Below, piece by piece: positions 1-64,000 of a DNA stretch of 64,000 nucleotides (position 1 is the stretch's first letter; every line of letters starts with the position of its first letter). The DNA is taken from the NCBI GenBank assembly GCA_021373015.1, contig JAJFTJ010000004.1, forward strand, positions 1-64,000. The letters run 5' to 3'. The DNA comes from Nitrospiraceae bacterium (GTDB lineage Bacteria > Nitrospirota > Thermodesulfovibrionia > Thermodesulfovibrionales > UBA1546). The notes under the pieces were generated by a model, which made no database searches, had not been told where the DNA came from, and saw only the letters and a program-made list of their open reading frames with translations. The position numbers and the translations under genes were made by a program.

Positions 1-270
1 AAATTGTTATTACCTGAAAAAACAAAAACCGGAGCATTTCTTACAATGTCTTCTATAACAGGCACTCTTAAACGGGCAAAGGAGCTTGAAAAGAGATTTA
101 ATGTTATATGCGAAAATATGGAAGGCGCTGCAATTGCACAAGTCTGTGTTATTCATGGGATACCAATGCTTGAGATAAGAGGCATAAGCAATATTGTCGG
201 CGATAGAGATAAAAACAGATGGGATATTAAAAAAGCCTCTGAAAACTGCCAGAAAATTTTAATCGGATAA
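1..270 (+). CDS. mqnB: Futalosine hydrolase, C-terminal part
   Basis: The reading frame is open to the left window edge, so only the last ~89 residues are present. The stretch NMEGAAIAQVC followed by EIRGISNIVGDRD matches the C-terminal substrate-binding segment of the purine nucleoside phosphorylase fold as found in futalosine hydrolases; the Met-Glu of NMEGAA is the ribose-contacting pair of that fold. The enzyme splits futalosine (or an aminodeoxy form) in the alternative menaquinone pathway in the cytoplasm. A 5'-methylthioadenosine/SAH nucleosidase is the main alternative, but the GISN-VGDRD ending favours MqnB. The next gene is convergent, 24 bases away. Confidence 0.8.
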   Translation, partial: KLLLPEKTKTGAFLTMSSITGTLKRAKELEKRFNVICENMEGAAIAQVCVIHGIPMLEIRGISNIVGDRDKNRWDIKKASENCQKILIG

Positions 271-294
271 ATTCAAAATACAGAATAAAAAAAA

Positions 295-1332
295 CTATTT
301 CTTTTTTGGAAACAGTCCTTTTATGTCTTTAATTGTGCCTTCTATTTTTTCAGGAGAAAGATTCTTAGTTCCTTCCTCCAAAATCTTTTTAGTCAATGCC
401 TCTTTCAAATCATGTTTCAGGTTATTAAATTCTCCCCATACATTAAACTGAAGATCAATCGATCCTTTTTTCTTTAGAAGATCAAGCACTAAAGGCGCAG
501 ATACTCCCATAAAACTGCCCTTGCTTTTCACATCAATATCCGTGATCTTTATGACTGATGGGGTTTTATTAAGGTAAGTATTGTTTATGTCAAACTTGGA
601 ATTAAAATCTACCCTGCCTTTATTAATATCAGCTGTATTCTCGACATATTTTTTAAAAAGCGCTATATCGAGATTATTGACCGAAAGGTTACCGTTGAAT
701 TTTCTGGTAAGAATATTTCCTTTTGAATTTACTTTAAAAGCTCCATTTGACGGCAGTTTCGCAGAAACATCGGCCGTGGTCTCGCCCGATTCATTGCTCT
801 TTGCTTTGACAAATAATTCAGTAATATTAAGGGCAACACCTTTTACATCATCGATGAAAATTATCTGGCCATTATTAAGTTCAAACTTCTTTACCAGAAC
901 AGGCAGCGCTTTTCCTGCATCCTGCTTTTTGACCATCTCCTTCTCTTTTGCGCTTTCTTTTTTCTTTATATCAGGCATCAGGAATTTACCGTCTTTGGTT
1001 CTTTGAAGCCTGACCACAGGAGAATTTATCTGTATCATATTAATAACAAGTTTTCCGCCCAACAGATCCCATAAAGATGGTCTAACCGTCAGGTCTTCAA
1101 CTTTGAGAAAATCAGTCTTATGCACTGTCTTTACCTGAATCCCTGCAACAACAATTCCATTCCAGCCAAATTTAACTGATTTCAGGGTCACAGCAGGACC
1201 GACTGCATCATTAACAGCTTTCTTTACAACCGAGTCCAGAGGAAAGAACAGGACAACTCCTGCTATTGCGAGAAAAACAAAAATAACAATGCCTATGATT
1301 ATTTTCTTTATCATATTGTAATATTTAATCAA
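295..1332 (-). CDS. AsmA/DUF748-like membrane-anchored periplasmic protein
   Basis: 345 residues. A short basic N-terminus is followed by one hydrophobic segment (about residues 8-30), then a long beta-rich soluble part with VKFGWNGIVVAGIQV and VINMIQINSPVVRLQR, the repeating pattern of AsmA/DUF748 proteins that precedes their lipid-transport-like or envelope-integrity roles. A Lys/Glu-rich linker lies near residues 120-140 and the C-terminus is basic. It is anchored in the inner membrane with the bulk in the periplasm. The exact role is unknown. The gene diverges from the cysteine desulfurase across ~100 AT-rich bases that should hold both promoters. Confidence 0.6.
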   Translation of the reverse strand: MIKYYNMIKKIIIGIVIFVFLAIAGVVLFFPLDSVVKKAVNDAVGPAVTLKSVKFGWNGIVVAGIQVKTVHKTDFLKVEDLTVRPSLWDLLGGKLVINMIQINSPVVRLQRTKDGKFLMPDIKKKESAKEKEMVKKQDAGKALPVLVKKFELNNGQIIFIDDVKGVALNITELFVKAKSNESGETTADVSAKLPSNGAFKVNSKGNILTRKFNGNLSVNNLDIALFKKYVENTADINKGRVDFNSKFDINNTYLNKTPSVIKITDIDVKSKGSFMGVSAPLVLDLLKKKGSIDLQFNVWGEFNNLKHDLKEALTKKILEEGTKNLSPEKIEGTIKDIKGLFPKKK

Positions 1333-1429
1333 ATTCTGAAAGATTTTTCAAGTGGAAAATATTTTCAATGCATATATAATATTCATACGGAAAATTTAAT
1401 ACTTTCAACAAAGGGCGTATTATTTTGAT

Positions 1430-2620
1430 ATGATTAACACCACAAAAGTCATATATCTGGACAACAATGCAACAACAGGGGTTGCACCCGAGGTTGTAGA
1501 TGCAATGCTGCCTTATCTCAGGGAGCTTTACGGCAATCCTTCAAGCATTCATACATTCGGCTCGCAGGTACATGCAAAAATAGAGAATGCGCGCTCAAAA
1601 GTCGCTGAACTTATTGGCGCAGAACCAGAGGAAATAATTTTTACAAGCTGCGGAACTGAGAGTGATAATACCGCACTTATGAGCACTCTGGAATGCGGTC
1701 CGGACAAAAAGCATGTTATTACATCTGCTGTCGAACATCCTGCTGTCATGAATTTTTGCAAGCATCTTGAAAAAAAAGGATATCGTGTTTCATTTATACC
1801 GGTTGATCGTTCAGGGCAGCTAAGAATTGAAGATATAATATCCGCAATTACAAAAGATACCGCAATCGTATCAATAATGTTTGCAAACAACGAAACTGGA
1901 ACTATATTCCCAATTAAAGAAATCGGGGAGATGCTAAGAGGCAAAGGCATAATATTTCACACTGATGCTGTCCAGGCAGCAGGGAAAATTCCGATAGATT
2001 TAAAAAATCTTGATGTTGATATGTTATCAATCTCAGGGCATAAACTCCATGCTCCCAAAGGAGTAGGCACATTATATGTCAGGAAAGGCACAAAGTTTTA
2101 TCCATATATAATAGGAGGGCATCAGGAGCAAGGCAGGCGTTCAGGAACAGAAAATGTTGCATCTATAATAGGATTTGGGAAAGCATGTGAACTTGCTATC
2201 AGGAATCTTGCGAATGAAATAATTTATTTAAAATATCTTCGCGACAAACTCGAAAACGGGTTATTGAAAACATGCCCTGAGTCAAGTGTAAACGGAGATA
2301 TTAATAACAGACTGCCCAACACAACAAATATAAGTTTTAACTATATTGAAGGAGAAGCGATCCTGCTGAAATTAAATGCGCACGGCATATGCGCATCATC
2401 AGGCTCTGCATGCACAGCAGGTTCTCCTGATCCTTCACATGTGCTTAAGGCAATGAAGATACCGCCTCAATCAATACGCGGTTCAATTAGATTTTCTCTA
2501 AGCCGTTACAATACAGAAGAAGATATTGATAAAATCCTTGAAGTCATGCCCGGGATAATAAAAGAGCTGACTGCTCTGTCGCCTCTGTCCAAAGAAACTT
2601 TCAAAAACTGCAAAGCTTAA
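1430..2620 (+). CDS. nifS: Cysteine desulfurase, NifS/IscS class
   Basis: 396 residues, normal length. This PLP enzyme converts cysteine to alanine and a protein persulfide for Fe-S cluster, thiocofactor or tRNA sulfur supply. It starts with YLDNNATTGVAPEV, has HTDAVQAAGK upstream of the PLP lysine in SISGHKLHAPKGVG, RSGTENV in the middle, and the catalytic cysteine in the short class-I loop SSGSACTAG. The C-terminal tail is Leu/Lys rich. It stands alone; there is no iscU or iscR next to it, although an IscA-like gene lies far away near 58 kb. It ends 7 bases from the convergent mlaD gene. Confidence 0.93.
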   Translation: MINTTKVIYLDNNATTGVAPEVVDAMLPYLRELYGNPSSIHTFGSQVHAKIENARSKVAELIGAEPEEIIFTSCGTESDNTALMSTLECGPDKKHVITSAVEHPAVMNFCKHLEKKGYRVSFIPVDRSGQLRIEDIISAITKDTAIVSIMFANNETGTIFPIKEIGEMLRGKGIIFHTDAVQAAGKIPIDLKNLDVDMLSISGHKLHAPKGVGTLYVRKGTKFYPYIIGGHQEQGRRSGTENVASIIGFGKACELAIRNLANEIIYLKYLRDKLENGLLKTCPESSVNGDINNRLPNTTNISFNYIEGEAILLKLNAHGICASSGSACTAGSPDPSHVLKAMKIPPQSIRGSIRFSLSRYNTEEDIDKILEVMPGIIKELTALSPLSKETFKNCKA

Positions 2621-2627
2621 TTCTTTT

Positions 2628-4010
2628 TTATTTTATTCTGGGAAGCGTGCCAAAGAGATACTTTATATCCTCGTCTTCAAATCTTACACCAGTTCCTATG
2701 TAAGCGCCGCGGCGTTTAGCATTAAGAAGATTATCACCGCCCGCAGAAACAAAAATGTTCTTAAATAAAAAATAATCTATCCCTACTTTAACATGAGGAT
2801 TTTTTGCGTCTTCTTCGTCTTTTGAAAAATCCCATATATCGACAGACATCTTTGCCTTGTCTTTAAGAAAAAAATAATCCGCTCCAACGCCGAATGTGCT
2901 TTCAAAAAGACCTATTCTTAAGGCAAGGTTTTCAAACTTTTTTGCAAATTGAGCCGTAAATTCCATTCTCTTCTTAATCTCTTCTGTCTTAGTATAGGTC
3001 GTAACACCTCCGACTGTTGAGTTAGTCTCAGTTGTCGTAATCTTACCAACAGGATCGCTGACAATACCAAAAATATAATATTTGTCTGGTTTTGGCTGAA
3101 GTGTAAGAGTAAAGGCTCCTTTCGAATCCTTGGCTTTTGTGAGATAATCTCCCTGGAATGTAATAAATGTCCTGAATCTCTCTACTGCGCTCAGAGTTTT
3201 GTTAACCCCTTCTGCGGCTTTATTGAATGATTCGTAAAGTCTGTCATCCTTTACAAGCTTGCCGATCGTGCCTTCACCCTTGGCAATCTTCTGTGTGATA
3301 ACATCGATATTTTCAGCAGCGCTCTTTACATGCCCCCTGTTTTCTTCTATCATCCCCTTAAGCTCCTTTGTTGCTTTGCTGAGGTCAGCAACAAGCTCAG
3401 GGCCGTCTTTTTTTAGAGCGGCAGTGAAATTCTCTATGTTGTCCAGAACTATTCTCAGTTTCTTGTCATTTACTGATATTGCATCTTTCAGGCTTGCTGT
3501 AATATGTTTTAAATTCTGGATAGATTCTTTAAGTGCGCCTTTGGATTCAGGCGAGCCAAACGACTCATCAAGATTAGACGCAAGCTTGCTGAAATTTTTA
3601 ACAAGTTCATCTATATCGACAAACTCTATTACATTCTTAATAGTATCTCCATCCTTGAGTTCAGGTTTTTGAGAACCGGTTTTAAGTTCAATATATTTAT
3701 CGCCAAGCATTCCCGTTGACTTCACTCCAACAGAAGCGTCTGTATATACAGGGGTATCTTTATCAACCCTGATTGTAAGCCATGCTTTTCCATCTTTAAG
3801 CTGTATCTTTTCAATAATTCCTGAATCTACCCCAGCCACCTTGATTCTTGTCTTTTCATCTAGACCGCCGATATTTTTGAATTCAGCATGAAGGGCATAG
3901 CCTTTTTTCTTTGCCCAGTCAAAACCTCCTACCTTGAATGTCATGTAGGTCATGATTGCAAGTATCATAAGAGAAAAAGCTCCGACTTTTAATTCTGTAG
4001 AAACCTTCAT
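2628..4010 (-). CDS. mlaD: MlaD/MCE-domain protein with long beta-rich C-terminus
   Basis: 460 residues, far longer than E. coli MlaD (about 180). Order: one N-terminal membrane helix (about 8-28), an MCE domain (about 38-115; GGLDEKTRIKVAGVDSG and TGMLGDKYIELKTG), a long helical region (about 130-270) of the kind that forms tunnels in MCE proteins, then about 180 residues rich in alternating aromatic/hydrophobic strands (ALRIGLFESTFGVGADYFF, KVGIDYFLFKNIFVSAG) that read like an outer-membrane barrel. It binds and moves lipids between the membranes with MlaE and MlaF, whose genes lie directly upstream; the mlaF stop overlaps this start by 4 bases. The barrel reading is inference. Confidence 0.85.
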   Translation of the reverse strand: MKVSTELKVGAFSLMILAIMTYMTFKVGGFDWAKKKGYALHAEFKNIGGLDEKTRIKVAGVDSGIIEKIQLKDGKAWLTIRVDKDTPVYTDASVGVKSTGMLGDKYIELKTGSQKPELKDGDTIKNVIEFVDIDELVKNFSKLASNLDESFGSPESKGALKESIQNLKHITASLKDAISVNDKKLRIVLDNIENFTAALKKDGPELVADLSKATKELKGMIEENRGHVKSAAENIDVITQKIAKGEGTIGKLVKDDRLYESFNKAAEGVNKTLSAVERFRTFITFQGDYLTKAKDSKGAFTLTLQPKPDKYYIFGIVSDPVGKITTTETNSTVGGVTTYTKTEEIKKRMEFTAQFAKKFENLALRIGLFESTFGVGADYFFLKDKAKMSVDIWDFSKDEEDAKNPHVKVGIDYFLFKNIFVSAGGDNLLNAKRRGAYIGTGVRFEDEDIKYLFGTLPRIK

Positions 4011-4765
4011 GCAGTTACTCCTTCTATGGTAATGGGTCCGACAGCACTTCCTGTTACAAACTGTCTGACTATTGGATTCTCTGTGTTCTTTATCTGTTCA
4101 GGTGTTCCTGTCTCAATAATCTCGCCTAAGTACAGCATAGCAATCCTGTCTGCTATCTTGTAAGCGCTGTGCATGTCATGAGTTATTGTAACAGATGTTA
4201 TAGTAAGCCTCTTTTTCATCTCAACTATCAGATCATTGATTGCATCAGCCATTATAGGATCAAGCCCTGTTGTAGGCTCGTCATACAGCAATATTTCCGG
4301 TTCATGCGCAATTGCCCTTGCAAGCCCGACTCTTTTTTTCATGCCACCTGAAAGCTCAGACGGCATCATGTCCTCAACTCCAACCAGCCCGACCATCCTG
4401 AGTTTCTCGCTGGCTATTTCCCTTGCGTCTTTTTCTTTTAATTTGCCGTGTCTCATTAATACAAAAGCAACATTTTCCCAGACCTTCATCGAATCAAAAA
4501 GCGCTGCCATCTGAAAAAGCATGCCAAATCTTTTTCTTACTTCATTGAGTTCATTATCATTAAGACCTGCTATATCAACACCGTCAATTAATATTGAACC
4601 GCTGTCAGGCTTGAGGGTTCCTATTATATGTTTAATTAAAACACTCTTTCCTGAACCGCTCCCTCCTATTACTACCATGCTCTCGCCTTTTTCTACCTTG
4701 AGATTGGTGCCTCTCAATACATGGTTCTTGCCGAATGTTTTATGTAAATCTCTTATCTCTATCAT
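4007..4765 (-). CDS. mlaF: Phospholipid ABC transporter ATPase MlaF
   Basis: 252 residues, standard length. Walker A GGSGSGKSVL, signature LSGGMKKRVGLARAI, Walker B ILLYDEPTTGLDP and the switch histidine in ITHDMHSA are all intact. It powers the MlaE permease on the cytoplasmic side of the inner membrane. Gene order alr-mlaE-mlaF-mlaD on the minus strand, with 25 bases to mlaE and an ATGA-type overlap with mlaD, indicates one operon. Periplasmic MlaC and lipoprotein MlaA are not in the window; the enlarged MlaD might take over part of their work (inference). Confidence 0.93.
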   Translation of the reverse strand: MIEIRDLHKTFGKNHVLRGTNLKVEKGESMVVIGGSGSGKSVLIKHIIGTLKPDSGSILIDGVDIAGLNDNELNEVRKRFGMLFQMAALFDSMKVWENVAFVLMRHGKLKEKDAREIASEKLRMVGLVGVEDMMPSELSGGMKKRVGLARAIAHEPEILLYDEPTTGLDPIMADAINDLIVEMKKRLTITSVTITHDMHSAYKIADRIAMLYLGEIIETGTPEQIKNTENPIVRQFVTGSAVGPITIEGVTA

Positions 4766-4790
4766 AATAAACTGATATTATAAATTTCTC

Positions 4791-5606
4791 CTATTGGAAT
4801 AGCCATACTGATAAAAAATAATCCGATATAAGTATTGTCATTGATGACATAACAACAGCTCCGGTTGTAGCCTTGCCGACGCCTTCAGCGCCTCCCTTTG
4901 TATAAAAACCCTTGTAGCAGCTTATTATAGCAATGGCCAAACCAAAAAAACATGCCTTTATAAGTCCATTATACATATCACTAAGTTCAAGGTAATCCCA
5001 TGTCTTTTTCCAGTAAACAGCTGAATTTGCACCAAGAACTTTAACTGTTACAAAATAGCCGCCGATAATCCCTATAAAATCTGATATGACTGCAAGAGAT
5101 GGAAGCATTATAATACCTGCTACCATTCTAGGAACAATAAGATATTTCACGGGATTAGTTGCAAGGGTTTCCAGAGCATCAATCTGTTCTGTAACACGCA
5201 TTGTGCCAAGCTCTGCAGCCATTGAAGCGCCAGCTCTTCCGGCAACAATTAGTCCTGTTAACACAGGGCCAAGCTCGCGTGTCATTGAAAGGGCAACAAC
5301 AGTGCCTACCATTGACTCTGCGCTGAATCTTTTGAATCCTGTATAGCTTTGAAGCGCAAGAACCATTCCTGTAAATATGGCGGTGATAAAAACAACAGGC
5401 ATTGATTTAATACCTATTTCTATTATTTGCTTTAGTGTGTTTTTTACTTCAAATGGCGGGATTATCATCTGTTTTAATGCTGATATGAAAAGAAGTATCA
5501 CGCTTCCGGTTACCTCAGCTATAAATATAAGCTTGTCACCAAGCGATGTGATAAACCTGCCTACAAATTCGATCCCTCTTACTATATAATTAGTTGCCAT
5601 CAACAT
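4791..5606 (-). CDS. mlaE: Phospholipid ABC transporter permease MlaE
   Basis: 271 residues, with an N-terminal amphipathic stretch and five to six membrane helices. The MlaE signature is clear: TGMVLALQSYTGFKRF, then TRELGPVLTGLIVAGRAGASMAAELGTM and the EQIDAL motif that contacts the ATPase. It forms the inner-membrane core of the lipid transporter. Two ATGs are possible (5606 and 5600); a purine-rich AGAAGGA precedes both. The start lies inside the end of alr (17-base overlap at most), so translation of the two is coupled. Confidence 0.93.
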   Translation of the reverse strand: MLMATNYIVRGIEFVGRFITSLGDKLIFIAEVTGSVILLFISALKQMIIPPFEVKNTLKQIIEIGIKSMPVVFITAIFTGMVLALQSYTGFKRFSAESMVGTVVALSMTRELGPVLTGLIVAGRAGASMAAELGTMRVTEQIDALETLATNPVKYLIVPRMVAGIIMLPSLAVISDFIGIIGGYFVTVKVLGANSAVYWKKTWDYLELSDMYNGLIKACFFGLAIAIISCYKGFYTKGGAEGVGKATTGAVVMSSMTILISDYFLSVWLFQ

Positions 5607-6699
5607 ATATCCTTCTGGATTTATTGCCTAATGAAGTAAGTATCTCGTAGGATATTGTACCTGCCTTTGCTGCAAGCTCTGAAGCTGATATAAAAGATTT
5701 TTTCTGGCTTCCAAGCAAAACAACCTCATCATCTTCTGATGCGTCTTTTATTCCAGTTACATCCACCATCATAGTATCCATACATATTCTGCCAACCACA
5801 GGCGCGCGCTTCCCGTGTACAAGGACATCTGAGTTATTTGAGAGCGCTCTTGTATAACCATCAGCATACCCGACAGGCAAAACTGCTATCATACTGTCCC
5901 GCACAGTTATGAATGTTCTTCCGTAGCCCACTGACTTGCCTTTGTTGAACTTTCGCAAAGACAGAATATTAGTTTTTACAGTTATTGCCGGTTTTAAAAA
6001 AGCATACGCTTCATTCTGAATTGGAGAGCATCCATAAAGCATTATTCCCGGCCTTACTGCATCAAGATATGCGTCTTTAAAAGAAAGCACAGCAGCGCTG
6101 TTTGCAATATGAAAAACAGCGGACTTCATAATTTTTTTTTGCAGGGATTTTTTTACAGAGGCAAAAAGCTCTAGCTGCCTTAGAGCATAAGATTTATCAG
6201 AAAGGTCTGCATCCGAAAAATGGCTCATAAAACCTGTAATATTCAAAAAATCCATTCCAGCAATAGTCTTTATTTTGGTCATTATACAATCGCTGTCGAA
6301 ACCCATCCTCCCCATACCTGTATCAATTTTAAGATGGACATTAATAGTTTTCTTTAAGCTCTTTGCTGCTCTGGAAAATATCAAGGCAGTCTTAGCGTCA
6401 TATATCACAGGGGTGAGATTATATCGAAAGTAATCGTCAATATCCTGTCTGTCAAAAAACACTAAAAGAGGGACTTTTATACCTGCATGTCTTAATGCAA
6501 CAGCCTCAGAGGTATATGCCACTGCAAGCTGTGAGACTCCTTCTTTTACCAGTTTCCTTGAGACCTCAATCGCCCCATGACCATAGGCATCTGCCTTAAC
6601 AACAGCTATTACCGGTCTGCCTTTTGTTATTTTTTTTGCAGTCCTGTAATTCTTCGATATGGCTTCAAGGTCTACTTCTGCTATTGGTCCTCTGTCCAA
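5590..6699 (-). CDS. alr: Alanine racemase
   Basis: 369 residues, normal length. This PLP enzyme makes D-alanine for peptidoglycan. PLP lysine motif AVVKADAYGHGA near residue 35, KIDTGMGRMGF, HIANSAAVL, RPGIMLYG, VGYGRTF and the catalytic tyrosine region (LPVGYADGYTRAL) are all present. The start codon is TTG, preceded by GGGAG nine bases away, followed by RGPIAEVDLEAI, the usual family N-terminus. It is first in the run with mlaE, mlaF and mlaD; tatA lies 27 bases upstream on the same strand. Confidence 0.95.
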   Translation of the reverse strand: MDRGPIAEVDLEAISKNYRTAKKITKGRPVIAVVKADAYGHGAIEVSRKLVKEGVSQLAVAYTSEAVALRHAGIKVPLLVFFDRQDIDDYFRYNLTPVIYDAKTALIFSRAAKSLKKTINVHLKIDTGMGRMGFDSDCIMTKIKTIAGMDFLNITGFMSHFSDADLSDKSYALRQLELFASVKKSLQKKIMKSAVFHIANSAAVLSFKDAYLDAVRPGIMLYGCSPIQNEAYAFLKPAITVKTNILSLRKFNKGKSVGYGRTFITVRDSMIAVLPVGYADGYTRALSNNSDVLVHGKRAPVVGRICMDTMMVDVTGIKDASEDDEVVLLGSQKKSFISASELAAKAGTISYEILTSLGNKSRRIYVDGN

Positions 6700-6726
6700 A
6701 TCAGATGTCTCCCTATAACCCTGCTG

Positions 6727-6927
6727 TTATTTTTTTTCTTCTTTTTTTTCTTCTGAATCAGACTTTTTAGGGGTAACGTCTATCTCTTCCTGGTCTGACA
6801 TTGATTTTTTGAAATTTCTTATTGCCTTTCCTATCCCTTCACCAAGCTGCGGAAGCCTTGTTGCACCAAAAAGCACGACAACGATTATCATAATGACTAT
6901 CAATTCCTGCATGCCTAATCCAAACAT
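6727..6927 (-). CDS. tatA: Twin-arginine translocase subunit TatA/TatE
   Basis: 66 residues: [20 protein letters not shown] forms the single membrane helix, followed by the hinge and amphipathic helix ([19 protein letters not shown]) and an acidic/basic tail ending in a Lys/Glu run. TatA oligomers form the Tat pore. A Tat-dependent substrate is visible in this window (the Fe-S protein near 33.8 kb). The gene sits 4 bases after mobA on the same strand; no tatC is nearby. Confidence 0.92.
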
Positions 6928-6931
6928 ATCT

Positions 6932-7522
6932 TCATCCTCCTATAGTTTTATTTAGATCTTCCATTGTATTAATATTAATGAACGACCTTCCGTCAGGGTC
7001 AACTGACCTGACATCCTTTTCTTTTATATATAAAACATCCATCTGTTTCAACATCTCTCTTAGACTCCTGCGCCCTTCCTTAATGCAGCTCTGTATCACA
7101 TTAACTGTGCTTTTCGAATAAATCCCCAGCAAAGGCTCCGGCTTATTATCAAAAATTGGCACAACAGCATGTCTTCCTTTGCAGTCTGATTTATAACTCC
7201 CGACGAGTAATGATACCATATCAGAATGCACAAAAGGCATATCGCATGCAACAACAAATACTGCTTCAGCACCTGTGCTTTTTAGCACCGAATATATTCC
7301 GGTTGCCGGTCCCCTTTCTTTTAGAACATCTCCTATCATTGGCAGACCGCAATAGAAATAATGCTCAGGGCTATTTGTACTTATAACAATCTTCCTGAAA
7401 AAATCTTTCAGCAGCCTGATACTGGAATCAATTATTCTTGTCCCGTTAATTTCAATGTGGCCCTTAAGTACAGGTATCCTTTTGTTCTCTCCGCCAGCCA
7501 ATACCATACCTATTATACCCAT
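6932..7522 (-). CDS. mobA: Molybdenum cofactor guanylyltransferase MobA
   Basis: 196 residues. The nucleotidyltransferase N-terminus [12 protein letters not shown], with a lysine about ten residues on ([10 protein letters not shown]), matches MobA, and VVACDMPFV is the metal-binding acidic motif. It transfers GMP from GTP to molybdopterin, needed for bis-MGD enzymes of the DMSO-reductase family; such enzymes are commonly Tat exported, in keeping with the adjacent tatA. The signature deviates slightly from the usual LAGGxSxRMG, so another MobA-like nucleotidyltransferase is possible. Confidence 0.82.
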
Positions 7523-7596
7523 AGCAATTTATCAAATAGTCTATGCAAATTTATTTTTTAATACAAGCTAAAAACTAAGGGTTTATTATTTTGTCC

Positions 7597-7625
7597 TTGC
7601 CTTAATCCCCCATTTTTGGTATAAA
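7597..7625 (+). promoter_or_regulatory. Sigma70-type promoter of the 6S RNA
   Basis: TTGCCT at 7597-7602 and TATAAA at 7620-7625 are separated by exactly 17 bases. Transcription would start near 7632, about 20 bases before the first strong 6S stem. It is a prediction from the hexamers only. Confidence 0.55.
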
Positions 7626-7631
7626 TATTTT

Positions 7632-7845
7632 ATGTAATGGGTCAGCTATACTTCCTGCCCTGTTAGTGCTAGGTGGAAAAGTTGATCCGGCAAATTAGAT
7701 TTTTGGGGAGCTCGAGTGAGGATTGCGGTGTGCATGTCTCATCATCAGATGAGAAAGCCTGAAGCATCCTTTAGAGCACCCACCTGTAACAGCGGGCGGA
7801 TCTAATTCTCCATTTACACGGCAGGGCGGGTTTACAATTAACACT
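7632..7845 (+). ncRNA. ssrS: 6S RNA
   Basis: A non-coding stretch with the 6S layout: long rod, central bubble, closing stem. CCTGCC at 7654-7659 pairs with GGCAGG at 7820-7825; AGGTGG near 7671 pairs with CCACCT near 7783; GTTGATCCG and GGGGAG line the 5' side of the bubble, and the apical hairpin TCTCATCATCAGATGAGA is followed by AAGCCTGAAGC, matching the known GAGAAGCC pattern. 6S RNA mimics an open promoter and holds the sigma70 holoenzyme. AATTAGAT (about 7694) and ATCTAATT (about 7799) can pair as an alternative helix. Its location just before rny fits other genomes. The ends are approximate. Confidence 0.75.
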
Positions 7846-7851
7846 AAGCTG

Positions 7852-7884
7852 GCCTGCAAATGTAAATAAAATTAGGCAGGTTTT
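7852..7884 (+). terminator. Possible terminator of the 6S RNA
   Basis: CCTGC at 7853-7857 pairs with GCAGG at 7876-7880, with a loop of 18 AT-rich bases, then TTTT. The stem is short and the loop large, so this is weak; the mature 3' end may instead arise by processing near 7830-7845. Confidence 0.35.
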
Positions 7885-8160
7885 AGAATGACAAGTTTGT
7901 TTCTGAAAGATTTAAATATAAAGGGTTCAGAAAATAGATCCATCAGTCGGGATCTTAGGATAAATTCAGCGCAGGGGATTGTTTCCTGCAAGAAAACTTC
8001 CTCATTACCCTAACAGAAACTTAAAACCAGTCATTCCTGCCTAAAGAGCATAAGAATAAATATTTCTTATGTCCAATTGAATTATATTTTTGCAAAAATG
8101 GATTTCCACCACGCCTTAATTTTATGTAAGGGATTTAGTGGTTATTAAATAAAAGATAAT
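7885..8160 (+). other. Non-coding, hairpin-rich leader before rny
   Basis: No open frame of note. Three hairpins stand out: AGATCC/GGATCT (7936-7941 with 7950-7955), GCAGG/CCTGC (7971-7975 with 7985-7989), and a perfect 8-base inverted repeat CATAAGAA/TTCTTATG (8049-8056 with 8064-8071, 7-base loop). None is followed by a clear T-run. They may form the 5' leader of the rny mRNA or a second small RNA after 6S; the palindrome could be an operator. No known riboswitch core was recognised. Confidence 0.4.
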
Positions 8161-8177
8161 GAGGAGGATACAATCCA

Positions 8178-9743
8178 ATGGTTGATACAACTTATATGAT
8201 ACTGCTTGCCATTGGTATCGGCATTGCTGTCGGCACAATCCTGAGCCTTATATACAGAAATTCTATTAAACCTCAAAGGCTTGAGCTTGAAAAGCAGAAA
8301 GAAAAACTGCTTGGCGAGGCAAAAAGAGATGCAGAGGCAATAAGAAAGGAAGCTGCATTAGAGGCAAAAGATATTCTGTATCAAGCTAAATCCGAGGCAG
8401 AAAAAGAACTAAAAGAAAAACGTTTTGAACTCACACAACTTGAAAAAAGACTGAGGCAAAAAGAAGAAACAATCGAAAGAAAACTTGATCAGATCGAGAA
8501 AAGAGAACAGGAGCTAAACAAACGAGAAAAAGATTTTAACGCTAAAGAACGTGCAATATACGAAAAAGAAAATCAGTACAATCAGCTAATAAAAGAGCAG
8601 ACTTTACAGCTGGAAAGGATTTCCGGAATAACTTCCGCTCAAGCAAAGGATGAGCTTTTTAAGAGGATTGAAGAAGAATCGCGTTTTGAAGCGGCAAAAC
8701 TTGCAAAAAAGATTGAGGATGAAGCAAAAGATACTGCTGAAAAAAAATCAAAAGAAATTATCAGCCTCGCTGTTCAGAGATTTTCAAGCGATTATGTGGC
8801 TGACGCAACGGTCTCTGCCGTAACTCTTCCGAATGATGAAATGAAAGGAAGAATAATCGGAAGAGAAGGCAGAAATATACGCGCAATTGAAGCAGCAACA
8901 GGAGTTGATCTTATCGTCGATGATACCCCGGAAGTTGTTACCCTCTCTGCATTTGATCCTGTAAGAAGAGAGATTGCAAGACTTTCACTCGAGCGTCTTA
9001 TAAATGACGGCAGAATCCATCCAACAAGAATCGAGGAGATAGTCGAAAAGGTGAAAAAAGAAGTAGATACAACTATCAGAGAAGAGGGAGAAAAAGCTGT
9101 TTTTGATCTTGGACTCTCAGGGATTCATCCTGAGATAATCAAGCTGCTCGGAAGGCTCAAATACAGGACATCTTACGGGCAGCCTGTTCTCCAGCATTCA
9201 ATGGAAGTAGCATATCTGTCAGGGATCATGGCAGGAGAGCTGGGAGTTGATATTAAGCTGGCAAAGAGAGCAGGACTGCTCCATGACATAGGCAAAGCTG
9301 TAGATCATGAGATTGAAGGCTCTCATCAAGAAATAGGATCAACACTGGCAAAAAAATACGGTGAAAATCCTAAGGTTGTAAATGCAATCCTTGTTCACCA
9401 TGGAGAAGGAGATCCAATAACGCCAGAGGCTGCGCTTGTAGGCGCTGCTGATGCGCTCTCAGCCGCAAGACCAGGTGTAAGAAGAGAAAGCATCGAAGGT
9501 TACCTCAAACGACTGGAACAGCTCGAACAAATGGCAATGTCATACAAAGGTGTTGAAAAATGCTATGCCATACAGGCAGGCCGAGAGATCAGAATAATTG
9601 TAAAACCAGAGGATATAAATGATGAGATGTCTTCAGTAATTTCCAAAGAACTGGCAAAAAAAATTGAATCAGAATTGACATATCCTGGACAGATAAAAGT
9701 TACGGTTATAAGAGAATCGCGGCATGTGGAGTACGCAAAATAA
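8178..9743 (+). CDS. rny: Ribonuclease Y
   Basis: 521 residues, standard length. N-terminal membrane helix (about 5-25), long charged coiled coil (about 30-190), KH domain with [21 protein letters not shown] near residue 225, then an HD phosphohydrolase domain with [12 protein letters not shown] (about residue 368) and HHGEGDP. It is the endoribonuclease that starts mRNA decay at the membrane. The start has a strong GAGGAGG ten bases upstream. ymdB follows, as in many bacteria. The structured leader and 6S RNA lie directly upstream. Confidence 0.97.
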
Positions 9744-9788
9744 GTTAAAAGTAAGATATTAATAACTTTTAACTAAAAACTTCTTAAT

Positions 9789-10571
9789 ATGAAAATATTA
9801 TTTATTGGTGATATCGTCGGCAAGGTGGGCAGGGTCACTCTCAAAGGGCTTCTGCCCAACCTTGTTGACAGGTATAAGATCGATGTTGTTATTGCAAATG
9901 GAGAGAATGCAGCAGGCGGCTTTGGAATAACAGAACAGACAGCAGAAGAGCTTTTTAACTATGGAGTTCATGTTATTACCACAGGCAATCATATATGGGA
10001 TAAAAAGGAATCTCTTACATATATCACAAAAGAGAACAGAGTAATAAGACCTGTAAATTATCCTCCTGGCGTCCCGGGCTACGGGAGTTTTGTCCACACA
10101 GTACCTGACGGCACAAAAATTGGTGTTATAAACATCTCTGGGAGAGTCTTCATGTCAAACCTTGACTGTCCCTTCAGGACTGGCGAGAAAGAAATTGAAC
10201 TTGTCCAGAAATCCGCAAAAATAATTATCGTTGATTTTCATGCTGAAGCCACATCTGAAAAAGTTGCATTTGGTTATTTTATTGACGGCAAGGTCAGTGC
10301 AGTACTTGGAACACACACGCACATACAGACTGCTGATGAAAAGATACTTTCCAATGGGACAGCATATATCACTGATGTTGGGATGACAGGCCCGTCAATT
10401 TCCGTAATAGGAATTGAGACTGAGCAGATTATAGAACGTTTTCTCAAACAGATGCCGATGAAATTTGCAACAGCTCAGGGGCAAGGGATATTCTCTGCTG
10501 TAATTGTTGAGGTAAACAAAGACACTGGGAAGGCCGTTGCAATTCAAAGACTGCAGCTTAATTATCCTTAG
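9789..10571 (+). CDS. ymdB: YmdB-family metallophosphoesterase
   Basis: 260 residues, normal for the TIGR00282 family. The metal ligands are seen in MKILFIGDIVGKVGR, VIANGENAAGGFGI, TTGNHIWDKKE and GTHTHIQTADEKI. Homologues hydrolyse 2',3'-cyclic nucleotides and act together with RNase Y in RNA-linked signalling. It lies 45 bases after rny, probably cotranscribed, and ends 4 bases from the convergent sigma factor gene. Confidence 0.93.
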   Translation: MKILFIGDIVGKVGRVTLKGLLPNLVDRYKIDVVIANGENAAGGFGITEQTAEELFNYGVHVITTGNHIWDKKESLTYITKENRVIRPVNYPPGVPGYGSFVHTVPDGTKIGVINISGRVFMSNLDCPFRTGEKEIELVQKSAKIIIVDFHAEATSEKVAFGYFIDGKVSAVLGTHTHIQTADEKILSNGTAYITDVGMTGPSISVIGIETEQIIERFLKQMPMKFATAQGQGIFSAVIVEVNKDTGKAVAIQRLQLNYP

Positions 10572-10575
10572 TCGG

Positions 10576-11319
10576 CTAAGTCAGCAATGCTGTATCACTT
10601 ATATTTTCTTTCAGTCTACTTAAAGCGTTATTTAATATCTGGCATATCCTGGATTCAGTTACTCTCATGATCTTTGATATATCCTTCAGCCTAAGTTCTT
10701 CATAGTAATAAAGAAGAATTATCAACTTTTCCCTGAAAGGGAGTTTTCTTATTTCGGATTCGAGTCTCATTCGAGACTGTTTTATTTCGAGCACTTCAAA
10801 GGGATTATTATCATCTGTGGATAAGTAATCAATGATTTCCTTTGTTTCCCCCTCATTGCCGGTTATGGTCTCATTTAAACTCTGAATATTATTCATATGC
10901 GATGCAAAATATATTTTATTTAATTTTTTGAAACTAATCCCTAATTCATCTGTAATCTCGCAGTCTGTTGGAGGTCTTGAAAATTTATCTGCAAGTGATT
11001 GGCATGCTGTTCTGAGATTAGAAATTTTTTTTCTCGCATCCCTCGAGGTCCACAACATCGCCCTGATCTCATCTATTATCGCACCTTTAATTCTGCAATC
11101 TGAGAAAGTTTTTAGAGATGCTTCTCTTTTTGAATCATAGCGCTTCATTGACTCTAATAGCCCTGCAACGCCTGCACTTACCAGGTCTTCCTCGCTGAGT
11201 CCTGAAGGAAGATTAAATGACAATTTAGATGCATAATATTTAATTTTAGGAAGATAATGACTTACTATTGCTTCGATATCTTCTTCAGATTTTTGGCAAG
11301 TCATATCTTCGAATATCAT
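10576..11319 (-). CDS. FliA/WhiG-type RNA polymerase sigma factor
   Basis: 247 residues. Region 2 (DLVSAGVAGLLESMKRYDSKR, then KTFSDCRIKGAIIDEIR) matches the sigma28 family, including the family-specific RIKGAIIDELR-like segment; region 3 (PPTDCEITDELGIS) and region 4 (LPFREKLIILLYYYEELRLKDISKIM with an HTH) follow. It should direct core polymerase to flagellar/chemotaxis or other late promoters. No flagellar gene or anti-sigma FlgM is in the window, so it may serve a non-flagellar regulon. I do not give fliA as a symbol for that reason. Confidence 0.85.
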   Translation of the reverse strand: MIFEDMTCQKSEEDIEAIVSHYLPKIKYYASKLSFNLPSGLSEEDLVSAGVAGLLESMKRYDSKREASLKTFSDCRIKGAIIDEIRAMLWTSRDARKKISNLRTACQSLADKFSRPPTDCEITDELGISFKKLNKIYFASHMNNIQSLNETITGNEGETKEIIDYLSTDDNNPFEVLEIKQSRMRLESEIRKLPFREKLIILLYYYEELRLKDISKIMRVTESRICQILNNALSRLKENISDTALLT

Positions 11320-11514
11320 TGGACGCTTTTTCTCCCTTTGAGCTGTTTTTTGTGAAAGGTAAGGAATACTTCATATAACACTAGAAAAAACCATGCCAAT
11401 TTATTGCACTTTGATTCTAAAGAACTTTTTCTAAGAATAGCGGGATTTTATGTCAAATAAATGGCTAGACTGAAATTAGTACAGATTATTTTGTCAGAAA
11501 AATGACAGCGGAAT

Positions 11515-12897
11515 TTATTTTTGTATATTCAGCCTTTTAATTTTTTCTATTAGAGTTGTTCTCTTTATATTCAGCAGTTTTGCAGCCTGACTTTTATTCC
11601 CTTTCTCTGATTTCAGGGCATGTGTTATAAGATGTTTTTCATAATCCTGAATGCATTTTTCAAAATCTATATCCTTCTCAGGGATATGATTGTAATGAGG
11701 CTTTTCAATACTGCCATGGCTTGACGTCCCTGCTATCTTCTGTGGTAAATCCGAAAGCACAATAATATCATCATTTTTTAAAACAACCAGTCTCTCAATC
11801 AGATTCTCAATCTCCCTTACATTGCCAGGCCATGAGTAGTTTGTTAGAGCAGCCATCGCTTCACTGCTTATTTCCAATATTGGGATTTTTCGTTTTTGAC
11901 AGTATTTATTTATAAAATAGTTACAAAGCAAGGGAATATCCTCCTTACGCTCTTTTACAGAGGGAAGAATTACAGGAATCACATTAAGCCTGTAGAAAAG
12001 ATCATCCCTGAATCTGCCGGCCATAACCTCTTCCTCAAGATTCTTATTCGTTGCTGCAATTATTCTTACATCAACCTTTATTGTTTTATTTCCTCCGACT
12101 CTCTCAAACGTTCTTTCCTGCAAAAATCTCAGAAGTTTTACCTGCAGGCTAAAACTTATATCGCCTATCTCATCAAGAAAGACTGTTCCTCCGTCTGCAA
12201 TTTCAAATTTGCCTTTCTTTGTTGTAAATGCGCCAGTAAATGCTCCCTTTTCATGGCCAAAAAGTTCGCTTTCAAGAAGTTCGTGAGGGATTGCGCTGCA
12301 GTTGACTGTAACAATGGGCTTAGAGCTTCTGTCACTGTTATAATGAATTGTATTTGAAATTAGTTCCTTGCCTGTTCCGCTCTCACCAAGAATTAAAACC
12401 GTGCTGTCACTTGGAGCAACCTTATCAATAAGGCTGTAAATATTCTGCATTGCACTAGAATCACCGATTATATTTTCGACACCACATTTTTGTTTTAAAT
12501 GTTTTTTCAGATCAATATTCTCCTTCTCAAGTCTGCTCACTTCTATCCCTCTTTTTACAGCAAATGAAACATCGTCAAGATTAAAAGGTTTTGTAATATA
12601 GTCAAACGCCCCTGACCTCATGGCATCGACAGCATTTTCAATACTGCCATAGGCAGTCATCATAATCACTACAGAACGGGGATTTAATTTCTTGATCTTT
12701 TTTAAAACCTCAATACCGTTTGTATCAGGCATAACAAGATCCAGCATAACAAGATCAACCTTGAAGCTTCGAAATATCTCTAAACCGCTATAAGCATTTG
12801 AGCAGGAAATAACATCATAGCCCTCATCTCCAAGATGTTCTTTGAGGATATCTCTGACAGCGTCGTCATCATCGATGATAAGTACTGTTTCCAGCAT
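11515..12897 (-). CDS. NtrC-family sigma54-dependent response regulator
   Basis: 460 residues with the full three-domain layout: receiver (1-120, phospho-acceptor D53 in MLDLVMP), AAA+ ATPase (about 140-375; Walker A GESGTGKE, GAFTGA loop at 218-223 that contacts sigma54, SWPGNVRE), and a Fis-type HTH at the C-terminus (NKSQAAKLLNIKRTTLIEKI). It activates sigma54 promoters in response to a histidine kinase. No kinase gene is adjacent, so the partner is elsewhere. About 195 non-coding bases separate it from the sigma factor gene downstream. Confidence 0.93.
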   Translation of the reverse strand: MLETVLIIDDDDAVRDILKEHLGDEGYDVISCSNAYSGLEIFRSFKVDLVMLDLVMPDTNGIEVLKKIKKLNPRSVVIMMTAYGSIENAVDAMRSGAFDYITKPFNLDDVSFAVKRGIEVSRLEKENIDLKKHLKQKCGVENIIGDSSAMQNIYSLIDKVAPSDSTVLILGESGTGKELISNTIHYNSDRSSKPIVTVNCSAIPHELLESELFGHEKGAFTGAFTTKKGKFEIADGGTVFLDEIGDISFSLQVKLLRFLQERTFERVGGNKTIKVDVRIIAATNKNLEEEVMAGRFRDDLFYRLNVIPVILPSVKERKEDIPLLCNYFINKYCQKRKIPILEISSEAMAALTNYSWPGNVREIENLIERLVVLKNDDIIVLSDLPQKIAGTSSHGSIEKPHYNHIPEKDIDFEKCIQDYEKHLITHALKSEKGNKSQAAKLLNIKRTTLIEKIKRLNIQK

Positions 12898-12947
12898 GTC
12901 AACAATATGACATTTCTAAAATTTATCGTCAATATATTTTTAAAGAC

Positions 12948-14201
12948 TCAGTCAAAAAAAGGTATCAGGCTCTTCTTAACATTAGGTCTGCCGCCTTTTA
13001 CAAACTGGAGAATAACAAGTCCTGCAGTAAAAAAACCAGCCACAGCCAAAATTGCCAGACGCTGGCTCGCGTATAAAGAAGACATATAACCAAACACCAA
13101 AGGGCCGAATACTGCAGAGGATTTCCCCACCATCGAATATACGCCGAAATATTCGGATTCATGGCCGTCAGGAATAAACTGAGTAAAAAAAGCACGGGAT
13201 GCTGCCTGCACACTGCCGAGACCAAAACCTGCAATAAAAGCAACAAGCCAGAATTCTGATTTGGTCTGCACAAAATAAGCAGATACCGAAACTATCGACC
13301 ACATTACCAAAGACAGAGTAACAATTTTTTTCGGACCCCATGAATCAACAGGCTTTGCCATAATAAATGCGCCTGTTAAGGCTGTAACCTGAATAAAAAT
13401 ATAAAGCATTATAAGTTCCTGCGTGTTAAATCCAAGTGTAGTTGCAGCAAATATGCTCGAAAAAACAATCACAGTATTAACTCCGTCTTCGTAAAACAGA
13501 TAAGCTATTAAAAATTTTCTCATCTCTTTTTCCGACCAGATTTTTTTGAATGTATTCCATGTGTATCTCATGCCTTTCAATGACGAACTCATAATCTTTC
13601 CGAATCCATGTCTCTTATCTTCAGGCAGAAATAAAAAAGCAGGGATAGAAAACAATGCAAAAAAAACAGAGACCATAAACCAAGTGTAGTTAAAAAAACC
13701 CTTATTTATAAGCATCAAAGCAAAAACAAGAGCTGATATAGAACCAGCATAACCGATCCCGAATCCCCATGAAGAGACCCTGCCCTGATATTTTTTCTCG
13801 GAAATCTCAGGGAGAAATGAATTATAAAATACAAGTCCGCCTTCCATGCCGATATTCGCAAGCACTGCAAGTGCAAAGCCTTCTATCACCATTCCTTTTT
13901 GAACAAAAGACAATAAAGAAACTGACAGGATGCATAAAGCAGTGTATGCAAAGAGTAGTCTTTTTCTTATTCCGCCAAAATCAGCCATGCCGCCGATAAA
14001 TGGAGATGTGAGCACTATAAATGCCATGCTTAATGAAATGACCCTTCCCCACCAAAGATCACCAAGACCTGCATCATTGCCCACGATCTGGTTTGCATAA
14101 TAAACAGGAAAGATAACAGCAGCTATGACTGCAGAATAGCTTGAATTGGCGAAATCAAATAAGCACCAGCTTATGACCTGCTTTTTATTCTTAAGAGACA
14201 T
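12948..14201 (-). CDS. MFS transporter, UMF1 (Atg22-like) family
   Basis: 417 residues, about twelve membrane helices. The N-terminus WCLFDFANSSYSAVIAAVIF and VYYANQIV are typical of the UMF1 branch, related to fungal Atg22 vacuolar amino-acid exporters. PVDSWGPKKIVTLSL forms the mid-protein loop. The substrate in bacteria is not known. It stands alone between the NtrC-type regulator and the divergent flavoprotein gene, whose start lies only 51 bases from this one; the short gap must hold both promoters. Confidence 0.85.
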   Translation of the reverse strand: MSLKNKKQVISWCLFDFANSSYSAVIAAVIFPVYYANQIVGNDAGLGDLWWGRVISLSMAFIVLTSPFIGGMADFGGIRKRLLFAYTALCILSVSLLSFVQKGMVIEGFALAVLANIGMEGGLVFYNSFLPEISEKKYQGRVSSWGFGIGYAGSISALVFALMLINKGFFNYTWFMVSVFFALFSIPAFLFLPEDKRHGFGKIMSSSLKGMRYTWNTFKKIWSEKEMRKFLIAYLFYEDGVNTVIVFSSIFAATTLGFNTQELIMLYIFIQVTALTGAFIMAKPVDSWGPKKIVTLSLVMWSIVSVSAYFVQTKSEFWLVAFIAGFGLGSVQAASRAFFTQFIPDGHESEYFGVYSMVGKSSAVFGPLVFGYMSSLYASQRLAILAVAGFFTAGLVILQFVKGGRPNVKKSLIPFFD

Positions 14202-14252
14202 TGTATATTATAATGTTTTTAATTAAAGGTTTTAGTAAGTTTTAGACCAACA

Positions 14253-15428
14253 ATGAAAATTATCGAGAAAGATGCAGTGATCATAGGTGCAGGCGCTTCA
14301 GGCCTAATGTGCGCAGCCGAAGCAGGCAAGCGCGGCCGGAAAGTACTTGTTATCGATCATTCTGAGAAGCCCGCGAAAAAGATAAAGGCATCTGGAGGTG
14401 GAAGATGCAATTTCACTAACTTAAATATAGATTATGAAAATTATATATCGGACAATCCGCACTTCTGCAGATCAGCACTTGCCAGATTTACTCCAAATGA
14501 TTTTACAGCAATGGTAAAGAAACATGGCATTGAATATTATGAAAAAGAAAAAGGACAAATATTCTGCAGACAGACTTCCACAGATATAATCAAGATGCTC
14601 TTAAAAGAATGCAATGATGCTGGTGTAGAAATAAAACTTGATTCCAAGATTGATAAAATTTCAAAACAATCCGGTTTTCTGATCTCAACAAATCTCGGAC
14701 AGATACAGACAGAATCTCTGGTTATTGCAACAGGCGGACTTTCATATCCAGAACTCGGCGCAACAGACATTGGATTTAGAATCGCAAGACAATTCGGTCT
14801 TAATATTATAAAACCAAGACCTGCGCTCGTTCCGCTTTTATTTAGTCAGAAAGACCAACAGAAATTCAGAGACCTAAGCGGAACATCATTTGATGCATTT
14901 GTCACCTGCAATAAAAAACAATTCTCAGGACAGGTTCTTTTTACACATTCAGGTTTAAGCGGGCCTGCGATACTTCAGGCATCATCATACTGGAACAAAG
15001 GCGATGATATCATCATAAATCTTTCCCCAGAAAAAAATGCCCATGATATCTTAATGTCTAAACGCACAAGCAAGATGGAGCTAAGCACACTGCTTTCTTT
15101 ATATCTTCCTAAACGCTTCTGCAAAATTTGGTGCGAAACACATATCCAGTCACGCGCTATGAATTCTTACAGCGAAAAAGAATTAATAAAGATTGAAGAA
15201 AATTTACATAGATGGGTAATTAAACCAGAATCAACAGCAGGATATAAAAAAGCAGAAGTTACAGCAGGCGGCATCGACACAAATGAGCTGTCCTCAAAAA
15301 CAATGGAGGCAAAGAAAGTGTCGGGACTTTATTTTATCGGAGAGGTTGTTGATGTCACAGGTCATCTTGGAGGATACAATCTTCAGTGGGCGTGGTCATC
15401 CGGCTTCGCAGCAGGACAATTTGTGTAA
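14253..15428 (+). CDS. HI0933/YhiN-family flavoprotein
   Basis: 391 residues. FAD dinucleotide motif VIIGAGASGLMCAAEA at the N-terminus, then KIKASGGGRCNFTN, the hallmark of the HI0933 (BaiN-like) family; TGGLSYPELGATDIGF and a C-terminal GGIDTNELSSKTME and GEVVDVTGHLGGYNLQWA complete the signature. Family members are NAD(P)/FAD-dependent oxidoreductases; some related BaiN proteins saturate ring double bonds of bile acid intermediates. The natural substrate here is unknown. Monocistronic. Confidence 0.9.
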   Translation: MKIIEKDAVIIGAGASGLMCAAEAGKRGRKVLVIDHSEKPAKKIKASGGGRCNFTNLNIDYENYISDNPHFCRSALARFTPNDFTAMVKKHGIEYYEKEKGQIFCRQTSTDIIKMLLKECNDAGVEIKLDSKIDKISKQSGFLISTNLGQIQTESLVIATGGLSYPELGATDIGFRIARQFGLNIIKPRPALVPLLFSQKDQQKFRDLSGTSFDAFVTCNKKQFSGQVLFTHSGLSGPAILQASSYWNKGDDIIINLSPEKNAHDILMSKRTSKMELSTLLSLYLPKRFCKIWCETHIQSRAMNSYSEKELIKIEENLHRWVIKPESTAGYKKAEVTAGGIDTNELSSKTMEAKKVSGLYFIGEVVDVTGHLGGYNLQWAWSSGFAAGQFV

Positions 15429-15486
15429 AAGTTTTCGTTGTGCGATGCTGAAGGAAAATGGGTAGTGAAGCTGATTATTTTCCATA

Positions 15487-16305
15487 CTAATTTTTGCTAT
15501 TTTTTATCTGTCTGACATCGACAACCCATGGCTCGTATCGCTTACCAAAGTGTAGTTTTACGACATATCTCGGCTCTGTTATTTTTTCGGTGTAATACTC
15601 ACGTTTCTCTTTATAACGAAGAGGTTCCAGCAAGGAACGTTTACCCAGAGGCACATGGATGCTATCAACAAGCACATCTGTCAGAAATCCGATTATTTTT
15701 TTGGGACTTTTTTTGTTCTCATACGAAGTAAAATAATAATTCATTCTGACAACAACAGGAAGAATAATAAAACGGCTATTGTCAGGATAGCGGTTCCTAA
15801 GCGCAACAGGGTCATTGTCTGCATCAATAGGAAAAAGACGTGTTCTGGTTTTTATATCTCGCTTAAACCTCGTCTGAAGCCTTCCTAATTCTTCTTTATC
15901 TGATTTTCCCTGCCTTATTTTTTTTTCGAGATCTGCAATCAATTTTTCTTGTTTCTCTATCCATCGTTTCCATGTCTCACCATCATATTCGAAAACTGCA
16001 TAGGTCTTATGCGGCAGCACATGCCTATAGAAAATGTCGGCCTCAGGGCTTCCTTCTGGTACACTGCAGTCAAATCCTATGGCAATAAGCTTCTTTTTGT
16101 CTAGCCATTCTCTATCATAATCATACTTAAGAGAGAGAGAAATGCCAGTATTCTCGTCCCTGGTATAGGCAAGGGGAAGCTCGCGTTCTGTAAGTTCGAT
16201 AGCTGCCTCAGGAGAACCTGATCGATTAATTAAAATGCCTGCGAATACAAAGGCATTGACAATCAGCAACAGCGTTATCGCGCCTAGCAGTCCATATTTT
16301 CTCAT
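15487..16305 (-). CDS. DUF4824-like membrane-anchored protein
   Basis: 272 residues. An N-terminal membrane helix (about 7-26) is followed by an extracytoplasmic domain with LTERELPLAY and DENTGISLSLKYDY, which I associate with the DUF4824 family, then a coiled-coil-like basic segment and an aromatic-rich C-terminus. The ATG overlaps the end of the DUF2157 gene (ATGA), so the two are translationally coupled and likely work together. Function unknown. The family assignment is from memory of the motif and should be tested by profile search. Confidence 0.55.
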   Translation of the reverse strand: MRKYGLLGAITLLLIVNAFVFAGILINRSGSPEAAIELTERELPLAYTRDENTGISLSLKYDYDREWLDKKKLIAIGFDCSVPEGSPEADIFYRHVLPHKTYAVFEYDGETWKRWIEKQEKLIADLEKKIRQGKSDKEELGRLQTRFKRDIKTRTRLFPIDADNDPVALRNRYPDNSRFIILPVVVRMNYYFTSYENKKSPKKIIGFLTDVLVDSIHVPLGKRSLLEPLRYKEKREYYTEKITEPRYVVKLHFGKRYEPWVVDVRQIKNSKN

Positions 16306-17399
16306 TGGCTAGCCTCCTTACTGAGTGCTCTGAGCCTTTTCAAGGCGATAAGAAATGTAATAGCAATCGTTCCGATAATCAAGAAAAAAAGATATTTAGG
16401 CATCCACTTCCAGCACCAGTCATAGAGCTTAGTGTAAAGATAGATAACGAAAAAAGTACTCCCAAGGTTAACTGCATCGGAATGGTGGTATCTAATACCA
16501 AGCCAAATCGTAATTCCGGCAACAATAAAGCCTGCGCCTTGATAAATATTCTCCACCTGTTCAGGGGGTATCATAATGTAACTAGTTCTCCCCCAATTAG
16601 CCAGTACCAGTATAGAGATAAAAACAGAAAGCATACCGAAAAGGCGATACATGACAGGGAAGCGGGGATAGCTGCGGTGCGAGACTAGAGATATAGCAGT
16701 AATACAAAAGCCCGCTACTATGAAATTCTCAGGACGTTCTCCAAAGGATAACCAGTACATGCCGCTCCAAGTCCCTACAGTAGCTGATAGGTAGCCAAAC
16801 AAGCAAAATATCCCTGCCACTTGAAGGAGACGAAGTCCATAAGTGTAGGAAAGTATTAGAGCGAACACACCCCATGCAAGAAAGGCATTCTGCGTTGGTG
16901 TAATGTTAAAAATAACACCGAGCAAACTTAAATTCAGAACAAAAGACGCGAAAGCAACAAGTCCGATGAGAGATGTAAAATATAGCGTTTTTTCAAACCG
17001 TGCTGCTATCTCCATTGTTAAAGTGAGTAGAATGGGTATTCCAATGAGAATCCCAACTTGAATAGAAGTAGATAGTTGGCCCCAGAACCGGTAAAAGAAA
17101 AAAAATACAGCTGCCGACAGCGCTAGGGCACCTAGAAAAGAGACTATTCTCATTCCCGTAGACATTTGCTTCTGGACATGATCCGTGTCTATGTCGAACT
17201 GCTGGGATAGCTCTTTCAGCGTCTCATGGTGGTATGTTACAAGCCGTTTCCTCTGCTCATCAGAAAGGACGAGTATCTCCTGTCCCTCAAGAAACTGCAA
17301 CTCTTCCTGAAAAAAGCGGATACGGTCAGCCTTTTGCTGAGCTTCATCCTTACGCTGAAGAGAAGAATCCTTATTATTATTCAAACTTATCTTGGTCAT
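16302..17399 (-). CDS. DUF2157-type polytopic membrane protein
   Basis: About 365 residues: a charged soluble N-terminal part (about 1-90) with a Gln/Glu-rich coiled coil, then ten or so hydrophobic helices, the usual DUF2157 layout. The start chosen is the ATG at 17399, with AAGG five bases before it; an in-frame TTG at 17414 is the longer alternative. A perfect inverted repeat TTGTAC-AAAA-GTACAA (17407-17422) lies immediately upstream. It forms a two-gene operon with the DUF4824-like gene. Function unknown. Confidence 0.65.
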   Translation of the reverse strand: MTKISLNNNKDSSLQRKDEAQQKADRIRFFQEELQFLEGQEILVLSDEQRKRLVTYHHETLKELSQQFDIDTDHVQKQMSTGMRIVSFLGALALSAAVFFFFYRFWGQLSTSIQVGILIGIPILLTLTMEIAARFEKTLYFTSLIGLVAFASFVLNLSLLGVIFNITPTQNAFLAWGVFALILSYTYGLRLLQVAGIFCLFGYLSATVGTWSGMYWLSFGERPENFIVAGFCITAISLVSHRSYPRFPVMYRLFGMLSVFISILVLANWGRTSYIMIPPEQVENIYQGAGFIVAGITIWLGIRYHHSDAVNLGSTFFVIYLYTKLYDWCWKWMPKYLFFLIIGTIAITFLIALKRLRALSKEASQ

Positions 17400-17406
17400 G
17401 CTTACC

Positions 17407-17422
17407 TTGTACAAAAGTACAA
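17407..17422. promoter_or_regulatory. Perfect 6+6 palindrome at the DUF2157 start
   Basis: TTGTAC and GTACAA are separated by AAAA. It sits within about 10 bases of the chosen ATG, overlapping the ribosome-binding area, so it could be an operator or a translation-inhibiting hairpin. There is no T-run, hence not a terminator. Confidence 0.35.
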
Positions 17423-17630
17423 ATGTTGTTTATTATTTTTTACGTCTTATTAATCTTCTTTCTTCCAACGCCATGATCCCCTTCTTCCTCCGCATTGTAT
17501 CAAGCCGCATAAAAAACTGCAAGGCGAGGTAGGATGAAGAAAAACACGGCAGAAGGCAGAGAGAATTTAGAAATAATGATCAGGTTTTAGAAATGAATAT
17601 CGGTTTATCGGCTTAAAACTATTTCTACGA

Positions 17631-18581
17631 CTACGACTGGATGTTTTTTATTCCCTCGGCTGCCATATCTAGACTTTCTGCATCTTCAACATTGAAAACA
17701 GCTGCATCAGGAACAATTCTCTTCATAAGTCCTGAAAGCACTTTGCCGGGGCCTACTTCAATGAATATCTTTATGCCGGAGTCGTATATTGTCTTAATCG
17801 AGTCTTCCCACAATACTGGACAGCTTAATTGTTTGATCAGGGATTTTCTTATCTCATCGGGATTTTTTATGAATGATGCGTCTGCGTTAGACACAAAAGG
17901 TATCTGAGGAGCATTGAATGCTATTTTTTGTTCAGTAATAAAATCATTAAGTTTGCTCGAAGCTTCAGTCATGAGTTTGCAGTGTGAAGGCGCGCTCACT
18001 GCAAGGATAACAGCTCTTTTTGCGCCTAATTCTTTCGATATTCTTACTGCTTCTTCAACAGCCTCTTTTTCGCCTGCTATGACTACCTGTCCGGGACAGT
18101 TAAAGTTAGCCGGCGCAACATAGCCTGTTCTGGCGACTGTTGAATTGCATATTTCAGTAATACCTTTTTTATCCATTCCAAGGATTGCGGCCATAAGCCC
18201 TTTGCCTTCAGGAACTGCTTCCTGCATGAGCTTGCCTCTTTTTTCAGTTATCTTAACAGCGTCTTTGAATCTGATCACTGACGAGGCAACTAAAGCAGAA
18301 TATTCTCCAAGGCTGTGTCCAGCAACAGCAGAAGGAGTTATCCCTCTGAGTTTTAAAACAGTGTATGCTGTTGTTTCAGCAGTAAGCAGGCATGGCTGGG
18401 TCTTGTCAGTTTTATTTAATTCTCCTGCAGGCCCGTGAAAGCTGAGCGCGGCAATATCATAACCGAGAATATCAGATGCTTCTTTGTAAAGATTCTTGAC
18501 TTCGTTGAATTTTTCATAAAGGTCTTTCCCCATCCCGACATACTGCGAACCCTGACCCGGAAATATGAATGCTGTTTTCAT
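17631..18581 (-). CDS. fabD: Malonyl-CoA:ACP transacylase
   Basis: 316 residues, normal length. FPGQGSQYVGMG at the N-terminus, the acyl-serine motif GHSLGEYSALVA near residue 92, and the catalytic histidine in SAPSHCKLM. It loads malonyl groups onto acyl carrier protein for fatty acid synthesis. Unusually it is not in a fab cluster; it overlaps the etfA stop by 4 bases and is the last gene of etfB-etfA-fabD. Confidence 0.95.
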   Translation of the reverse strand: MKTAFIFPGQGSQYVGMGKDLYEKFNEVKNLYKEASDILGYDIAALSFHGPAGELNKTDKTQPCLLTAETTAYTVLKLRGITPSAVAGHSLGEYSALVASSVIRFKDAVKITEKRGKLMQEAVPEGKGLMAAILGMDKKGITEICNSTVARTGYVAPANFNCPGQVVIAGEKEAVEEAVRISKELGAKRAVILAVSAPSHCKLMTEASSKLNDFITEQKIAFNAPQIPFVSNADASFIKNPDEIRKSLIKQLSCPVLWEDSIKTIYDSGIKIFIEVGPGKVLSGLMKRIVPDAAVFNVEDAESLDMAAEGIKNIQS

Positions 18582-19759
18582 TGCCTTACCTCTTTTATTT
18601 TTTTGATAATCAACGGGATTATCTCATTAAGGTCGCCTACTATCGCATAGTTTGCGGCATTGAATATCGGAGCCTCAGGATTTTTGTTTATCGCGATGAT
18701 CACATCAGATGACTGCATGCCGACAAGATGCTGGACAGCTCCTGATATTCCGCATGCAATATATATCTTGGGACATACTGTTTTACCTGTCTGTCCTATC
18801 TGACATCTGTAAGGTATCCAGCCTTCGTCAACCGCCGCCCTAGACGCTCCGACCGTCCCTCCTAACAATTCTGCAAGTTCAGTCAGAACTTTGAATCCTT
18901 TTTCACCTGCTCCTCTTCCTCCTGCAACAATCACCTCTGCATCCTGAAGATTTACCATGGACTCTGACCCTTCTTTTACTGTTTCAAGCACGCGGGTTCT
19001 GGATTTTATTTCGCTGACAGGCACGGAGATTATCTCTCCTTTTCTGCCTTTGTCATATTCGCCTTGTTTCATAACTCTCGGTCTCACTGTTGCGATCTGA
19101 GGCCTGTAATTGGGGCAGAGTATGGTTGCCATGATATTTCCGCCGAATGCAGGACGCACCTGCAGAAGATTTTTTGTTTCTTTGTCTATCTCCAATGATG
19201 TGCAGTCTGCGGTAAGTCCTGTTCTTAGCTTTGCGGCAGCGCGCGGTATGAAAGAACGTCCTATTGGTGTTGCTCCTGCAAGAACTATGTCAGGTTTATA
19301 CTGACTTATGAGATCAACAAGAAGTTTTGAATAAGGTTCGTCGTTGAATTTTTGAAGTGCTGGAGAGTCCGCAAAATATACCTTGTCAGCTCCCCATCTT
19401 ATCAGTTCCTGAGCTTCGTTTTTTGCAGAACCGAAAAGCACGGCGCAGAGTTCTGTATTTAATTCATCCGCAAGTTTTCTGCCTGCGCCAAGGAGTTCCA
19501 ACACAACATGAGCGATTTTGCCTTCTCTTTGTTCGGCAAATATCCATACGCCCTTATTGTCCCATGTCCTTTTAGGTTCTTCGGATTGTTTTATTTCTTC
19601 TATTGCGCCTTCAGGACAAGCGCTTATGCAAGCCATGCACATCTGGCAATTTTCAGCGATGAATGCCTTTCCGTCTTTCATGACTATTGCGCTGAAAGGA
19701 CAAACGCCGACGCATGTTTCACATCCCGTACATTTTTCTTTTATAACTATTAGAGACAT
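18578..19759 (-). CDS. etfA: Electron transfer flavoprotein alpha subunit fused to a ferredoxin domain
   Basis: 393 residues, about 70 longer than standard EtfA. The N-terminus carries two 4Fe-4S motifs (C10, C13, C16, C20 and C38, C41, C44, C48). The rest is EtfA, ending with the FAD-binding segment (VGASRAAVDEGWIPYRCQIGQTGKTV, split here as VGASRAAVDEGWIP and QIGQTGKTV, then YIACGISGAVQH). It transfers electrons between flavin dehydrogenases and the quinone pool or ferredoxin. The start overlaps the etfB stop by 10 bases. The fused ferredoxin suggests an extra redox partner. Confidence 0.93.
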   Translation of the reverse strand: MSLIVIKEKCTGCETCVGVCPFSAIVMKDGKAFIAENCQMCMACISACPEGAIEEIKQSEEPKRTWDNKGVWIFAEQREGKIAHVVLELLGAGRKLADELNTELCAVLFGSAKNEAQELIRWGADKVYFADSPALQKFNDEPYSKLLVDLISQYKPDIVLAGATPIGRSFIPRAAAKLRTGLTADCTSLEIDKETKNLLQVRPAFGGNIMATILCPNYRPQIATVRPRVMKQGEYDKGRKGEIISVPVSEIKSRTRVLETVKEGSESMVNLQDAEVIVAGGRGAGEKGFKVLTELAELLGGTVGASRAAVDEGWIPYRCQIGQTGKTVCPKIYIACGISGAVQHLVGMQSSDVIIAINKNPEAPIFNAANYAIVGDLNEIIPLIIKKIKEVRQ

Positions 19760-20532
19760 TTCAGTTTCTTTAACTCCTCGATAAGTTTATTCACCTGTTC
19801 TTCAGGCGTGCCGTCAAATGTTTTTCTGCCTGCTCTTATCTCCGGCGCAAATATTTTCCTTACCTGAGTCGGCGAGCCTTTAAGCCCTGTGTCTTCTTCT
19901 TTTATGCCTATTTCTTTAGCGCCGAGTTTTTTTATCTCTGCTTTTTTTGCAGCCATCTTGCCTTTAAGAGAAGGCAGTCGCGGCTGGTTCAATTCTTTTA
20001 CAACTGTCAGGAGAACAGGGAGAGTTGATTCGACAACATCATATCCATCGTCCATCAGTCTCTGAACTTTTATTCCCTCGGGTTTTACTTCTTCTATCTT
20101 TCTGACATATGAGATATGCGGAATATCTAGAAATTCAGCCATCTCAGGCCCGACCTGTGCTGTGTCTCCATCGATCGCCTGTTTGCCGCAGATTATTACA
20201 TCAGCCTTAATATTCTCTATTGCCTTTGCCAAAGTGTAAGCAGTAGCCCATGTGTCCGAACCTGCAAAAGCCTTGTCGCTTAGAAGAACTGCTTCATCAA
20301 CGCCCATTGCAATTACATCGCGGAGTGCGCTTTCTGCCTGCGGCGGACCCATTGTCAATGCAAAGACTTTTCCTCCTGCTGCTTCTTTTATCTGAAGCCC
20401 TGCTTCTACTGCATGAAGATCATAAGGATTGATTATCGTAGGCACGCCGTCTCTTATCAGAGTGTTTGTCTCAGGATTAATTCTAACCTCTGACGAGTCA
20501 GGCACCTGTTTGATGCACACAACAATATTCAT
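19750..20532 (-). CDS. etfB: Electron transfer flavoprotein beta subunit
   Basis: 260 residues. MNIVVCIKQVPDSSEVRINPE is split by family convention as an N-terminal strand and KQVPD loop; NPYDLHAVEAGLQIKE, ICGKQAIDGDTAQVGPEMAEF (AMP/FAD-binding loop) and LPVLLTVVKELNQPRLPSLKG are typical. It pairs with the ferredoxin-fused EtfA downstream. No acyl-CoA dehydrogenase is in the window, so the electron donor is not indicated. pmbA lies upstream on the same strand, ~90 bases away from this start. Confidence 0.94.
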   Translation of the reverse strand: MNIVVCIKQVPDSSEVRINPETNTLIRDGVPTIINPYDLHAVEAGLQIKEAAGGKVFALTMGPPQAESALRDVIAMGVDEAVLLSDKAFAGSDTWATAYTLAKAIENIKADVIICGKQAIDGDTAQVGPEMAEFLDIPHISYVRKIEEVKPEGIKVQRLMDDGYDVVESTLPVLLTVVKELNQPRLPSLKGKMAAKKAEIKKLGAKEIGIKEEDTGLKGSPTQVRKIFAPEIRAGRKTFDGTPEEQVNKLIEELKKLKCL

Positions 20533-20620
20533 TATTCTTTTTTCTCCAGATTGTTTTAATTTATGCTGAATAACGCAGGCATTAATTATACGATTTTGAA
20601 ATGTCAGGTGTAAAGTCCAA

Positions 20621-21988
20621 TCATGCGCTTATATCAGTTGACGAGATAAGCAGACTCGGGGTTCCGATGTTTCCATAAAATCTGAAATCATCTGCAACAG
20701 CTTCGATTTTTGCAAACAGACCTAATATGTCTCCTGAGATCACTGCCTCTTTAACAGGAAATTTTATCTCTCCGTTTTCTATCCACAATCCTGAGACACC
20801 GATAGAAAATTCCCCTGATATAGGATTTGCAGTATGTATCCCCATCGCCTCAGTAACATAGAGTCCCTTGTCAAGAGAACAAAGCATAGAGTTAAAGGAA
20901 ACAATATCTGACTTGGAGACTGCTTCCAGATATAAATTTGATATTCCGACACCGGGGAGAGACGAAAAACTTTCCCGAATAGCATTGCCTGTCGAGACTG
21001 TCCCTGCCTTTTTTGCAGTATAGGAATTGTGAAGATATGACTCAAGCATCCCTTCTTTTATCAAAATTTTTGACGAGGACGGGAATCCTTCATCGTCGAC
21101 AGGAGATGTGCCAAGCTTTCTTGGAATAATCCCGCTGTCTATTATATTTATTTTTTTGCTTATTAAATCCTGACCTATTCTGTTTTTCAGCGATGACCTT
21201 CCCTTTTGAACTGAGTCTGCTGAAAAAGACTGAGAAAACACTCCCAGAAATTCTGATGCAACAGAACTGTCGAGTATCAGCGAAGCCTTTATTGTAGTAA
21301 TCTTTTTCGGACATAAAATCCGAATTGCACGCATAGCAGCATTTCTGCCTATTGTTTCAAATGAAATATCTGAAAGAAATCTGCTTCCATCAATATCCCA
21401 TCCCATCTCGCTGTCATTGTTTTCTTCAGCAACAGCGGTTACAAAAGCCGTGCTGCTTGTATATGGATATGTGATGTCTATGCCGTTTGAATTGCAGATC
21501 ATCAGCTCGCCGCTTACAAAAGTCCCTGATGCTTTTCTGACTTTTTTTATTCTTGGATCGTAATTTTTTGCCGAGTCTTCGATTGTCATAACATTACTGA
21601 CAGCATCATCCCTTGAGATATCTGCTATGTTTTTATCATATATCTGCAGATTATCCGTATTTTCCTTAAGTTGTTTCCGTGAAGCCATATCCAGAAACTC
21701 ATCAATGTCAGAGAGCCCTGCAGAATCAATAGCCGCCTTTACTACAGGCTTTATGTCATCAAAAGATGTTGAATATGAAAATCCAAGTCTCTTGCCTTTA
21801 ATTATTCGCAGTGAATATCCAAGACTCAAGGATGACTCGACAGAATCTATAGAGTGGTCTTTAACTTCTATATTCAGTTTCTTTGATGTTCTTAAAAAAA
21901 CCTCAGCCATATCTGCGCCTTGTTTGAGCGCGTGATCAAGAAGTTCAGATGCAAACTTCTTGATTGCTCCGGTGTTTTCAGCTTTCAT
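20621..21988 (-). CDS. pmbA: TldD/PmbA-family protease subunit
   Basis: The family N-terminus begins at the ATG at 21988 (KAENTGAIKKFASELLDHAL), giving 455 residues; an earlier in-frame ATG at 22045 would only add residues encoded by the end of queD. SLGYSLRIIKGKRLGFSYS and GEFSIGVSGLWIENGEI are PmbA landmarks. PmbA pairs with TldD as a metalloprotease-like assembly that degrades or matures small peptides; PmbA itself usually lacks the metal site. No tldD is adjacent. The queD stop lies just inside this start. Confidence 0.88.
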   Translation of the reverse strand: MKAENTGAIKKFASELLDHALKQGADMAEVFLRTSKKLNIEVKDHSIDSVESSLSLGYSLRIIKGKRLGFSYSTSFDDIKPVVKAAIDSAGLSDIDEFLDMASRKQLKENTDNLQIYDKNIADISRDDAVSNVMTIEDSAKNYDPRIKKVRKASGTFVSGELMICNSNGIDITYPYTSSTAFVTAVAEENNDSEMGWDIDGSRFLSDISFETIGRNAAMRAIRILCPKKITTIKASLILDSSVASEFLGVFSQSFSADSVQKGRSSLKNRIGQDLISKKINIIDSGIIPRKLGTSPVDDEGFPSSSKILIKEGMLESYLHNSYTAKKAGTVSTGNAIRESFSSLPGVGISNLYLEAVSKSDIVSFNSMLCSLDKGLYVTEAMGIHTANPISGEFSIGVSGLWIENGEIKFPVKEAVISGDILGLFAKIEAVADDFRFYGNIGTPSLLISSTDISA

Positions 21989-22349
21989 AATAGGTTGCAG
22001 AAGCTGTATCAGACTCCCAGACAGTAACAGCAGAAACCTGAACATTTTCGTCGGAAAATTTTTTGCTCATTGTGTCATAAACCCACTTTGCTATATTTTC
22101 AGAAGACGGATTCTTTTCTGTAAAAGGAAAAATCTCATTAAGCAAAGAATGATCGAGAGGATCTATGATTTCATTCAGAATTTTTTTTAAATCGTGAAAA
22201 TCCACTGCAAGGTCAATATCATTAAGCCTTTCAGCTACAACATGCACCTGAACCTTGAAATTATGACCATGCATCTTCTCACATTTCCCTTTATATCCGC
22301 GCAGCTGGTGCGATGCAGAAAAAATACTTTCGACCATTAATTCATACAT
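21978..22349 (-). CDS. queD: 6-carboxy-5,6,7,8-tetrahydropterin synthase (QueD/PTPS family)
   Basis: 123 residues. The zinc-binding histidines are at ASHQL and HGHNF, with the catalytic cysteine in GKCEKMHGHN, and DFHDLKKIL and LDHSLLNE complete the PTPS fold signature. It makes the queuosine/7-deazaguanine precursor from dihydroneopterin triphosphate. The start has GAGG eight bases upstream. It overlaps pmbA by 11 bases. Confidence 0.9.
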   Translation of the reverse strand: MYELMVESIFSASHQLRGYKGKCEKMHGHNFKVQVHVVAERLNDIDLAVDFHDLKKILNEIIDPLDHSLLNEIFPFTEKNPSSENIAKWVYDTMSKKFSDENVQVSAVTVWESDTASATYYES

Positions 22350-22395
22350 TTTTTATTCCTCTATTCTGAATTATCAGAATATATTCTATATATTC

Positions 22396-22917
22396 TTAAA
22401 ATGTTTTCTTGAAAATTGAGATATAAGGGAGATTCCTGTATTTATCATCATAATCAAGTCCATAACCTACGACAAAAACATCAGGTATTTCAAACCCAAC
22501 ATATTCAAGCGGAATGTCAACTGTTCTTTTTTCTTTTTTATCAAGAAATACACATGTCTTCAGACTTTTTGGTCTTTGCGACAGTATTCTTTCCCTTACA
22601 AAATTCAAGGTTATTCCTGAATCCGCTATATCTTCAATAAGAAGGATATCTTTGTCAGCCAGATTCTCTCTGATATCACAATGAACCCTTACCTCTCCTG
22701 TTGTGTCAGCTTTAACATAACTTGATGCGACTATGAAATCACACATGAGCGGAATTTTTATCATTCTTACAAGATCAGAATAAAACATGAATGCGCCCTT
22801 TAGAATTCCAATGGCAAGAAGGTTTTTGCCCTGATAATCTGATGATATCTTTTCTGCGAGTTCTTTCACTCTGCTCTGAATCTGCTCGGTTGTAAAAAAA
22901 GGTTTGCCTGTGACCAT
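22396..22917 (-). CDS. hpt: Hypoxanthine phosphoribosyltransferase
   Basis: 173 residues, normal length. The PRPP-binding motif LLIEDIADSGITL is clear, with GILKGAFMFYSDLVR upstream and VGYGLDYDDKYRNLPYI at the C-terminus. It salvages hypoxanthine and guanine into nucleotides. An ideal AAGGAGG lies six bases before the ATG. It is 26 bases after the FHA gene. Confidence 0.95.
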   Translation of the reverse strand: MVTGKPFFTTEQIQSRVKELAEKISSDYQGKNLLAIGILKGAFMFYSDLVRMIKIPLMCDFIVASSYVKADTTGEVRVHCDIRENLADKDILLIEDIADSGITLNFVRERILSQRPKSLKTCVFLDKKEKRTVDIPLEYVGFEIPDVFVVGYGLDYDDKYRNLPYISIFKKTF

Positions 22918-22943
22918 AATATCCTCCTTTTCTGTTTTAAAAT

Positions 22944-23960
22944 TTAATCTGAAACAACATGTATTGTGAGCGTTGTGTTTCCCATCTGGATTATATCACC
23001 ATCATTGAGAACTTTTTCTTTTACACTAGTTCCATTAATAATACTTCCGTTTGTACTGTCAAGATCCTTGTAAATTATCTTCCCTTCTGAGGTTTCAAAT
23101 AATGCATGCCTTTTAGATATAGACATATCCCTGATTCTGACATCAGCTTCCCGTCTGCCGATTGTAAACGGCAATGGAATGTTGAACTTATTGCCTTTCT
23201 GAGGTCCTTCTGTTATTTCCAGCCTTATCCTGAGCGGCTTTGTTTCTTTATTAGCCTTAACTTCGGGCTGAACATATGGTTTTTCAGAACTTTTACTCGC
23301 AATATTGAGAGCTGTCTGAAATAATTTGAGCTCTGATAAATCATCAGCTTCTTCGGTCTTAATATCTCTGTACACCAATACTTGCACAGGCGTTTTGTCT
23401 GCAGGATATGCATAGATCATTATCTGCTCTGCAAGCGGGATATCTCTCTGCTCCCATCCGATCCAAAAGGAATCTGCAAAATTAACTGTCTTTGGTTCTC
23501 CTGCATGGAAATAAAAAAAATTATACATGTTATTTTTTCTGAGTATCAAAAAAATGTCTGATTTTGCTTCCTTAATCTGCTCAATGAATTCATCAAGGTG
23601 TATCATTTCAGCAGTTACCTTTGTAGAAGGTTCTTTCTGTATAAATACAAGCATTGCCTTTAGCAAAACAGGGTCCGTTTTATATAAAGAAATTTTTTTG
23701 CTGTCATTATCCGAATTTACATACTGCAGAAATTCTTTTATGCTTAGCGGGAGTGTTTTATTTCCTGAGATACAGCCTGCCGCGTATACGCTGCCTTTCA
23801 GAAAAAAAAGCAGATATGCCGCATCTTTTGCATCAACTCTTATCAGACCTATAAAAGAAGCTGCCTTATCTATTTCATCAATAGCCAAAGCAAAAAACTC
23901 CGGTGAATAAGGCCTATCTGTGAATATTGAGTCTCCGTGCGGAAAAAGTTCTTTTATCAT
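22944..23960 (-). CDS. FHA-domain protein
   Basis: 338 residues. Only the C-terminal ~95 residues are recognised: an FHA phosphothreonine-binding domain with FTIGRREADVRI, SISKRHALF and LDSTNGSIINGTSV. The N-terminal ~230 residues are a cytoplasmic-type domain of unknown family, possibly of the roadblock/DUF4388 kind used in two-component-like or motility regulation (guess). No membrane segment. It diverges from the pil operon, 173 AT-rich bases away, which may hint at a link with type IV pili; no kinase gene is close. Confidence 0.75.
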   Translation of the reverse strand: MIKELFPHGDSIFTDRPYSPEFFALAIDEIDKAASFIGLIRVDAKDAAYLLFFLKGSVYAAGCISGNKTLPLSIKEFLQYVNSDNDSKKISLYKTDPVLLKAMLVFIQKEPSTKVTAEMIHLDEFIEQIKEAKSDIFLILRKNNMYNFFYFHAGEPKTVNFADSFWIGWEQRDIPLAEQIMIYAYPADKTPVQVLVYRDIKTEEADDLSELKLFQTALNIASKSSEKPYVQPEVKANKETKPLRIRLEITEGPQKGNKFNIPLPFTIGRREADVRIRDMSISKRHALFETSEGKIIYKDLDSTNGSIINGTSVKEKVLNDGDIIQMGNTTLTIHVVSD

Positions 23961-24085
23961 ATGGCTATTGTTTTATATCCCTTATATTTTGTCAACATAT
24001 TGAATTAATTAATAGGCAAAATAAAAACATTTAATAAACTCAAAATCACACAATTTCTATAAAATGTTAATAAGGCTATTTATTA

Positions 24086-24114
24086 TTGACATTCTAACAG
24101 TTAGAGGCTATACT
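24086..24114 (+). promoter_or_regulatory. Sigma70 promoter of the pilM operon
   Basis: TTGACA at 24086-24091 and TATACT at 24109-24114 with a 17-base spacer, near consensus. The spacer contains the small palindrome CTAACAGTTAG, a possible regulator site. The first start codon follows 35 bases downstream with a GGAGG. Confidence 0.75.
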
Positions 24115-24148
24115 TTTAAAGAAGAACTTTAGGTTGGAGGATGAACAT

Positions 24149-24376
24149 ATGAGACCAGCAAGCTTTTCTCTTATTATTGGCATATTGGCTTTTGTAATGG
24201 GCATGCTTTTTTTAACTGCCCCGGGTTTTTTAAAAAAAATAAACACTTTTTCCACGAAGATGATAGCAAAAATTGATGAGGCTTCTTTCTCTTACAGAAA
24301 CGGTGTTGGTATCTGTCTTCTAATTGCATCCGTATTCCTATTCTTTATGGCATATTACTTTACCAAGAGGCACTAA
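24149..24376 (+). CDS. Small two-helix membrane protein before pilM
   Basis: 75 residues. The ATG at 24149 is chosen because GGAGG lies eight bases upstream; a TTG 15 bases earlier sits on top of that site. Two hydrophobic helices (about 5-25 and 50-70) flank a basic loop. The stop codon overlaps the pilM start by one base, so it is translated with the pilus genes. I do not recognise the family. It may be a small assembly or regulatory protein of the inner-membrane pilus platform (inference from position). Confidence 0.6.
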   Translation: MRPASFSLIIGILAFVMGMLFLTAPGFLKKINTFSTKMIAKIDEASFSYRNGVGICLLIASVFLFFMAYYFTKRH

Positions 24377-25329
24377 TGCTGAACCTTTTCAGGACTGCTC
24401 CATATGGAATTGATATGGGCAGTGGATCTGTCAAGGTAATAGGGCTAAAGTCCAAAAAGATTTCCCTTGCAGCTTTCACAGATATTCCTTTTGGCGCAAA
24501 ACATGATGAGTCTTTGCTTGCCGGCAGACTGCGTCAGTTTTTCAGTGAGATAAATATATCAGGGAGGGATGCTGTTGTTAATTTGCCCGGAGCAATGTGT
24601 TTTATAAGAACAATAACTCTTCCTCCTATGCCAAAAGGCGAACTGCATCAAGCAGTGCAATGGGAAATCAAAAGACAGATTCCATATTCATTAGAAGATG
24701 CGGTGTATGATTATGTCACTATGGAGACTAAAGAAGGGATTATCGTCACCTTTGCATCTGCAGAAAAAAATAATGTTCAAAGTTATATTTCCCCGATAAA
24801 AGAAGCTGGAGTAAACGTTATGGCAGTTGATGTAAGCCCTCTCTGTATTTTAAGATCTCTTCCTCTAAAAGGTTCAGGCAATATTATAATCCTTGATATC
24901 GGTCATAAAAATATGGAAATAAACATATCAAACAACAACATACTCAGATTCACTAGGTCAGTTGAACTCGGAGGGGAAAATATAAAAGACAATCTTTTGA
25001 CTCAAGGGTATTCAGGTGATGAGGCAGAAAAAATAATGATGGGTGGGCCTGTTGAAAAGATTAAGGATATTCTAGATCAATTTGTAAGAGAGATATTCCG
25101 TTCTACTGATTATTTCAAAGTTACATCAAAGGAAAGAAGTTTTTCAGAAGTTGTGCTTACAGGCGGGGTAGCGATCAATTATGCGATAATAAATTACATA
25201 TCACATTTATTGGATGTTCCTGTCAGAACTCCAAATCCCTTTGACGGTCTTGTTCTAAAAGATGAAGCCTTAAGACCATTGGGACCCAGATTTTCAGTTG
25301 CAATCGGGCTTGCACGGAGAAATGCATGA
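24376..25329 (+). CDS. pilM: Type IV pilus inner-membrane platform protein PilM
   Basis: 317 residues with an actin-like ATPase fold: YGIDMGSGSVKVIGL (phosphate 1), INLPGAMCFIRTITLPPMPKGEL, IILDIGHKNMEI (phosphate 2), VVLTGGVAIN (adenosine motif). It binds the N-terminus of PilN on the cytoplasmic face and links the PilNO ring to the motor. First main gene of pilMNOPQ; overlap of 4 bases with pilN. Confidence 0.94.
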   Translation: MLNLFRTAPYGIDMGSGSVKVIGLKSKKISLAAFTDIPFGAKHDESLLAGRLRQFFSEINISGRDAVVNLPGAMCFIRTITLPPMPKGELHQAVQWEIKRQIPYSLEDAVYDYVTMETKEGIIVTFASAEKNNVQSYISPIKEAGVNVMAVDVSPLCILRSLPLKGSGNIIILDIGHKNMEINISNNNILRFTRSVELGGENIKDNLLTQGYSGDEAEKIMMGGPVEKIKDILDQFVREIFRSTDYFKVTSKERSFSEVVLTGGVAINYAIINYISHLLDVPVRTPNPFDGLVLKDEALRPLGPRFSVAIGLARRNA

Positions 25330-25859
25330 AAAAAACACTGAATCTGCTTCCACTGGCAGCTAAGGCAGGAGGAACAAAAGGGAGAGGATTATCTGACTAT
25401 TTGATTATTGGAATCTGTGTTTATGCAGCTGTAATCATGAGCTTATGGGTTTCAAGAACCATTGAATATAAAAAACTTGTTTCTGAGAATAATCTTCTGG
25501 CAAAGAAAAAAATTGAACTACAGGGAAAGATTGCCCCTGTGTCAACAACAGGAGTTCCTGCTTCATACGCGCAGGAGATCATAAATGCGATAGAGCAATC
25601 CCAGAAATGGAGTCTTATAATAAGCGATATTTCCGTTGTAACTCCTGAGGATGTATGGCTCTCATCAATTGAAACAAGAATTGACGGAGGAGCAAAGCTG
25701 ATGAATATAAAGGGCTTCTCGACTTCACAGCTTGCAGTTGCAAATTTCATATCAGCCCTGGAAGCGTCAAATCATTTCTACAATGTTGAGATAGTATTCT
25801 CACAAAAAGGTGAAAAAAATATTTCATTTGAACTTAAGACAAAATTAAAATGGGTCTAA
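25326..25859 (+). CDS. pilN: Type IV pilus protein PilN
   Basis: 177 residues: a short cytoplasmic N-terminus with the conserved NLLP motif (TLNLLPLAAK) that docks into PilM, one membrane helix (about 27-45), a coiled coil and a small ferredoxin-like periplasmic domain. Together with PilO it forms the alignment ring. Overlaps pilM and pilO by 4 and 10 bases. Confidence 0.9.
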   Translation: MKKTLNLLPLAAKAGGTKGRGLSDYLIIGICVYAAVIMSLWVSRTIEYKKLVSENNLLAKKKIELQGKIAPVSTTGVPASYAQEIINAIEQSQKWSLIISDISVVTPEDVWLSSIETRIDGGAKLMNIKGFSTSQLAVANFISALEASNHFYNVEIVFSQKGEKNISFELKTKLKWV

Positions 25860-26404
25860 AATCTATAACTGACAATATAAACGAAAAATTCTCTGCTCTC
25901 ACTAAAAGAGAGCAGATGATATCCATAATAACTTTACTGCTCGCTTTAATATTAATCCCGTACTTAATGCTGCTCTCTCCATTACAGGTAAAAATCAAGA
26001 CCCAGCAGCAAACTCTTGAAACCCTGAAGAAAGAATTAGATTCGCTAAATCAAATTGCTGCCTTGCAGGTCACAACACAAAAACCTGATACTGAAAAATT
26101 TTCCTTGCCGCAGGCAGATGATCTTTCCGGCATGCTTGCATCAATAAGCAAAGAGGCAAATCTTGCAAGAGTTGATTTCATATCAATAGCTCCTGAGGGT
26201 TTTATAACTAAAGACAAATTTATAGAGCTTAAGGTAAAAATTGAATTAAGGGTAAAATTCAGACAGCTGTACGATTTTCTGGGAAATATTGAGGCAAGGC
26301 ATAAACTTTTTTTAATTCAGGATATCAAATTCGAAACAAATCCAACAGTATATCCCTCAGGGATTGCAATAATAAAAGCAATCACCTATTTAAAAGGGAA
26401 ATGA
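25850..26404 (+). CDS. pilO: Type IV pilus protein PilO
   Basis: 184 residues: one membrane helix (about 22-42), a coiled coil (about 45-75), then a periplasmic ferredoxin-like domain ending in IKAITYLKGK. Pairs with PilN. The length and order in the operon are standard. Confidence 0.88.
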   Translation: MGLKSITDNINEKFSALTKREQMISIITLLLALILIPYLMLLSPLQVKIKTQQQTLETLKKELDSLNQIAALQVTTQKPDTEKFSLPQADDLSGMLASISKEANLARVDFISIAPEGFITKDKFIELKVKIELRVKFRQLYDFLGNIEARHKLFLIQDIKFETNPTVYPSGIAIIKAITYLKGK

Positions 26405-26408
26405 AAGT

Positions 26409-26834
26409 ATGAAAAGAAAAACTGCAAATAAAATTTTAGTGTTAATATGCACTGTATGTTTGACGGGTGCATTAACACCTTTTATAGTATGTGGAGAGGG
26501 GATTTCTGATATAAAAACCGATGCCCTAAAATCACCTATTAAGGAAAAATGGGGAAGAGATCCTTTTATAAAATACGAAGACAGATTAAAAGAAAAAGCA
26601 GCAGGTGACAGCCCCTCTTTATTAGATATAAAGATTGATGGCATAATATCAGACGGGAAAAAGGCGCTTGCTATAATAAACGGCGGTTTTTACAGGAAGG
26701 ATGAAAAAGTGAATGATTTTTTGATAGTTGCGATAGATAAGGAGAAAGTTACTCTGGAAAAAAACGGCAAAAGATTTTCTCTGGGAATAGAGAAATTTGC
26801 CATAGAAAAATCCCTTAAGGGAGGGAAAAAATAG
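26409..26834 (+). CDS. pilP: Pilus assembly protein PilP
   Basis: 141 residues. A hydrophobic signal segment (about 8-27, no clear lipobox) is followed by a linker with WGRDPFIKYEDRLK, the typical PilP pattern, and a beta-sandwich domain (DIKIDGIISDGKKALAIING) that bridges PilNO to the secretin. It ends 2 bases before pilQ. Confidence 0.82.
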   Translation: MKRKTANKILVLICTVCLTGALTPFIVCGEGISDIKTDALKSPIKEKWGRDPFIKYEDRLKEKAAGDSPSLLDIKIDGIISDGKKALAIINGGFYRKDEKVNDFLIVAIDKEKVTLEKNGKRFSLGIEKFAIEKSLKGGKK

Positions 26835-26835
26835 C

Positions 26836-28245
26836 ATGGGAATAAAATTTCAAAAATACACGAACAAAAAATTCTGGGCTTTAATTATACTGCTCTCTCT
26901 GATTCTGGCTCCGGGTTTTGATATTGCCTTTGCCCAATCCACTGACAAAGGACCGCCTGTATCAATCGAGCTCAGAGATGTTGAACTCAGAGATGTTTTA
27001 AGAGCCCTGGGGCAGGAACACGGCATAAACATTATCATCGATGAAAAAATCACAGGCAAGGTTACTGTAAGCCTCAGGCAGGTCCCTCTTTGGGATGCAA
27101 TTGATTCCATTCTTAAAGGCAAAGGTTTTGCATATATAAGGGAAGATAATATTGTAAGAGTCGTTCCTATGGCAGAAGATGAAGATCTTATTACCAACAC
27201 TTTTACTGTTAAATATGCAAATCCAAAAGATATTGAGCCTGTAATAAAAAAGATATTAAGCAAAAAAGGCGACGTAATATCAGACACCAGAAGCAATACT
27301 TTAGTAATAAAAGATACTCCTTCGGGCATTAACAGGGCAGAACAACTGCTTAAAAAAGTTGATATAAAAACAGGCCAGATAATGATCGAGGCAAAAATCG
27401 TCGAGGTTAACACTAATGCAAGCAAGGAATTAGGCATACAGTGGGGCACAACCTTCAACAAAGGGGATTTGGTAGTTTACGGAGGAGGGAGTAAAGCAAC
27501 TGGAACAACTGTTGATCCAACTGCAACTACAATTCCAACTGCAACTACAGGACTTGCAACTTCTACTACTGCAAATACATCTCCGCTAACAATGGGCACA
27601 GGCACTTTTGGAAATGCCTTTAATGTAAATCTGCCGGCAGCAATCGGAGCAGGTTACGGGGGGGCAATTGGCATCGGTCTATTGGCAAAAAACATTGTCC
27701 TTGATCTTCAGTTATCTGCGCTTGAAGTGCAGGGTAACGCTAAAATATTATCAAGCCCAAAGGTAATGGTTCTTGATAATCAGGAAGCGACAATTTCAAG
27801 CGGCACGCAGATACTTATTCCTACTACAACTACAGTTGGAACAAGTGTGGGCACAGGAGGCAGCACCGGTACATCAACAGGAACTACAACAACTGGAGTT
27901 ACTGAAAAAGAAGCTACCTTGCGTTTGACTGTTACTCCCAGGGTATTAGATAATAACCAGATTTCTCTAAAGATATCCGCAAAGAGAGAGGAATTTGATT
28001 TTAGCCGTGCTGTTCTTGGAATTCCTCCTAAAGTTTCCCGCGAAACACAGACAGCAGTTATAGTGAAAAACGGAGAAACAATTGTGATCGGCGGCATATT
28101 TACCGAGACCGGCAGTGAAGGTGAAAGCGGTGTCCCTTTGCTTTCAAAGATTCCTTTAATCGGCTGGTTGTTTAAAAAAGAGACCAGCTCAAAAATAAGG
28201 ACAGAGCTTCTGATATTCATAACACCTCAGATTAAAACAGAATAG
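26836..28245 (+). CDS. pilQ: Type IV pilus secretin PilQ, compact form
   Basis: 469 residues, shorter than proteobacterial PilQ because the N-terminal AMIN domains are absent. Signal peptide (about 1-34, ending AFA), STN-type N0 domain (VELRDVLRALGQEHGINIII), N1 domain (NTFTVKYANPKDIEPVIKKI), then the secretin barrel with VMVLDNQEATISSGTQI and VVIGGIFTE and GWLFKKE near the end. Thr/Gly-rich low-complexity loops occur near residues 217-250 and 333-352. It forms the outer-membrane pore. Last gene of the operon. Confidence 0.93.
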   Translation: MGIKFQKYTNKKFWALIILLSLILAPGFDIAFAQSTDKGPPVSIELRDVELRDVLRALGQEHGINIIIDEKITGKVTVSLRQVPLWDAIDSILKGKGFAYIREDNIVRVVPMAEDEDLITNTFTVKYANPKDIEPVIKKILSKKGDVISDTRSNTLVIKDTPSGINRAEQLLKKVDIKTGQIMIEAKIVEVNTNASKELGIQWGTTFNKGDLVVYGGGSKATGTTVDPTATTIPTATTGLATSTTANTSPLTMGTGTFGNAFNVNLPAAIGAGYGGAIGIGLLAKNIVLDLQLSALEVQGNAKILSSPKVMVLDNQEATISSGTQILIPTTTTVGTSVGTGGSTGTSTGTTTTGVTEKEATLRLTVTPRVLDNNQISLKISAKREEFDFSRAVLGIPPKVSRETQTAVIVKNGETIVIGGIFTETGSEGESGVPLLSKIPLIGWLFKKETSSKIRTELLIFITPQIKTE

Positions 28246-28247
28246 CA

Positions 28248-28476
28248 TTGATCACAAGAGCGCTAAGAGACGTCTACAGGATTAATCTTGGCGTTAAAAA
28301 ATCTGAAAGAAAAAAATCTCCTAGCATGTATCCTTAATAAAAAAGTCTCATTTGCAGACAGAGGTAATGTAAGCGCCCCTTTTCATCAGGATTTTGTTTT
28401 CTTTACGCCTGATGTTAAACTTATTAATGCCTATGGCAAAACAGAGATACTTATGAAAAACGGTAAATTCTCATGA
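28248..28476 (+). pseudogene. Remnant of an M29-type aminopeptidase
   Basis: Two short coding pieces in different frames. From 28248 the frame gives LITRALRDVYRINLGVKKSER, which resembles the N-terminus of family M29 aminopeptidases. From about 28320, one frame over, comes GNVSAPFHQDFVFFTPDV and ILMKNGKF, resembling their C-terminus (the IHxDxV region and nGkF end). The few hundred residues between, with the metal ligands, are missing. An open frame starting with TTG at 28288 exists but is explained as the tail of this remnant. Its stop overlaps cutA. The assignment is by motif memory. Confidence 0.55.
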
Positions 28477-28799
28477 CTAAATTAATAGAAAACATCATAG
28501 TATTTATCACAGCACAAAATGAAGAAAAGGCTGTAAACATCGCAAAAGCCCTTGTGCAAGAAAAACTTGCAGGCTGTGTGAATATAGTTAAAAATATACG
28601 CTCCATCTACACTTGGCAGGATAAAATTGAAGATGAGTCTGAAGTCTTAATGATTATAAAAACCAAGAGTTCCTTGTTTGAAAAACTTAATGCAAAGGTA
28701 AAAGCTCTCCACAGTTATACTGTTCCTGAAATTATTGCCATACCTATAGTTAATGGCTCAGATGATTACCTTAAGTGGCTCAATGAAGTTACAGATTAA
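28473..28799 (+). CDS. cutA: CutA1 divalent-cation tolerance protein
   Basis: 108 residues, normal length. EKLAGCVNIVKNIRSIYTW is the family core (split AGCVNIV and SIYTWQDKIEDESE), followed by MIIKTKSSLFEKL and YTVPEIIAIPI. CutA forms a very stable cytoplasmic trimer associated with copper and other metal tolerance; its mechanism is not settled. The start overlaps the stop of the preceding remnant, the end overlaps the lipoprotein gene. Confidence 0.93.
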   Translation: MTKLIENIIVFITAQNEEKAVNIAKALVQEKLAGCVNIVKNIRSIYTWQDKIEDESEVLMIIKTKSSLFEKLNAKVKALHSYTVPEIIAIPIVNGSDDYLKWLNEVTD

Positions 28800-29688
28800 A
28801 CTTAAAACTTTATTATTAATATTTTTTCTTGTTTGTATGGCTTCAATATCATGCAACAGACTTTCAGAAGAGAAACCTGTAAAGAAAACAGAACAAAAAT
28901 ACGCCATCTCAATTCTTCCCACTCCTGTACTAAGCAGTACTGACTTTTCTGAAATTTTTGGCGGGAATGATGGAAAAACATTAAAACTAAACAAGAAAAA
29001 ATTTATTGAAGAGGTTGAATTTATTGCTTTTCCGCAAACTGTTTTTACAGTTGAAGAAGAAATCAGAAAAAACAACATTAATATTTTCAGAGTAACGAGC
29101 AAAGAATATCCTTATAAGAATGCCTCTGGGTACTACATTGACAGCAGATTTGTGGAGATAAAAAAAACAAGACCAATTGAGAGAGTAAAAAATCTTCCTG
29201 ATAAGAACACAATTATTAACAAACTAATCTCAATGCAGGGCTCGATATATGTGTGGGGAGGTAATTACTCAAGTGGAATTTCAGAAATGCTGAATTTTTA
29301 TAGGCCATCAGCTGATTTGCCAACTGATATCACAACACGATGGATACTAAAAGGAGTCGACTGTTCAGGTTTGTTATACGAAGCAACAAACGGGTACACT
29401 CCCAGAAACACTGAATCTCTCTTTTATTTCGGAACTGGGGTTGACATTGAAAACTTAAAGGCAGACAAAATAATACAAAAACTCAGATCTCTGGACATTA
29501 TAGTCTACAAAAGACATGTAATTATTGTTCTTGATAACAAGAAAGTTATTGAAAGCACAATAACTGAAGGCGTGAAAGTCAAAAGTCTAGAAAAAACAAT
29601 CATAAATATTATTAAAAATATTCACCCTGCAAATGAATATAAAGCTGACAAAAATAACTTTGTTGTTAGAAGATGGTATCCAGAATAA
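28783..29688 (+). CDS. NlpC/P60-family lipoprotein peptidase
   Basis: About 301 residues from the ATG at 28783, chosen because it begins a clean lipoprotein signal: KLQIKLKTLLLIFFLV followed by lipobox SISC with C24. The middle (about 60-130) is an SH3-like N-terminal extension. The NlpC/P60 catalytic domain shows YVWGGN, the nucleophile C194 in GVDCSGL, and the histidine H244 in KRHVIIVLDNKKVIEST. It should cut peptidoglycan stem peptides from the periplasmic face of a membrane. The start overlaps cutA by 17 bases; it converges on the bactofilin gene. Confidence 0.8.
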   Translation: MKLQIKLKTLLLIFFLVCMASISCNRLSEEKPVKKTEQKYAISILPTPVLSSTDFSEIFGGNDGKTLKLNKKKFIEEVEFIAFPQTVFTVEEEIRKNNINIFRVTSKEYPYKNASGYYIDSRFVEIKKTRPIERVKNLPDKNTIINKLISMQGSIYVWGGNYSSGISEMLNFYRPSADLPTDITTRWILKGVDCSGLLYEATNGYTPRNTESLFYFGTGVDIENLKADKIIQKLRSLDIIVYKRHVIIVLDNKKVIESTITEGVKVKSLEKTIINIIKNIHPANEYKADKNNFVVRRWYPE

Positions 29689-29706
29689 ATATAAGTTTTT
29701 AGAATC

Positions 29707-30093
29707 CTAAATTACTGCTTTCGAAGTAACTCCAGATTTAGCGTTTGATTCTCCAGATTCTTTTTTGAGCATAGCTGAATGTCCGTTAAAAACAGCTCCC
29801 TCTGCAACAGTAAGCTTCTTGGTTGTAATTTCACCCATAACCTGACCCTTGGGTTTCATTTCTATTATTTCACTGGCTTTAATATTTCCGTCAACTTTAC
29901 CGCCTATTACAACACCCCTTGCTGAAATATCACCTTTGAGATTTGATCCCTCGCCAAGGATAAGCCAGTCAGCTTCAACATTGCCTTCCACTTTACCATC
30001 TATTCTCACTGTCCCCTTTGCTATTACATTTCCCTTAAAATGACTATTTAGTCCGATAAAAGATTCAAGTTTTTCTGTATTCTTTGAAAACAT
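29707..30093 (-). CDS. Bactofilin
   Basis: 128 residues: a short N-terminus, then the right-handed beta-helix of repeating short strands (GNVIAKGTVRIDGKVEGN, DISARGVVIGGKVDGN, EGAVFNGH), the bactofilin pattern, and a polar tail. Bactofilins polymerise at the membrane and position peptidoglycan enzymes. The gene follows an M23 peptidase by 17 bases, a partnership known from several species in cell-shape control. A clear AAGGAGAT precedes the ATG. Confidence 0.92.
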   Translation of the reverse strand: MFSKNTEKLESFIGLNSHFKGNVIAKGTVRIDGKVEGNVEADWLILGEGSNLKGDISARGVVIGGKVDGNIKASEIIEMKPKGQVMGEITTKKLTVAEGAVFNGHSAMLKKESGESNAKSGVTSKAVI

Positions 30094-30110
30094 CAGATAT
30101 CTCCTTTTAT

Positions 30111-30974
30111 TTAGCTATTATCCTCAGAAAACGCTTGAGGACCCTGCGGTCCCATAAATTTTCTCGGATTTATTGGTTTGCTGTTTTTCCATATTTCGTA
30201 ATGACTGTGTGGGCCTGTGGAATTCCCGGTTGTTCCGGCATAAGAAATTACTTCTCCTCTTTTTATACGCTGACCTACTTTTACTGCATTCTGTTTATTA
30301 TGCGCATAAAGAGTTGAATAACCAAACCCATGTTCAATAACAACAAGATTGCCGCTGCCGCCATTCCATCCTGAAAAGCTTACAATACCGTCTGCAGTTG
30401 CAGTAACAGGATTACCAGGAGATGCAGCTATATCAATCCCTGAATGAAAACCTTTCTCTCCTGTTTTTGGATGATCTCTCATACCAAAAGGAGATGTTAT
30501 ATTGCCTGTAACAGGCCAGCCTTTAGGTGTTGCCATATAAAGGTCTCTCTGCTGGCTTAGGTAATCTCTTATGTCTCCAACTTTTTCAACGGTGTTTTTA
30601 ATTTGAAGCTTAAGCGTTTCCATATCAATTGAACCGCTGTCAGAGGTATCGACATTTTCAAGCACTTTGTCTTTTGACTTAAGAGAAAATAATTTTTTGA
30701 ATTCAACTTCAGCTTTTTTAAGCGCTTCCATCGTAGATTTAATTTCTATAAATTGACTTGAATAATATGTCAGTTTTTCTTTCATCCTGTAATATTCAAA
30801 TGCATCAACAGCTACTGAAAAAACATAGACTGTGCCTATTAACCATAGGACTATTGAGATTGCAATTCCAATTGATGGGATTTTGAGATTGACAGTTTTT
30901 CTGCTGGTGTGCGGTATCAGCATTATAGTGATAGGAGTAAAAGCCTTTTTAAGGAAGAGTTTTATTTTATACAT
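30111..30974 (-). CDS. M23 metallopeptidase with membrane anchor
   Basis: 287 residues. One membrane helix (about 35-57), a coiled-coil segment (about 60-140) and a C-terminal LytM/M23 domain: FGMRDHPKTGEKGFHSGIDIAA (zinc ligands H and D, split here by the loop), GNLVVIEHGFGYSTLYAHN and GPHSHYEIWK. It cuts peptide crosslinks of peptidoglycan. It overlaps purM by 8 bases and precedes bactofilin. Confidence 0.93.
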   Translation of the reverse strand: MYKIKLFLKKAFTPITIMLIPHTSRKTVNLKIPSIGIAISIVLWLIGTVYVFSVAVDAFEYYRMKEKLTYYSSQFIEIKSTMEALKKAEVEFKKLFSLKSKDKVLENVDTSDSGSIDMETLKLQIKNTVEKVGDIRDYLSQQRDLYMATPKGWPVTGNITSPFGMRDHPKTGEKGFHSGIDIAASPGNPVTATADGIVSFSGWNGGSGNLVVIEHGFGYSTLYAHNKQNAVKVGQRIKRGEVISYAGTTGNSTGPHSHYEIWKNSKPINPRKFMGPQGPQAFSEDNS

Positions 30975-31998
30975 ATCTCACACCTCTGCCTCCTTTCTCA
31001 ATATTCCCAATTGAAAAAGCATTATACCCGGTTTTACTCAAAAGACCCAGCGTCTTGTCCGCTTCATCAGAAGATACTATTATAATATAACCTACCCCTA
31101 GATTGAAAGTCTTTCTCATGTCGTCTTCAGGCACACCGCCAATATCTTTTATTAGATTGAATATTGGGGGGATATTCCATGAGCCTTGCTTGATAACAGC
31201 AGACACGCCCTTTGGGAATATTCTGGGAAGATTCCCAGTAATTCCTCCGCCTGTTATATGCGCCATTCCCTTAACTGTTATTTTATTTCTTATGGCATTG
31301 AATGCCTTAACATAAATCCTTGTAGGTTTAAGAATCTCTTCACCAAGAGTCATGCCAAGTTCATCAATATATGAATTTATGTCCATTTTTTTTACATCAA
31401 AGAAAATCTTCCTGACTAATGAATATCCATTGCTATGAATCCCGCTTGAAGCAATCCCTATTATTGCATCGCCTTTTTTTATCTTCGAACCATTAATTAT
31501 TTTTGTCTTATCAACTGCTCCGACTGCAAAACCAGAAAGATCATATTCTCCGTCTGGATAGAATCCAGGCATTTCTGCTGTTTCTCCTCCAATCAACGCA
31601 CATCCAGCCTGTTTGCATCCTTCAACGATTCCTTCGATAACCTCCGCTGCTTTTTCAGGATACAGCTTTCCGGAAGCAAAATAATCAAGAAAAAAAAGTG
31701 GCTCTGCTCCGCTTGTAAGGATATCATTAACGCACATTGCCACAAGATCAATGCCGACACTATTATGTATATCCATCATAAAGGCAATCTTCAGTTTTGT
31801 ACCAACACCGTCAGTGCCGCTTACAAGCACAGGATGTTTAAATTTTTTCAGATCTACCTTGAAAAGCGCATTGAAAGATCCAATGTCCGTCATGACCTCG
31901 GGTCTAAACGTCCGTTTTACTTTTGAGGAGATAAGGGATATGAATCTATCTCCCTCGTCTATATCTACTCCTGCTTTTTTATAGGTAATACTGCGCAT
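30967..31998 (-). CDS. purM: Phosphoribosylformylglycinamidine cyclo-ligase
   Basis: 343 residues, normal length. VSGTDGVGTKLKIAF, CVNDILTSGAEPLFFLDYFA, GGETAEMPGFY and HITGGGITGNLPR are the PurM signatures (ATP and substrate binding). It closes the imidazole ring to AIR, the fifth step of purine synthesis. Start preceded by AGGAG. It is first in purM-M23-bactofilin; a strong terminator lies about 95 bases upstream and isolates it from the redox operon. Confidence 0.96.
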   Translation of the reverse strand: MRSITYKKAGVDIDEGDRFISLISSKVKRTFRPEVMTDIGSFNALFKVDLKKFKHPVLVSGTDGVGTKLKIAFMMDIHNSVGIDLVAMCVNDILTSGAEPLFFLDYFASGKLYPEKAAEVIEGIVEGCKQAGCALIGGETAEMPGFYPDGEYDLSGFAVGAVDKTKIINGSKIKKGDAIIGIASSGIHSNGYSLVRKIFFDVKKMDINSYIDELGMTLGEEILKPTRIYVKAFNAIRNKITVKGMAHITGGGITGNLPRIFPKGVSAVIKQGSWNIPPIFNLIKDIGGVPEDDMRKTFNLGVGYIIIVSSDEADKTLGLLSKTGYNAFSIGNIEKGGRGVRYV

Positions 31999-32090
31999 AA
32001 AAAAACTCCTGTCTGCTGTTTTTTGACAATTAGTATGGTATCACATTTTGTTAAATTTTGAGAAGATGTCTGGAATGTTTTACAAGAAAA

Positions 32091-32130
32091 AAGCCTGCGC
32101 CCTTTAAATGGCGCAGGCTTCGCTTTTTTT
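32091..32130 (-). terminator. Rho-independent terminator of the redox operon
   Basis: Perfect 11-base stem AAGCCTGCGCC / GGCGCAGGCTT (32091-32101 with 32110-32120), loop of 8 bases. On the minus strand it runs into TTTTTTCTTG; on the plus strand it is followed by CGCTTTTTTT, so it may work in both directions. It lies directly after the NrfD-like gene. Confidence 0.9.
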
Positions 32131-32150
32131 ATATCATTAATACGCTTTTA

Positions 32151-33347
32151 TTAGTGATCTGCCTGCTGATGCTTCTTAAACCACGGATACGCAAACTTAA
32201 ATAAAAGAATGAACATGATCGCGCCCAGAGCCCACACCCCGCTTGCAATCACTATCTCATTAATGTTAGGAGAATACTCATAGATGTCTCCGAGAGCATC
32301 AGGTATAAAGCCTGGAACTACAAGACCTAATCCCTTTTCAATATATACGCCGACTATGAGAAGCGCGCATGCAATATTGAGCGTGAGGAACCTGTTCTTC
32401 AGAGAAGGGAATAACAACATTACAAAAGCTACAGTGTTCATCGCAACCGCAGTCCATATCCAAGGCACAAGATTGGTCTTGCCGTCCAGACCGAAGAAAA
32501 GGTAGTGCATTGAAGCGCCATGCACTGTATTTGAGTAAAAGTCAGTAAATATCTCTGTAAGAAGCAAGAATATATTAATTGCAAGGGCATAAGTTACAAC
32601 ATCAGCAATCTTGAATAATGCCTTGTCCTCAATTTTTATATCAGTATTTTTTCTTATGAGCTGGAATACCAGTATCATCAGTGCAGGACCAGAACAAAAT
32701 GCTGAAGCAATAAATCGCGGCGCCACAACAGCAATGTTCCACATAGGTCTAGCCTTTATAGAAGCATACAGGAATGCTGTGACTGTATGAATGCTGATTG
32801 CAAAAGGTATTGAAATGAGAACAATTGGCCAAAGAATTTTCATATTATAGTCTCTGTTGTGCGCATATTGATAAAGCACATAAACGAGAGCTAGCAGATT
32901 GATTGCCAGATATCCGTTCAAAACCAATACATCCCATGCCATCATGGAACCCGGCAAATTCATCTTACCTATAACAGGCAGGGTATGCCATGCCCTTAGC
33001 GGCTGGCCTATATCAACTGCAACAAACAGTATACACATGGAAACAGCAACAACTGCCATCATCTCGCCAAAGAGCACAATCTCTTTTATCGGCTTGAATG
33101 AATATATATAAGCAGGGATTACCAGTATCACTGCTGCTGCTGCAACTCCCACAAGGAAAGTGAAGTTGGCGATATAAAATCCCCATGACACCTGGTCTCT
33201 CATCGCTGTCAGGATCAGACCTTTTGAGTACTGATTCGCGTATGTCAATGCTGCCACTGCAAGAATTCCAAAGAGCACAGCCATGGTAATGTAATACCTT
33301 GTGTGTCCTTCAAATATATGTTTAATCCCTTTTATAAAATGAATCAT
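32151..33347 (-). CDS. NrfD/HybB-like integral membrane quinone-interacting subunit
   Basis: 398 residues with about ten hydrophobic helices; WGFYIANFTFLVGVAAAAV near the N-terminus and the ARPMWNIAVVAPRFIASAFCSGPAL region are typical of the NrfD/PsrC family (HybB branch). It exchanges electrons between menaquinol and the Fe-S subunit on the outer face. The ATG overlaps the Fe-S gene by 4 bases. Together with the tetrahaem cytochrome it forms a quinone-linked module without a molybdopterin catalytic subunit. Confidence 0.88.
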   Translation of the reverse strand: MIHFIKGIKHIFEGHTRYYITMAVLFGILAVAALTYANQYSKGLILTAMRDQVSWGFYIANFTFLVGVAAAAVILVIPAYIYSFKPIKEIVLFGEMMAVVAVSMCILFVAVDIGQPLRAWHTLPVIGKMNLPGSMMAWDVLVLNGYLAINLLALVYVLYQYAHNRDYNMKILWPIVLISIPFAISIHTVTAFLYASIKARPMWNIAVVAPRFIASAFCSGPALMILVFQLIRKNTDIKIEDKALFKIADVVTYALAINIFLLLTEIFTDFYSNTVHGASMHYLFFGLDGKTNLVPWIWTAVAMNTVAFVMLLFPSLKNRFLTLNIACALLIVGVYIEKGLGLVVPGFIPDALGDIYEYSPNINEIVIASGVWALGAIMFILLFKFAYPWFKKHQQADH

Positions 33348-34276
33348 GGCTTCCTCCTATTACCAACACCGAAGAAATAGTAGAACTGTGGTTTTGTGTT
33401 GAGTTCCTCTTTTAATCTGAAGACCCTGTAGTTTTCGATGCAATACCTTATCTCACTGTTAGGATCAAGGAGATTACCGAATTTTCTTGCGCCGACAGGA
33501 CATGCCTCAACGCATGCAGGATATCTTCCGTTTCTGCTTCTCTGGATACAGAATGTGCATTTTTCAACAACACCTTTATATCTAGGTCTGTTGCCGAGGT
33601 AATGTGTATTTGCATTTAATTCCTCTACGGGAATGTTCGGCTTTGCCCAGTTAAAGTGTCTTGCACCATAAGGACATGCTGCCATGCAGTATCTGCAGCC
33701 AATGCACCAGTTGTAATCTACAACAACAATCCCGTCCTTCTCTTTCCATGTTGCTGTAGCAGGACATGCCTTTACGCATGGCGGATCCGCACACTGTTGA
33801 CACTGAACAGGCATATAGAAATATCCAGGCTCAGGAACAAGATCAGGATTATAATACCTGTCTGATTTCTCAAGATCATAAAGCTTCTCGCCTTTCTTCA
33901 TCTTGAGGACTGTAATCCATTGTATCTCAGGATCTCTTGACTGATTATTCTCCGTGACGCACGCATGAACACAGCGTCTGCATCCTATACATCTTGCAAT
34001 ATCAAGCCCATAGCCGTAGATAACGTTCTCCTGAGGTTTTGTTGCATTTACACTTACAGGTTTCTTGTATTCCTGAGAATATTCATTCTCCAGTCTCTTA
34101 AGAACCTTTGCTATATCTGCTTCACTCAATTCAGTAAAATGCTTCTGGAGAAATGATTCCCAGAAAGCGTCTGCCTTATCAAGCGGCAGAGCAACAGCGG
34201 CTGCACCTATAGCAGCGCCTTTCAAAAAAGTCCTGCGGTCAATCTTCTTCTCTCCACTTTTATTTTTTTTATTCAT
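33344..34276 (-). CDS. Tat-exported ferredoxin-type Fe-S subunit
   Basis: About 310 residues from the ATG at 34276, chosen because GAGGGA lies seven bases upstream; an ATG 15 bases earlier is the alternative. Tat signal RRTFLKGAAIGAAAVALP, then four cysteine clusters: CIGCRRCVHAC, CQQCADPPCVKACP, CIGCRYCMAACPYGA and CTFCIQ...CVEACPVGA, which bind four 4Fe-4S centres as in HybA/DsrO/PsrB relatives. It is exported folded and wires the NrfD-like protein to the cytochrome. Confidence 0.9.
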   Translation of the reverse strand: MNKKNKSGEKKIDRRTFLKGAAIGAAAVALPLDKADAFWESFLQKHFTELSEADIAKVLKRLENEYSQEYKKPVSVNATKPQENVIYGYGLDIARCIGCRRCVHACVTENNQSRDPEIQWITVLKMKKGEKLYDLEKSDRYYNPDLVPEPGYFYMPVQCQQCADPPCVKACPATATWKEKDGIVVVDYNWCIGCRYCMAACPYGARHFNWAKPNIPVEELNANTHYLGNRPRYKGVVEKCTFCIQRSRNGRYPACVEACPVGARKFGNLLDPNSEIRYCIENYRVFRLKEELNTKPQFYYFFGVGNRRKP

Positions 34277-34303
34277 ATCTCTATCCCTCATAATAATAAT
34301 TTT

Positions 34304-34837
34304 TTATTTTGTCTTAGCAGGCAGCTTTATGTTTTCCGGCCTCATTGGCGGCTGAAGAGGCTTTATAGCCTGGAATGCCGGTGAGTGCGGGTTGTGACAA
34401 TTCAGACAATTTTCATACAACTTCTTTCCAGTCCACATTCCGATTCTCTTGCCATGAGTTCCAGCCTTCCACTCACGCGCAACCCTTCCATGACATTGAG
34501 CGCATAGATTGACAGCATTTGTAATATCAACGAGCTGGCCGTCGGCAAGTTTAAGTTTGTTGCGGTCATTCGGATTGTGACAGTTGAAACACCATCCTGC
34601 AGTCATGTGCTGCAACTTGATCTCTGTATGAAGTGTAAGCGTTCTTTGCTTTGCATTAGCAGGCATTGTTGCATGACAGTTTGAACACGGGAAAAAACCT
34701 TTTGTTATAGGCGGCTGTGGTGCAACAGTGTCACCAGGCGCAATCTGTTCCTGAGCTGCTTCAATTCCGAAGCAGACAACAAGAGCGAGCACCGAAGTAA
34801 TCAGAATTACGAGAAATATACTTTGCTTTCTTGTCAT
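34304..34837 (-). CDS. Periplasmic tetrahaem c-type cytochrome
   Basis: 177 residues. Signal peptide (about 1-27), then four CxxCH haem sites at 51-55 (CSNCH), 83-87 (CFNCH), 112-116 (CAQCH) and 144-148 (CLNCH), with spare histidines that can be distal ligands. First gene of the three-gene redox operon. Comparable three-part modules are known from metal-reducing Geobacter (Cbc type) and sulfate reducers (the DsrJOP part of DsrMKJOP, where DsrJ is trihaem). The electron partner is unknown. Confidence 0.9.
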   Translation of the reverse strand: MTRKQSIFLVILITSVLALVVCFGIEAAQEQIAPGDTVAPQPPITKGFFPCSNCHATMPANAKQRTLTLHTEIKLQHMTAGWCFNCHNPNDRNKLKLADGQLVDITNAVNLCAQCHGRVAREWKAGTHGKRIGMWTGKKLYENCLNCHNPHSPAFQAIKPLQPPMRPENIKLPAKTK

Positions 34838-34878
34838 AACTACTCCTCTTGAGCTTATTAGATAAGATTAGAATAAAC

Positions 34879-34913
34879 GAGTAAGTATATCTCACTCAAA
34901 TTAAAAAAATCAA
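34879..34913 (-). promoter_or_regulatory. Promoter with overlapping palindrome upstream of the cytochrome gene
   Basis: On the minus strand TTGATT (34913-34908) and TATACT (34889-34884) are spaced by 18 bases. The -10 box lies inside an imperfect palindrome GAGTGAG-ATATA-CTTACTC (34897-34879), six of seven arm bases matching: a candidate operator for a repressor or redox regulator. AGAGGAG precedes the cytochrome ATG. Confidence 0.5.
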
Positions 34914-35040
34914 TGTTAAATAGAATAAGAATCCAACTAAAAAAATGAAATATTTTTTATAAATTTATAAATATTATTTATATACACAAAACAGAAATAT
35001 CGTCTTAACCCTTTGTCAGAATTAAGCCTGTAAAATACAT

Positions 35041-35835
35041 CTAAGGTTTTCTGAAACTCAGACAGTATAAAAGGCCATGCGTTGTGTATTTCACTTCAAC
35101 CTCACGCATGTCCTTGGGAAGAAGTTTCACCGGAGGCTCGATGGGTTCATCACGTTTGTAATAATTCCTCGCTCCAGGAACAATCCATGATGCTCCCCAT
35201 GCTAGTTTTTCTGTTTCATCAATAATCGCAATTTTTGTTCCAGGCTTTGCAACTCGTATCATCTCATCTATAGCAGCTTTCTTGTTCGTAAAGTAATTTA
35301 TCCCTCCAACATGGAAAACCACATCAAAACATTCATCTTTAAAAGGCAGAGCTTCTGCATTAGCATAAAAAAGCTCTAAATCAAGTCCTATTTTTTTCAT
35401 CTTTTTCTGACAGAGCCTAAGCGGCTTCATAGCAATGTCCAGTCCGTAGTATTTTGCAGACCTTGGAAGATGATTAAGATTCTCGCCTGTTCCAACTGAG
35501 ACCTCGAGAACTCTTGAATTGTCTTTTATCTCCAGTTCTTTAAGAAAATCTCTGCGCACCTTTTTTACACCGCCGTCAAGAATCAGCATTACTGTCCTGC
35601 TGCTGATATCATAATACCAACTCATCTTGTCATAAATAAGCTGGTACTTTTTATCCAGCCCTTTAAGTTCTTCTTCTTTCTGGAATATCGGAATTTCATC
35701 AACAATTGAAAATTTCTCTCCTGAATCGCTCACAAGATATTCAATGTTTTTATCGTCAGGCGTCTTTTCTTTTTCCAGACGCAAAGGTTTGTGAGTATAA
35801 GGGCTGCGCAGAATTGATAGTGTTTCAGAATTCAT
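35041..35835 (-). CDS. SAM-dependent methyltransferase with Trm112-like N-terminus
   Basis: 264 residues. Residues 1-50 (SPYTHKPLRLE ... FSIVDEIPIF) are a Trm112-like domain, here without the zinc cysteines. The class I methyltransferase part carries motif I LEVSVGTGENL, then YYGLDIAMKPL, ANAEALPFKDECFDVVF and DEMIRVAKPGTKIAI, UbiE/MenG-like. It could methylate a quinone or lipid; I would not choose. Monocistronic, ~200 bases from the cytochrome operon. Confidence 0.82.
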   Translation of the reverse strand: MNSETLSILRSPYTHKPLRLEKEKTPDDKNIEYLVSDSGEKFSIVDEIPIFQKEEELKGLDKKYQLIYDKMSWYYDISSRTVMLILDGGVKKVRRDFLKELEIKDNSRVLEVSVGTGENLNHLPRSAKYYGLDIAMKPLRLCQKKMKKIGLDLELFYANAEALPFKDECFDVVFHVGGINYFTNKKAAIDEMIRVAKPGTKIAIIDETEKLAWGASWIVPGARNYYKRDEPIEPPVKLLPKDMREVEVKYTTHGLLYCLSFRKP

Positions 35836-35969
35836 TTTTCTACCTCTTGATTTTTTATTTGAGGAGCTATTTTAACATTAATGAATTTTTTGTGGAAATA
35901 TTTGGCATCTTACCTAAACGGGAAACCTAATGGGTATAAATAAAAATTCAATGTGATAAAATATGCGGG

Positions 35970-36740
35970 ATGACGACTATTCTAGTAACAAATGACGACG
36001 GAATTCATTCTCCAGGCATTATTGCGTTATTCAACGCAATGAAAGAACTTGGAGATGCCTATGTTGTGGCTCCTGACAGAGAGAGAAGCGCTGTAGGTCA
36101 TATGTTAACTCTTCACAGACCCCTTAATGTCGAAGAGACAAAAGAACGGATGTACGCGGTAAACGGAACACCTACGGACTGCGTTGCTATTGGAGCTATA
36201 AAAATACTTCCTCGAAAACCTGATCTGATAGTCTCGGGAATTAATAAAGGCAGGAATATAGGCGATGATATAACATATTCCGGCACTGTTTCGGCTGCCA
36301 TAGAAGGAACGATAATGGGCATCAAGTCTCTGGCATTTTCAGTTGTAGGAGATAAAAATTTTTATTTCGACACAGCCGCATATTACGCATATGAAATAGC
36401 AAAACATGTTCTGAAAAATTCTCTTCCGCGTGATACCCTTCTCAATGTAAATATTCCAAATACCAAAAAAGAAAAAATTGCGGGGACAAAATTCACGCGA
36501 CAGGGAAAGCGCGTATATAATAATGCGGTTCACGAAACATTCGACCCAAAAGGCAGAAAACACTTCTGGATCGGCGGCGGCACGCCTGAATGGGAAGACA
36601 GAGATGACACTGACATAAAAGCAGTAGAGAACGGATATATTTCTATCACCCCAATACATCTTGATCTGACAAATCATGAAGTGTTGGGAATTTTGAAAAA
36701 AACATGGCCATTGTCCGAAAGACTTTTCACAAAAAAATAA
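35970..36740 (+). CDS. surE: 5'/3'-nucleotidase SurE
   Basis: 256 residues, normal length. TNDDGIHSPGI holds the metal-binding Asp pair, VVAPDRERSAVGHMLT and VNGTPTDCVAIG follow, and SGINKGRNIGDDITYSGTVSAA is the family fingerprint (metal-binding Asn included). It dephosphorylates nucleoside monophosphates and is tied to stationary-phase survival. It starts a plus-strand operon that also contains pcm, the classical partner. Confidence 0.95.
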   Translation: MTTILVTNDDGIHSPGIIALFNAMKELGDAYVVAPDRERSAVGHMLTLHRPLNVEETKERMYAVNGTPTDCVAIGAIKILPRKPDLIVSGINKGRNIGDDITYSGTVSAAIEGTIMGIKSLAFSVVGDKNFYFDTAAYYAYEIAKHVLKNSLPRDTLLNVNIPNTKKEKIAGTKFTRQGKRVYNNAVHETFDPKGRKHFWIGGGTPEWEDRDDTDIKAVENGYISITPIHLDLTNHEVLGILKKTWPLSERLFTKK

Positions 36741-36771
36741 AAACTGGCAAAGGGCTATTAACAATCCTGTT

Positions 36772-38157
36772 ATGAAAAGCTATGATGTCATAATAGTCGG
36801 AGCAGGTCCTGCAGGCATTTTTTCCGCGTTGGAACTCCTTGAAAAAAACAGTAAGACAAAGATACTCGTAATAGAAAAAGGCAATGACATTGATAAAAGA
36901 AAGTGCCCCATGATGATAAGGGATATCCATTGCAGCGCATGTCCTGAATGTGCAATCTTGAGCGGATGGGGAGGAGCAGGAGCATTCAGTGACGGCAAGC
37001 TTACTCTATCAAGTGAAATAGGCGGCTTTCTTTCAAGATATATTGACGAAGAATATCTAAACTCACTTATTGATTATGCGGATAAAATCTACTTGAAATT
37101 CGGCGCTCCTCAAAAAAGCTTTGGCGGGACACAACAAGAGATTGAAAAAATTTCTCAGCTTGCATCCCAGAACAATATTCAGTTTATACCATCACGGATA
37201 CGTCATATCGGAACAGACGGCTGTCTCACACTTCTTAAAAAAATCCGGCGCTTCCTCAATTCAAAAATAGACACAATGTTCAACACAAAAGGGATAAGTG
37301 TTATCACAGAAAAAGGCAAGGCTGTTGGAATTAAATTAAAAAACAACAAAAAGATATACGCTGATTTTATAATATTGGCTCCTGGCAGAGAAGGATCAAG
37401 ATGGCTTGAAGCAGAATCAAAACGCCTGCATCTGACACTGCTCCAGAATCCTGTAGACATCGGGGTGCGCGTAGAACTTCACGCATCTGTTCTCGAATAC
37501 TTAACAAGCATAACTTACGAGCCCAAATTCGTATACAACACAAAGACATTCAATGACAAGGTCAGGACGTTTTGCGTTAATCCTTACGGAGAAGTCGTTA
37601 ATGAACACTCAAGAGACATGTGGACAGTTAACGGCCATAGTTACAAAGACAAAAAAACAGATTATACAAATTTTGCGCTGCTTGTCAGCACATTTTTTAC
37701 AGAGCCTTTTCACGAACCAATATCCTACGGAAGATATGTTGCAAGACTCGCAAACCTTCTGGGAGAAGGAGTGATCGTGCAGAGGCTCGGAGATCTTCAG
37801 ATGGGAAGACGCTCGACAAAAGAAAGAATAGAAAAAGGACTTGTAAAGCCTACACTCAAAGATGCGACACCCGGTGACCTGAGTTTTGTTCTGCCCTACC
37901 GGTATCTGAAGAACATATTAGAGACACTCGAAGCCCTCGACAAGATCGCTCCGGGCATTAATTCTGAACACACACTGCTTTACGGTGTCGAAGTAAAGTT
38001 CTATTCAATGCAGTTAAAACTGACAAAAAATCTCGAAACAGAGAAAAAGAATCTCTTTGCAGTAGGCGACGGAGCCGGAGTAAGCAGAGGACTTATACAG
38101 TCATCTGCTTCAGGAATTATTGCGGCAAGAGAGATTGCCTTAAGGATGCAGCAATGA
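36772..38157 (+). CDS. FAD-dependent dehydrogenase, COG2509 family
   Basis: 461 residues. N-terminal FAD motif VIIVGAGPAGIFSALEL; a family-specific cysteine segment CPMMIRDIHCSACPEC followed by GWGGAGAFSDGKL; GREGSRWLE in the middle; and GDGAGVSRGLIQSSASG near the C-terminus (second FAD contact). COG2509 proteins are uncharacterised oxidoreductases. It lies 31 bases after surE and overlaps pcm by 4 bases, so it is expressed with them. Confidence 0.88.
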   Translation: MKSYDVIIVGAGPAGIFSALELLEKNSKTKILVIEKGNDIDKRKCPMMIRDIHCSACPECAILSGWGGAGAFSDGKLTLSSEIGGFLSRYIDEEYLNSLIDYADKIYLKFGAPQKSFGGTQQEIEKISQLASQNNIQFIPSRIRHIGTDGCLTLLKKIRRFLNSKIDTMFNTKGISVITEKGKAVGIKLKNNKKIYADFIILAPGREGSRWLEAESKRLHLTLLQNPVDIGVRVELHASVLEYLTSITYEPKFVYNTKTFNDKVRTFCVNPYGEVVNEHSRDMWTVNGHSYKDKKTDYTNFALLVSTFFTEPFHEPISYGRYVARLANLLGEGVIVQRLGDLQMGRRSTKERIEKGLVKPTLKDATPGDLSFVLPYRYLKNILETLEALDKIAPGINSEHTLLYGVEVKFYSMQLKLTKNLETEKKNLFAVGDGAGVSRGLIQSSASGIIAAREIALRMQQ

Positions 38158-38804
38158 ACTTCGATGAAATGAGAAAAGAGATGGTAGATCTCCAGCTTAT
38201 TTTGAGAGGGATAAAAGACATTCGCGTTATCAATGCAATGAGAAAAGTGCCGCGCCATCTCTTTGTGAGTGAAGCAATCCAGTATAAAGCATATGATGAT
38301 ATAGCTCTTCCAATTGGCGAAGGCCAGACAATCTCCCAGCCGTATATGGTTGCTGCAATGACAGAGCTTCTTGAATTAAAAGGTGACGAAAAGATTCTCG
38401 AGATTGGAACAGGGTCTGGATATCAAGCAGCAGTTCTTGCAGAACTGGCAAAAGAAGTTTATACAATAGAGAGAATCCCTGCGCTGGGGCAAAAAGCTGA
38501 AGAGACGTTTAAAAAATTAAAGTATAAAAATATTCGCATAAAAATTGACGACGGAACCATTGGATGGAAAGATGCTTCGCCATTTGACAGGATAATAATA
38601 ACTGCCGCTGCCCCTTCTGTGCCGCAGCCCATCGTAGATCAGTTGTCTAACAATGGGATAATAGTTGCGCCTGTAGGAGAGCGTTTTTCGCAGCAGCTGA
38701 TAGTAATTAAAAAATCAGGCAGTACCCTTGCAGAAGAATTTCATACGCCATGTGTTTTTGTGCCTCTCATCGGTAAGTACGGCTGGGGAAAAGAAGACAG
38801 ATAA
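38154..38804 (+). CDS. pcm: Protein-L-isoaspartate O-methyltransferase
   Basis: 216 residues, normal length. VPRHLFVSEAIQYKAYDD, GEGQTISQPYMVAAMTELL, EIGTGSGYQAAVLAEL (SAM motif I) and IIITAAAPSVPQPIVDQL are the PIMT landmarks. It repairs isoaspartyl residues in ageing proteins. Translationally coupled to the upstream flavoprotein, 6 bases before the helicase gene. Confidence 0.96.
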   Translation: MNFDEMRKEMVDLQLILRGIKDIRVINAMRKVPRHLFVSEAIQYKAYDDIALPIGEGQTISQPYMVAAMTELLELKGDEKILEIGTGSGYQAAVLAELAKEVYTIERIPALGQKAEETFKKLKYKNIRIKIDDGTIGWKDASPFDRIIITAAAPSVPQPIVDQLSNNGIIVAPVGERFSQQLIVIKKSGSTLAEEFHTPCVFVPLIGKYGWGKEDR

Positions 38805-38810
38805 TCTTTC

Positions 38811-41081
38811 ATGGGATTAACCGAACTCATTGAGTCTCTCGACAATAACAAAAAATTCACTTCTCAGATCGCAGAGCAGAAACATATTCCTCCTGTGCTT
38901 CCAAGATATTCAAGACTGGATATTGATGATGATTTAAAAACAATGTTTACAAGTCAGGGCATAGAACGTTTTTGGAGCCATCAGATTGAGGCAATAGATT
39001 TAATTAGGCAGGGAGAAAATGTTGTTGTCATGACTCCCACTGCAAGCGGCAAGAGTCTTATTTATAACATACCTGTTATCGAATCCATTAAAGAAAATCC
39101 TGGGACAAAAGCCTTATACATTTTTCCGCTAAAAGGGCTTGAGCAAGACCAGATGAAAAATCTAAACGAACTTTTCAATAATCTTGGGATTAAAAATACG
39201 AATACCAAAAGCTCAAAGTCTCCGATTAAATGTGCAGAGGTTTATGACGGAGACACAACACAATACAGAAGAAAAAAAATAAGGCAAAATCTCCCGAATG
39301 TGATATTCACAAATCCGGACATGATCCACCTTGCAATAAATCCTTTTCATGTGAAATGGGAGAAATTTTTTAAAAATTTGAAATATATTGTCATTGACGA
39401 GATACATACTTACCGCGGAGTTTTCGGTTCAAATGTCGCTCATGTACTAAGAAGACTCAGAAGAATATGTGATTACTGGGGTTCATATCCTCAATTCATC
39501 GCATGTTCGGCAACAATCGCAAATCCAAAAGAGCTTGCAGAAGAACTTACTGGTCTTAATTTTAAGACTGTAACTGAAAGCGGAGCTCCGCAGGCAGGAA
39601 AATATTTTACATTTATAAATCCCATTGACAGCCCTTATACAGAAGCAACAAGACTTTTCATAGAATGCATTAAAGCAGGGCTTAAGACAATTGTATTTAC
39701 AAAGGCAAGAAAAATCACTGAGCTGATATACAGATGGACAATTGACAAAGTGCCGGAACTTGCGTCAAAGATAAGCCCTTACCGCGCAGGATTTCTGCCA
39801 AAAGAGAGGCGGGAGATTGAACATAAGCTCTTCAGTGGAGAACTGCTTGGTGTCATCTCAACAAGCGCATTAGAGTTAGGCGTTGACATAGGCGGACTCG
39901 ATGCATGCATCTTAGTCGGGTATCCCGGCTCTATATCAAGCACATGGCAGAGAGCAGGCCGAACCGGAAGGCAGGGGCAAGAATCATTTATAGTAATGAT
40001 CGCAATGCAGGATGCGCTCGATCAGTATTTCATGAGGCATCCTGAAGCCTTTTTTGACAAATCACACGAGGCATGCGTTATAGATCCTGAGAACAAAAAC
40101 ATTTTGAAGAAACATCTGCCCTGCGCATCGTCCGAAATATATCTTAAACAAGACGACAAAATCTACGACATTAAAAAACTCAGGCCGCTGATAAACGAGA
40201 TGGTTGAAGAAAATATTCTGAAACAAGGCAAAAAAGCAGAAATATGGTTTTCAAAAATAAGGACGCCGCAGAGAGAAGTAGAGATACGTACCATTGGAAA
40301 AGCATACGACATCATAGATGAATCGGGGAAAACAATCGGTGAGTTGAGCGGTTCAAGGGTTTTCAGAGAAGCATTTCCCGGCGCAGCATATCTTCACTGG
40401 GGGAAACAGTACCTGATAACAAATCTTATGATTGAACAGAAAAAAGCTGTCTGCAGAGAATCCGATCTTTCTTATTACACGCAGGCGTTGACAAAAGAAG
40501 AGACATCAGTATTAGCAGAGATCGAACGCAAAAATCTAAATAAATTAGAACTATGCAGAGGCATGCTCAGAATGAAAAGCCGCGTAACGGGTTACGACAA
40601 AAAAAGTCTTTTTGACAGAACAGTGATCTCAAGGGAAAAACTCGAAATGCCCGAATACATATTTGAGACAGAAGGTCTTTGGATAAAAATAGATGAAAGG
40701 ATAAGAGATGAAATAGAATCACACGGATATGACCTGGCAGGAACACTGCATGCTGTCGAACATTTAGCTATAACATGCATGCCTTTGTTTGCCCTCTGCG
40801 ACAAAGGAGATATTGGCGGATTGAGTTATCCTTTATATCCTGAATTCAGGACCCCTGCAATATTTATATTTGATGGTTACGAAGGCGGAGTAGGATTGAC
40901 CAAGCGGGCATATGATGTCGCAGATGAATGGCTGAGCAAATCCCTTGAGATTATTAATGAGTGTAATTGCGAAAATGGCTGCCCTTCATGCATTCAGGAT
41001 CCGCAGTGCGGCTCAGGCAATCAGCCTCTGGACAAACAAGGCGCGAGATTTTTGTTGGAGAAATGGCTGGGAGCGCATTAA
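38811..41081 (+). CDS. DEAD/H-box helicase, YprA/MrfA type with C-terminal DUF1998 region
   Basis: 756 residues. Walker A PTASGKSLIYN, FPLKGLEQDQM, Walker B DEIHTYRGVFGSN (DEIH), SATI, then the second RecA domain with STSALELGVDIGGLD and QRAGRTGRQG. The C-terminal part has the four-cysteine MrfA/DUF1998 site (CNCENGCPSC ... CGSGNQPLDK). B. subtilis MrfA repairs mitomycin-C adducts, so DNA repair is likely. Last gene of surE-COG2509-pcm-helicase. Confidence 0.92.
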   Translation: MGLTELIESLDNNKKFTSQIAEQKHIPPVLPRYSRLDIDDDLKTMFTSQGIERFWSHQIEAIDLIRQGENVVVMTPTASGKSLIYNIPVIESIKENPGTKALYIFPLKGLEQDQMKNLNELFNNLGIKNTNTKSSKSPIKCAEVYDGDTTQYRRKKIRQNLPNVIFTNPDMIHLAINPFHVKWEKFFKNLKYIVIDEIHTYRGVFGSNVAHVLRRLRRICDYWGSYPQFIACSATIANPKELAEELTGLNFKTVTESGAPQAGKYFTFINPIDSPYTEATRLFIECIKAGLKTIVFTKARKITELIYRWTIDKVPELASKISPYRAGFLPKERREIEHKLFSGELLGVISTSALELGVDIGGLDACILVGYPGSISSTWQRAGRTGRQGQESFIVMIAMQDALDQYFMRHPEAFFDKSHEACVIDPENKNILKKHLPCASSEIYLKQDDKIYDIKKLRPLINEMVEENILKQGKKAEIWFSKIRTPQREVEIRTIGKAYDIIDESGKTIGELSGSRVFREAFPGAAYLHWGKQYLITNLMIEQKKAVCRESDLSYYTQALTKEETSVLAEIERKNLNKLELCRGMLRMKSRVTGYDKKSLFDRTVISREKLEMPEYIFETEGLWIKIDERIRDEIESHGYDLAGTLHAVEHLAITCMPLFALCDKGDIGGLSYPLYPEFRTPAIFIFDGYEGGVGLTKRAYDVADEWLSKSLEIINECNCENGCPSCIQDPQCGSGNQPLDKQGARFLLEKWLGAH

Positions 41082-41138
41082 TTACACAAAGCCATTAAAT
41101 CCTGTATCATTTGTTTAATGTTTTTATTAGATTAATGA

Positions 41139-41258
41139 TTAAGGAAGGGAAAAATATTTTTCAATAGCTGTCTTTGCGAGAATGGATGATATCATGAAAA
41201 CAATCCACTCTTTCTCGTTAACCTCATAAAAAAATCTATAATCTCCTATACTCCCCAA
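41139..41258 (-). pseudogene. C-terminal remnant of a RelE/ParE-type toxin
   Basis: On the minus strand, frame from about 41258 down to a TAA at 41139, the translation reads GLGSIGDYRFFYEVNEKEWI and on to a short end KYFSLP. GDYRFFYEV is the usual penultimate strand of RelE/ParE toxins (compare GDYRxxYEI), which normally comes after a basic R-x-R strand and ends with a basic RxxxY tail that is lost here. The N-terminal two thirds and the antitoxin are absent. It overlaps the end of the trxB-like gene by 13 bases, in another frame. Confidence 0.5.
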
Positions 41259-42187
41259 TCCACTTTCTTTGTTTTGCGCTTAGTGATATATTGTTCTGCT
41301 GAAAGCGCAGAGATGCATCCGTCTGAGGCTGCTGCAACAACCTGTCTAACATCCTTGCATATAACGTCTCCCGCAGCAAACACGGCAGGGACCGATGTCT
41401 CCATGATCCTATCTGTTATAATGCAGCCTTCTTCATTGACTTCTACTGCCCCTGCAAGAAAATCAACTATGGGCTTGCTTCCCTGAAGATAGACAAACAC
41501 GCCAGAAAGTTCGATTGCTGATTCTTTTTTTTCTGCATCAATAGTTTTTATGCGCTCTACAACATCTTTTCCTTCAATTGAAACAATCGATCTGCCTAAG
41601 AATAATTTTATGTTAGGTGAATTGAAAACAGGATGGTCGTCATCAACCTTAAGCTTTGGGGTTGTTGAGACAAGACAAACCATGCTTGCAAATTTAGTTA
41701 GAAACCCTGCTTCCTTTACAGCCTCTTCAGAGTTACCGATTACGCAGACAGTCTTGCCTTTAAAAAAAGCAGCATCGCATACAGCGCAATAGCTCACTCC
41801 TTTGCCGAGGAATTCAGCCTCGCCCTTTATAGTTGGTTTTCTTCCCATCGAACCTGTTGCAATAATAACAGTCTTGGATTTATAGCTGTTATCCATTGTG
41901 AATACTTCTTTAATTTCCTCTCCGAAGTTTACTCCTACAACCTGCGTCTCTATATATTCTGCTCCGAATCTAATCGCCTGCTCTCTGAACATATCGAGGA
42001 GTTCTTTTCCTGAAACCGGCTTTGTGAGTCCGGGGTAGTTTTCAATTTTATGCGCATAAGCCAATGCGCCTGCTGTCTTTGACTTATCAAGAACTATTGC
42101 TTTTAGTTTTGCGCGTGAAGCATACTGCGCTGCTGAAAGCCCTGCCGGTCCTCCGCCGATTATAACAACATCATATATCTCAGACAT
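41246..42187 (-). CDS. Thioredoxin-reductase-like flavoprotein
   Basis: 313 residues, normal for TrxB. FAD motif IIGGGPAGLSAAQYASR, redox pair C134/C137 in YCAVCDAAFF, and C-terminal AAGDVICKDVRQVVAAASDGC. The NADPH-binding loop is unusual: GNSEEAVKEA (151-160) replaces the usual GGGDSAxEEA, so the electron donor may not be NADPH; ferredoxin-linked relatives exist. An adjacent CBS-domain gene lies 36 bases upstream. Confidence 0.85.
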   Translation of the reverse strand: MSEIYDVVIIGGGPAGLSAAQYASRAKLKAIVLDKSKTAGALAYAHKIENYPGLTKPVSGKELLDMFREQAIRFGAEYIETQVVGVNFGEEIKEVFTMDNSYKSKTVIIATGSMGRKPTIKGEAEFLGKGVSYCAVCDAAFFKGKTVCVIGNSEEAVKEAGFLTKFASMVCLVSTTPKLKVDDDHPVFNSPNIKLFLGRSIVSIEGKDVVERIKTIDAEKKESAIELSGVFVYLQGSKPIVDFLAGAVEVNEEGCIITDRIMETSVPAVFAAGDVICKDVRQVVAAASDGCISALSAEQYITKRKTKKVDWGV

Positions 42188-42223
42188 CTATATCCCCTTG
42201 ATGGTTTTTAATTTTGGATTGAA

Positions 42224-42679
42224 TTATTTTTTGCTCTTAATTCCGTTTATTATATCTATCTTGCCTATAATCCCTGATATCTTTCTGTCTTCAACAACAG
42301 GGATCAAGTGCACTTTCTTTTCAGACATGATCGTTGCTATTTCTTCGACATCAGTCTCAGGGCTGACAGTGATTACTGCCTTGGTGTATATGTCATTTAC
42401 TTTTACAGCAGTAATTTTTTTTATTTCATTTTCAATTTTGCTAGGGCTTTCAAGAAGAACGAATGCATCAAATAGCCTCACTACAGTCGGTATATGCAGA
42501 CGTTTGTTCTGACTGACAAGGTCGTTCTCTGTCACAATTCCAATAATACTGCCGTTATTATCAACAACAGGCGCGCCGCTTATTTTATGCTTCGTAAGCA
42601 TCTCTGCCAGTTCTTCTAACGGAGTATCAATTTTTACTGTTACCACGTCTCTTGTCATTATGTCTTTTGCTTTTATCAT
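42224..42679 (-). CDS. Tandem CBS-domain protein
   Basis: 151 residues with two CBS domains: MIKAKDIMTRDVVTVKIDTP plus ISGAPVVDNNGSIIGIVTENDL, then VNDIYTKAVITVSPETDVEE plus IPVVEDRKISGIIGKIDII. Such pairs bind adenine nucleotides and act as sensors. There is no effector domain, so a partner protein is expected; the trxB-like and zinc-ribbon genes on either side are possible ones. Cytoplasmic. Confidence 0.92.
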   Translation of the reverse strand: MIKAKDIMTRDVVTVKIDTPLEELAEMLTKHKISGAPVVDNNGSIIGIVTENDLVSQNKRLHIPTVVRLFDAFVLLESPSKIENEIKKITAVKVNDIYTKAVITVSPETDVEEIATIMSEKKVHLIPVVEDRKISGIIGKIDIINGIKSKK

Positions 42680-42691
42680 AAAAACCTCTTC

Positions 42692-43201
42692 CTATAATTT
42701 AGTTCCATCATACGGACAGAATTTATATGACGAGTTCATCTTGGTTCCGCAGTTTGGACAGAATCTCTCACTCTCATTTGCAGCCGTAAGATTTATTGTC
42801 TGGTCGTCAATAATGATTCTTTCAACAGATTCAAGCACAACAAAAACTCTCTCATTATTGCTCGTTTTATCTGCAGGTGTCATATAAAATCCCTGAGAAT
42901 CAAGGTGTATGCTGTAGGAAAAACCTTCAATCAATTCTCCGTCATAAAAATAGACCTTTACATGTCTGCCTATCTCGGCAGATTTAAGACTTGCAGATGT
43001 TTTGTCAGTTTTTTTGTGTTTATCACCTTCGAGCGTCTTGACAAAAAATATCGCTTTCAAATCTCTGACGCATATCTTTACTGCCTCATACTTTGCGCCA
43101 TTAAGATAGATATTAAAGCATTTCTTTTCCGGAGAAAAATCCCCTGCTGTTCCTTTGATAAGCGTGCCGTCTCTTTTTCTTGCAACAACTTTGTTTATCA
43201 C
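42692..43201 (-). CDS. Zinc-ribbon protein of unknown family
   Basis: 169 residues. The N-terminal ~130 residues form two beta-rich repeats of similar type (VVARKRDGTLIKGTAGDF and HVKVYFYDGELIEGFSYSI), like a small-barrel/PilZ-related sensor, and the C-terminus has a zinc ribbon with FCPNCGTK and KFCPYDGTKL. No membrane segment. I do not recognise a named family. The CBS gene follows after 12 bases. Confidence 0.6.
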   Translation of the reverse strand: MINKVVARKRDGTLIKGTAGDFSPEKKCFNIYLNGAKYEAVKICVRDLKAIFFVKTLEGDKHKKTDKTSASLKSAEIGRHVKVYFYDGELIEGFSYSIHLDSQGFYMTPADKTSNNERVFVVLESVERIIIDDQTINLTAANESERFCPNCGTKMNSSYKFCPYDGTKL

Positions 43202-43266
43202 TAACCTTCAATCTCCTGAAAATGATTTTATATGCATAGTATAGCAATAGCAGGCTGTTTTTTGAA

Positions 43267-43779
43267 CTAATGATTGTTCTGATTTTTAAGAAGATTTTTT
43301 ATTATCAGACTGCCTGCAAACCCGTTCAGGACACCGGTGAACGTTCCAAGAAGTATTATTAAAGGGCTTACTATAAGTATCGGCTCTAATCTCTGGATAA
43401 ATAAAACATATGCCAGCAAAAGTTGTGCGCTGTTATGAAAAAAAGCAGCAACAAGACTCAGGCCTATTGGTCCAATGAATCTCTTAAATAAAGAAAAACA
43501 TATTCCCATAGCCAGAGCGCTTGACACGCCGCCGCCCAGACTCAGGATAAATCCAGGACCAAGAAAAGTCCCCAATATAATTGAAGACAGCACGACTCTT
43601 ATGAGAGTGACCATCATCGCTGCCCTGAAACCATAAAGCATAAGAGCAACCAGCGTGATGACATTTGCGATTCCAAGCCTCAGCCACGGAACAGGCGACG
43701 GAAGAATATTTTCGAAGCTGTGTATGACTATCGCATATGCAGAAAGAAGAGCTATGCGGTATTTATCCTGTAACTGCAT
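43267..43779 (-). CDS. Gx-transporter family membrane protein (EetB-like)
   Basis: 170 residues, five to six helices. LLSAYAIVIHSFENILPSPVPWLRLGIANVI is the family start (split at ENILPSP, PWLRLGIAN); FLGPGFILSLGGGVSSALAM and FFHNSAQLLLAY are further landmarks of the Gx transporter / heptaprenyl diphosphate synthase component I family. It overlaps the NusG-II gene by 17 bases and ends the operon. In flavin-based extracellular electron-transfer loci, as I recall, EetB belongs to this family. Confidence 0.8.
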   Translation of the reverse strand: MQLQDKYRIALLSAYAIVIHSFENILPSPVPWLRLGIANVITLVALMLYGFRAAMMVTLIRVVLSSIILGTFLGPGFILSLGGGVSSALAMGICFSLFKRFIGPIGLSLVAAFFHNSAQLLLAYVLFIQRLEPILIVSPLIILLGTFTGVLNGFAGSLIIKNLLKNQNNH

Positions 43780-44176
43780 CTATCTTCCTGTCATTATTTT
43801 CTTGAGGCGAAATAATTCTCACAACCACTCTGTTAGGCAGACATATTACCGCTCCTCTGTCAGTCCAGCCGCTTTTTATGCATATTTTGTTTTCACAAGG
43901 AGATTCTTTTATGTGAACCTTATTGTTTTTTATCTCTATTACTGTGTGCCCGAGTCTGCCTTTTACAGAAATAGATGTGTCTGCATTAAGCGGTAATTTA
44001 TATGCGGGGACTCCGTCTACTTCTACTATCACATCAATCCCTTTCGGAATGAGTTTCCCAATTAAAACAAAACCCAAAACCGGGATTATTATAAATATGC
44101 AGAGCAGAACCTTGTCAGCAAAAGTCATTCTGGCAGCGGTCTCTTTCTCTGGTTTGTTAATTTCCGTGAACCTCAA
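43763..44176 (-). CDS. NusG domain II protein (EetA-like)
   Basis: 137 residues: a membrane helix (about 26-44), then an extracytoplasmic NusG-II beta domain with ESPCENKICIKSGW and GAVICLPNRVVV; the three cysteines are conserved in this family. The start is TTG at 44176, with AAAGGA six bases upstream; an ATG 48 bases in is the alternative. It overlaps apbE by 20 bases. Function is thought to lie in flavin or electron transfer at the membrane (inference). Confidence 0.8.
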   Translation of the reverse strand: MRFTEINKPEKETAARMTFADKVLLCIFIIIPVLGFVLIGKLIPKGIDVIVEVDGVPAYKLPLNADTSISVKGRLGHTVIEIKNNKVHIKESPCENKICIKSGWTDRGAVICLPNRVVVRIISPQENNDRKIDAVTG

Positions 44177-45203
44177 TTTTATCCTTTAAGCTTTCGGTCA
44201 TGTGAATCTTTCCGCTTGAATCTATTATCATTCCTTCAATCTTCATATTATCAAGAAGGCTCAATCCCTTTTTGTATCCGATTATGAATACACCTGTTGA
44301 AAAAGAATCCGCAATATAGCCGTTCTTTGCAATAACCACTGCGGTCTGAGAAAACGCGGAAGGATATCCTGTCTTTGGATCAAGAATATGGTGGTATCTT
44401 TTCCCGTTAGAAATAAAATATCTTTCATAATCCCCTGAAGTTGAGACTGCAGAGTCAACAAGTTCTATCGTTGCAATAATCTCATCTTTCTCGCCCTTCT
44501 GTCTTGGATTTCTTATCCCAATCTTCCACGGCTTTCCGTCTGGTTTCATTCCAAATGCCTTGATATCTCCGGCAATGGCAACAAGTCCAGCCCTTATCCC
44601 ATTTGCTTTTAAAATTTCTGTTGCCTTGTCAGCAGCATAGCCTTTTGCAATTCCCCCAAGATCAGCTGACATGTTTTTCTTCTTTAAATATACTGTCTGT
44701 TCTTTTTTGTTCAGGATAATGTTTTTATAATTCACAAGGCGCAGTCTTTTCTTGATCTCCAAATCATCAGGCTTTATCTTTTTCGTAAAATCCCATAACA
44801 CTATTTGAGAACCTGTTGTTATATCAAAAGCGCCGTATGTTTTTTCTGATACATACAATGCTTTTTCAAAAATATCAAAAGTCTCCGGAGAAACCTTTAC
44901 TGGCTTTATTCCCGCATTTTTATTTATCTCTGAAAGCTCGCTTTTTTCAGAGAAAAAATTAAGGAGAGTCTCAAGTTTTTCAATCTCAACGAATGCCTTG
45001 TCAATAGCCTTTTCCGCCTTTTCGCTAGAATTAGAAACAACGCTGATTTCCACGCGTGTATCCATAAGAATCACACTTTTTCTGTAAACCTTTTCCTTCT
45101 CTTCACCGCAGGCAGACAGGATAAAAAAAGAGCAGAACAGAAAAACAGCAGAACAAATTATATTTTTTTTTGAATCAGACAATTTTCTCACATTTTCCGC
45201 CAT
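44157..45203 (-). CDS. apbE: FAD:protein FMN transferase, lipoprotein
   Basis: 348 residues. A signal helix ends in the lipobox FFILSAC; the transferase domain has LMDTRVEISV, the catalytic/Mg region ADLGGIAKGYAADKATEIL, VAIAGDIKAFG, and HHILDPKTGYPS. It attaches FMN to Thr/Ser of extracytoplasmic proteins such as RnfG, NqrC or FMN-binding reductases. First of the triad apbE / NusG-II / Gx transporter. Its flavin targets are not in the window. Confidence 0.94.
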   Translation of the reverse strand: MAENVRKLSDSKKNIICSAVFLFCSFFILSACGEEKEKVYRKSVILMDTRVEISVVSNSSEKAEKAIDKAFVEIEKLETLLNFFSEKSELSEINKNAGIKPVKVSPETFDIFEKALYVSEKTYGAFDITTGSQIVLWDFTKKIKPDDLEIKKRLRLVNYKNIILNKKEQTVYLKKKNMSADLGGIAKGYAADKATEILKANGIRAGLVAIAGDIKAFGMKPDGKPWKIGIRNPRQKGEKDEIIATIELVDSAVSTSGDYERYFISNGKRYHHILDPKTGYPSAFSQTAVVIAKNGYIADSFSTGVFIIGYKKGLSLLDNMKIEGMIIDSSGKIHMTESLKDKIEVHGN

Positions 45204-45400
45204 TTCAATTTTTGTTCATAATATCACAAAATACGAAATAGAGAGAATACTCTACCCTGATTTTACATGTTTTTTCATTTACAAAATCTCTCAGACTTGC
45301 TACATTTAGACAGGTTTTCCGGAAATGGAATAGTATGGATATTATATGTTAGTCATGGAGACACTAGAGTCCAAGAAATATGAAATGTGTCCCTTAATTT
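45204..45400. other. AT-rich spacer before the cassette
   Basis: About 200 bases with no gene. It holds the apbE promoter region on the minus strand. No operon-type terminator is visible. Confidence 0.3.
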
Positions 45401-45402
45401 TA

Positions 45403-45506
45403 CACAGTCGGACGCGGACAAGACCGCCGCGAAATTTAAGCAAGAGGAAAAAATTGCATCCAAGCAGCTTTAGGCCGGGGTCTTGCCGGTTAGCTCGGCG
45501 TTAGGC
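45403..45506 (+). repeat. Integron attC-like site, right half clear
   Basis: The right end GGTTAGCTCGGCGTTAGGC (about 45488-45506) matches attC L' and R' boxes, ending in GTTAGGC with the usual crossover after G45500. GGTCTTG (45479-45485) pairs with CAAGACC (45419-45425), giving the long hairpin expected of an attC, with an AT-rich variable loop. The left R'' box should be near 45399-45405 but is degenerate. Confidence 0.55.
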
Positions 45507-46016
45507 ATCAAAGGGGGATTGATATGAGCGTGAAGGATGTAGCCGCAAGCTTGGGTGGGTTGTTGCTGATGCTGGCATTTGCAGCGGTCGGCATCGTTAT
45601 CGTAACGCTGTTTTTCTACGGTGCAACTTGGGCCAGCACAAAGTTGCTCCCGTGGTTCTCAATGCTTACCTGGGTTGCGTTCGCAATCGTTGTCTTCATC
45701 CTTTTGCCGCTCGCTATCCCGCGGGCTACGCGTGGGTTCTCTAGCGTAGCTATGTACATCGTTTCCTACGTTTTCGGCGCCACTTTGTGGATGATGGGGT
45801 TGCTTCTAACACTCTCTATTTGGGGTATTACCGCAGTTATCATCGGCATAGTTCTTGGCGGCGTCGGCGTAGTTCCTATCGCAATGTTAGCGACGCTAAT
45901 ACACGGTTATTGGTTACCACTCGTCGAGTTAGTTTTGCTCACGGTCGCAACCTTCGGGTGTCGCATTGGTGCGATGTCGCTCGCACAGAGCCTTGAGCAA
46001 CAGAGCTATGCCTAAC
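45501..46016 (+). mobile_element. Lone integron-type gene cassette
   Basis: The unit runs from TTAGGC (45501) to GCCTAAC (46010-46016), the R'-like and R''-like borders, with one short leader and a single gene whose stop codon TAA lies inside GCCTAAC, as is typical of cassettes. The composition is visibly more G+C-rich than both flanks. No integrase gene and no second cassette are in the window, and the downstream attC palindrome is missing, so insertion at a secondary site followed by decay is the best reading. Confidence 0.55.
45524..46015 (+). CDS. Cassette-borne membrane protein of unknown function
   Basis: 163 residues, four or five hydrophobic helices, almost no charged residues between them. 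An AAAGGGGG precedes the ATG by 8 bases. No family recognised. Codon use (many GC-ending codons, GCG, CTC, GTC) differs sharply from neighbouring genes. The stop codon is part of the GCCTAAC border. Cassette genes commonly encode resistance or accessory functions, but nothing in the sequence points to a substrate. Confidence 0.65.
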   Translation: MSVKDVAASLGGLLLMLAFAAVGIVIVTLFFYGATWASTKLLPWFSMLTWVAFAIVVFILLPLAIPRATRGFSSVAMYIVSYVFGATLWMMGLLLTLSIWGITAVIIGIVLGGVGVVPIAMLATLIHGYWLPLVELVLLTVATFGCRIGAMSLAQSLEQQSYA

Positions 46017-46128
46017 GTTACATTTACCAATTTACCTATTCACCTTTGAAATTGTTTTGTTATCCAGATAAATCGGGACTCCTCGCAATGATGTTTTTGA
46101 GAGCCGCGGGCACAGCAATATTTTTTCG

Positions 46129-48636
46129 TTAATCGATTTGCTTATCAAGCTTATTCTTCAAAAACATGCCTGTGTATGAATTAGGATTTTTCGCTAGATC
46201 TTCAGGAGTTCCGCAAGCGATAATTTCTCCGCCTCTTTCTCCTCCTTCAGGTCCGAGGTCGATTATGTGATCCGCTGATTTAACAACATCGAGATTATGT
46301 TCTATAACAATTACCGTGTTGCCCATGTCAACCAGACTGTTTATTACATCGAGCAGTTTTTGAATGTCGACAAAATGCAGCCCTGTTGTCGGCTCATCAA
46401 GAAGATAGATTGTCTTCCCTGTTGACCTCTTGCCGAGTTCCCTTGAAAGCTTCACCCTCTGCGCTTCTCCTCCTGAAAGTGTCGTCGCAGACTGGCCAAG
46501 CTGAATATACCCAAGTCCTACATCGTCGAGCACTTCGAGCTTCTGTCTTATCAAAGGAATGGAATTGAAAAAATCCAGCGCCTCTGAAACAGTCATCTCA
46601 AGGACTTCGGCTATGTTCTTGTTTTTATACCTGATATCAAGCGTCTCTTTATTATATCTTTTACTTTTACATGCATTGCACGGGATATAGACATCAGGGA
46701 GAAAATGCATTTCTACTTTCACTATTCCGCAGCCGTGACAGGATTCGCACCTTCCGCCTTGAACATTAAAACTGAATCTTGAAGCAGTATATCCCCGGAC
46801 TCTCGATTCCTGAAGCTGTGCAAAAAGTTCTCTTATATAAGTAAAAAGACCTGTGTATGTAACAGGATTGGATCTTGGAGTGCGCCCCAGCGCAGTCTGG
46901 TCAACACAGATGATGCGGTCTATTTTATCAATGCCTTTAATATCCTTATGTCTGCCCGGCACAAGCCTGTCATTATAAAGTTTATTTGCAAGAGCCTTGT
47001 AGAGTATCTCGAATATCAAAGTGCTTTTCCCTGAACCTGAAACTCCTGTTACACAGGTAAACACGCCAAGAGGAATATTCACATTAATATTTTTGAGATT
47101 GAATTCCGATGCGCCGATTATTTTTATAAAATCCTTGGGCTGTCTTCTTTTTTTAGGGAGAGATATTCTTAATTCACCTTTAATATATCTTCCTGTCAAT
47201 GACTTTTTGTTTTTCTTTATCTCTTCCGGTGTTCCTTCGGCAGTGACCCAGCCTCCTCTTAATCCCGCGCCGGGTCCCATATCCACCACATTGTCAGCCC
47301 ATGTTATCGTCTCTTCGTCGTGCTCGACAATTATTACAGTGTTCCCTGAATCTCTTATCGCAGAAAGACTGTCAAGAAGCTTTCTGCAGTCTCTTGGATG
47401 AAGTCCGATGCTTGGTTCGTCAAGAACATAAAGAACACCGCTTAATGAAGATCCCATCTGCGTTGCAAGCCTTATCCTCTGCGCCTCTCCTCCCGAAAGA
47501 GTAAGCGAAAGTCTGTCAAGCGTAAGATATCCAAGACCGACTTTTTGAAGGAACGACAGTCTGTCCTTTATCTCTTTTATAACGCGCGATGCTATTTCAG
47601 CTTCCCTCTCTGTTAAATTCAAATTATTTATGAAGGCTCCTGCTTTCTCAACAGACATCTTCGCAAATTCAGAAATATTCAAGCCGTTTATTTTTATATG
47701 CATCGCCTCTTTTCTAAGCCTCAGCCCGTTACAGAGACTGCATTGTTTCCCTTCAAAAAATTCTTCGGCTTCGTCTCCAATCCCTTCATATCCCAATCCC
47801 TTGCATTTCGTGCATGCGCCGTATCTGCTGTTAAAAGAAAAAAATCTGGGATTGATCTCTGGATAGCTTATCCCGCATTTCGAACATACCATTGTCTTGC
47901 TGAATGGGATGTCCTTATTTTCATCCAGAAGATTTATTACAACTGTATCGGAATACCTCAGAGCAGAATCTATCGCATTTTTTATCTGTTTTTGAATGCC
48001 GGGTTTTATTATGAGCCTGTCAATTACGATTTCTATTGTATGTCTTTGCTGTTTTTTCAGTTTTATGTCATCTGTAAGATCGACCATCGCATTATCTATG
48101 CGTGCCCTTACAAAACCTTCATTAAGCATTTGATTAAGTTCTTTTTTGTATTCTCCCTTCCTGTCCCTGACAATCGGTGAAAGAATCTGCATGCGTGTTC
48201 CTTGCGAAAATGACATAACAGAGTCGATTATATTCTGAGCTTCCTGGGAGGCTATTGGAGAACCGCATTGATAACAAAATGGTTTTCCAATGCGTGTATA
48301 AAGCACACGCATATAATCATATATTTCCGTTATTGTTCCAAGTGTTGATCTCGGACTTTTCGTAACTGTCTTCTGCTCTATTGCAATAGATGGAGAAAGC
48401 CCTTCTATAGAATCAACATCAGGTTTTTGGAGCTGCTCGAGAAACTGCCGCGCATAGACTGACAGGCTTTCTACATAACGCCTTTGGCCTTCTGCATAGA
48501 TCGTGTCGATTGCAAGAGAGGATTTCCCTGAGCCTGAAGGCCCTGTTATCACTGTTATCTTGTCCCTTGGAATTGATAAAGTGATATTCTTTAGATTGTG
48601 TTCCCTTGCGCCTTTGATGACAATATTATTCTGCAT
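46129..48636 (-). CDS. uvrA: Excinuclease ABC subunit A, without insertion domain
   Basis: 835 residues, about 100 shorter than usual. Both ABC modules are intact: TGPSGSGKSSLAID and TGVSGSGKSTLIFE (Walker A), LTLSGGEAQRIRLATQ and TTLSGGEAQRVKLSRE, VLDEPSIGLHP and LLDEPTTGLHF. Zinc modules C251/C254/C275/C278 and CESCHGCG...CNACK are present, and the UvrB-binding domain (about 131-245) is kept. Only ~20 residues separate C278 from C299, where other UvrAs carry the roughly 110-residue insertion domain. It starts nucleotide excision repair with UvrB. Confidence 0.96.
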   Translation of the reverse strand: MQNNIVIKGAREHNLKNITLSIPRDKITVITGPSGSGKSSLAIDTIYAEGQRRYVESLSVYARQFLEQLQKPDVDSIEGLSPSIAIEQKTVTKSPRSTLGTITEIYDYMRVLYTRIGKPFCYQCGSPIASQEAQNIIDSVMSFSQGTRMQILSPIVRDRKGEYKKELNQMLNEGFVRARIDNAMVDLTDDIKLKKQQRHTIEIVIDRLIIKPGIQKQIKNAIDSALRYSDTVVINLLDENKDIPFSKTMVCSKCGISYPEINPRFFSFNSRYGACTKCKGLGYEGIGDEAEEFFEGKQCSLCNGLRLRKEAMHIKINGLNISEFAKMSVEKAGAFINNLNLTEREAEIASRVIKEIKDRLSFLQKVGLGYLTLDRLSLTLSGGEAQRIRLATQMGSSLSGVLYVLDEPSIGLHPRDCRKLLDSLSAIRDSGNTVIIVEHDEETITWADNVVDMGPGAGLRGGWVTAEGTPEEIKKNKKSLTGRYIKGELRISLPKKRRQPKDFIKIIGASEFNLKNINVNIPLGVFTCVTGVSGSGKSTLIFEILYKALANKLYNDRLVPGRHKDIKGIDKIDRIICVDQTALGRTPRSNPVTYTGLFTYIRELFAQLQESRVRGYTASRFSFNVQGGRCESCHGCGIVKVEMHFLPDVYIPCNACKSKRYNKETLDIRYKNKNIAEVLEMTVSEALDFFNSIPLIRQKLEVLDDVGLGYIQLGQSATTLSGGEAQRVKLSRELGKRSTGKTIYLLDEPTTGLHFVDIQKLLDVINSLVDMGNTVIVIEHNLDVVKSADHIIDLGPEGGERGGEIIACGTPEDLAKNPNSYTGMFLKNKLDKQID

Positions 48637-48769
48637 TCCGCACCTGCCACCCCTTCTGCCTGAATAATAAAGAGAATGGTCTGTCTCAATGCAAGACCAT
48701 TAGAGAATGAACAGCAAAAGAGTAATGTGTACTATAACTGAAAAGTGTTCAGCCTTTCAAACTGCAGAG

Positions 48770-49297
48770 CTATTCTTCCTTTGCCTTCATATCAATAAGG
48801 AATGCAAGAGAGATGAGAAACGCGCTGTAGGATAAAACAATCAGGACTGTAATAAAGTCGCTGTCAAAATACAGATTCGGCTTGCCTAAAAACGGGCCAA
48901 GCACATCTTTTATAAATGGCTGGAGAAAGATGAATGCAAATCCTCCAACAAGCGCTCCTGCAAAACCTATGACCGCATCAACAGCTCCCTCGCCTATTGC
49001 AGCAACCATGGTTGAAGGACAATATCCTAGGATTGCCATGCCAATGCCGAAAATTATTGAGCCAAATACAATGCCTGTTGCATCGAGAGGTTTTATATTC
49101 AATAAAGCCATGCCGGATTTTACATTTATAAAAAAAATAAGGCTGCCAACACCAACAGCAACAAGCACCAGTTTTGGCAGAGTGAAATCCTTAAGCAATG
49201 CAAAACCAACAATTTTGTTATATGTATTAATTCTTGATCTCTGCAGAATTACGCCGAATAAAAAACCGAGAATTATCGTTAAAAAAATGTTGTTCAT
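48770..49297 (-). CDS. YeeE/YedE-family transporter half (second)
   Basis: 175 residues, four to five helices. The conserved cysteine motif lies in GMAILGYCPSTMVAAIGEGAVDA, and GFLFGVILQRSRI near the start is typical of YeeE/YedE proteins; these take up thiosulfate or other sulfur species. It follows its partner by one base, so the two halves form one transporter. A small perfect 8-base stem lies after the gene (48675-48701), without a T-run. Confidence 0.85.
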   Translation of the reverse strand: MNNIFLTIILGFLFGVILQRSRINTYNKIVGFALLKDFTLPKLVLVAVGVGSLIFFINVKSGMALLNIKPLDATGIVFGSIIFGIGMAILGYCPSTMVAAIGEGAVDAVIGFAGALVGGFAFIFLQPFIKDVLGPFLGKPNLYFDSDFITVLIVLSYSAFLISLAFLIDMKAKEE

Positions 49298-49298
49298 A

Positions 49299-49790
49299 TT
49301 ACTTCCTCCCGTAAAACAGCTTTGCTGTTACAAAAAGGGTTACTAAGGCAATTGTTCCAAAAACCATCCCGCTTACAGCAAGTTGTATGCCTCCTGAAAG
49401 GATATGTCCGCTTGTGCATCCGCCTGCAAGTCTTGCTCCAAAAAGGATCATGAACCCGCCTGCAAAAGCCCAGAACATTCTTCTTTTTTTCGAACTGCCC
49501 TTTGTTTCACGCCATCTCTCTGGAATCAACTGAATCTTGAAATCACGATTTATTACAGAACTGGCAAAAGCTCCTGCCAATGTGCCTATAATAAAATATA
49601 TTTCCCATGTGCCTGACTTCGCAATTCTCTGGACATAAGGCTCGGCGCCAAAACCTGTTAGTAAAGCTGAGAGATATGCAAATCCTGCAGATGCTCCAAT
49701 AAAATATTTCGTTGCAACAGGCACAACAGAGGCGAGTATACCAAGGATCACTCCCGCGCTGAACCAGTCAAAGCTTTTCTTGCCATACAT
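49299..49790 (-). CDS. YeeE/YedE-family transporter half (first)
   Basis: 163 residues, four helices. The conserved cysteine is in GARLAGGCTSGHILSGG, the hallmark of the N-terminal half of YeeE/YedE (DUF395). An unusually G-rich Shine-Dalgarno (GGGGGT) is ~7 bases before the ATG. The full-length E. coli-type proteins have both halves in one chain; here they are separate genes one base apart. Confidence 0.87.
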   Translation of the reverse strand: MYGKKSFDWFSAGVILGILASVVPVATKYFIGASAGFAYLSALLTGFGAEPYVQRIAKSGTWEIYFIIGTLAGAFASSVINRDFKIQLIPERWRETKGSSKKRRMFWAFAGGFMILFGARLAGGCTSGHILSGGIQLAVSGMVFGTIALVTLFVTAKLFYGRK

Positions 49791-49891
49791 GCGAACACCC
49801 CCTTTTAAAAATCCCTGTTATTATATGTCTTTGACAAAAGCTTAACACATTCTTTTTGTCTGTCAAGGTTTTACTTTTAATGGAATTGATT

Positions 49892-50827
49892 TTAGTTAAA
49901 CATCTCTTTTAGCGTAAGCAGTACTGAATCAGCTAATGAAGGCAGGTCATAGCCGCCTTCAAGAGCAAAAATTACAGGCAAGGGTTTGTGAAATATTCCA
50001 TGAGATGCTGAAGATATTATATCCCTGACAATCAGCCTTATGCCTTCACTCGATACATTAATCGTGGAAAGAGTGTCTCTTGTATGTATATCATATCCTG
50101 CGGATACAAGGATTAGATCCGGATGAAATCTTTTTACAAGATACGGAAGCAGGTCGTTATATATATGCATATAATCTTTAATCCCCGAACCGCCAAGAAG
50201 CGGAATGTTATAAGTAAATCCCTCTCCTTTGAGTTTTCCTTTTTCAGATTCGCTTCCTGTCCCAGGATAATGATTCGCCTGGTGAGTGCTGAAATAAAAA
50301 ACAGTATCATCCTCTTCAAACATATTTTGCGTGCCATTGCCGTGATGAACATCAAAATCAATTATAAAAATTTTTTTGTAACCTACTTTTTGGGCATATC
50401 TCGCGCCAACTGCAATATTATTAAAAATACAAAATCCCATTGCTTTGTCTGCCTCTGCATGATGTCCCGGCGGTCTTACTGCGCAGAATGCCCTTTCAAT
50501 TTCTTTATTCTTGCATCTGTTAATCGCCTCTATAACAGCTCCTGCTGCATAAAGCGCAGCCTCAAAAGTATGCTTTGATACATACGTATCAGAATCAACA
50601 TATCCGGGTTTCATATTTTTTATTTTTTCAATGTACTCGCGGGTATGCACAGCCTCCATGTCTTTGAGCTTTGCCTTAATAGGTTTAATATGAACAAGTT
50701 TATCCCAGATATCAGTGTTTTTAAGATATTCGATTATCGCAACAAGTCTTTCCTTTGTGTCCGGATGCCATTCAGGAGTTTCATGTTTGAGAAAAATCTC
50801 ATCGTATACGAATCCAACTTTTTTCAT
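49892..50827 (-). CDS. Histone-deacetylase-family protein (AcuC/amidohydrolase type)
   Basis: 311 residues. Zinc and catalytic residues are visible in AVRPPGHHAEADKAMGFCIFNN (split at PPGHHAE, GFCIFNN), IIDFDVHHGNGTQNMF, VSAGYDIHTRD and EGGYDLPSLA. Bacterial members deacetylate acetyl-CoA synthetase, polyamines or other small acetylated substrates. It diverges from the purine gene with ~107 bases between. No acetyl-CoA synthetase is adjacent. Confidence 0.92.
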   Translation of the reverse strand: MKKVGFVYDEIFLKHETPEWHPDTKERLVAIIEYLKNTDIWDKLVHIKPIKAKLKDMEAVHTREYIEKIKNMKPGYVDSDTYVSKHTFEAALYAAGAVIEAINRCKNKEIERAFCAVRPPGHHAEADKAMGFCIFNNIAVGARYAQKVGYKKIFIIDFDVHHGNGTQNMFEEDDTVFYFSTHQANHYPGTGSESEKGKLKGEGFTYNIPLLGGSGIKDYMHIYNDLLPYLVKRFHPDLILVSAGYDIHTRDTLSTINVSSEGIRLIVRDIISSASHGIFHKPLPVIFALEGGYDLPSLADSVLLTLKEMFN

Positions 50828-50934
50828 ACATTACATATTAACAGAATTTAAAAGCACTTTTCTCATACATGTCTATTTTGATATTATATAAGCCTGAACA
50901 GCAGAACTAACCTTTCATTGGATAAGGAGGATAC

Positions 50935-52227
50935 ATGTCTGATCTAAAGAAGATGTACCGCACTATTATGGATGACAATTTTCCTGAAGAGATGGTTATA
51001 AAATTCGGCAAGCAGACAATGATCTACAAAAAACGTTCATGGAAAATACCTGATGAAAAAACAGGAGAACTTATAGAAAAAGGTCTTCGATACGGTGAAA
51101 ATCCAGATCAGGAAGCAGCTCTTTACGAACTCATAAACGGGAATCTTATACTTGGAGGATGCGAGTACATCCAGCCCGGCAATGGACTTGTAAGCAGCAT
51201 AACCGAAGAAGACATGATACAGGCAGGTAAACATCCGGGCAAGACAAATTTTACAGACCTCGACAATGCACTAAACATACTTAAATTTTTAACACACAAA
51301 CCAGCAGCCGTAATCTTAAAACATAATAACCCGTGCGGCGCAGCATACGGGAAAGATGTGACTGATGCTTATGAAAAGGCAAACATGGCAGACAGGATCG
51401 CTGCTTTCGGAGGTTGTCTTGTGGTCAACAGAGCAATGGATAAAAAAACTGCAGAGGCTGTTAATAATAATTATCTCGAAGTTGTTGCTGCCCCTGATTT
51501 TGAAGACGGCACGATCGAGATACTGGCAAAAAGAAAAAAACTCAGGATAATCAGAGTAAATAAAATAAACGAGTTGGAAAAATACAGAAGCTTCCGCTTT
51601 GTTGATTTTAAGTCTTTGATTGACGGAGGAATAATAGTGCAGCAGTCGGCAATGAACAGGATATGGACAAAAAATGATTTCCTTCCTGCAAAAACTGCGT
51701 ATAAAGTCAAAGAATATTCCATTGAAAGACAGCCAACAGAAAAAGAATATGAGGATATGCTCTTCGGATGGAATGTTGAGCAGGGCATAACATCAAATTC
51801 CGTAATTTATGTTAAAGACGGCGTAACAGCAGGCATCGGCACCGGAGAACAGGACAGGGTCGGAGTCGCTGAGATAGCGGTATTTAAGGCATATACAAAA
51901 TATGCGGATGCATTATGTTTCAAAAAACACGGTATCCCTTACAAAACATTCGAACTCGAAGCAGAACAAGGCAAGCGAGACAGAAAACTGCTCGATGAGA
52001 TAGACGCACAGACAAAAAAAGATAAAGGCGGACTTATCGGATCGATAATGGTATCCGATGCATTCTTCCCATTCAGGGACGGTGTTGACGTAGGAATTAA
52101 GCAGGGAGTTACTGCAATTGTCCAGCCCGGAGGTTCAGAACGAGACTTTGAGATTATCGAGGCATGCAATGAGGTAGATCCAAAAGTAACAATGGTGTTT
52201 ACAGGACAAAGGGCATTCAAACATTAA
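50935..52227 (+). CDS. Stand-alone AICAR transformylase
   Basis: 430 residues. LRYGENPDQEAALYEL opens the AICAR formyltransferase domain; the active-site lysine-histidine is in LKHNNPCGAAYG, AAFGGCLVVNR and DAFFPFRDGVDVGIKQGV (with VQPGGSERDFE) complete the site. The IMP-cyclohydrolase domain that normally makes up the first ~200 residues of PurH is absent; instead an ~60-residue helical extension precedes the domain. It takes formyl groups from 10-formyl-THF, made by the convergent Fhs. A separate cyclohydrolase must exist elsewhere. Confidence 0.9.
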   Translation: MSDLKKMYRTIMDDNFPEEMVIKFGKQTMIYKKRSWKIPDEKTGELIEKGLRYGENPDQEAALYELINGNLILGGCEYIQPGNGLVSSITEEDMIQAGKHPGKTNFTDLDNALNILKFLTHKPAAVILKHNNPCGAAYGKDVTDAYEKANMADRIAAFGGCLVVNRAMDKKTAEAVNNNYLEVVAAPDFEDGTIEILAKRKKLRIIRVNKINELEKYRSFRFVDFKSLIDGGIIVQQSAMNRIWTKNDFLPAKTAYKVKEYSIERQPTEKEYEDMLFGWNVEQGITSNSVIYVKDGVTAGIGTGEQDRVGVAEIAVFKAYTKYADALCFKKHGIPYKTFELEAEQGKRDRKLLDEIDAQTKKDKGGLIGSIMVSDAFFPFRDGVDVGIKQGVTAIVQPGGSERDFEIIEACNEVDPKVTMVFTGQRAFKH

Positions 52228-52243
52228 AAAAATTGAAAGTAGA

Positions 52244-52450
52244 TTATTTTTTTAGCTTCTGCAGACCGCGATAAAACAAAAGCATGCCTGATGCCGCAAA
52301 TACAATATCAGCATATGGGAAAAGCCTGTAAGAATATCTGAAACCAAGCGGAACATCATTAATCGGCATCGAATTCCCTATGGCATACCAATAGTATCCC
52401 GTGGCTATTGCTAATATTAAACCAGCTGCAAGTTCGATGCTTATTCGCAT
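52244..52450 (-). CDS. Small two-helix membrane protein
   Basis: 68 residues with two hydrophobic segments (about 5-24 and 46-62), ending in a basic tail LQKLKK. AGGAGG lies seven bases before the ATG. It follows fhs on the same strand, behind the fhs terminator; the Shine-Dalgarno is a copy of the terminator's 3' arm. No family recognised. Confidence 0.6.
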   Translation of the reverse strand: MRISIELAAGLILAIATGYYWYAIGNSMPINDVPLGFRYSYRLFPYADIVFAASGMLLFYRGLQKLKK

Positions 52451-52453
52451 ATT

Positions 52454-52495
52454 GCCTCCTGAAATTTAAAAGCCTCCTGCATTTTTCAGGAGGCT
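52454..52495 (-). terminator. Terminator of fhs with a second copy of its 3' arm at a ribosome-binding site
   Basis: On the minus strand AGCCTCCTG (52495-52487), loop AAAAATG, CAGGAGGCT (52479-52471) and then TTTTAAATTT: a good rho-independent terminator. Ten bases on, CAGGAGGC (52461-52454) recurs as the ribosome-binding site of the 68-residue gene, so the 5' arm could pair with either copy. Confidence 0.85.
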
Positions 52496-52527
52496 CAGAT
52501 TGATATTTTAATTGTAGCTTATCCGTA

Positions 52528-54291
52528 TCAGAAAAGTCCGCTTACCTTTCCTGTATTCACATCAACATCCACCCTTCTGTAAGCTGGATTAGAGCTTGTT
52601 CCGGGCATGAGGCTGATCGTACCTGCGCAGGGGCATAAGAATTTAGCTCCCGAATAAATCAACACGTCTCTGATTGGCAAAGTCCATCCTTTAGGAACTC
52701 CCTTGAGCGCCGGGTCATGGGTTAAACTTAAATGTGTCTTGACCATCATTGTTGCGAAGTCTGCGTATTTGGAATCATCTTCCAGCATCTTTGCCTTGGT
52801 TTCAGCTTCAGGCAGCCATGAGACACTGTCAGCGCCATATACTTCTTTGGCGATGAGCGCAACGCGGTCGCGCAGTTTCATCTCTATCGGATACAAATAT
52901 TTAAAGTCATTCTTTTGATTGCACGCATCAATGACTGCGTCTGCAAGTTCGAGAGCTCCCTCGCCTCCTTTGAGCCAATGCTGTGATTCAGCGCAGCGCG
53001 CGCCTGCTGCTTCAGCGGCTTTTTTGACAACAGCCACTTCAGCATTCGTGTCAGTGTAAAAACGGTTGATGCACACAACAGGATTTATTCCTGATTTTCG
53101 GATAACGTTTATCATGTGAACCATGTTAGCGCAGCCTTTTTCTACAAGCTTAATATTTTCCTTTGTGTATTCTTCAGGCAGGGATTTACCAGCTACTACC
53201 TTTGGACCTCCTCCGTGCATCTTCAAAGCGCGGACAGTGGTGGTGAGCACTGACACATGTGGTTTCAATCCGCTGAAGCGGCATTTGACATTCCAGAATT
53301 TTTCGAAACCTATGTCAGCTGCAAAACCGGATTCTGTCACATGATAGTCGAATAATTTCAGTCCAACACGATCTGCAATAATTGATGACTGGCCTACTGC
53401 AATATTTGCAAAAGGTCCAGCATGAACAAAACATGGATTGTATTCTGCAGTGCACATGAGGGTCGGATTAATTGTGTTTCGCATGAAAGCAGTCATTGCA
53501 TTGCCGACTTCCAAATCTCCTGTTGTGACTGGGTTGCCGCTTTTATCGAATGCAACTGTGATATTGTTCAGCCGCTTTTTTAGGTCTGCAAGGTCATTTG
53601 CTACTGAAAGGATTGCCATGCATTCTGAGCCTACTGCAATGCCGAATTTCGACTGCATCATAAATCCGTCCTGTTTGCCGCCTATGCCGATGATTATATT
53701 TCTGAGACTCTGGGCGCAGAAATCCATGACCCATCCCATCTCAACGCGTGTGGGGTCGATGTCGAGGCGCTTCATTCTTGTGAGACGCTCGAGCTGTTCG
53801 TCATTGTAGTTGCGCTCGTGCTGCATGCGCGCTGTCATAGCAACCATTGCAAGATTGTGGGCGTTCATTATGTCATTGATGTCGCCGGTAAGTCCCAGAG
53901 AAAACTCTGTCATTGGAATCAACAAAGAGTTGCCACCGCCTGCAGCAGTGCCTTTAACATTCATTGTGGGTCCGCCGGACGGCTGGCGCAGAGCTCCTCC
54001 AACATTTACTCCGCGCTTGCCAAGACCTTCCATCAAACCACACGAGGTAGTGCTTTTCCCTTCACCCAGAGGCGTAGGCGTAATAGCCGTAACCTCTATA
54101 TATTTCCCGTCAGGTTTGTTCTTGAGACGATTTATTATCTTAAGGAAGTCAATTTTTGAGAGGCGCCCCATGGGAAGCATCTCATCTTTTTGCAACCCAA
54201 GTTTCTCGCGCCACTCTTCGGGGGTAGGCATATTCCTTTCAGCTTCTTCGGAAATCTGCCAATCGGCCAGCTTCGTTGCATCATACGGCAT
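52528..54291 (-). CDS. fhs: Formate-tetrahydrofolate ligase
   Basis: 587 residues from the ATG at 54291, chosen because AGGAGGG lies eight bases upstream; an in-frame ATG at 54348 has none. ATP-binding [53 protein letters not shown], and FGVGSECMA-like segments identify the enzyme, but several positions depart from the usual bacterial form (for example GKTTT and LREPSLGP are replaced). It makes 10-formyl-THF for purine and Met-tRNA formylation or for the Wood-Ljungdahl route. Confidence 0.93.
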
Positions 54292-54412
54292 TTTTAAACC
54301 CTCCTGTAACCTTTTTTCTGCATCAGGATTTGGTTTGAAAATTAGCACACTGAAACAGACAAGTCAATTCAGAAATGGCAATGAGCTGATAAGTTTTGAT
54401 TATGTGATTTAA

Positions 54413-55066
54413 TTAAGACAAAAGCTCTGTATTAACCTTAACCCCTATCATATTTTTCAGCCCTTCTATATATGATTTGATCGCCTTTTCTCTCTTTAGC
54501 TGTCTTGCCGTGATTATCTCCTGAACTCCGCCTTTTATCTGTTTAAGCTCGCTGTCAGTCAGGTCTACAGACTCTGCTATCAGGCTCTTCATCTTCACAA
54601 CAATAAATTCTGCCTTTCTCGAGCTTTCATATATTTCTGTGCTCATCCTGTTGCTCTTCAGCACTCTGAAATAAATATCTTTATTAAAAACACCGTCTCT
54701 CTGAAATGCAGGCTCACTCCTGATTATCTGTCCAAGTTCCTCATCGCTTACTTTTATCCCAAGATCTTTGGCTGCAATAAGCAGAATTTTTTCATCTATC
54801 ATCATATCAAGGACTCTTTCTTTGAGCCCCAGTTTTTTCTCCATCTCGTCATTGAATTTTTCCTTCAGCTGATCCCTGTGATTCTCTCTTACTCTTTCAT
54901 ATGTCTTTGAATATTCTTCCATGGTTATCCTGTCTTTCCCTATCATGGCCAGCGGAATTGATGTGGATTTATCTATCGGCCCTACATAGAAAAAAATAAA
55001 AGAAATAATGATCAAAAAGAAAAACACATAAAAGAACTTTGCATGTTTGCGCATAAACTGAAGCAT
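54413..55066 (-). CDS. SurA-N/PpiD-like membrane-anchored chaperone without PPIase domain
   Basis: 217 residues: a cytoplasmic basic start, one membrane helix (about 11-28) and a periplasmic part with AMIGKDRITMEEYSKTYER, LGLKERVLDMMIDEKILLI and LGIKVSDEELGQIIRSEPAFQ, the SurA/PpiD N-terminal fold. The parvulin domain that follows it in PpiD is missing, so it is probably a chaperone only. AGGAGG, inside the end of the NUDIX gene, is its ribosome-binding site. Three bases separate it from that gene. Confidence 0.83.
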   Translation of the reverse strand: MLQFMRKHAKFFYVFFFLIIISFIFFYVGPIDKSTSIPLAMIGKDRITMEEYSKTYERVRENHRDQLKEKFNDEMEKKLGLKERVLDMMIDEKILLIAAKDLGIKVSDEELGQIIRSEPAFQRDGVFNKDIYFRVLKSNRMSTEIYESSRKAEFIVVKMKSLIAESVDLTDSELKQIKGGVQEIITARQLKREKAIKSYIEGLKNMIGVKVNTELLS

Positions 55067-55465
55067 TTAATACCTCCTGTTAAAATAATCATTTAATATT
55101 TTTTTATGGTCAAAAACCAATGGTAAGGGAAGCTTCCCTTTTTTGAATATCCCTGCATCTTCAGCATCATCATCAGCCTTCAGTCTGCCCTCTCCTTTGG
55201 CAATAAACACAGTAGTTATTGTATGATGCCTCGGGTCTCTGTCAGGAGCTGAATATGTATGAAACTGTCTTAACAGCCTTACCCTTAAACCTGTTTCTTC
55301 TTTTGCTTCCCTTGCTGCTGCTTTTTCGAGGCTCTCGCCGTAATCAACAAAACCTCCTGGAATTGCCCAGCCTATTGGAGGATTCTTCCTTTTGATAAGA
55401 ACAATCCCGCCCTTATATTCTATGATGATGTCTGCTGTCGGGAATGGATTTCTATATTTTTTCAG
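55067..55465 (-). CDS. NUDIX hydrolase with a probable CTG start
   Basis: 132 residues. Complete Nudix box: [24 protein letters not shown] split as GGFVDYGE (Gly, Glu), then [12 protein letters not shown], with [16 protein letters not shown] before it and [15 protein letters not shown] after it, as in ADP-ribose or related dinucleoside pyrophosphatases. The frame is closed by TGA 6 codons upstream of the chosen start and contains no ATG, GTG or TTG before the conserved domain. The CTG at 55465 has an AGGAAG 6-7 bases upstream and gives the usual family N-terminus ([14 protein letters not shown]). Confidence 0.8.
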
Positions 55466-55558
55466 GGATGTCTTCCTTTCTCAGTCTGTTAAGACAATGT
55501 TTCATAAATTGCATCTACCATAAAAGATTTACAGCTAATAATGCAAGCCTGAGAATTA

Positions 55559-56479
55559 TCAGGTTAAAAGATGATTTGACTGCTTTTTTAGATGGTTAAA
55601 TATATCTTCGGCATTATAAATTCCCGTTATATCAATCCATGTTATTCCCTCTTCTTTTTTAAACCACGTGAACTGCCTTTTTGCGTAACGCTTAGTGCCT
55701 TTTTTTATAATATTGACTGTCTCATCAAGAGATATCTCATTATTCAAATACATTGCAGTCTCTTTATATCCTATTGCCTGCATGGGAGTTCTGTCAGGTT
55801 TCATGTTTAAGATGTTTTTTACTTCTTCGATTAATCCATCTGCTATCATCTTATCAACGCGCTCTTCAATAATTTCATAAAGCTCTTTTCTTTCTCTTGT
55901 TAATCCAATTTTTATGAATTCATACGGCAAGGGTTCTGTTAATTTCTGCTGAAGCTCTGATATCCCCTGTTTTGTTTTAAGACACACTTCAATCGCCCTG
56001 ATAACGCGCCTTGTGTCAGCAGGCATTATTTTCGATGCAGCATTTGGATCAAGCTGTGTGAGGTATTTGAATAATGCGCCTTCCTGTTCCTGCTCGAGCG
56101 CAAGGAGTTCTTCTCTTAATTTCCAGTCAGCAGACGGACCGCTGAATATCCCCCTTGTCATTGCCTTTATATAAAGCCCTGTGCCGCCGACCATCAAGGG
56201 TATTTTTTCATTTTCATGCAGCGACTCTATTATTGGAACAACATCTTCTATGTATCTTCCGACACTGTAAGGTTCTGAAGGCTGGATAATATCAATCATG
56301 TGGTGTTTCACGATCTTTCTCTGTTCAGCAGACGGCTTTGCAGTGCCAATGTCCATGCCTTTATAAATCTGCATTGAATCAGCGCTGATTATATTTGTGC
56401 CAAGCTTCTGCGCAAGGAGTATCGACGCCTCTGTTTTCCCGACGCCGGTAGGCCCGGCCAATATGATTACTTTATTCAT
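55559..56479 (-). CDS. miaA: tRNA dimethylallyltransferase
   Basis: 306 residues, normal length. P-loop GPTGVGKTEAS, IISADSMQIYKGMDIGTAKP, GGTGLYIKAMTRGIF and RRVIRAIEVC are the MiaA landmarks. It puts the isopentenyl group on A37 of tRNAs reading U-starting codons. An inverted-repeat element lies just upstream of its start. Confidence 0.96.
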   Translation of the reverse strand: MNKVIILAGPTGVGKTEASILLAQKLGTNIISADSMQIYKGMDIGTAKPSAEQRKIVKHHMIDIIQPSEPYSVGRYIEDVVPIIESLHENEKIPLMVGGTGLYIKAMTRGIFSGPSADWKLREELLALEQEQEGALFKYLTQLDPNAASKIMPADTRRVIRAIEVCLKTKQGISELQQKLTEPLPYEFIKIGLTRERKELYEIIEERVDKMIADGLIEEVKNILNMKPDRTPMQAIGYKETAMYLNNEISLDETVNIIKKGTKRYAKRQFTWFKKEEGITWIDITGIYNAEDIFNHLKKQSNHLLT

Positions 56480-56503
56480 AATAAATTTTCGTATTTGCTT
56501 TTT

Positions 56504-56610
56504 AAAGATTTGGGAGTATTGTTCTCGCTCATTCTCAGTCGCTTTGCTACCTGCGAGGCACCCCGAAAGTCTTCGGGATGAATCTGCTCAAACAACACTC
56601 CCAAATCTTT
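56504..56610. repeat. 107-base inverted-repeat element between miaA and rlmN
   Basis: Arms of 20 bases (56504-56523 and 56591-56610, AAAGATTTGGGAGTATTGTT against its complement; 19 of 20 match) flank a 67-base interior that holds a perfect 6-base hairpin CCCGAA/TTCGGG (56562-56577). No coding frame. It could be a MITE-like or REP-like repeat; on the plus strand a T-run follows the second arm. Confidence 0.55.
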
Positions 56611-56771
56611 TTTTAATTTAAGTACCATAACAAATAGAAATTAGACATTTTTAAGATATAGAACAGTCAGATAAAAAATTTTTATACGACACATTATAAA
56701 AAGTCCATAGAGCTGAAAACAATATAACCAAGATCGTCAAGTTAAAGAAATTTTGAACAATGTCTGTATTA

Positions 56772-57815
56772 CTATTTATTTGTCTTATATCCTGCCTTTA
56801 ATTGTCCGCATGCAGCAAGAATATCCTGCCCCTTGCTTTTTCTTATAAATGCATTGATATTCCCGTCCATTAGTATCTTCTGGAATGCAAAGATTTTTTC
56901 ATCAGAAGGTTTTTTAAATTCTGTGCCGTGATATTTATTAAACGGGATTATATTCACCTTTGAAGGAATGCCCTTAAGAAGTCTAACAAGTTTTTTCGCA
57001 TCCTCTGGCTTATCATTGATCCCGTCAACCATCACATATTCAAAAGTTATCTTGTCCCTCGCAGGCATATCCAGCTTTCTGCATTCATCAAGCAGCATCT
57101 TGATCGGATAAATCCTATTTATTGGCATAAGCTTGTTTCTGGTCTCATCATCAGCAGCATTCAGGGAAACAGCAAGATTCACTTTAGGCGCATGCTCGTA
57201 AAATTCAGCGATCTTTGCTGCAATGCCTGAAGTTGAAAGCGTTATTCTCTTTCTTGATATTCCCATAAATCGGATCAACCTGTGTAAGGCCTCTACAACC
57301 TCAGCCAGATTTGCAAGAGGTTCGCCCATTCCCATAAAAACAATATTCGTCAGGATGTTGTTTTTCTTTCTCTTCGCGATAACTCTGCTTACATATATAA
57401 CCTGATCGACTATCTCATGAGCCATGAGATTCCGCTTAAACCCTATTTTGCCTGTGAGACAGAACCTGCATCCCATTGCACAGCCGGCCTGAGACGAGAT
57501 GCAGAGAGTTAAACGTTCTTCATCAGGGATAAGAATGCTCTCTATGGATTCATCATCTTCAAGCTTGAAGAGAAATTTTTCAGTGTTGTCTTTTGAGGTT
57601 TGTTTTTCTAGAAGATTTAAATTACTGATATATGCGATGCTTGAAAGTTTTTTTCTAAGTTCCTTCGAGAACTCTGTTATCTGGTCCATGGACTCAGCTT
57701 TTTTCTCGTAAATCCAGTGAAGTATCTGTCCACCCCTGTAATCAGGCAGTCCCTGAGATTTTATAAATTCTTTTATCTCTTCTTCATTTAATGATTTGAG
57801 ATTTATCTTTGCCAT
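56772..57815 (-). CDS. rlmN: 23S rRNA (adenine-2503-C2) / tRNA methyltransferase RlmN
   Basis: 347 residues from the ATG at 57815 (an ATG at 57833 adds six residues; neither has a clear ribosome site). Radical-SAM cluster CAMGCRFCLTG, GMGEPLANL, LSTSGIAAKI, and near the C-terminus the catalytic cysteine in AACGQL. It methylates A2503 of 23S rRNA and A37 of some tRNAs. Divergent from the IscA-like gene. Confidence 0.95.
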   Translation of the reverse strand: MAKINLKSLNEEEIKEFIKSQGLPDYRGGQILHWIYEKKAESMDQITEFSKELRKKLSSIAYISNLNLLEKQTSKDNTEKFLFKLEDDESIESILIPDEERLTLCISSQAGCAMGCRFCLTGKIGFKRNLMAHEIVDQVIYVSRVIAKRKKNNILTNIVFMGMGEPLANLAEVVEALHRLIRFMGISRKRITLSTSGIAAKIAEFYEHAPKVNLAVSLNAADDETRNKLMPINRIYPIKMLLDECRKLDMPARDKITFEYVMVDGINDKPEDAKKLVRLLKGIPSKVNIIPFNKYHGTEFKKPSDEKIFAFQKILMDGNINAFIRKSKGQDILAACGQLKAGYKTNK

Positions 57816-57943
57816 GTTTAGATTATAACCCATGTTTGTCCTAGTATTGCTTTTTGAGCAGATTTTGCCTTATTCTTAATAGAAATAAACAAATGCTTGT
57901 CAGAAGTCTTGATGATTTTTGATAAATGCAGCAAGGAGGTTTC

Positions 57944-58300
57944 GTGGTAACAATATCAGATGCAGCAGCAGCAAAAGTCAAAGAAATACTTAATGTAGAG
58001 GGGAAACCCGCATGGGGTCTTCGCATACACATGGTTGAAGGCGGATGCTGCGGCCCGTCTTTCGGCATGAATCTTGAGGAGAAATCCGCTGAAGGTGATG
58101 AGATAATAGAAAAAAACGGTCTCAATATCTTCATAGACAGAAAAACATTCCAACAGATGGACGGAATGAATGTTGACTACATTAAAAATAACGAACAGGA
58201 AGGATTTGCAGTAACAGGTGGAAAACAGTCTGCATGCGGCAGCGGATGCAGCACTGAAGGCTCTTCATGCGGAAGCGGCGGCGGATGCGGATGCAGCTAA
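57944..58300 (+). CDS. IscA/ErpA-like Fe-S assembly protein with Cys-rich tail
   Basis: About 118 residues. GTG at 57944 is chosen because AAGGAGG lies 5 bases upstream; the ATG at 57926 would start inside that site. ISDAAAAKVKEIL and VEGGCCGPSFGMNLEE resemble the HesB/IscA fold with one ligand cysteine pair (CC), and the C-terminal tail holds a run of Cys/Gly/Ser (eight cysteines in about 24 residues), which probably replaces the usual CGCGxSF ligands. It may carry Fe-S clusters or bind metals. hemB follows. Confidence 0.8.
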   Translation: MVTISDAAAAKVKEILNVEGKPAWGLRIHMVEGGCCGPSFGMNLEEKSAEGDEIIEKNGLNIFIDRKTFQQMDGMNVDYIKNNEQEGFAVTGGKQSACGSGCSTEGSSCGSGGGCGCS

Positions 58301-58321
58301 TCCTGTTTGGGATATTGGAAA

Positions 58322-59293
58322 ATGTTCCCAATTCATAGACCGCGAAGATTAAGAAAAAACGAGACTATCAGGAGAATGGTCAGGGAGACCTCGCTTTCTC
58401 CTGATAATTTCATCTATCCGCTCTTTGTAACAGCAGGCAAAAACACACGCAAAGAAATATCCTCGATGCCCGGCTGTTTTCAAGAATCAGTGGATAAAAT
58501 AGCTGAGCACGCAAAAGAGATTCATTCCTTGAACATCCCGTCAATAATTTTATTCGGCATACCAGAGAAAAAAGACGAGACAGGCTCATCAGGTCATGAT
58601 CCTCACGGAGTTGTGCAAAATGCAATAAAAATCATAAAAGACAAACTCCCCGAGCTTTATGTGATAACAGATGTATGCATGTGCGAATACACAAGCCACG
58701 GGCACTGCGGCGTTATAGAAAAAGGCAGTGTAAAAAACGACGCTACTTTAGAGCTTCTTGCAAAACAAGCTTTATCGCATGCAAAAGCAGGCGCTGACAT
58801 TGTTGCGCCTTCTGATATGATGGACGGAAGGGTTAAGGCAATAAGGCATGCACTTGACGAGAATGGTTTTTCAGAAACTCCTATAATGAGCTATGCAGCA
58901 AAATATGCATCTGCATTTTACGGCCCTTTCAGAGAAGCGGCAGAATCAACACCGCAGTTCGGAGACAGACGCTCATACCAAATGGATCCTGCTAACAGAA
59001 GAGAGGCATTAAAAGAAGTTGCGCTTGACATAGAAGAAGGCGCTGACATAGTAATGGTCAAACCCGCTCTTTCATATCTCGACGTAATCTCTGATGTTAG
59101 AAATACGTTTAACTTGCCTGTTGCCGCCTATAATGTGAGCGGAGAATATTCACTGGTCAAGGCAGCGGGAAAACTCGGCTGGATAGATGAGACGCGCGTT
59201 ATGATGGAAATGCTTATTTCAATAAAGCGCGCGGGAGCTGACATGATCCTCACCTATTTTGCAAAAGACGCAGCAAAGATTTTAAATAAATAA
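58322..59293 (+). CDS. hemB: Porphobilinogen synthase
   Basis: 323 residues from the ATG at 58322; a TTG 15 bases earlier is the alternative. [14 protein letters not shown] (zinc cysteines), [11 protein letters not shown], the Schiff-base lysine in [16 protein letters not shown], and [11 protein letters not shown] are the ALAD landmarks. It condenses two aminolevulinates to porphobilinogen, providing tetrapyrrole for the haem cytochromes and other cofactors. Close behind the IscA-like gene. Confidence 0.96.
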
Positions 59294-59474
59294 CCCCAAA
59301 CGCTTTCCCTTTATACTTTGCACTTTCCCCTTTGAATCCTGTTGAATTTTGTCATTGATATGCGTAAGATTTAGGAATTGGGAGAACAAGTACAAAATTT
59401 ATTTGTCAATTAAAGCAAAATTCAAAATTTATTTCTTTATCTTCATTCAAAAAATTACAAAAGGAATAAAAATT

Positions 59475-60659
59475 ATGCATGAGAAAGAAATATTCACAGA
59501 AATAGTATTAAATAATTCGAAAAGGGAAAAATTTCTTTCGCAATGCGCATGTAAAAATAACAGAGGGATCAGAAAACATCCTAAAAGAGAAAAAATACCT
59601 GACAGAGGAAATATTAGGCCACGTTTTTTCCACGATACGGATAAGATTATTCATTCCAAAGCATATTCAAGATATATCGATAAAACCCAAGTATTTTCAC
59701 TTTTTGAAAATGACCATATTACACACAGAGTTTTACATGTACAGTTTGTATCAAAAATAGCAAGAGTTATTGGAAGATGTTTAAAATTAAACGAAGATTT
59801 AATTGAAGCAATCGCCCTCGGTCATGATTTAGGACATGTTCCTTATGGCCATGATGGAGAGAAAATGCTAAACGAACTTTGTCAAAAAAATAACATCGGG
59901 TATTTTTGCCATAATGCACAAAGTGTCAGATTCTTAATGGAGATAGAAAGAGGTGGGGATGGATTAAATTTATCTTTGCAGGTACTAGATGGCATTCTCT
60001 CACACAATGGAGAAATATTAGACAGGGAGTATAAACCAGAATATGATAAATCTTGGGATAAGTTTGAAGAAGAATATAGAAATTGTTTTAAGTTAGAAGA
60101 CTATTCTAAAAGAATTGTACCAATGACTCTTGAAGGATGTGTTGTACGAATTTCAGACATAATTGCCTATATTGGTAGAGACATTGAAGATGCTATATCT
60201 GTTAAATTAATCAAAAGGGGGGACATCCCATCTAAAATAACAGGAATTTTAGGGAACACCAATGATGAGATTATCAACAAGCTAGTATTAGATTTAGTGA
60301 AGAACAGTTATAACAAAGAATATCTTATATTCAGTCAAAATGTGTTTAGAGCCTTAGAAAATTTGAAAAAATTCAACAGTGATCATATTTACTCTAACCC
60401 ACTTATAAAAACAGAAGCTAAAAAAATACAAAGAGTGTTTAAGCGTTTATTCTATACATACAAAGAAAGTTTAAGTAATAATTCTCAGAGTGCTATTCAA
60501 GAGCATTTCTTAAATGAAATGAACGAAAATTATCTTAAAATAACAAGCAATGAAAGAAAAATCATTGATTTTATAGCTGGGATGACAGATGATTTCTTTA
60601 ATAACCAGCACAAAGAGCTATTTGTTCCACAGAGCTATGGGTATTTTGTTAGAAAATGA
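59475..60659 (+). CDS. dGTPase-like HD-domain phosphohydrolase
   Basis: 394 residues from the ATG at 59475, which has AAGGA nine bases upstream; upstream frame codons (to 59349) look non-coding. The HD motif and partners are in HVQFVSKIARVIGR, LGHDLGHVPYGHDGEKMLNE, with SRYIDKTQVFSLFENDHITHRVLH ahead, close to deoxyguanosine triphosphate triphosphohydrolases; a C-terminal ~150 residues are divergent. The start of a low-GC stretch unlike the genes around it. dNTPases of this kind can starve phage replication. Alone on the plus strand, convergent with the CxGH gene. Confidence 0.85.
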   Translation: MHEKEIFTEIVLNNSKREKFLSQCACKNNRGIRKHPKREKIPDRGNIRPRFFHDTDKIIHSKAYSRYIDKTQVFSLFENDHITHRVLHVQFVSKIARVIGRCLKLNEDLIEAIALGHDLGHVPYGHDGEKMLNELCQKNNIGYFCHNAQSVRFLMEIERGGDGLNLSLQVLDGILSHNGEILDREYKPEYDKSWDKFEEEYRNCFKLEDYSKRIVPMTLEGCVVRISDIIAYIGRDIEDAISVKLIKRGDIPSKITGILGNTNDEIINKLVLDLVKNSYNKEYLIFSQNVFRALENLKKFNSDHIYSNPLIKTEAKKIQRVFKRLFYTYKESLSNNSQSAIQEHFLNEMNENYLKITSNERKIIDFIAGMTDDFFNNQHKELFVPQSYGYFVRK

Positions 60660-60797
60660 ATAAATTAGGAAGTCGAAAGTTATATTTATCTCCAATGCTG
60701 TTGGTTTGTCTTTAATTATATAGATTGGATGGGTAAATAACAGGCAGTTCAGAAATCAAAAATACAGAAGATCAGAATACAACTTGAAAAGGTACCT

Positions 60798-61577
60798 TTA
60801 TATTTTAGGTGGATAAAAAACACCAAGCACCATAAAATTATCTCTGAATCTATGCATATTTCCTACATAAAAATAAGTGTCATTATTTCCTGAACACATT
60901 TTATTGAGCCATTTTTCAGAAATCTTTTCGAGCAAAGTGTTTTCATCTTTATATTTCAATCTCCATTTTCTGAATGATTCAAATATTTCCCAATCAATTA
61001 TAGTCAGGTTATGACCCTTGCAATCTGAGTGCCCTTCACAAGAAAAACTGTATCTGAAATCAAAAGGAATTTTTTCTATTGCCTTTTTGGGTTTTTTATT
61101 GAAATCAAGTTGGGCATAATATTTGTCGTGTTCTTCGCAGTTCACTAGTTTTATTTTTTTATAAGCAAAACGAATATTTTGCGGTTTGAACATGCCTAAT
61201 GATTTGTCATTAATTTTATTTTCTTCCAATATGCTACATAACGAAGACGACAGAGTTGGCAGGATTATTTTTTTTCTAAGAGCCCAATTCTTATCTTTTT
61301 TAGTGCTATAGTAGTCTAAAATTCTAATGCTGTCACTATCAACCTTATAGCTTTCCGGTCTTTTATCAGAAGAGGCTTTTTCAGCTTTCAATTCTATTAT
61401 GTTGTATTTTTTGAACTTCTTTTCATCTTCTAAATCTCTGAAAGGTATCGGATACAAGCGTATCCACTGATTTGATTTTAGGTCTATGCCTGCGATACAA
61501 ACTGTTTCTACATGTTTTTTGCTTGGATTCGGATACGTTTTAACAGTAACAAGGATTTGTTTTGTCTCTAATACCAT
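60798..61577 (-). CDS. Unknown protein with CxGHxxCxGH motif
   Basis: 259 residues. ILVTVKTYPNPSKKHVETVC at the start and LKSNQWIRLYPIPFRDLE near residue 35 point to a beta-rich nucleic-acid or nucleotide-binding type of domain (guess). A possible zinc site is C180, H183, C186, H189 (CEGHSDCKGH); the end has YFYVGNMHRFRDNFMVLGVFYPP. No family recognised. The stop/start spacing to DUF488 is 5 bases, so the two are cotranscribed. Its AT-rich codons resemble those of the dGTPase gene. Confidence 0.6.
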   Translation of the reverse strand: MVLETKQILVTVKTYPNPSKKHVETVCIAGIDLKSNQWIRLYPIPFRDLEDEKKFKKYNIIELKAEKASSDKRPESYKVDSDSIRILDYYSTKKDKNWALRKKIILPTLSSSLCSILEENKINDKSLGMFKPQNIRFAYKKIKLVNCEEHDKYYAQLDFNKKPKKAIEKIPFDFRYSFSCEGHSDCKGHNLTIIDWEIFESFRKWRLKYKDENTLLEKISEKWLNKMCSGNNDTYFYVGNMHRFRDNFMVLGVFYPPKI

Positions 61578-61582
61578 TTTGC

Positions 61583-62044
61583 CTATATATGTGTTATTAC
61601 AAGACCATTACCATCTATTTCTTTTACTTTCTCTGCAACTATTTTTCTGTGACATTGAGATGGATTTCTTTCAAAACACATAATACAGCTTTTCTCATGC
61701 ATTATTATATCTTCATATATTTTTTTAACAATATCCAATCTTGTCTGTATATAAGCAGAATATTTCTTAAAAAAAGAGTCAAAGTCATTATTTTCACGAA
61801 GTTTCTCTCTTAATGTTTTCGGACTGCCTAAGTCTTTAATGTGAATATATTTTATGCCGACTTCTTCAAGGTGACCCAAGAGTTGATTTTTTGAAAATCC
61901 AAATTTTCTGCTTGCAGGTATTTCTCTTACATCAATAAGAGTACGTACTTTTTTATTCAGAAGATTATCAATAAATTCTGATATATTTCTTCCTTCATAT
62001 CCCACAGTTAACAAAGAAACAGGCTCTATGATATCCCTCCCCAC
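61583..62044 (-). CDS. DUF488-family protein
   Basis: 153 residues. LLTVGYEGRNISEFIDNL at the start and the DUF488 signature C120-x2-C123-x-E-R and C131-H-R near the end (CIMCFERNPSQCHRK) are clear. The function of DUF488 is unknown; the conserved Cys/His cluster suggests metal or redox chemistry. It precedes the CxGH gene and has a similar AT-rich composition. A spacer of about 90 bases separates it from the thymidylate synthase gene. Confidence 0.9.
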   Translation of the reverse strand: MGRDIIEPVSLLTVGYEGRNISEFIDNLLNKKVRTLIDVREIPASRKFGFSKNQLLGHLEEVGIKYIHIKDLGSPKTLREKLRENNDFDSFFKKYSAYIQTRLDIVKKIYEDIIMHEKSCIMCFERNPSQCHRKIVAEKVKEIDGNGLVITHI

Positions 62045-62136
62045 TAATTTTTTAAATTATACCAATTTTTTTATGTTTTTAAAATAATTATGATATAGGT
62101 AGGTTATTTTGAAACGCTGCAGACTAACAATCAAAG

Positions 62137-62856
62137 CTATTCTTTATTGATAGTCTTTAAAGTCCTTATTCTTGCAATCTCTTCCTGATAACCATATATA
62201 TGCCCGCCTGCGCTGTAAGCATACATCGGCCCATTTTTTAGATTTGTCTCTCCTGCAATATAGTTTTTAAGAAGTTCTATTCCGCCGAGATTAGTCGGAA
62301 AACCCGCCCACAAATCCCATGAACGGAAATAACAGCTCACAGTCAAAACCATCTCATCTTTGCGGGGGATAACTTTGAAATCAAGAAGCCTCAAGCACGG
62401 AGGGTCTAGTTTGCCGTCATTGCCGTAGCAGATATCATGGTCTTCAGGAGATCCAATCTCGACAATTGCCTGATTGGTTAGAGGAGTTTCTTTTAATAAT
62501 TGTATTACCCTGTCCATCTGCGTCCCGCCTTTTGGCATTGGATGATGTATCCTGCTTGAATATCTGTAAGTCTCATTCTCAGAAAGCTCAGGGTCCATAA
62601 GATACGCAGCAAAATAATCTTCAATGTATTCCTGTGTTGTTGGTGAAGGGATGTTAAGGCCCGGCGGAATCACAGGGATCATGTCCTCTGAAGGATGTTC
62701 TATGAAAACTGCGATGCCCGGATATTGAAGCCTGTACTGCTCATTTTCAAAAGAGCCTTTTTGGATCTTCTGGGTGTAGGCGTAATCGAAGATGTTGTAT
62801 ATCAGCTGGAACCACGCATCAGAGATTGTCTTTGCATTCAGACTGAAGAGATTCAT
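62137..62856 (-). CDS. Thymidylate synthase family, archaeal type
   Basis: 239 residues. The nucleophile C154 in DPPCLRLLDFKVI, RSWDLWAGFPTNLGGIELL (RS-D dUMP phosphate/ring contacts, N189), and AGGHIYGYQEEI (H219, Y221) correspond to the conserved ThyA positions, but the overall sequence looks like the short archaeal-type family, and the typical PCHxxxQF is replaced by PPCLRLLDF. It should make dTMP. Its N-terminal ~110 residues are specific to this subgroup. Related dNTP chemistry (dGTPase) lies 3 kb away. Confidence 0.75.
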   Translation of the reverse strand: MNLFSLNAKTISDAWFQLIYNIFDYAYTQKIQKGSFENEQYRLQYPGIAVFIEHPSEDMIPVIPPGLNIPSPTTQEYIEDYFAAYLMDPELSENETYRYSSRIHHPMPKGGTQMDRVIQLLKETPLTNQAIVEIGSPEDHDICYGNDGKLDPPCLRLLDFKVIPRKDEMVLTVSCYFRSWDLWAGFPTNLGGIELLKNYIAGETNLKNGPMYAYSAGGHIYGYQEEIARIRTLKTINKE

Positions 62857-62948
62857 TTTCCCGCCTTTCCCCCCAAAGAAATTTGTGGAATATTATACTA
62901 TGCAGGATAGATTATTTGAAACCATAACTGATTTTGTCTGGACTTAAC

Positions 62949-64000
62949 CTACACATTAAAAAGAAAATGCATCACATCTCCATTGTTCACAACATACTCC
63001 TTGCCTTCTGTGCGAAGCTTGCCTGCATTGCGCGCGCCTGATTCTCCTGTGCACTCAATGTAATCATCAAAACCAATCACCTCTGCGCGAATAAACCCGT
63101 GTTCAAAATCATCATGAATAACTGATGCTGCCTTTGGCGCTTTCCATCCGCTTTGGATCGTCCATGCGCGGACTTCTTTTACTCCTGCAGTGAAATAGCT
63201 TATTAAACCAAGTGCATGATAACCATGATGGATTATCTGATCGAGTCCGCTCTCAGACACTCCGAGAGATGAGAGGAATTCATTGCGCTCTTCATCGCTC
63301 ATCTCTGCCATTTCCTCTTCGATCTTTGCGCAGATCTTCACTGATTCTGCATTATGCTCTTCTGCAAACTTGTGAACCGCATTAACATATTTATTGTCTT
63401 CAGCCAGTCCCTTTTCATCAACATTAGCTGCGTATATCACAGGCTTTGAAGTGATCAGCCTTGTTTCTTTTGCAAGTTCCACGAATACATCTGATTCTCT
63501 TTCATCAAAGAGAACCGCTGGTTTGCCTGTGCTTAGATGATCAAAAACTTTCTTTGCCATATCAAGCAATGGCTGGATCTTTTTATCTCCCTTTGCCTGT
63601 TTGTCTAGACGCGTTATACTATTTTCCAGTGTCTGAAGATCAGCAAGCACCAGTTCTGTATTTATGACTTCTATGTCGCGCAATGGATCAATATTTCCGT
63701 CAACGTGTATTATATTTTCGTCTTCAAAACACCTTACAACATGCACTATCGCAGAGGTATCTCTTATATGAGAAAGAAATTGGTTGCCAAGTCCCTCGCC
63801 TTTTGAAGCGCCTCTTACAAGCCCTGCAATATCCGTAAATTCAACTATTGCATTCTGTATCCTTTGAGGATTAACTATTTCTGATAATTGATACAAACGT
63901 TTGTCAGGAACAGCAACGACCGCCTTATTGGGTTCTATTGTGCAGAATGGATAATTTGCTGCTGATGCATTCTGTGCCTTTGTGAGCGCATTAAAAAGTG
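62949..64000 (-). CDS. ychF: Redox-regulated ATPase YchF, partial at the window edge
   Basis: The frame is open through the right edge, so the N-terminus with the first P-loop part is missing; the last bases give LFNALTKAQNASAANYPFCT, the G1/G2 region. Then VVAVPDKRL, FTDIAGLVRGASKGEGLGNQFL, and the C-terminal TGS domain (FTAGVKEVRAWTI, EHGFIRAEVIGFDDY and VNNGDVMHFLFNV). It is an Obg-like P-loop ATPase that binds ribosomes and influences stress responses. About 90 bases separate it from the thymidylate synthase gene. Confidence 0.95.
   Translation of the reverse strand, partial: LFNALTKAQNASAANYPFCTIEPNKAVVAVPDKRLYQLSEIVNPQRIQNAIVEFTDIAGLVRGASKGEGLGNQFLSHIRDTSAIVHVVRCFEDENIIHVDGNIDPLRDIEVINTELVLADLQTLENSITRLDKQAKGDKKIQPLLDMAKKVFDHLSTGKPAVLFDERESDVFVELAKETRLITSKPVIYAANVDEKGLAEDNKYVNAVHKFAEEHNAESVKICAKIEEEMAEMSDEERNEFLSSLGVSESGLDQIIHHGYHALGLISYFTAGVKEVRAWTIQSGWKAPKAASVIHDDFEHGFIRAEVIGFDDYIECTGESGARNAGKLRTEGKEYVVNNGDVMHFLFNV

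Follow-up and report, generated by a model that had tools for sequence, protein, structure and literature searches.

The DNA inserted at about 45 kb of the window, that is, of the whole 64,000-nucleotide stretch of the Nitrospiraceae contig that was analysed, is very probably a decayed integron platform, in which an attI site, its promoter region and a captured gene were kept and the integrase was lost. The insert lies between apbE and uvrA. Because it starts with a primary attI and the beginning of an integron-integrase gene (intI), we regard it as the remains of a whole platform, which departs from a sequence-only reading that had described a single cassette at a secondary site. The points against a decayed platform are that the third recognition box and the first attC are degenerate and that the captured gene has a single clear homologue. 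The module at the start of the insert is part of a set of dispersed attI platforms that extends across the order.

A conserved attI module upstream of the captured gene

A search of the apbE-uvrA region first revealed positions 45175-45317 as a segment resembling dispersed places in genomes of the family. The corresponding module is about 173-174 bp long and occupies 45178-45350 on the + strand, where it was recovered by profile searches with E-values of 5.3e-22 (profile built without the window) and 3.2e-23 (genome-wide search); its homologues adjoin intact intI. The sequence-only reading had missed this conserved upstream DNA. The left end of the module is formed by about five initial intI codons, read on the minus strand, followed by a promoter-like region for intI and the cassettes and by the core ...TTAAT-TGTT, with three recognition boxes. 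Alignment and co-variation place box 1 (ACATTTTCCGCCAT) at 45190-45203 and box 2 (CACAAAATACGAAATA) at 45226-45241, while box 3 (45321-45341) is degenerate in the window, which has lost the palindrome and is a rare outlier at this box. A putative cassette promoter (Pc) was read on the + strand at 45278-45306, as TTTACA (45278-45283), a 17-bp spacer and TACATT (45301-45306), and aligned copies have consensus-like hexamers at the corresponding place (e.g., TTTGAA-17-TACAGT). The attI core TGTTAGT lies at 45347-45353 (+ strand), with the predicted insertion point between G45348 and T45349: the copies are alike up to TGTT and then diverge, every one of them running into a different ORF.

We further compared the surroundings of the module in relatives. 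Coordinates placed it directly beside intI, in divergent orientation, in at least eight genomes, and a same-strand ORF started within 160 bp after it in 84 of 91 copies. Elsewhere in relatives it occurs by itself next to cassettes whose attC sites are canonical. With a home-made duplex-energy scorer and real control ORF ends, 27 of 83 first ORFs ended in an attC (e.g., GCATAACAATTCGCTCAAGAGGGACGCGG...CCGCGCCCCTTAGCTTGGCGTTAGGC), compared with 10 of 301 controls scored with the same cut-off, and most of these control matches were real cassettes; an earlier scorer, which this one replaced, had distinguished sites poorly from shuffles (p <= 0.05 for 13 of 84). Given that the module adjoins intI in at least eight genomes, that the copies cease to be homologous at G|TT and that attC-bearing ORFs follow, it is identified as the attI site of an integron.

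Remnants of at least two cassettes

The features named by the sequence-only reading are all present in the window, namely GTTAGGC at 45500-45506, GCCTAAC at 46010-46016 overlapping a stop codon, and a 163-residue ORF that is richer in G+C than its surroundings (GC of 0.52 for 45524-46015 versus 0.39 for the window). The hairpin proposed there did not hold up, as CAAGACC (45419-45425) pairs with GGTCTTG (45479-45485) and not with R'. A bare GTTAGGC occurs at chance level in the window (4 matches, 4.2 expected), and the longer right attC half TTAGCTCGGCGTTAGGC (45490-45506, + strand), comprising L' and R', is the sole window match to the pattern TTARCTYRGCGTTAGGC, which also fits the genuine attC of a relative (locus L141). 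The R''/L'' half is missing: no canonical left half was found at this first site, and the attC fold of 45400-45510 was no better than shuffles (z about +0.5). Nor was any attC-like hairpin found downstream of the R'' GCCTAAC. The attC content of the window amounts to the right half of one site and the R'' of another, with no foldable site, and the view that this is not a complete, mobile cassette was upheld.

Since the half-site at 45490-45506 belongs to a preceding cassette, at least two cassettes were once present, rather than the one previously proposed. The remnant of the first spans 45349-45500 (+ strand), directly beside the attI module, and includes a stretch at 45372-45394 that weakly resembles a repeat in the loci of two relatives (91% over 23 bp). 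The second cassette extends from TTAGGC to the R'' GCCTAAC (45501-46016, + strand) and has lost the remainder of its attC. A fragment of a dispersed repeat lies beside the truncated right end at 46067-46091, identical over 25 bp (100%) to a stretch of locus L041 and similar to others. As a separate observation, the CAAGAAATATGRRATGTGTCCCT repeat at 45372-45394 is common to L151 and L209 and is possibly of the REP type, near a Y1-like transposase ORF in L086.

The cassette ORF (45524-46015, + strand) encodes a 163-aa hydrophobic membrane protein without a Pfam or NCBIfam match, in keeping with the earlier statement that its family is unknown; an Rfam match was likewise absent, and no homologue was found on plasmids or viral contigs. 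Across the searched collections it has one clear homologue (67% identity over 159 aa), which resides in the chromosomal integron of Pseudoxanthomonas sp. J31 and is itself a cassette there, lying between attC sites in an array that contains seven nearly identical attC repeats. Because of this homologue, and because no other clear match was found among 396 genomes of the own phylum, the ORF appears to be a real, horizontally acquired cassette gene, and the assignment of the insert to integron cassette DNA was borne out. The gene is predicted to be unable to move and sits downstream of the attI promoter region.

One recognisable cassette ORF in a genome without intI could also arise if IntI had integrated a single cassette at a non-attI genomic site (attG), a process that is known from Loot et al. 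2024, as cited in PMC12901181. This origin is very unlikely here: 150 bp upstream there is a full-length, correctly oriented attI module that includes the intI start, another attC half stands in front of the cassette, and the cassette is not joined directly to non-attI chromosomal DNA. The upstream module and the preceding attC half indicate instead that the cassette array entered via attI.

Probable loss of the integrase and the apbE junction

Five initial intI codons (GTG AGA AAA TTG TCT, V/M-R-K-L-S) survive at 45177-45191 on the minus strand, in frame with apbE, and match the MGKLS and MAKSS starts of intI in relatives. The apbE gene (44157-45203, minus strand; Pfam ApbE, 2.9e-85) now runs at its 5' end into the module, and the joined frame reads VRKLSDSKKNIICS, with the former intI codons leading, without a change of frame, to the ApbE signal peptide. 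In relatives, apbE has its own start and merely a short gap separates it from uvrA. The earlier reading had seen no integrase near the cassette, and a genome-wide check extended this to the whole genome, in which no TIGR02249 match came near the cut-off and only Xer-like and phage-type recombinases were present. A tyrosine recombinase fragment on contig C20 was considered as a candidate IntI and set aside because it looks phage-type. Translation of ApbE may now begin in what was the intI start region (45177-45203).

Across the module set, loss of intI from complete copies can be recognised. Truncated intI genes, cut after 28-97 codons, stand beside the module at L128, L223, L226, L233 and L242; at L145, L151, L228 and L248, large internal deletions have brought the initial few codons up against the final ones, and further copies lack any intI. 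As for a relative without the insert, which had been proposed as a comparison, the apbE-uvrA insert was absent from every relative searched; these include none of the same genus, and neither the exact empty site nor an intI-bearing intermediate was seen among them.

From these remnants we infer the following course for the decayed platform. The ancestral order would have been apbE < intI < attI > cassettes, bounded by uvrA, with an attI that had three boxes and a probable promoter. IntI would have placed the cassettes at the G|TT core, and they would have been transcribed rightwards if the promoter was active. Subsequently, intI would have been deleted down to its first five codons, these being fused in frame to apbE, and a deletion of this kind is the most likely origin of the apbE fusion. 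The first cassette would have been reduced to the right half of its attC, perhaps with the repeat fragment at 45372-45394, and the second would have lost its attC after R'', beside the dispersed repeat at 46067-46091.

Dispersed attI modules across the order

Among 176 genomes in the order, 81 have the module, with up to 15 copies each; beyond the order, a few members of its class have it too, and the remainder of the phylum almost entirely lacks it. A search of the own genome returned two attI modules besides that of the window, and each of the three is followed by one cassette-like ORF. The second copy lies between prmC and prfA (L124:1903-2075; C7:25904-26063) and precedes an ORF of 318 aa and an attC that is truncated (CTCTAACAAGTCGC...), and the third (L260:1314-1442; C5:358713-358841; E = 2e-6) has its cassette-like ORF directly after it. 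Three other genera likewise have a module at the prmC-prfA site, with different cassettes or none, the yidC site is occupied in three species with different cassettes, and several module sites are empty in relatives. Two genomes (G001 and G004) carry many module copies and no intI, so some module sets may be fossils.

The number of copies per genome would also suit a mobile or regulatory repeat, such as a MITE or a promoter element, that merely precedes foreign genes and is not an attI, and some copies in genus g2 do share extra DNA at both outer ends, one pair of which (L083) looks like an inverted repeat. We consider this highly improbable, given that the module directly abuts intI in relatives, that homology among copies stops at G|TT with attC-bearing ORFs beyond it, and that just one of five loci gave a significant inverted repeat. 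An assembly artefact or contamination that joined an integron fragment to the contig is the least credible explanation of all, for although the assembly consists of 22 contigs and the cassette differs in GC from its flanks, the insert is internal, its flanking gene neighbourhood is conserved in the family, and the module is of a type native to the clade, with two further copies in the genome.

Additional sequence was observed at the ends of certain copies. Those of genus g2 (L083, L084, L087, L131, L135 and L153) share 50-90 bp to the left of the module, and most also have a common stretch of about 55-80 bp at the extreme right, which suggests that a transposable unit may carry attI together with its cassette. 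Terminal inverted repeats were rejected as a general mechanism of mobility and remain a lead, L083 being the one locus with a significant pair. In another subset (L252, L254, L255, L256, L257, L259 and L262), an extra left end, CTTCAAATGGATAGAAACAGTGTTG, abuts the module at the same base.

Relation to known integron systems

An integron is usually described as one integrase, one attI and one array. The loci reported here resemble a sedentary chromosomal integron (intI, attI, Pc and attC array) in their attI core, in the position of the putative promoter, in the cassettes with attC that are seen in relatives, and in the divergent intI that stands beside the module in relatives; they differ in that the window locus lacks intI and holds one or two cassettes, and in that several attI units lie at separate loci per genome. 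As in a CALIN (cluster of attC sites lacking integron-integrase), cassettes occur without intI, but the dispersed loci keep a recognisable attI module and usually have one attC; the window, with no complete attC, falls short of the two or more attC sites without intI of a CALIN. IntegronFinder 2 reports CALINs from two attC sites upwards by default (PMC9024848), so loci with one attC may go unreported. Standard surveys, which depend on the presence of intI or of two or more attC sites, would thus miss part of integron-borne gene traffic. The window cassette is far from any intI, like one inserted at an attG site, but it would have entered at a true attI module rather than at a degenerate genomic site.

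It is also known that a cassette array can outlive its integrase. Ancient Xanthomonas integrons with lost or inactive intI are described in PMC12444791, whereas here intI losses recur at many dispersed copies across the order. In the openly accessible literature, we found no description of dispersed, orphan or multiple attI, and a scattered population of attI platforms that mostly lack an integrase is provisionally regarded as undescribed. Such attI units persist and would turn over cassettes at many chromosomal loci order-wide, mostly without an adjacent integrase.

Co-varying recognition boxes

The three boxes (…TACGA…, …TACGAA… and …TTCGTATA), which lie up to about 140 bp apart, switch together to CCA/GG. 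Boxes 1 and 2 both carry G in 42 copies and both carry C in 25, with no mixed G/C copies (42:0:0:25), and the pairs 1-3 and 2-3 show one exception each. These box pairs are the top three associations of 5151 column pairs, and the association persists after thinning to copies less than 75% alike. The pattern, to which shared ancestry also contributes, fits IntI recognition sites of two specificities; in an IntI tree (10 sequences, about 226 aa), the neighbours of C- and G-type modules were not cleanly separated. The near-perfect co-variation of such distant boxes predicts which attI bases IntI reads.

These observations raise the tentative idea, which we hold to be possible rather than probable, of a distributed integron, whereby a trans-acting IntI, when present, would serve several scattered attI platforms, each with its promoter and cassette. 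If so, many loci, and not one array, would be the sites of cassette expression and exchange, and the boxes would correspond to matching IntI specificity classes. The order offers a natural system for testing IntI-attI specificity and action in trans. Other integron-integrase lineages are also present in the family (upstream of intI in L165, L166, L167 and L168, and L302), with attI of different boxes (e.g., GCATGCGACATAATAAT), and L302, of a different attI type, occupies the locus that is held by a module copy in a sister species.
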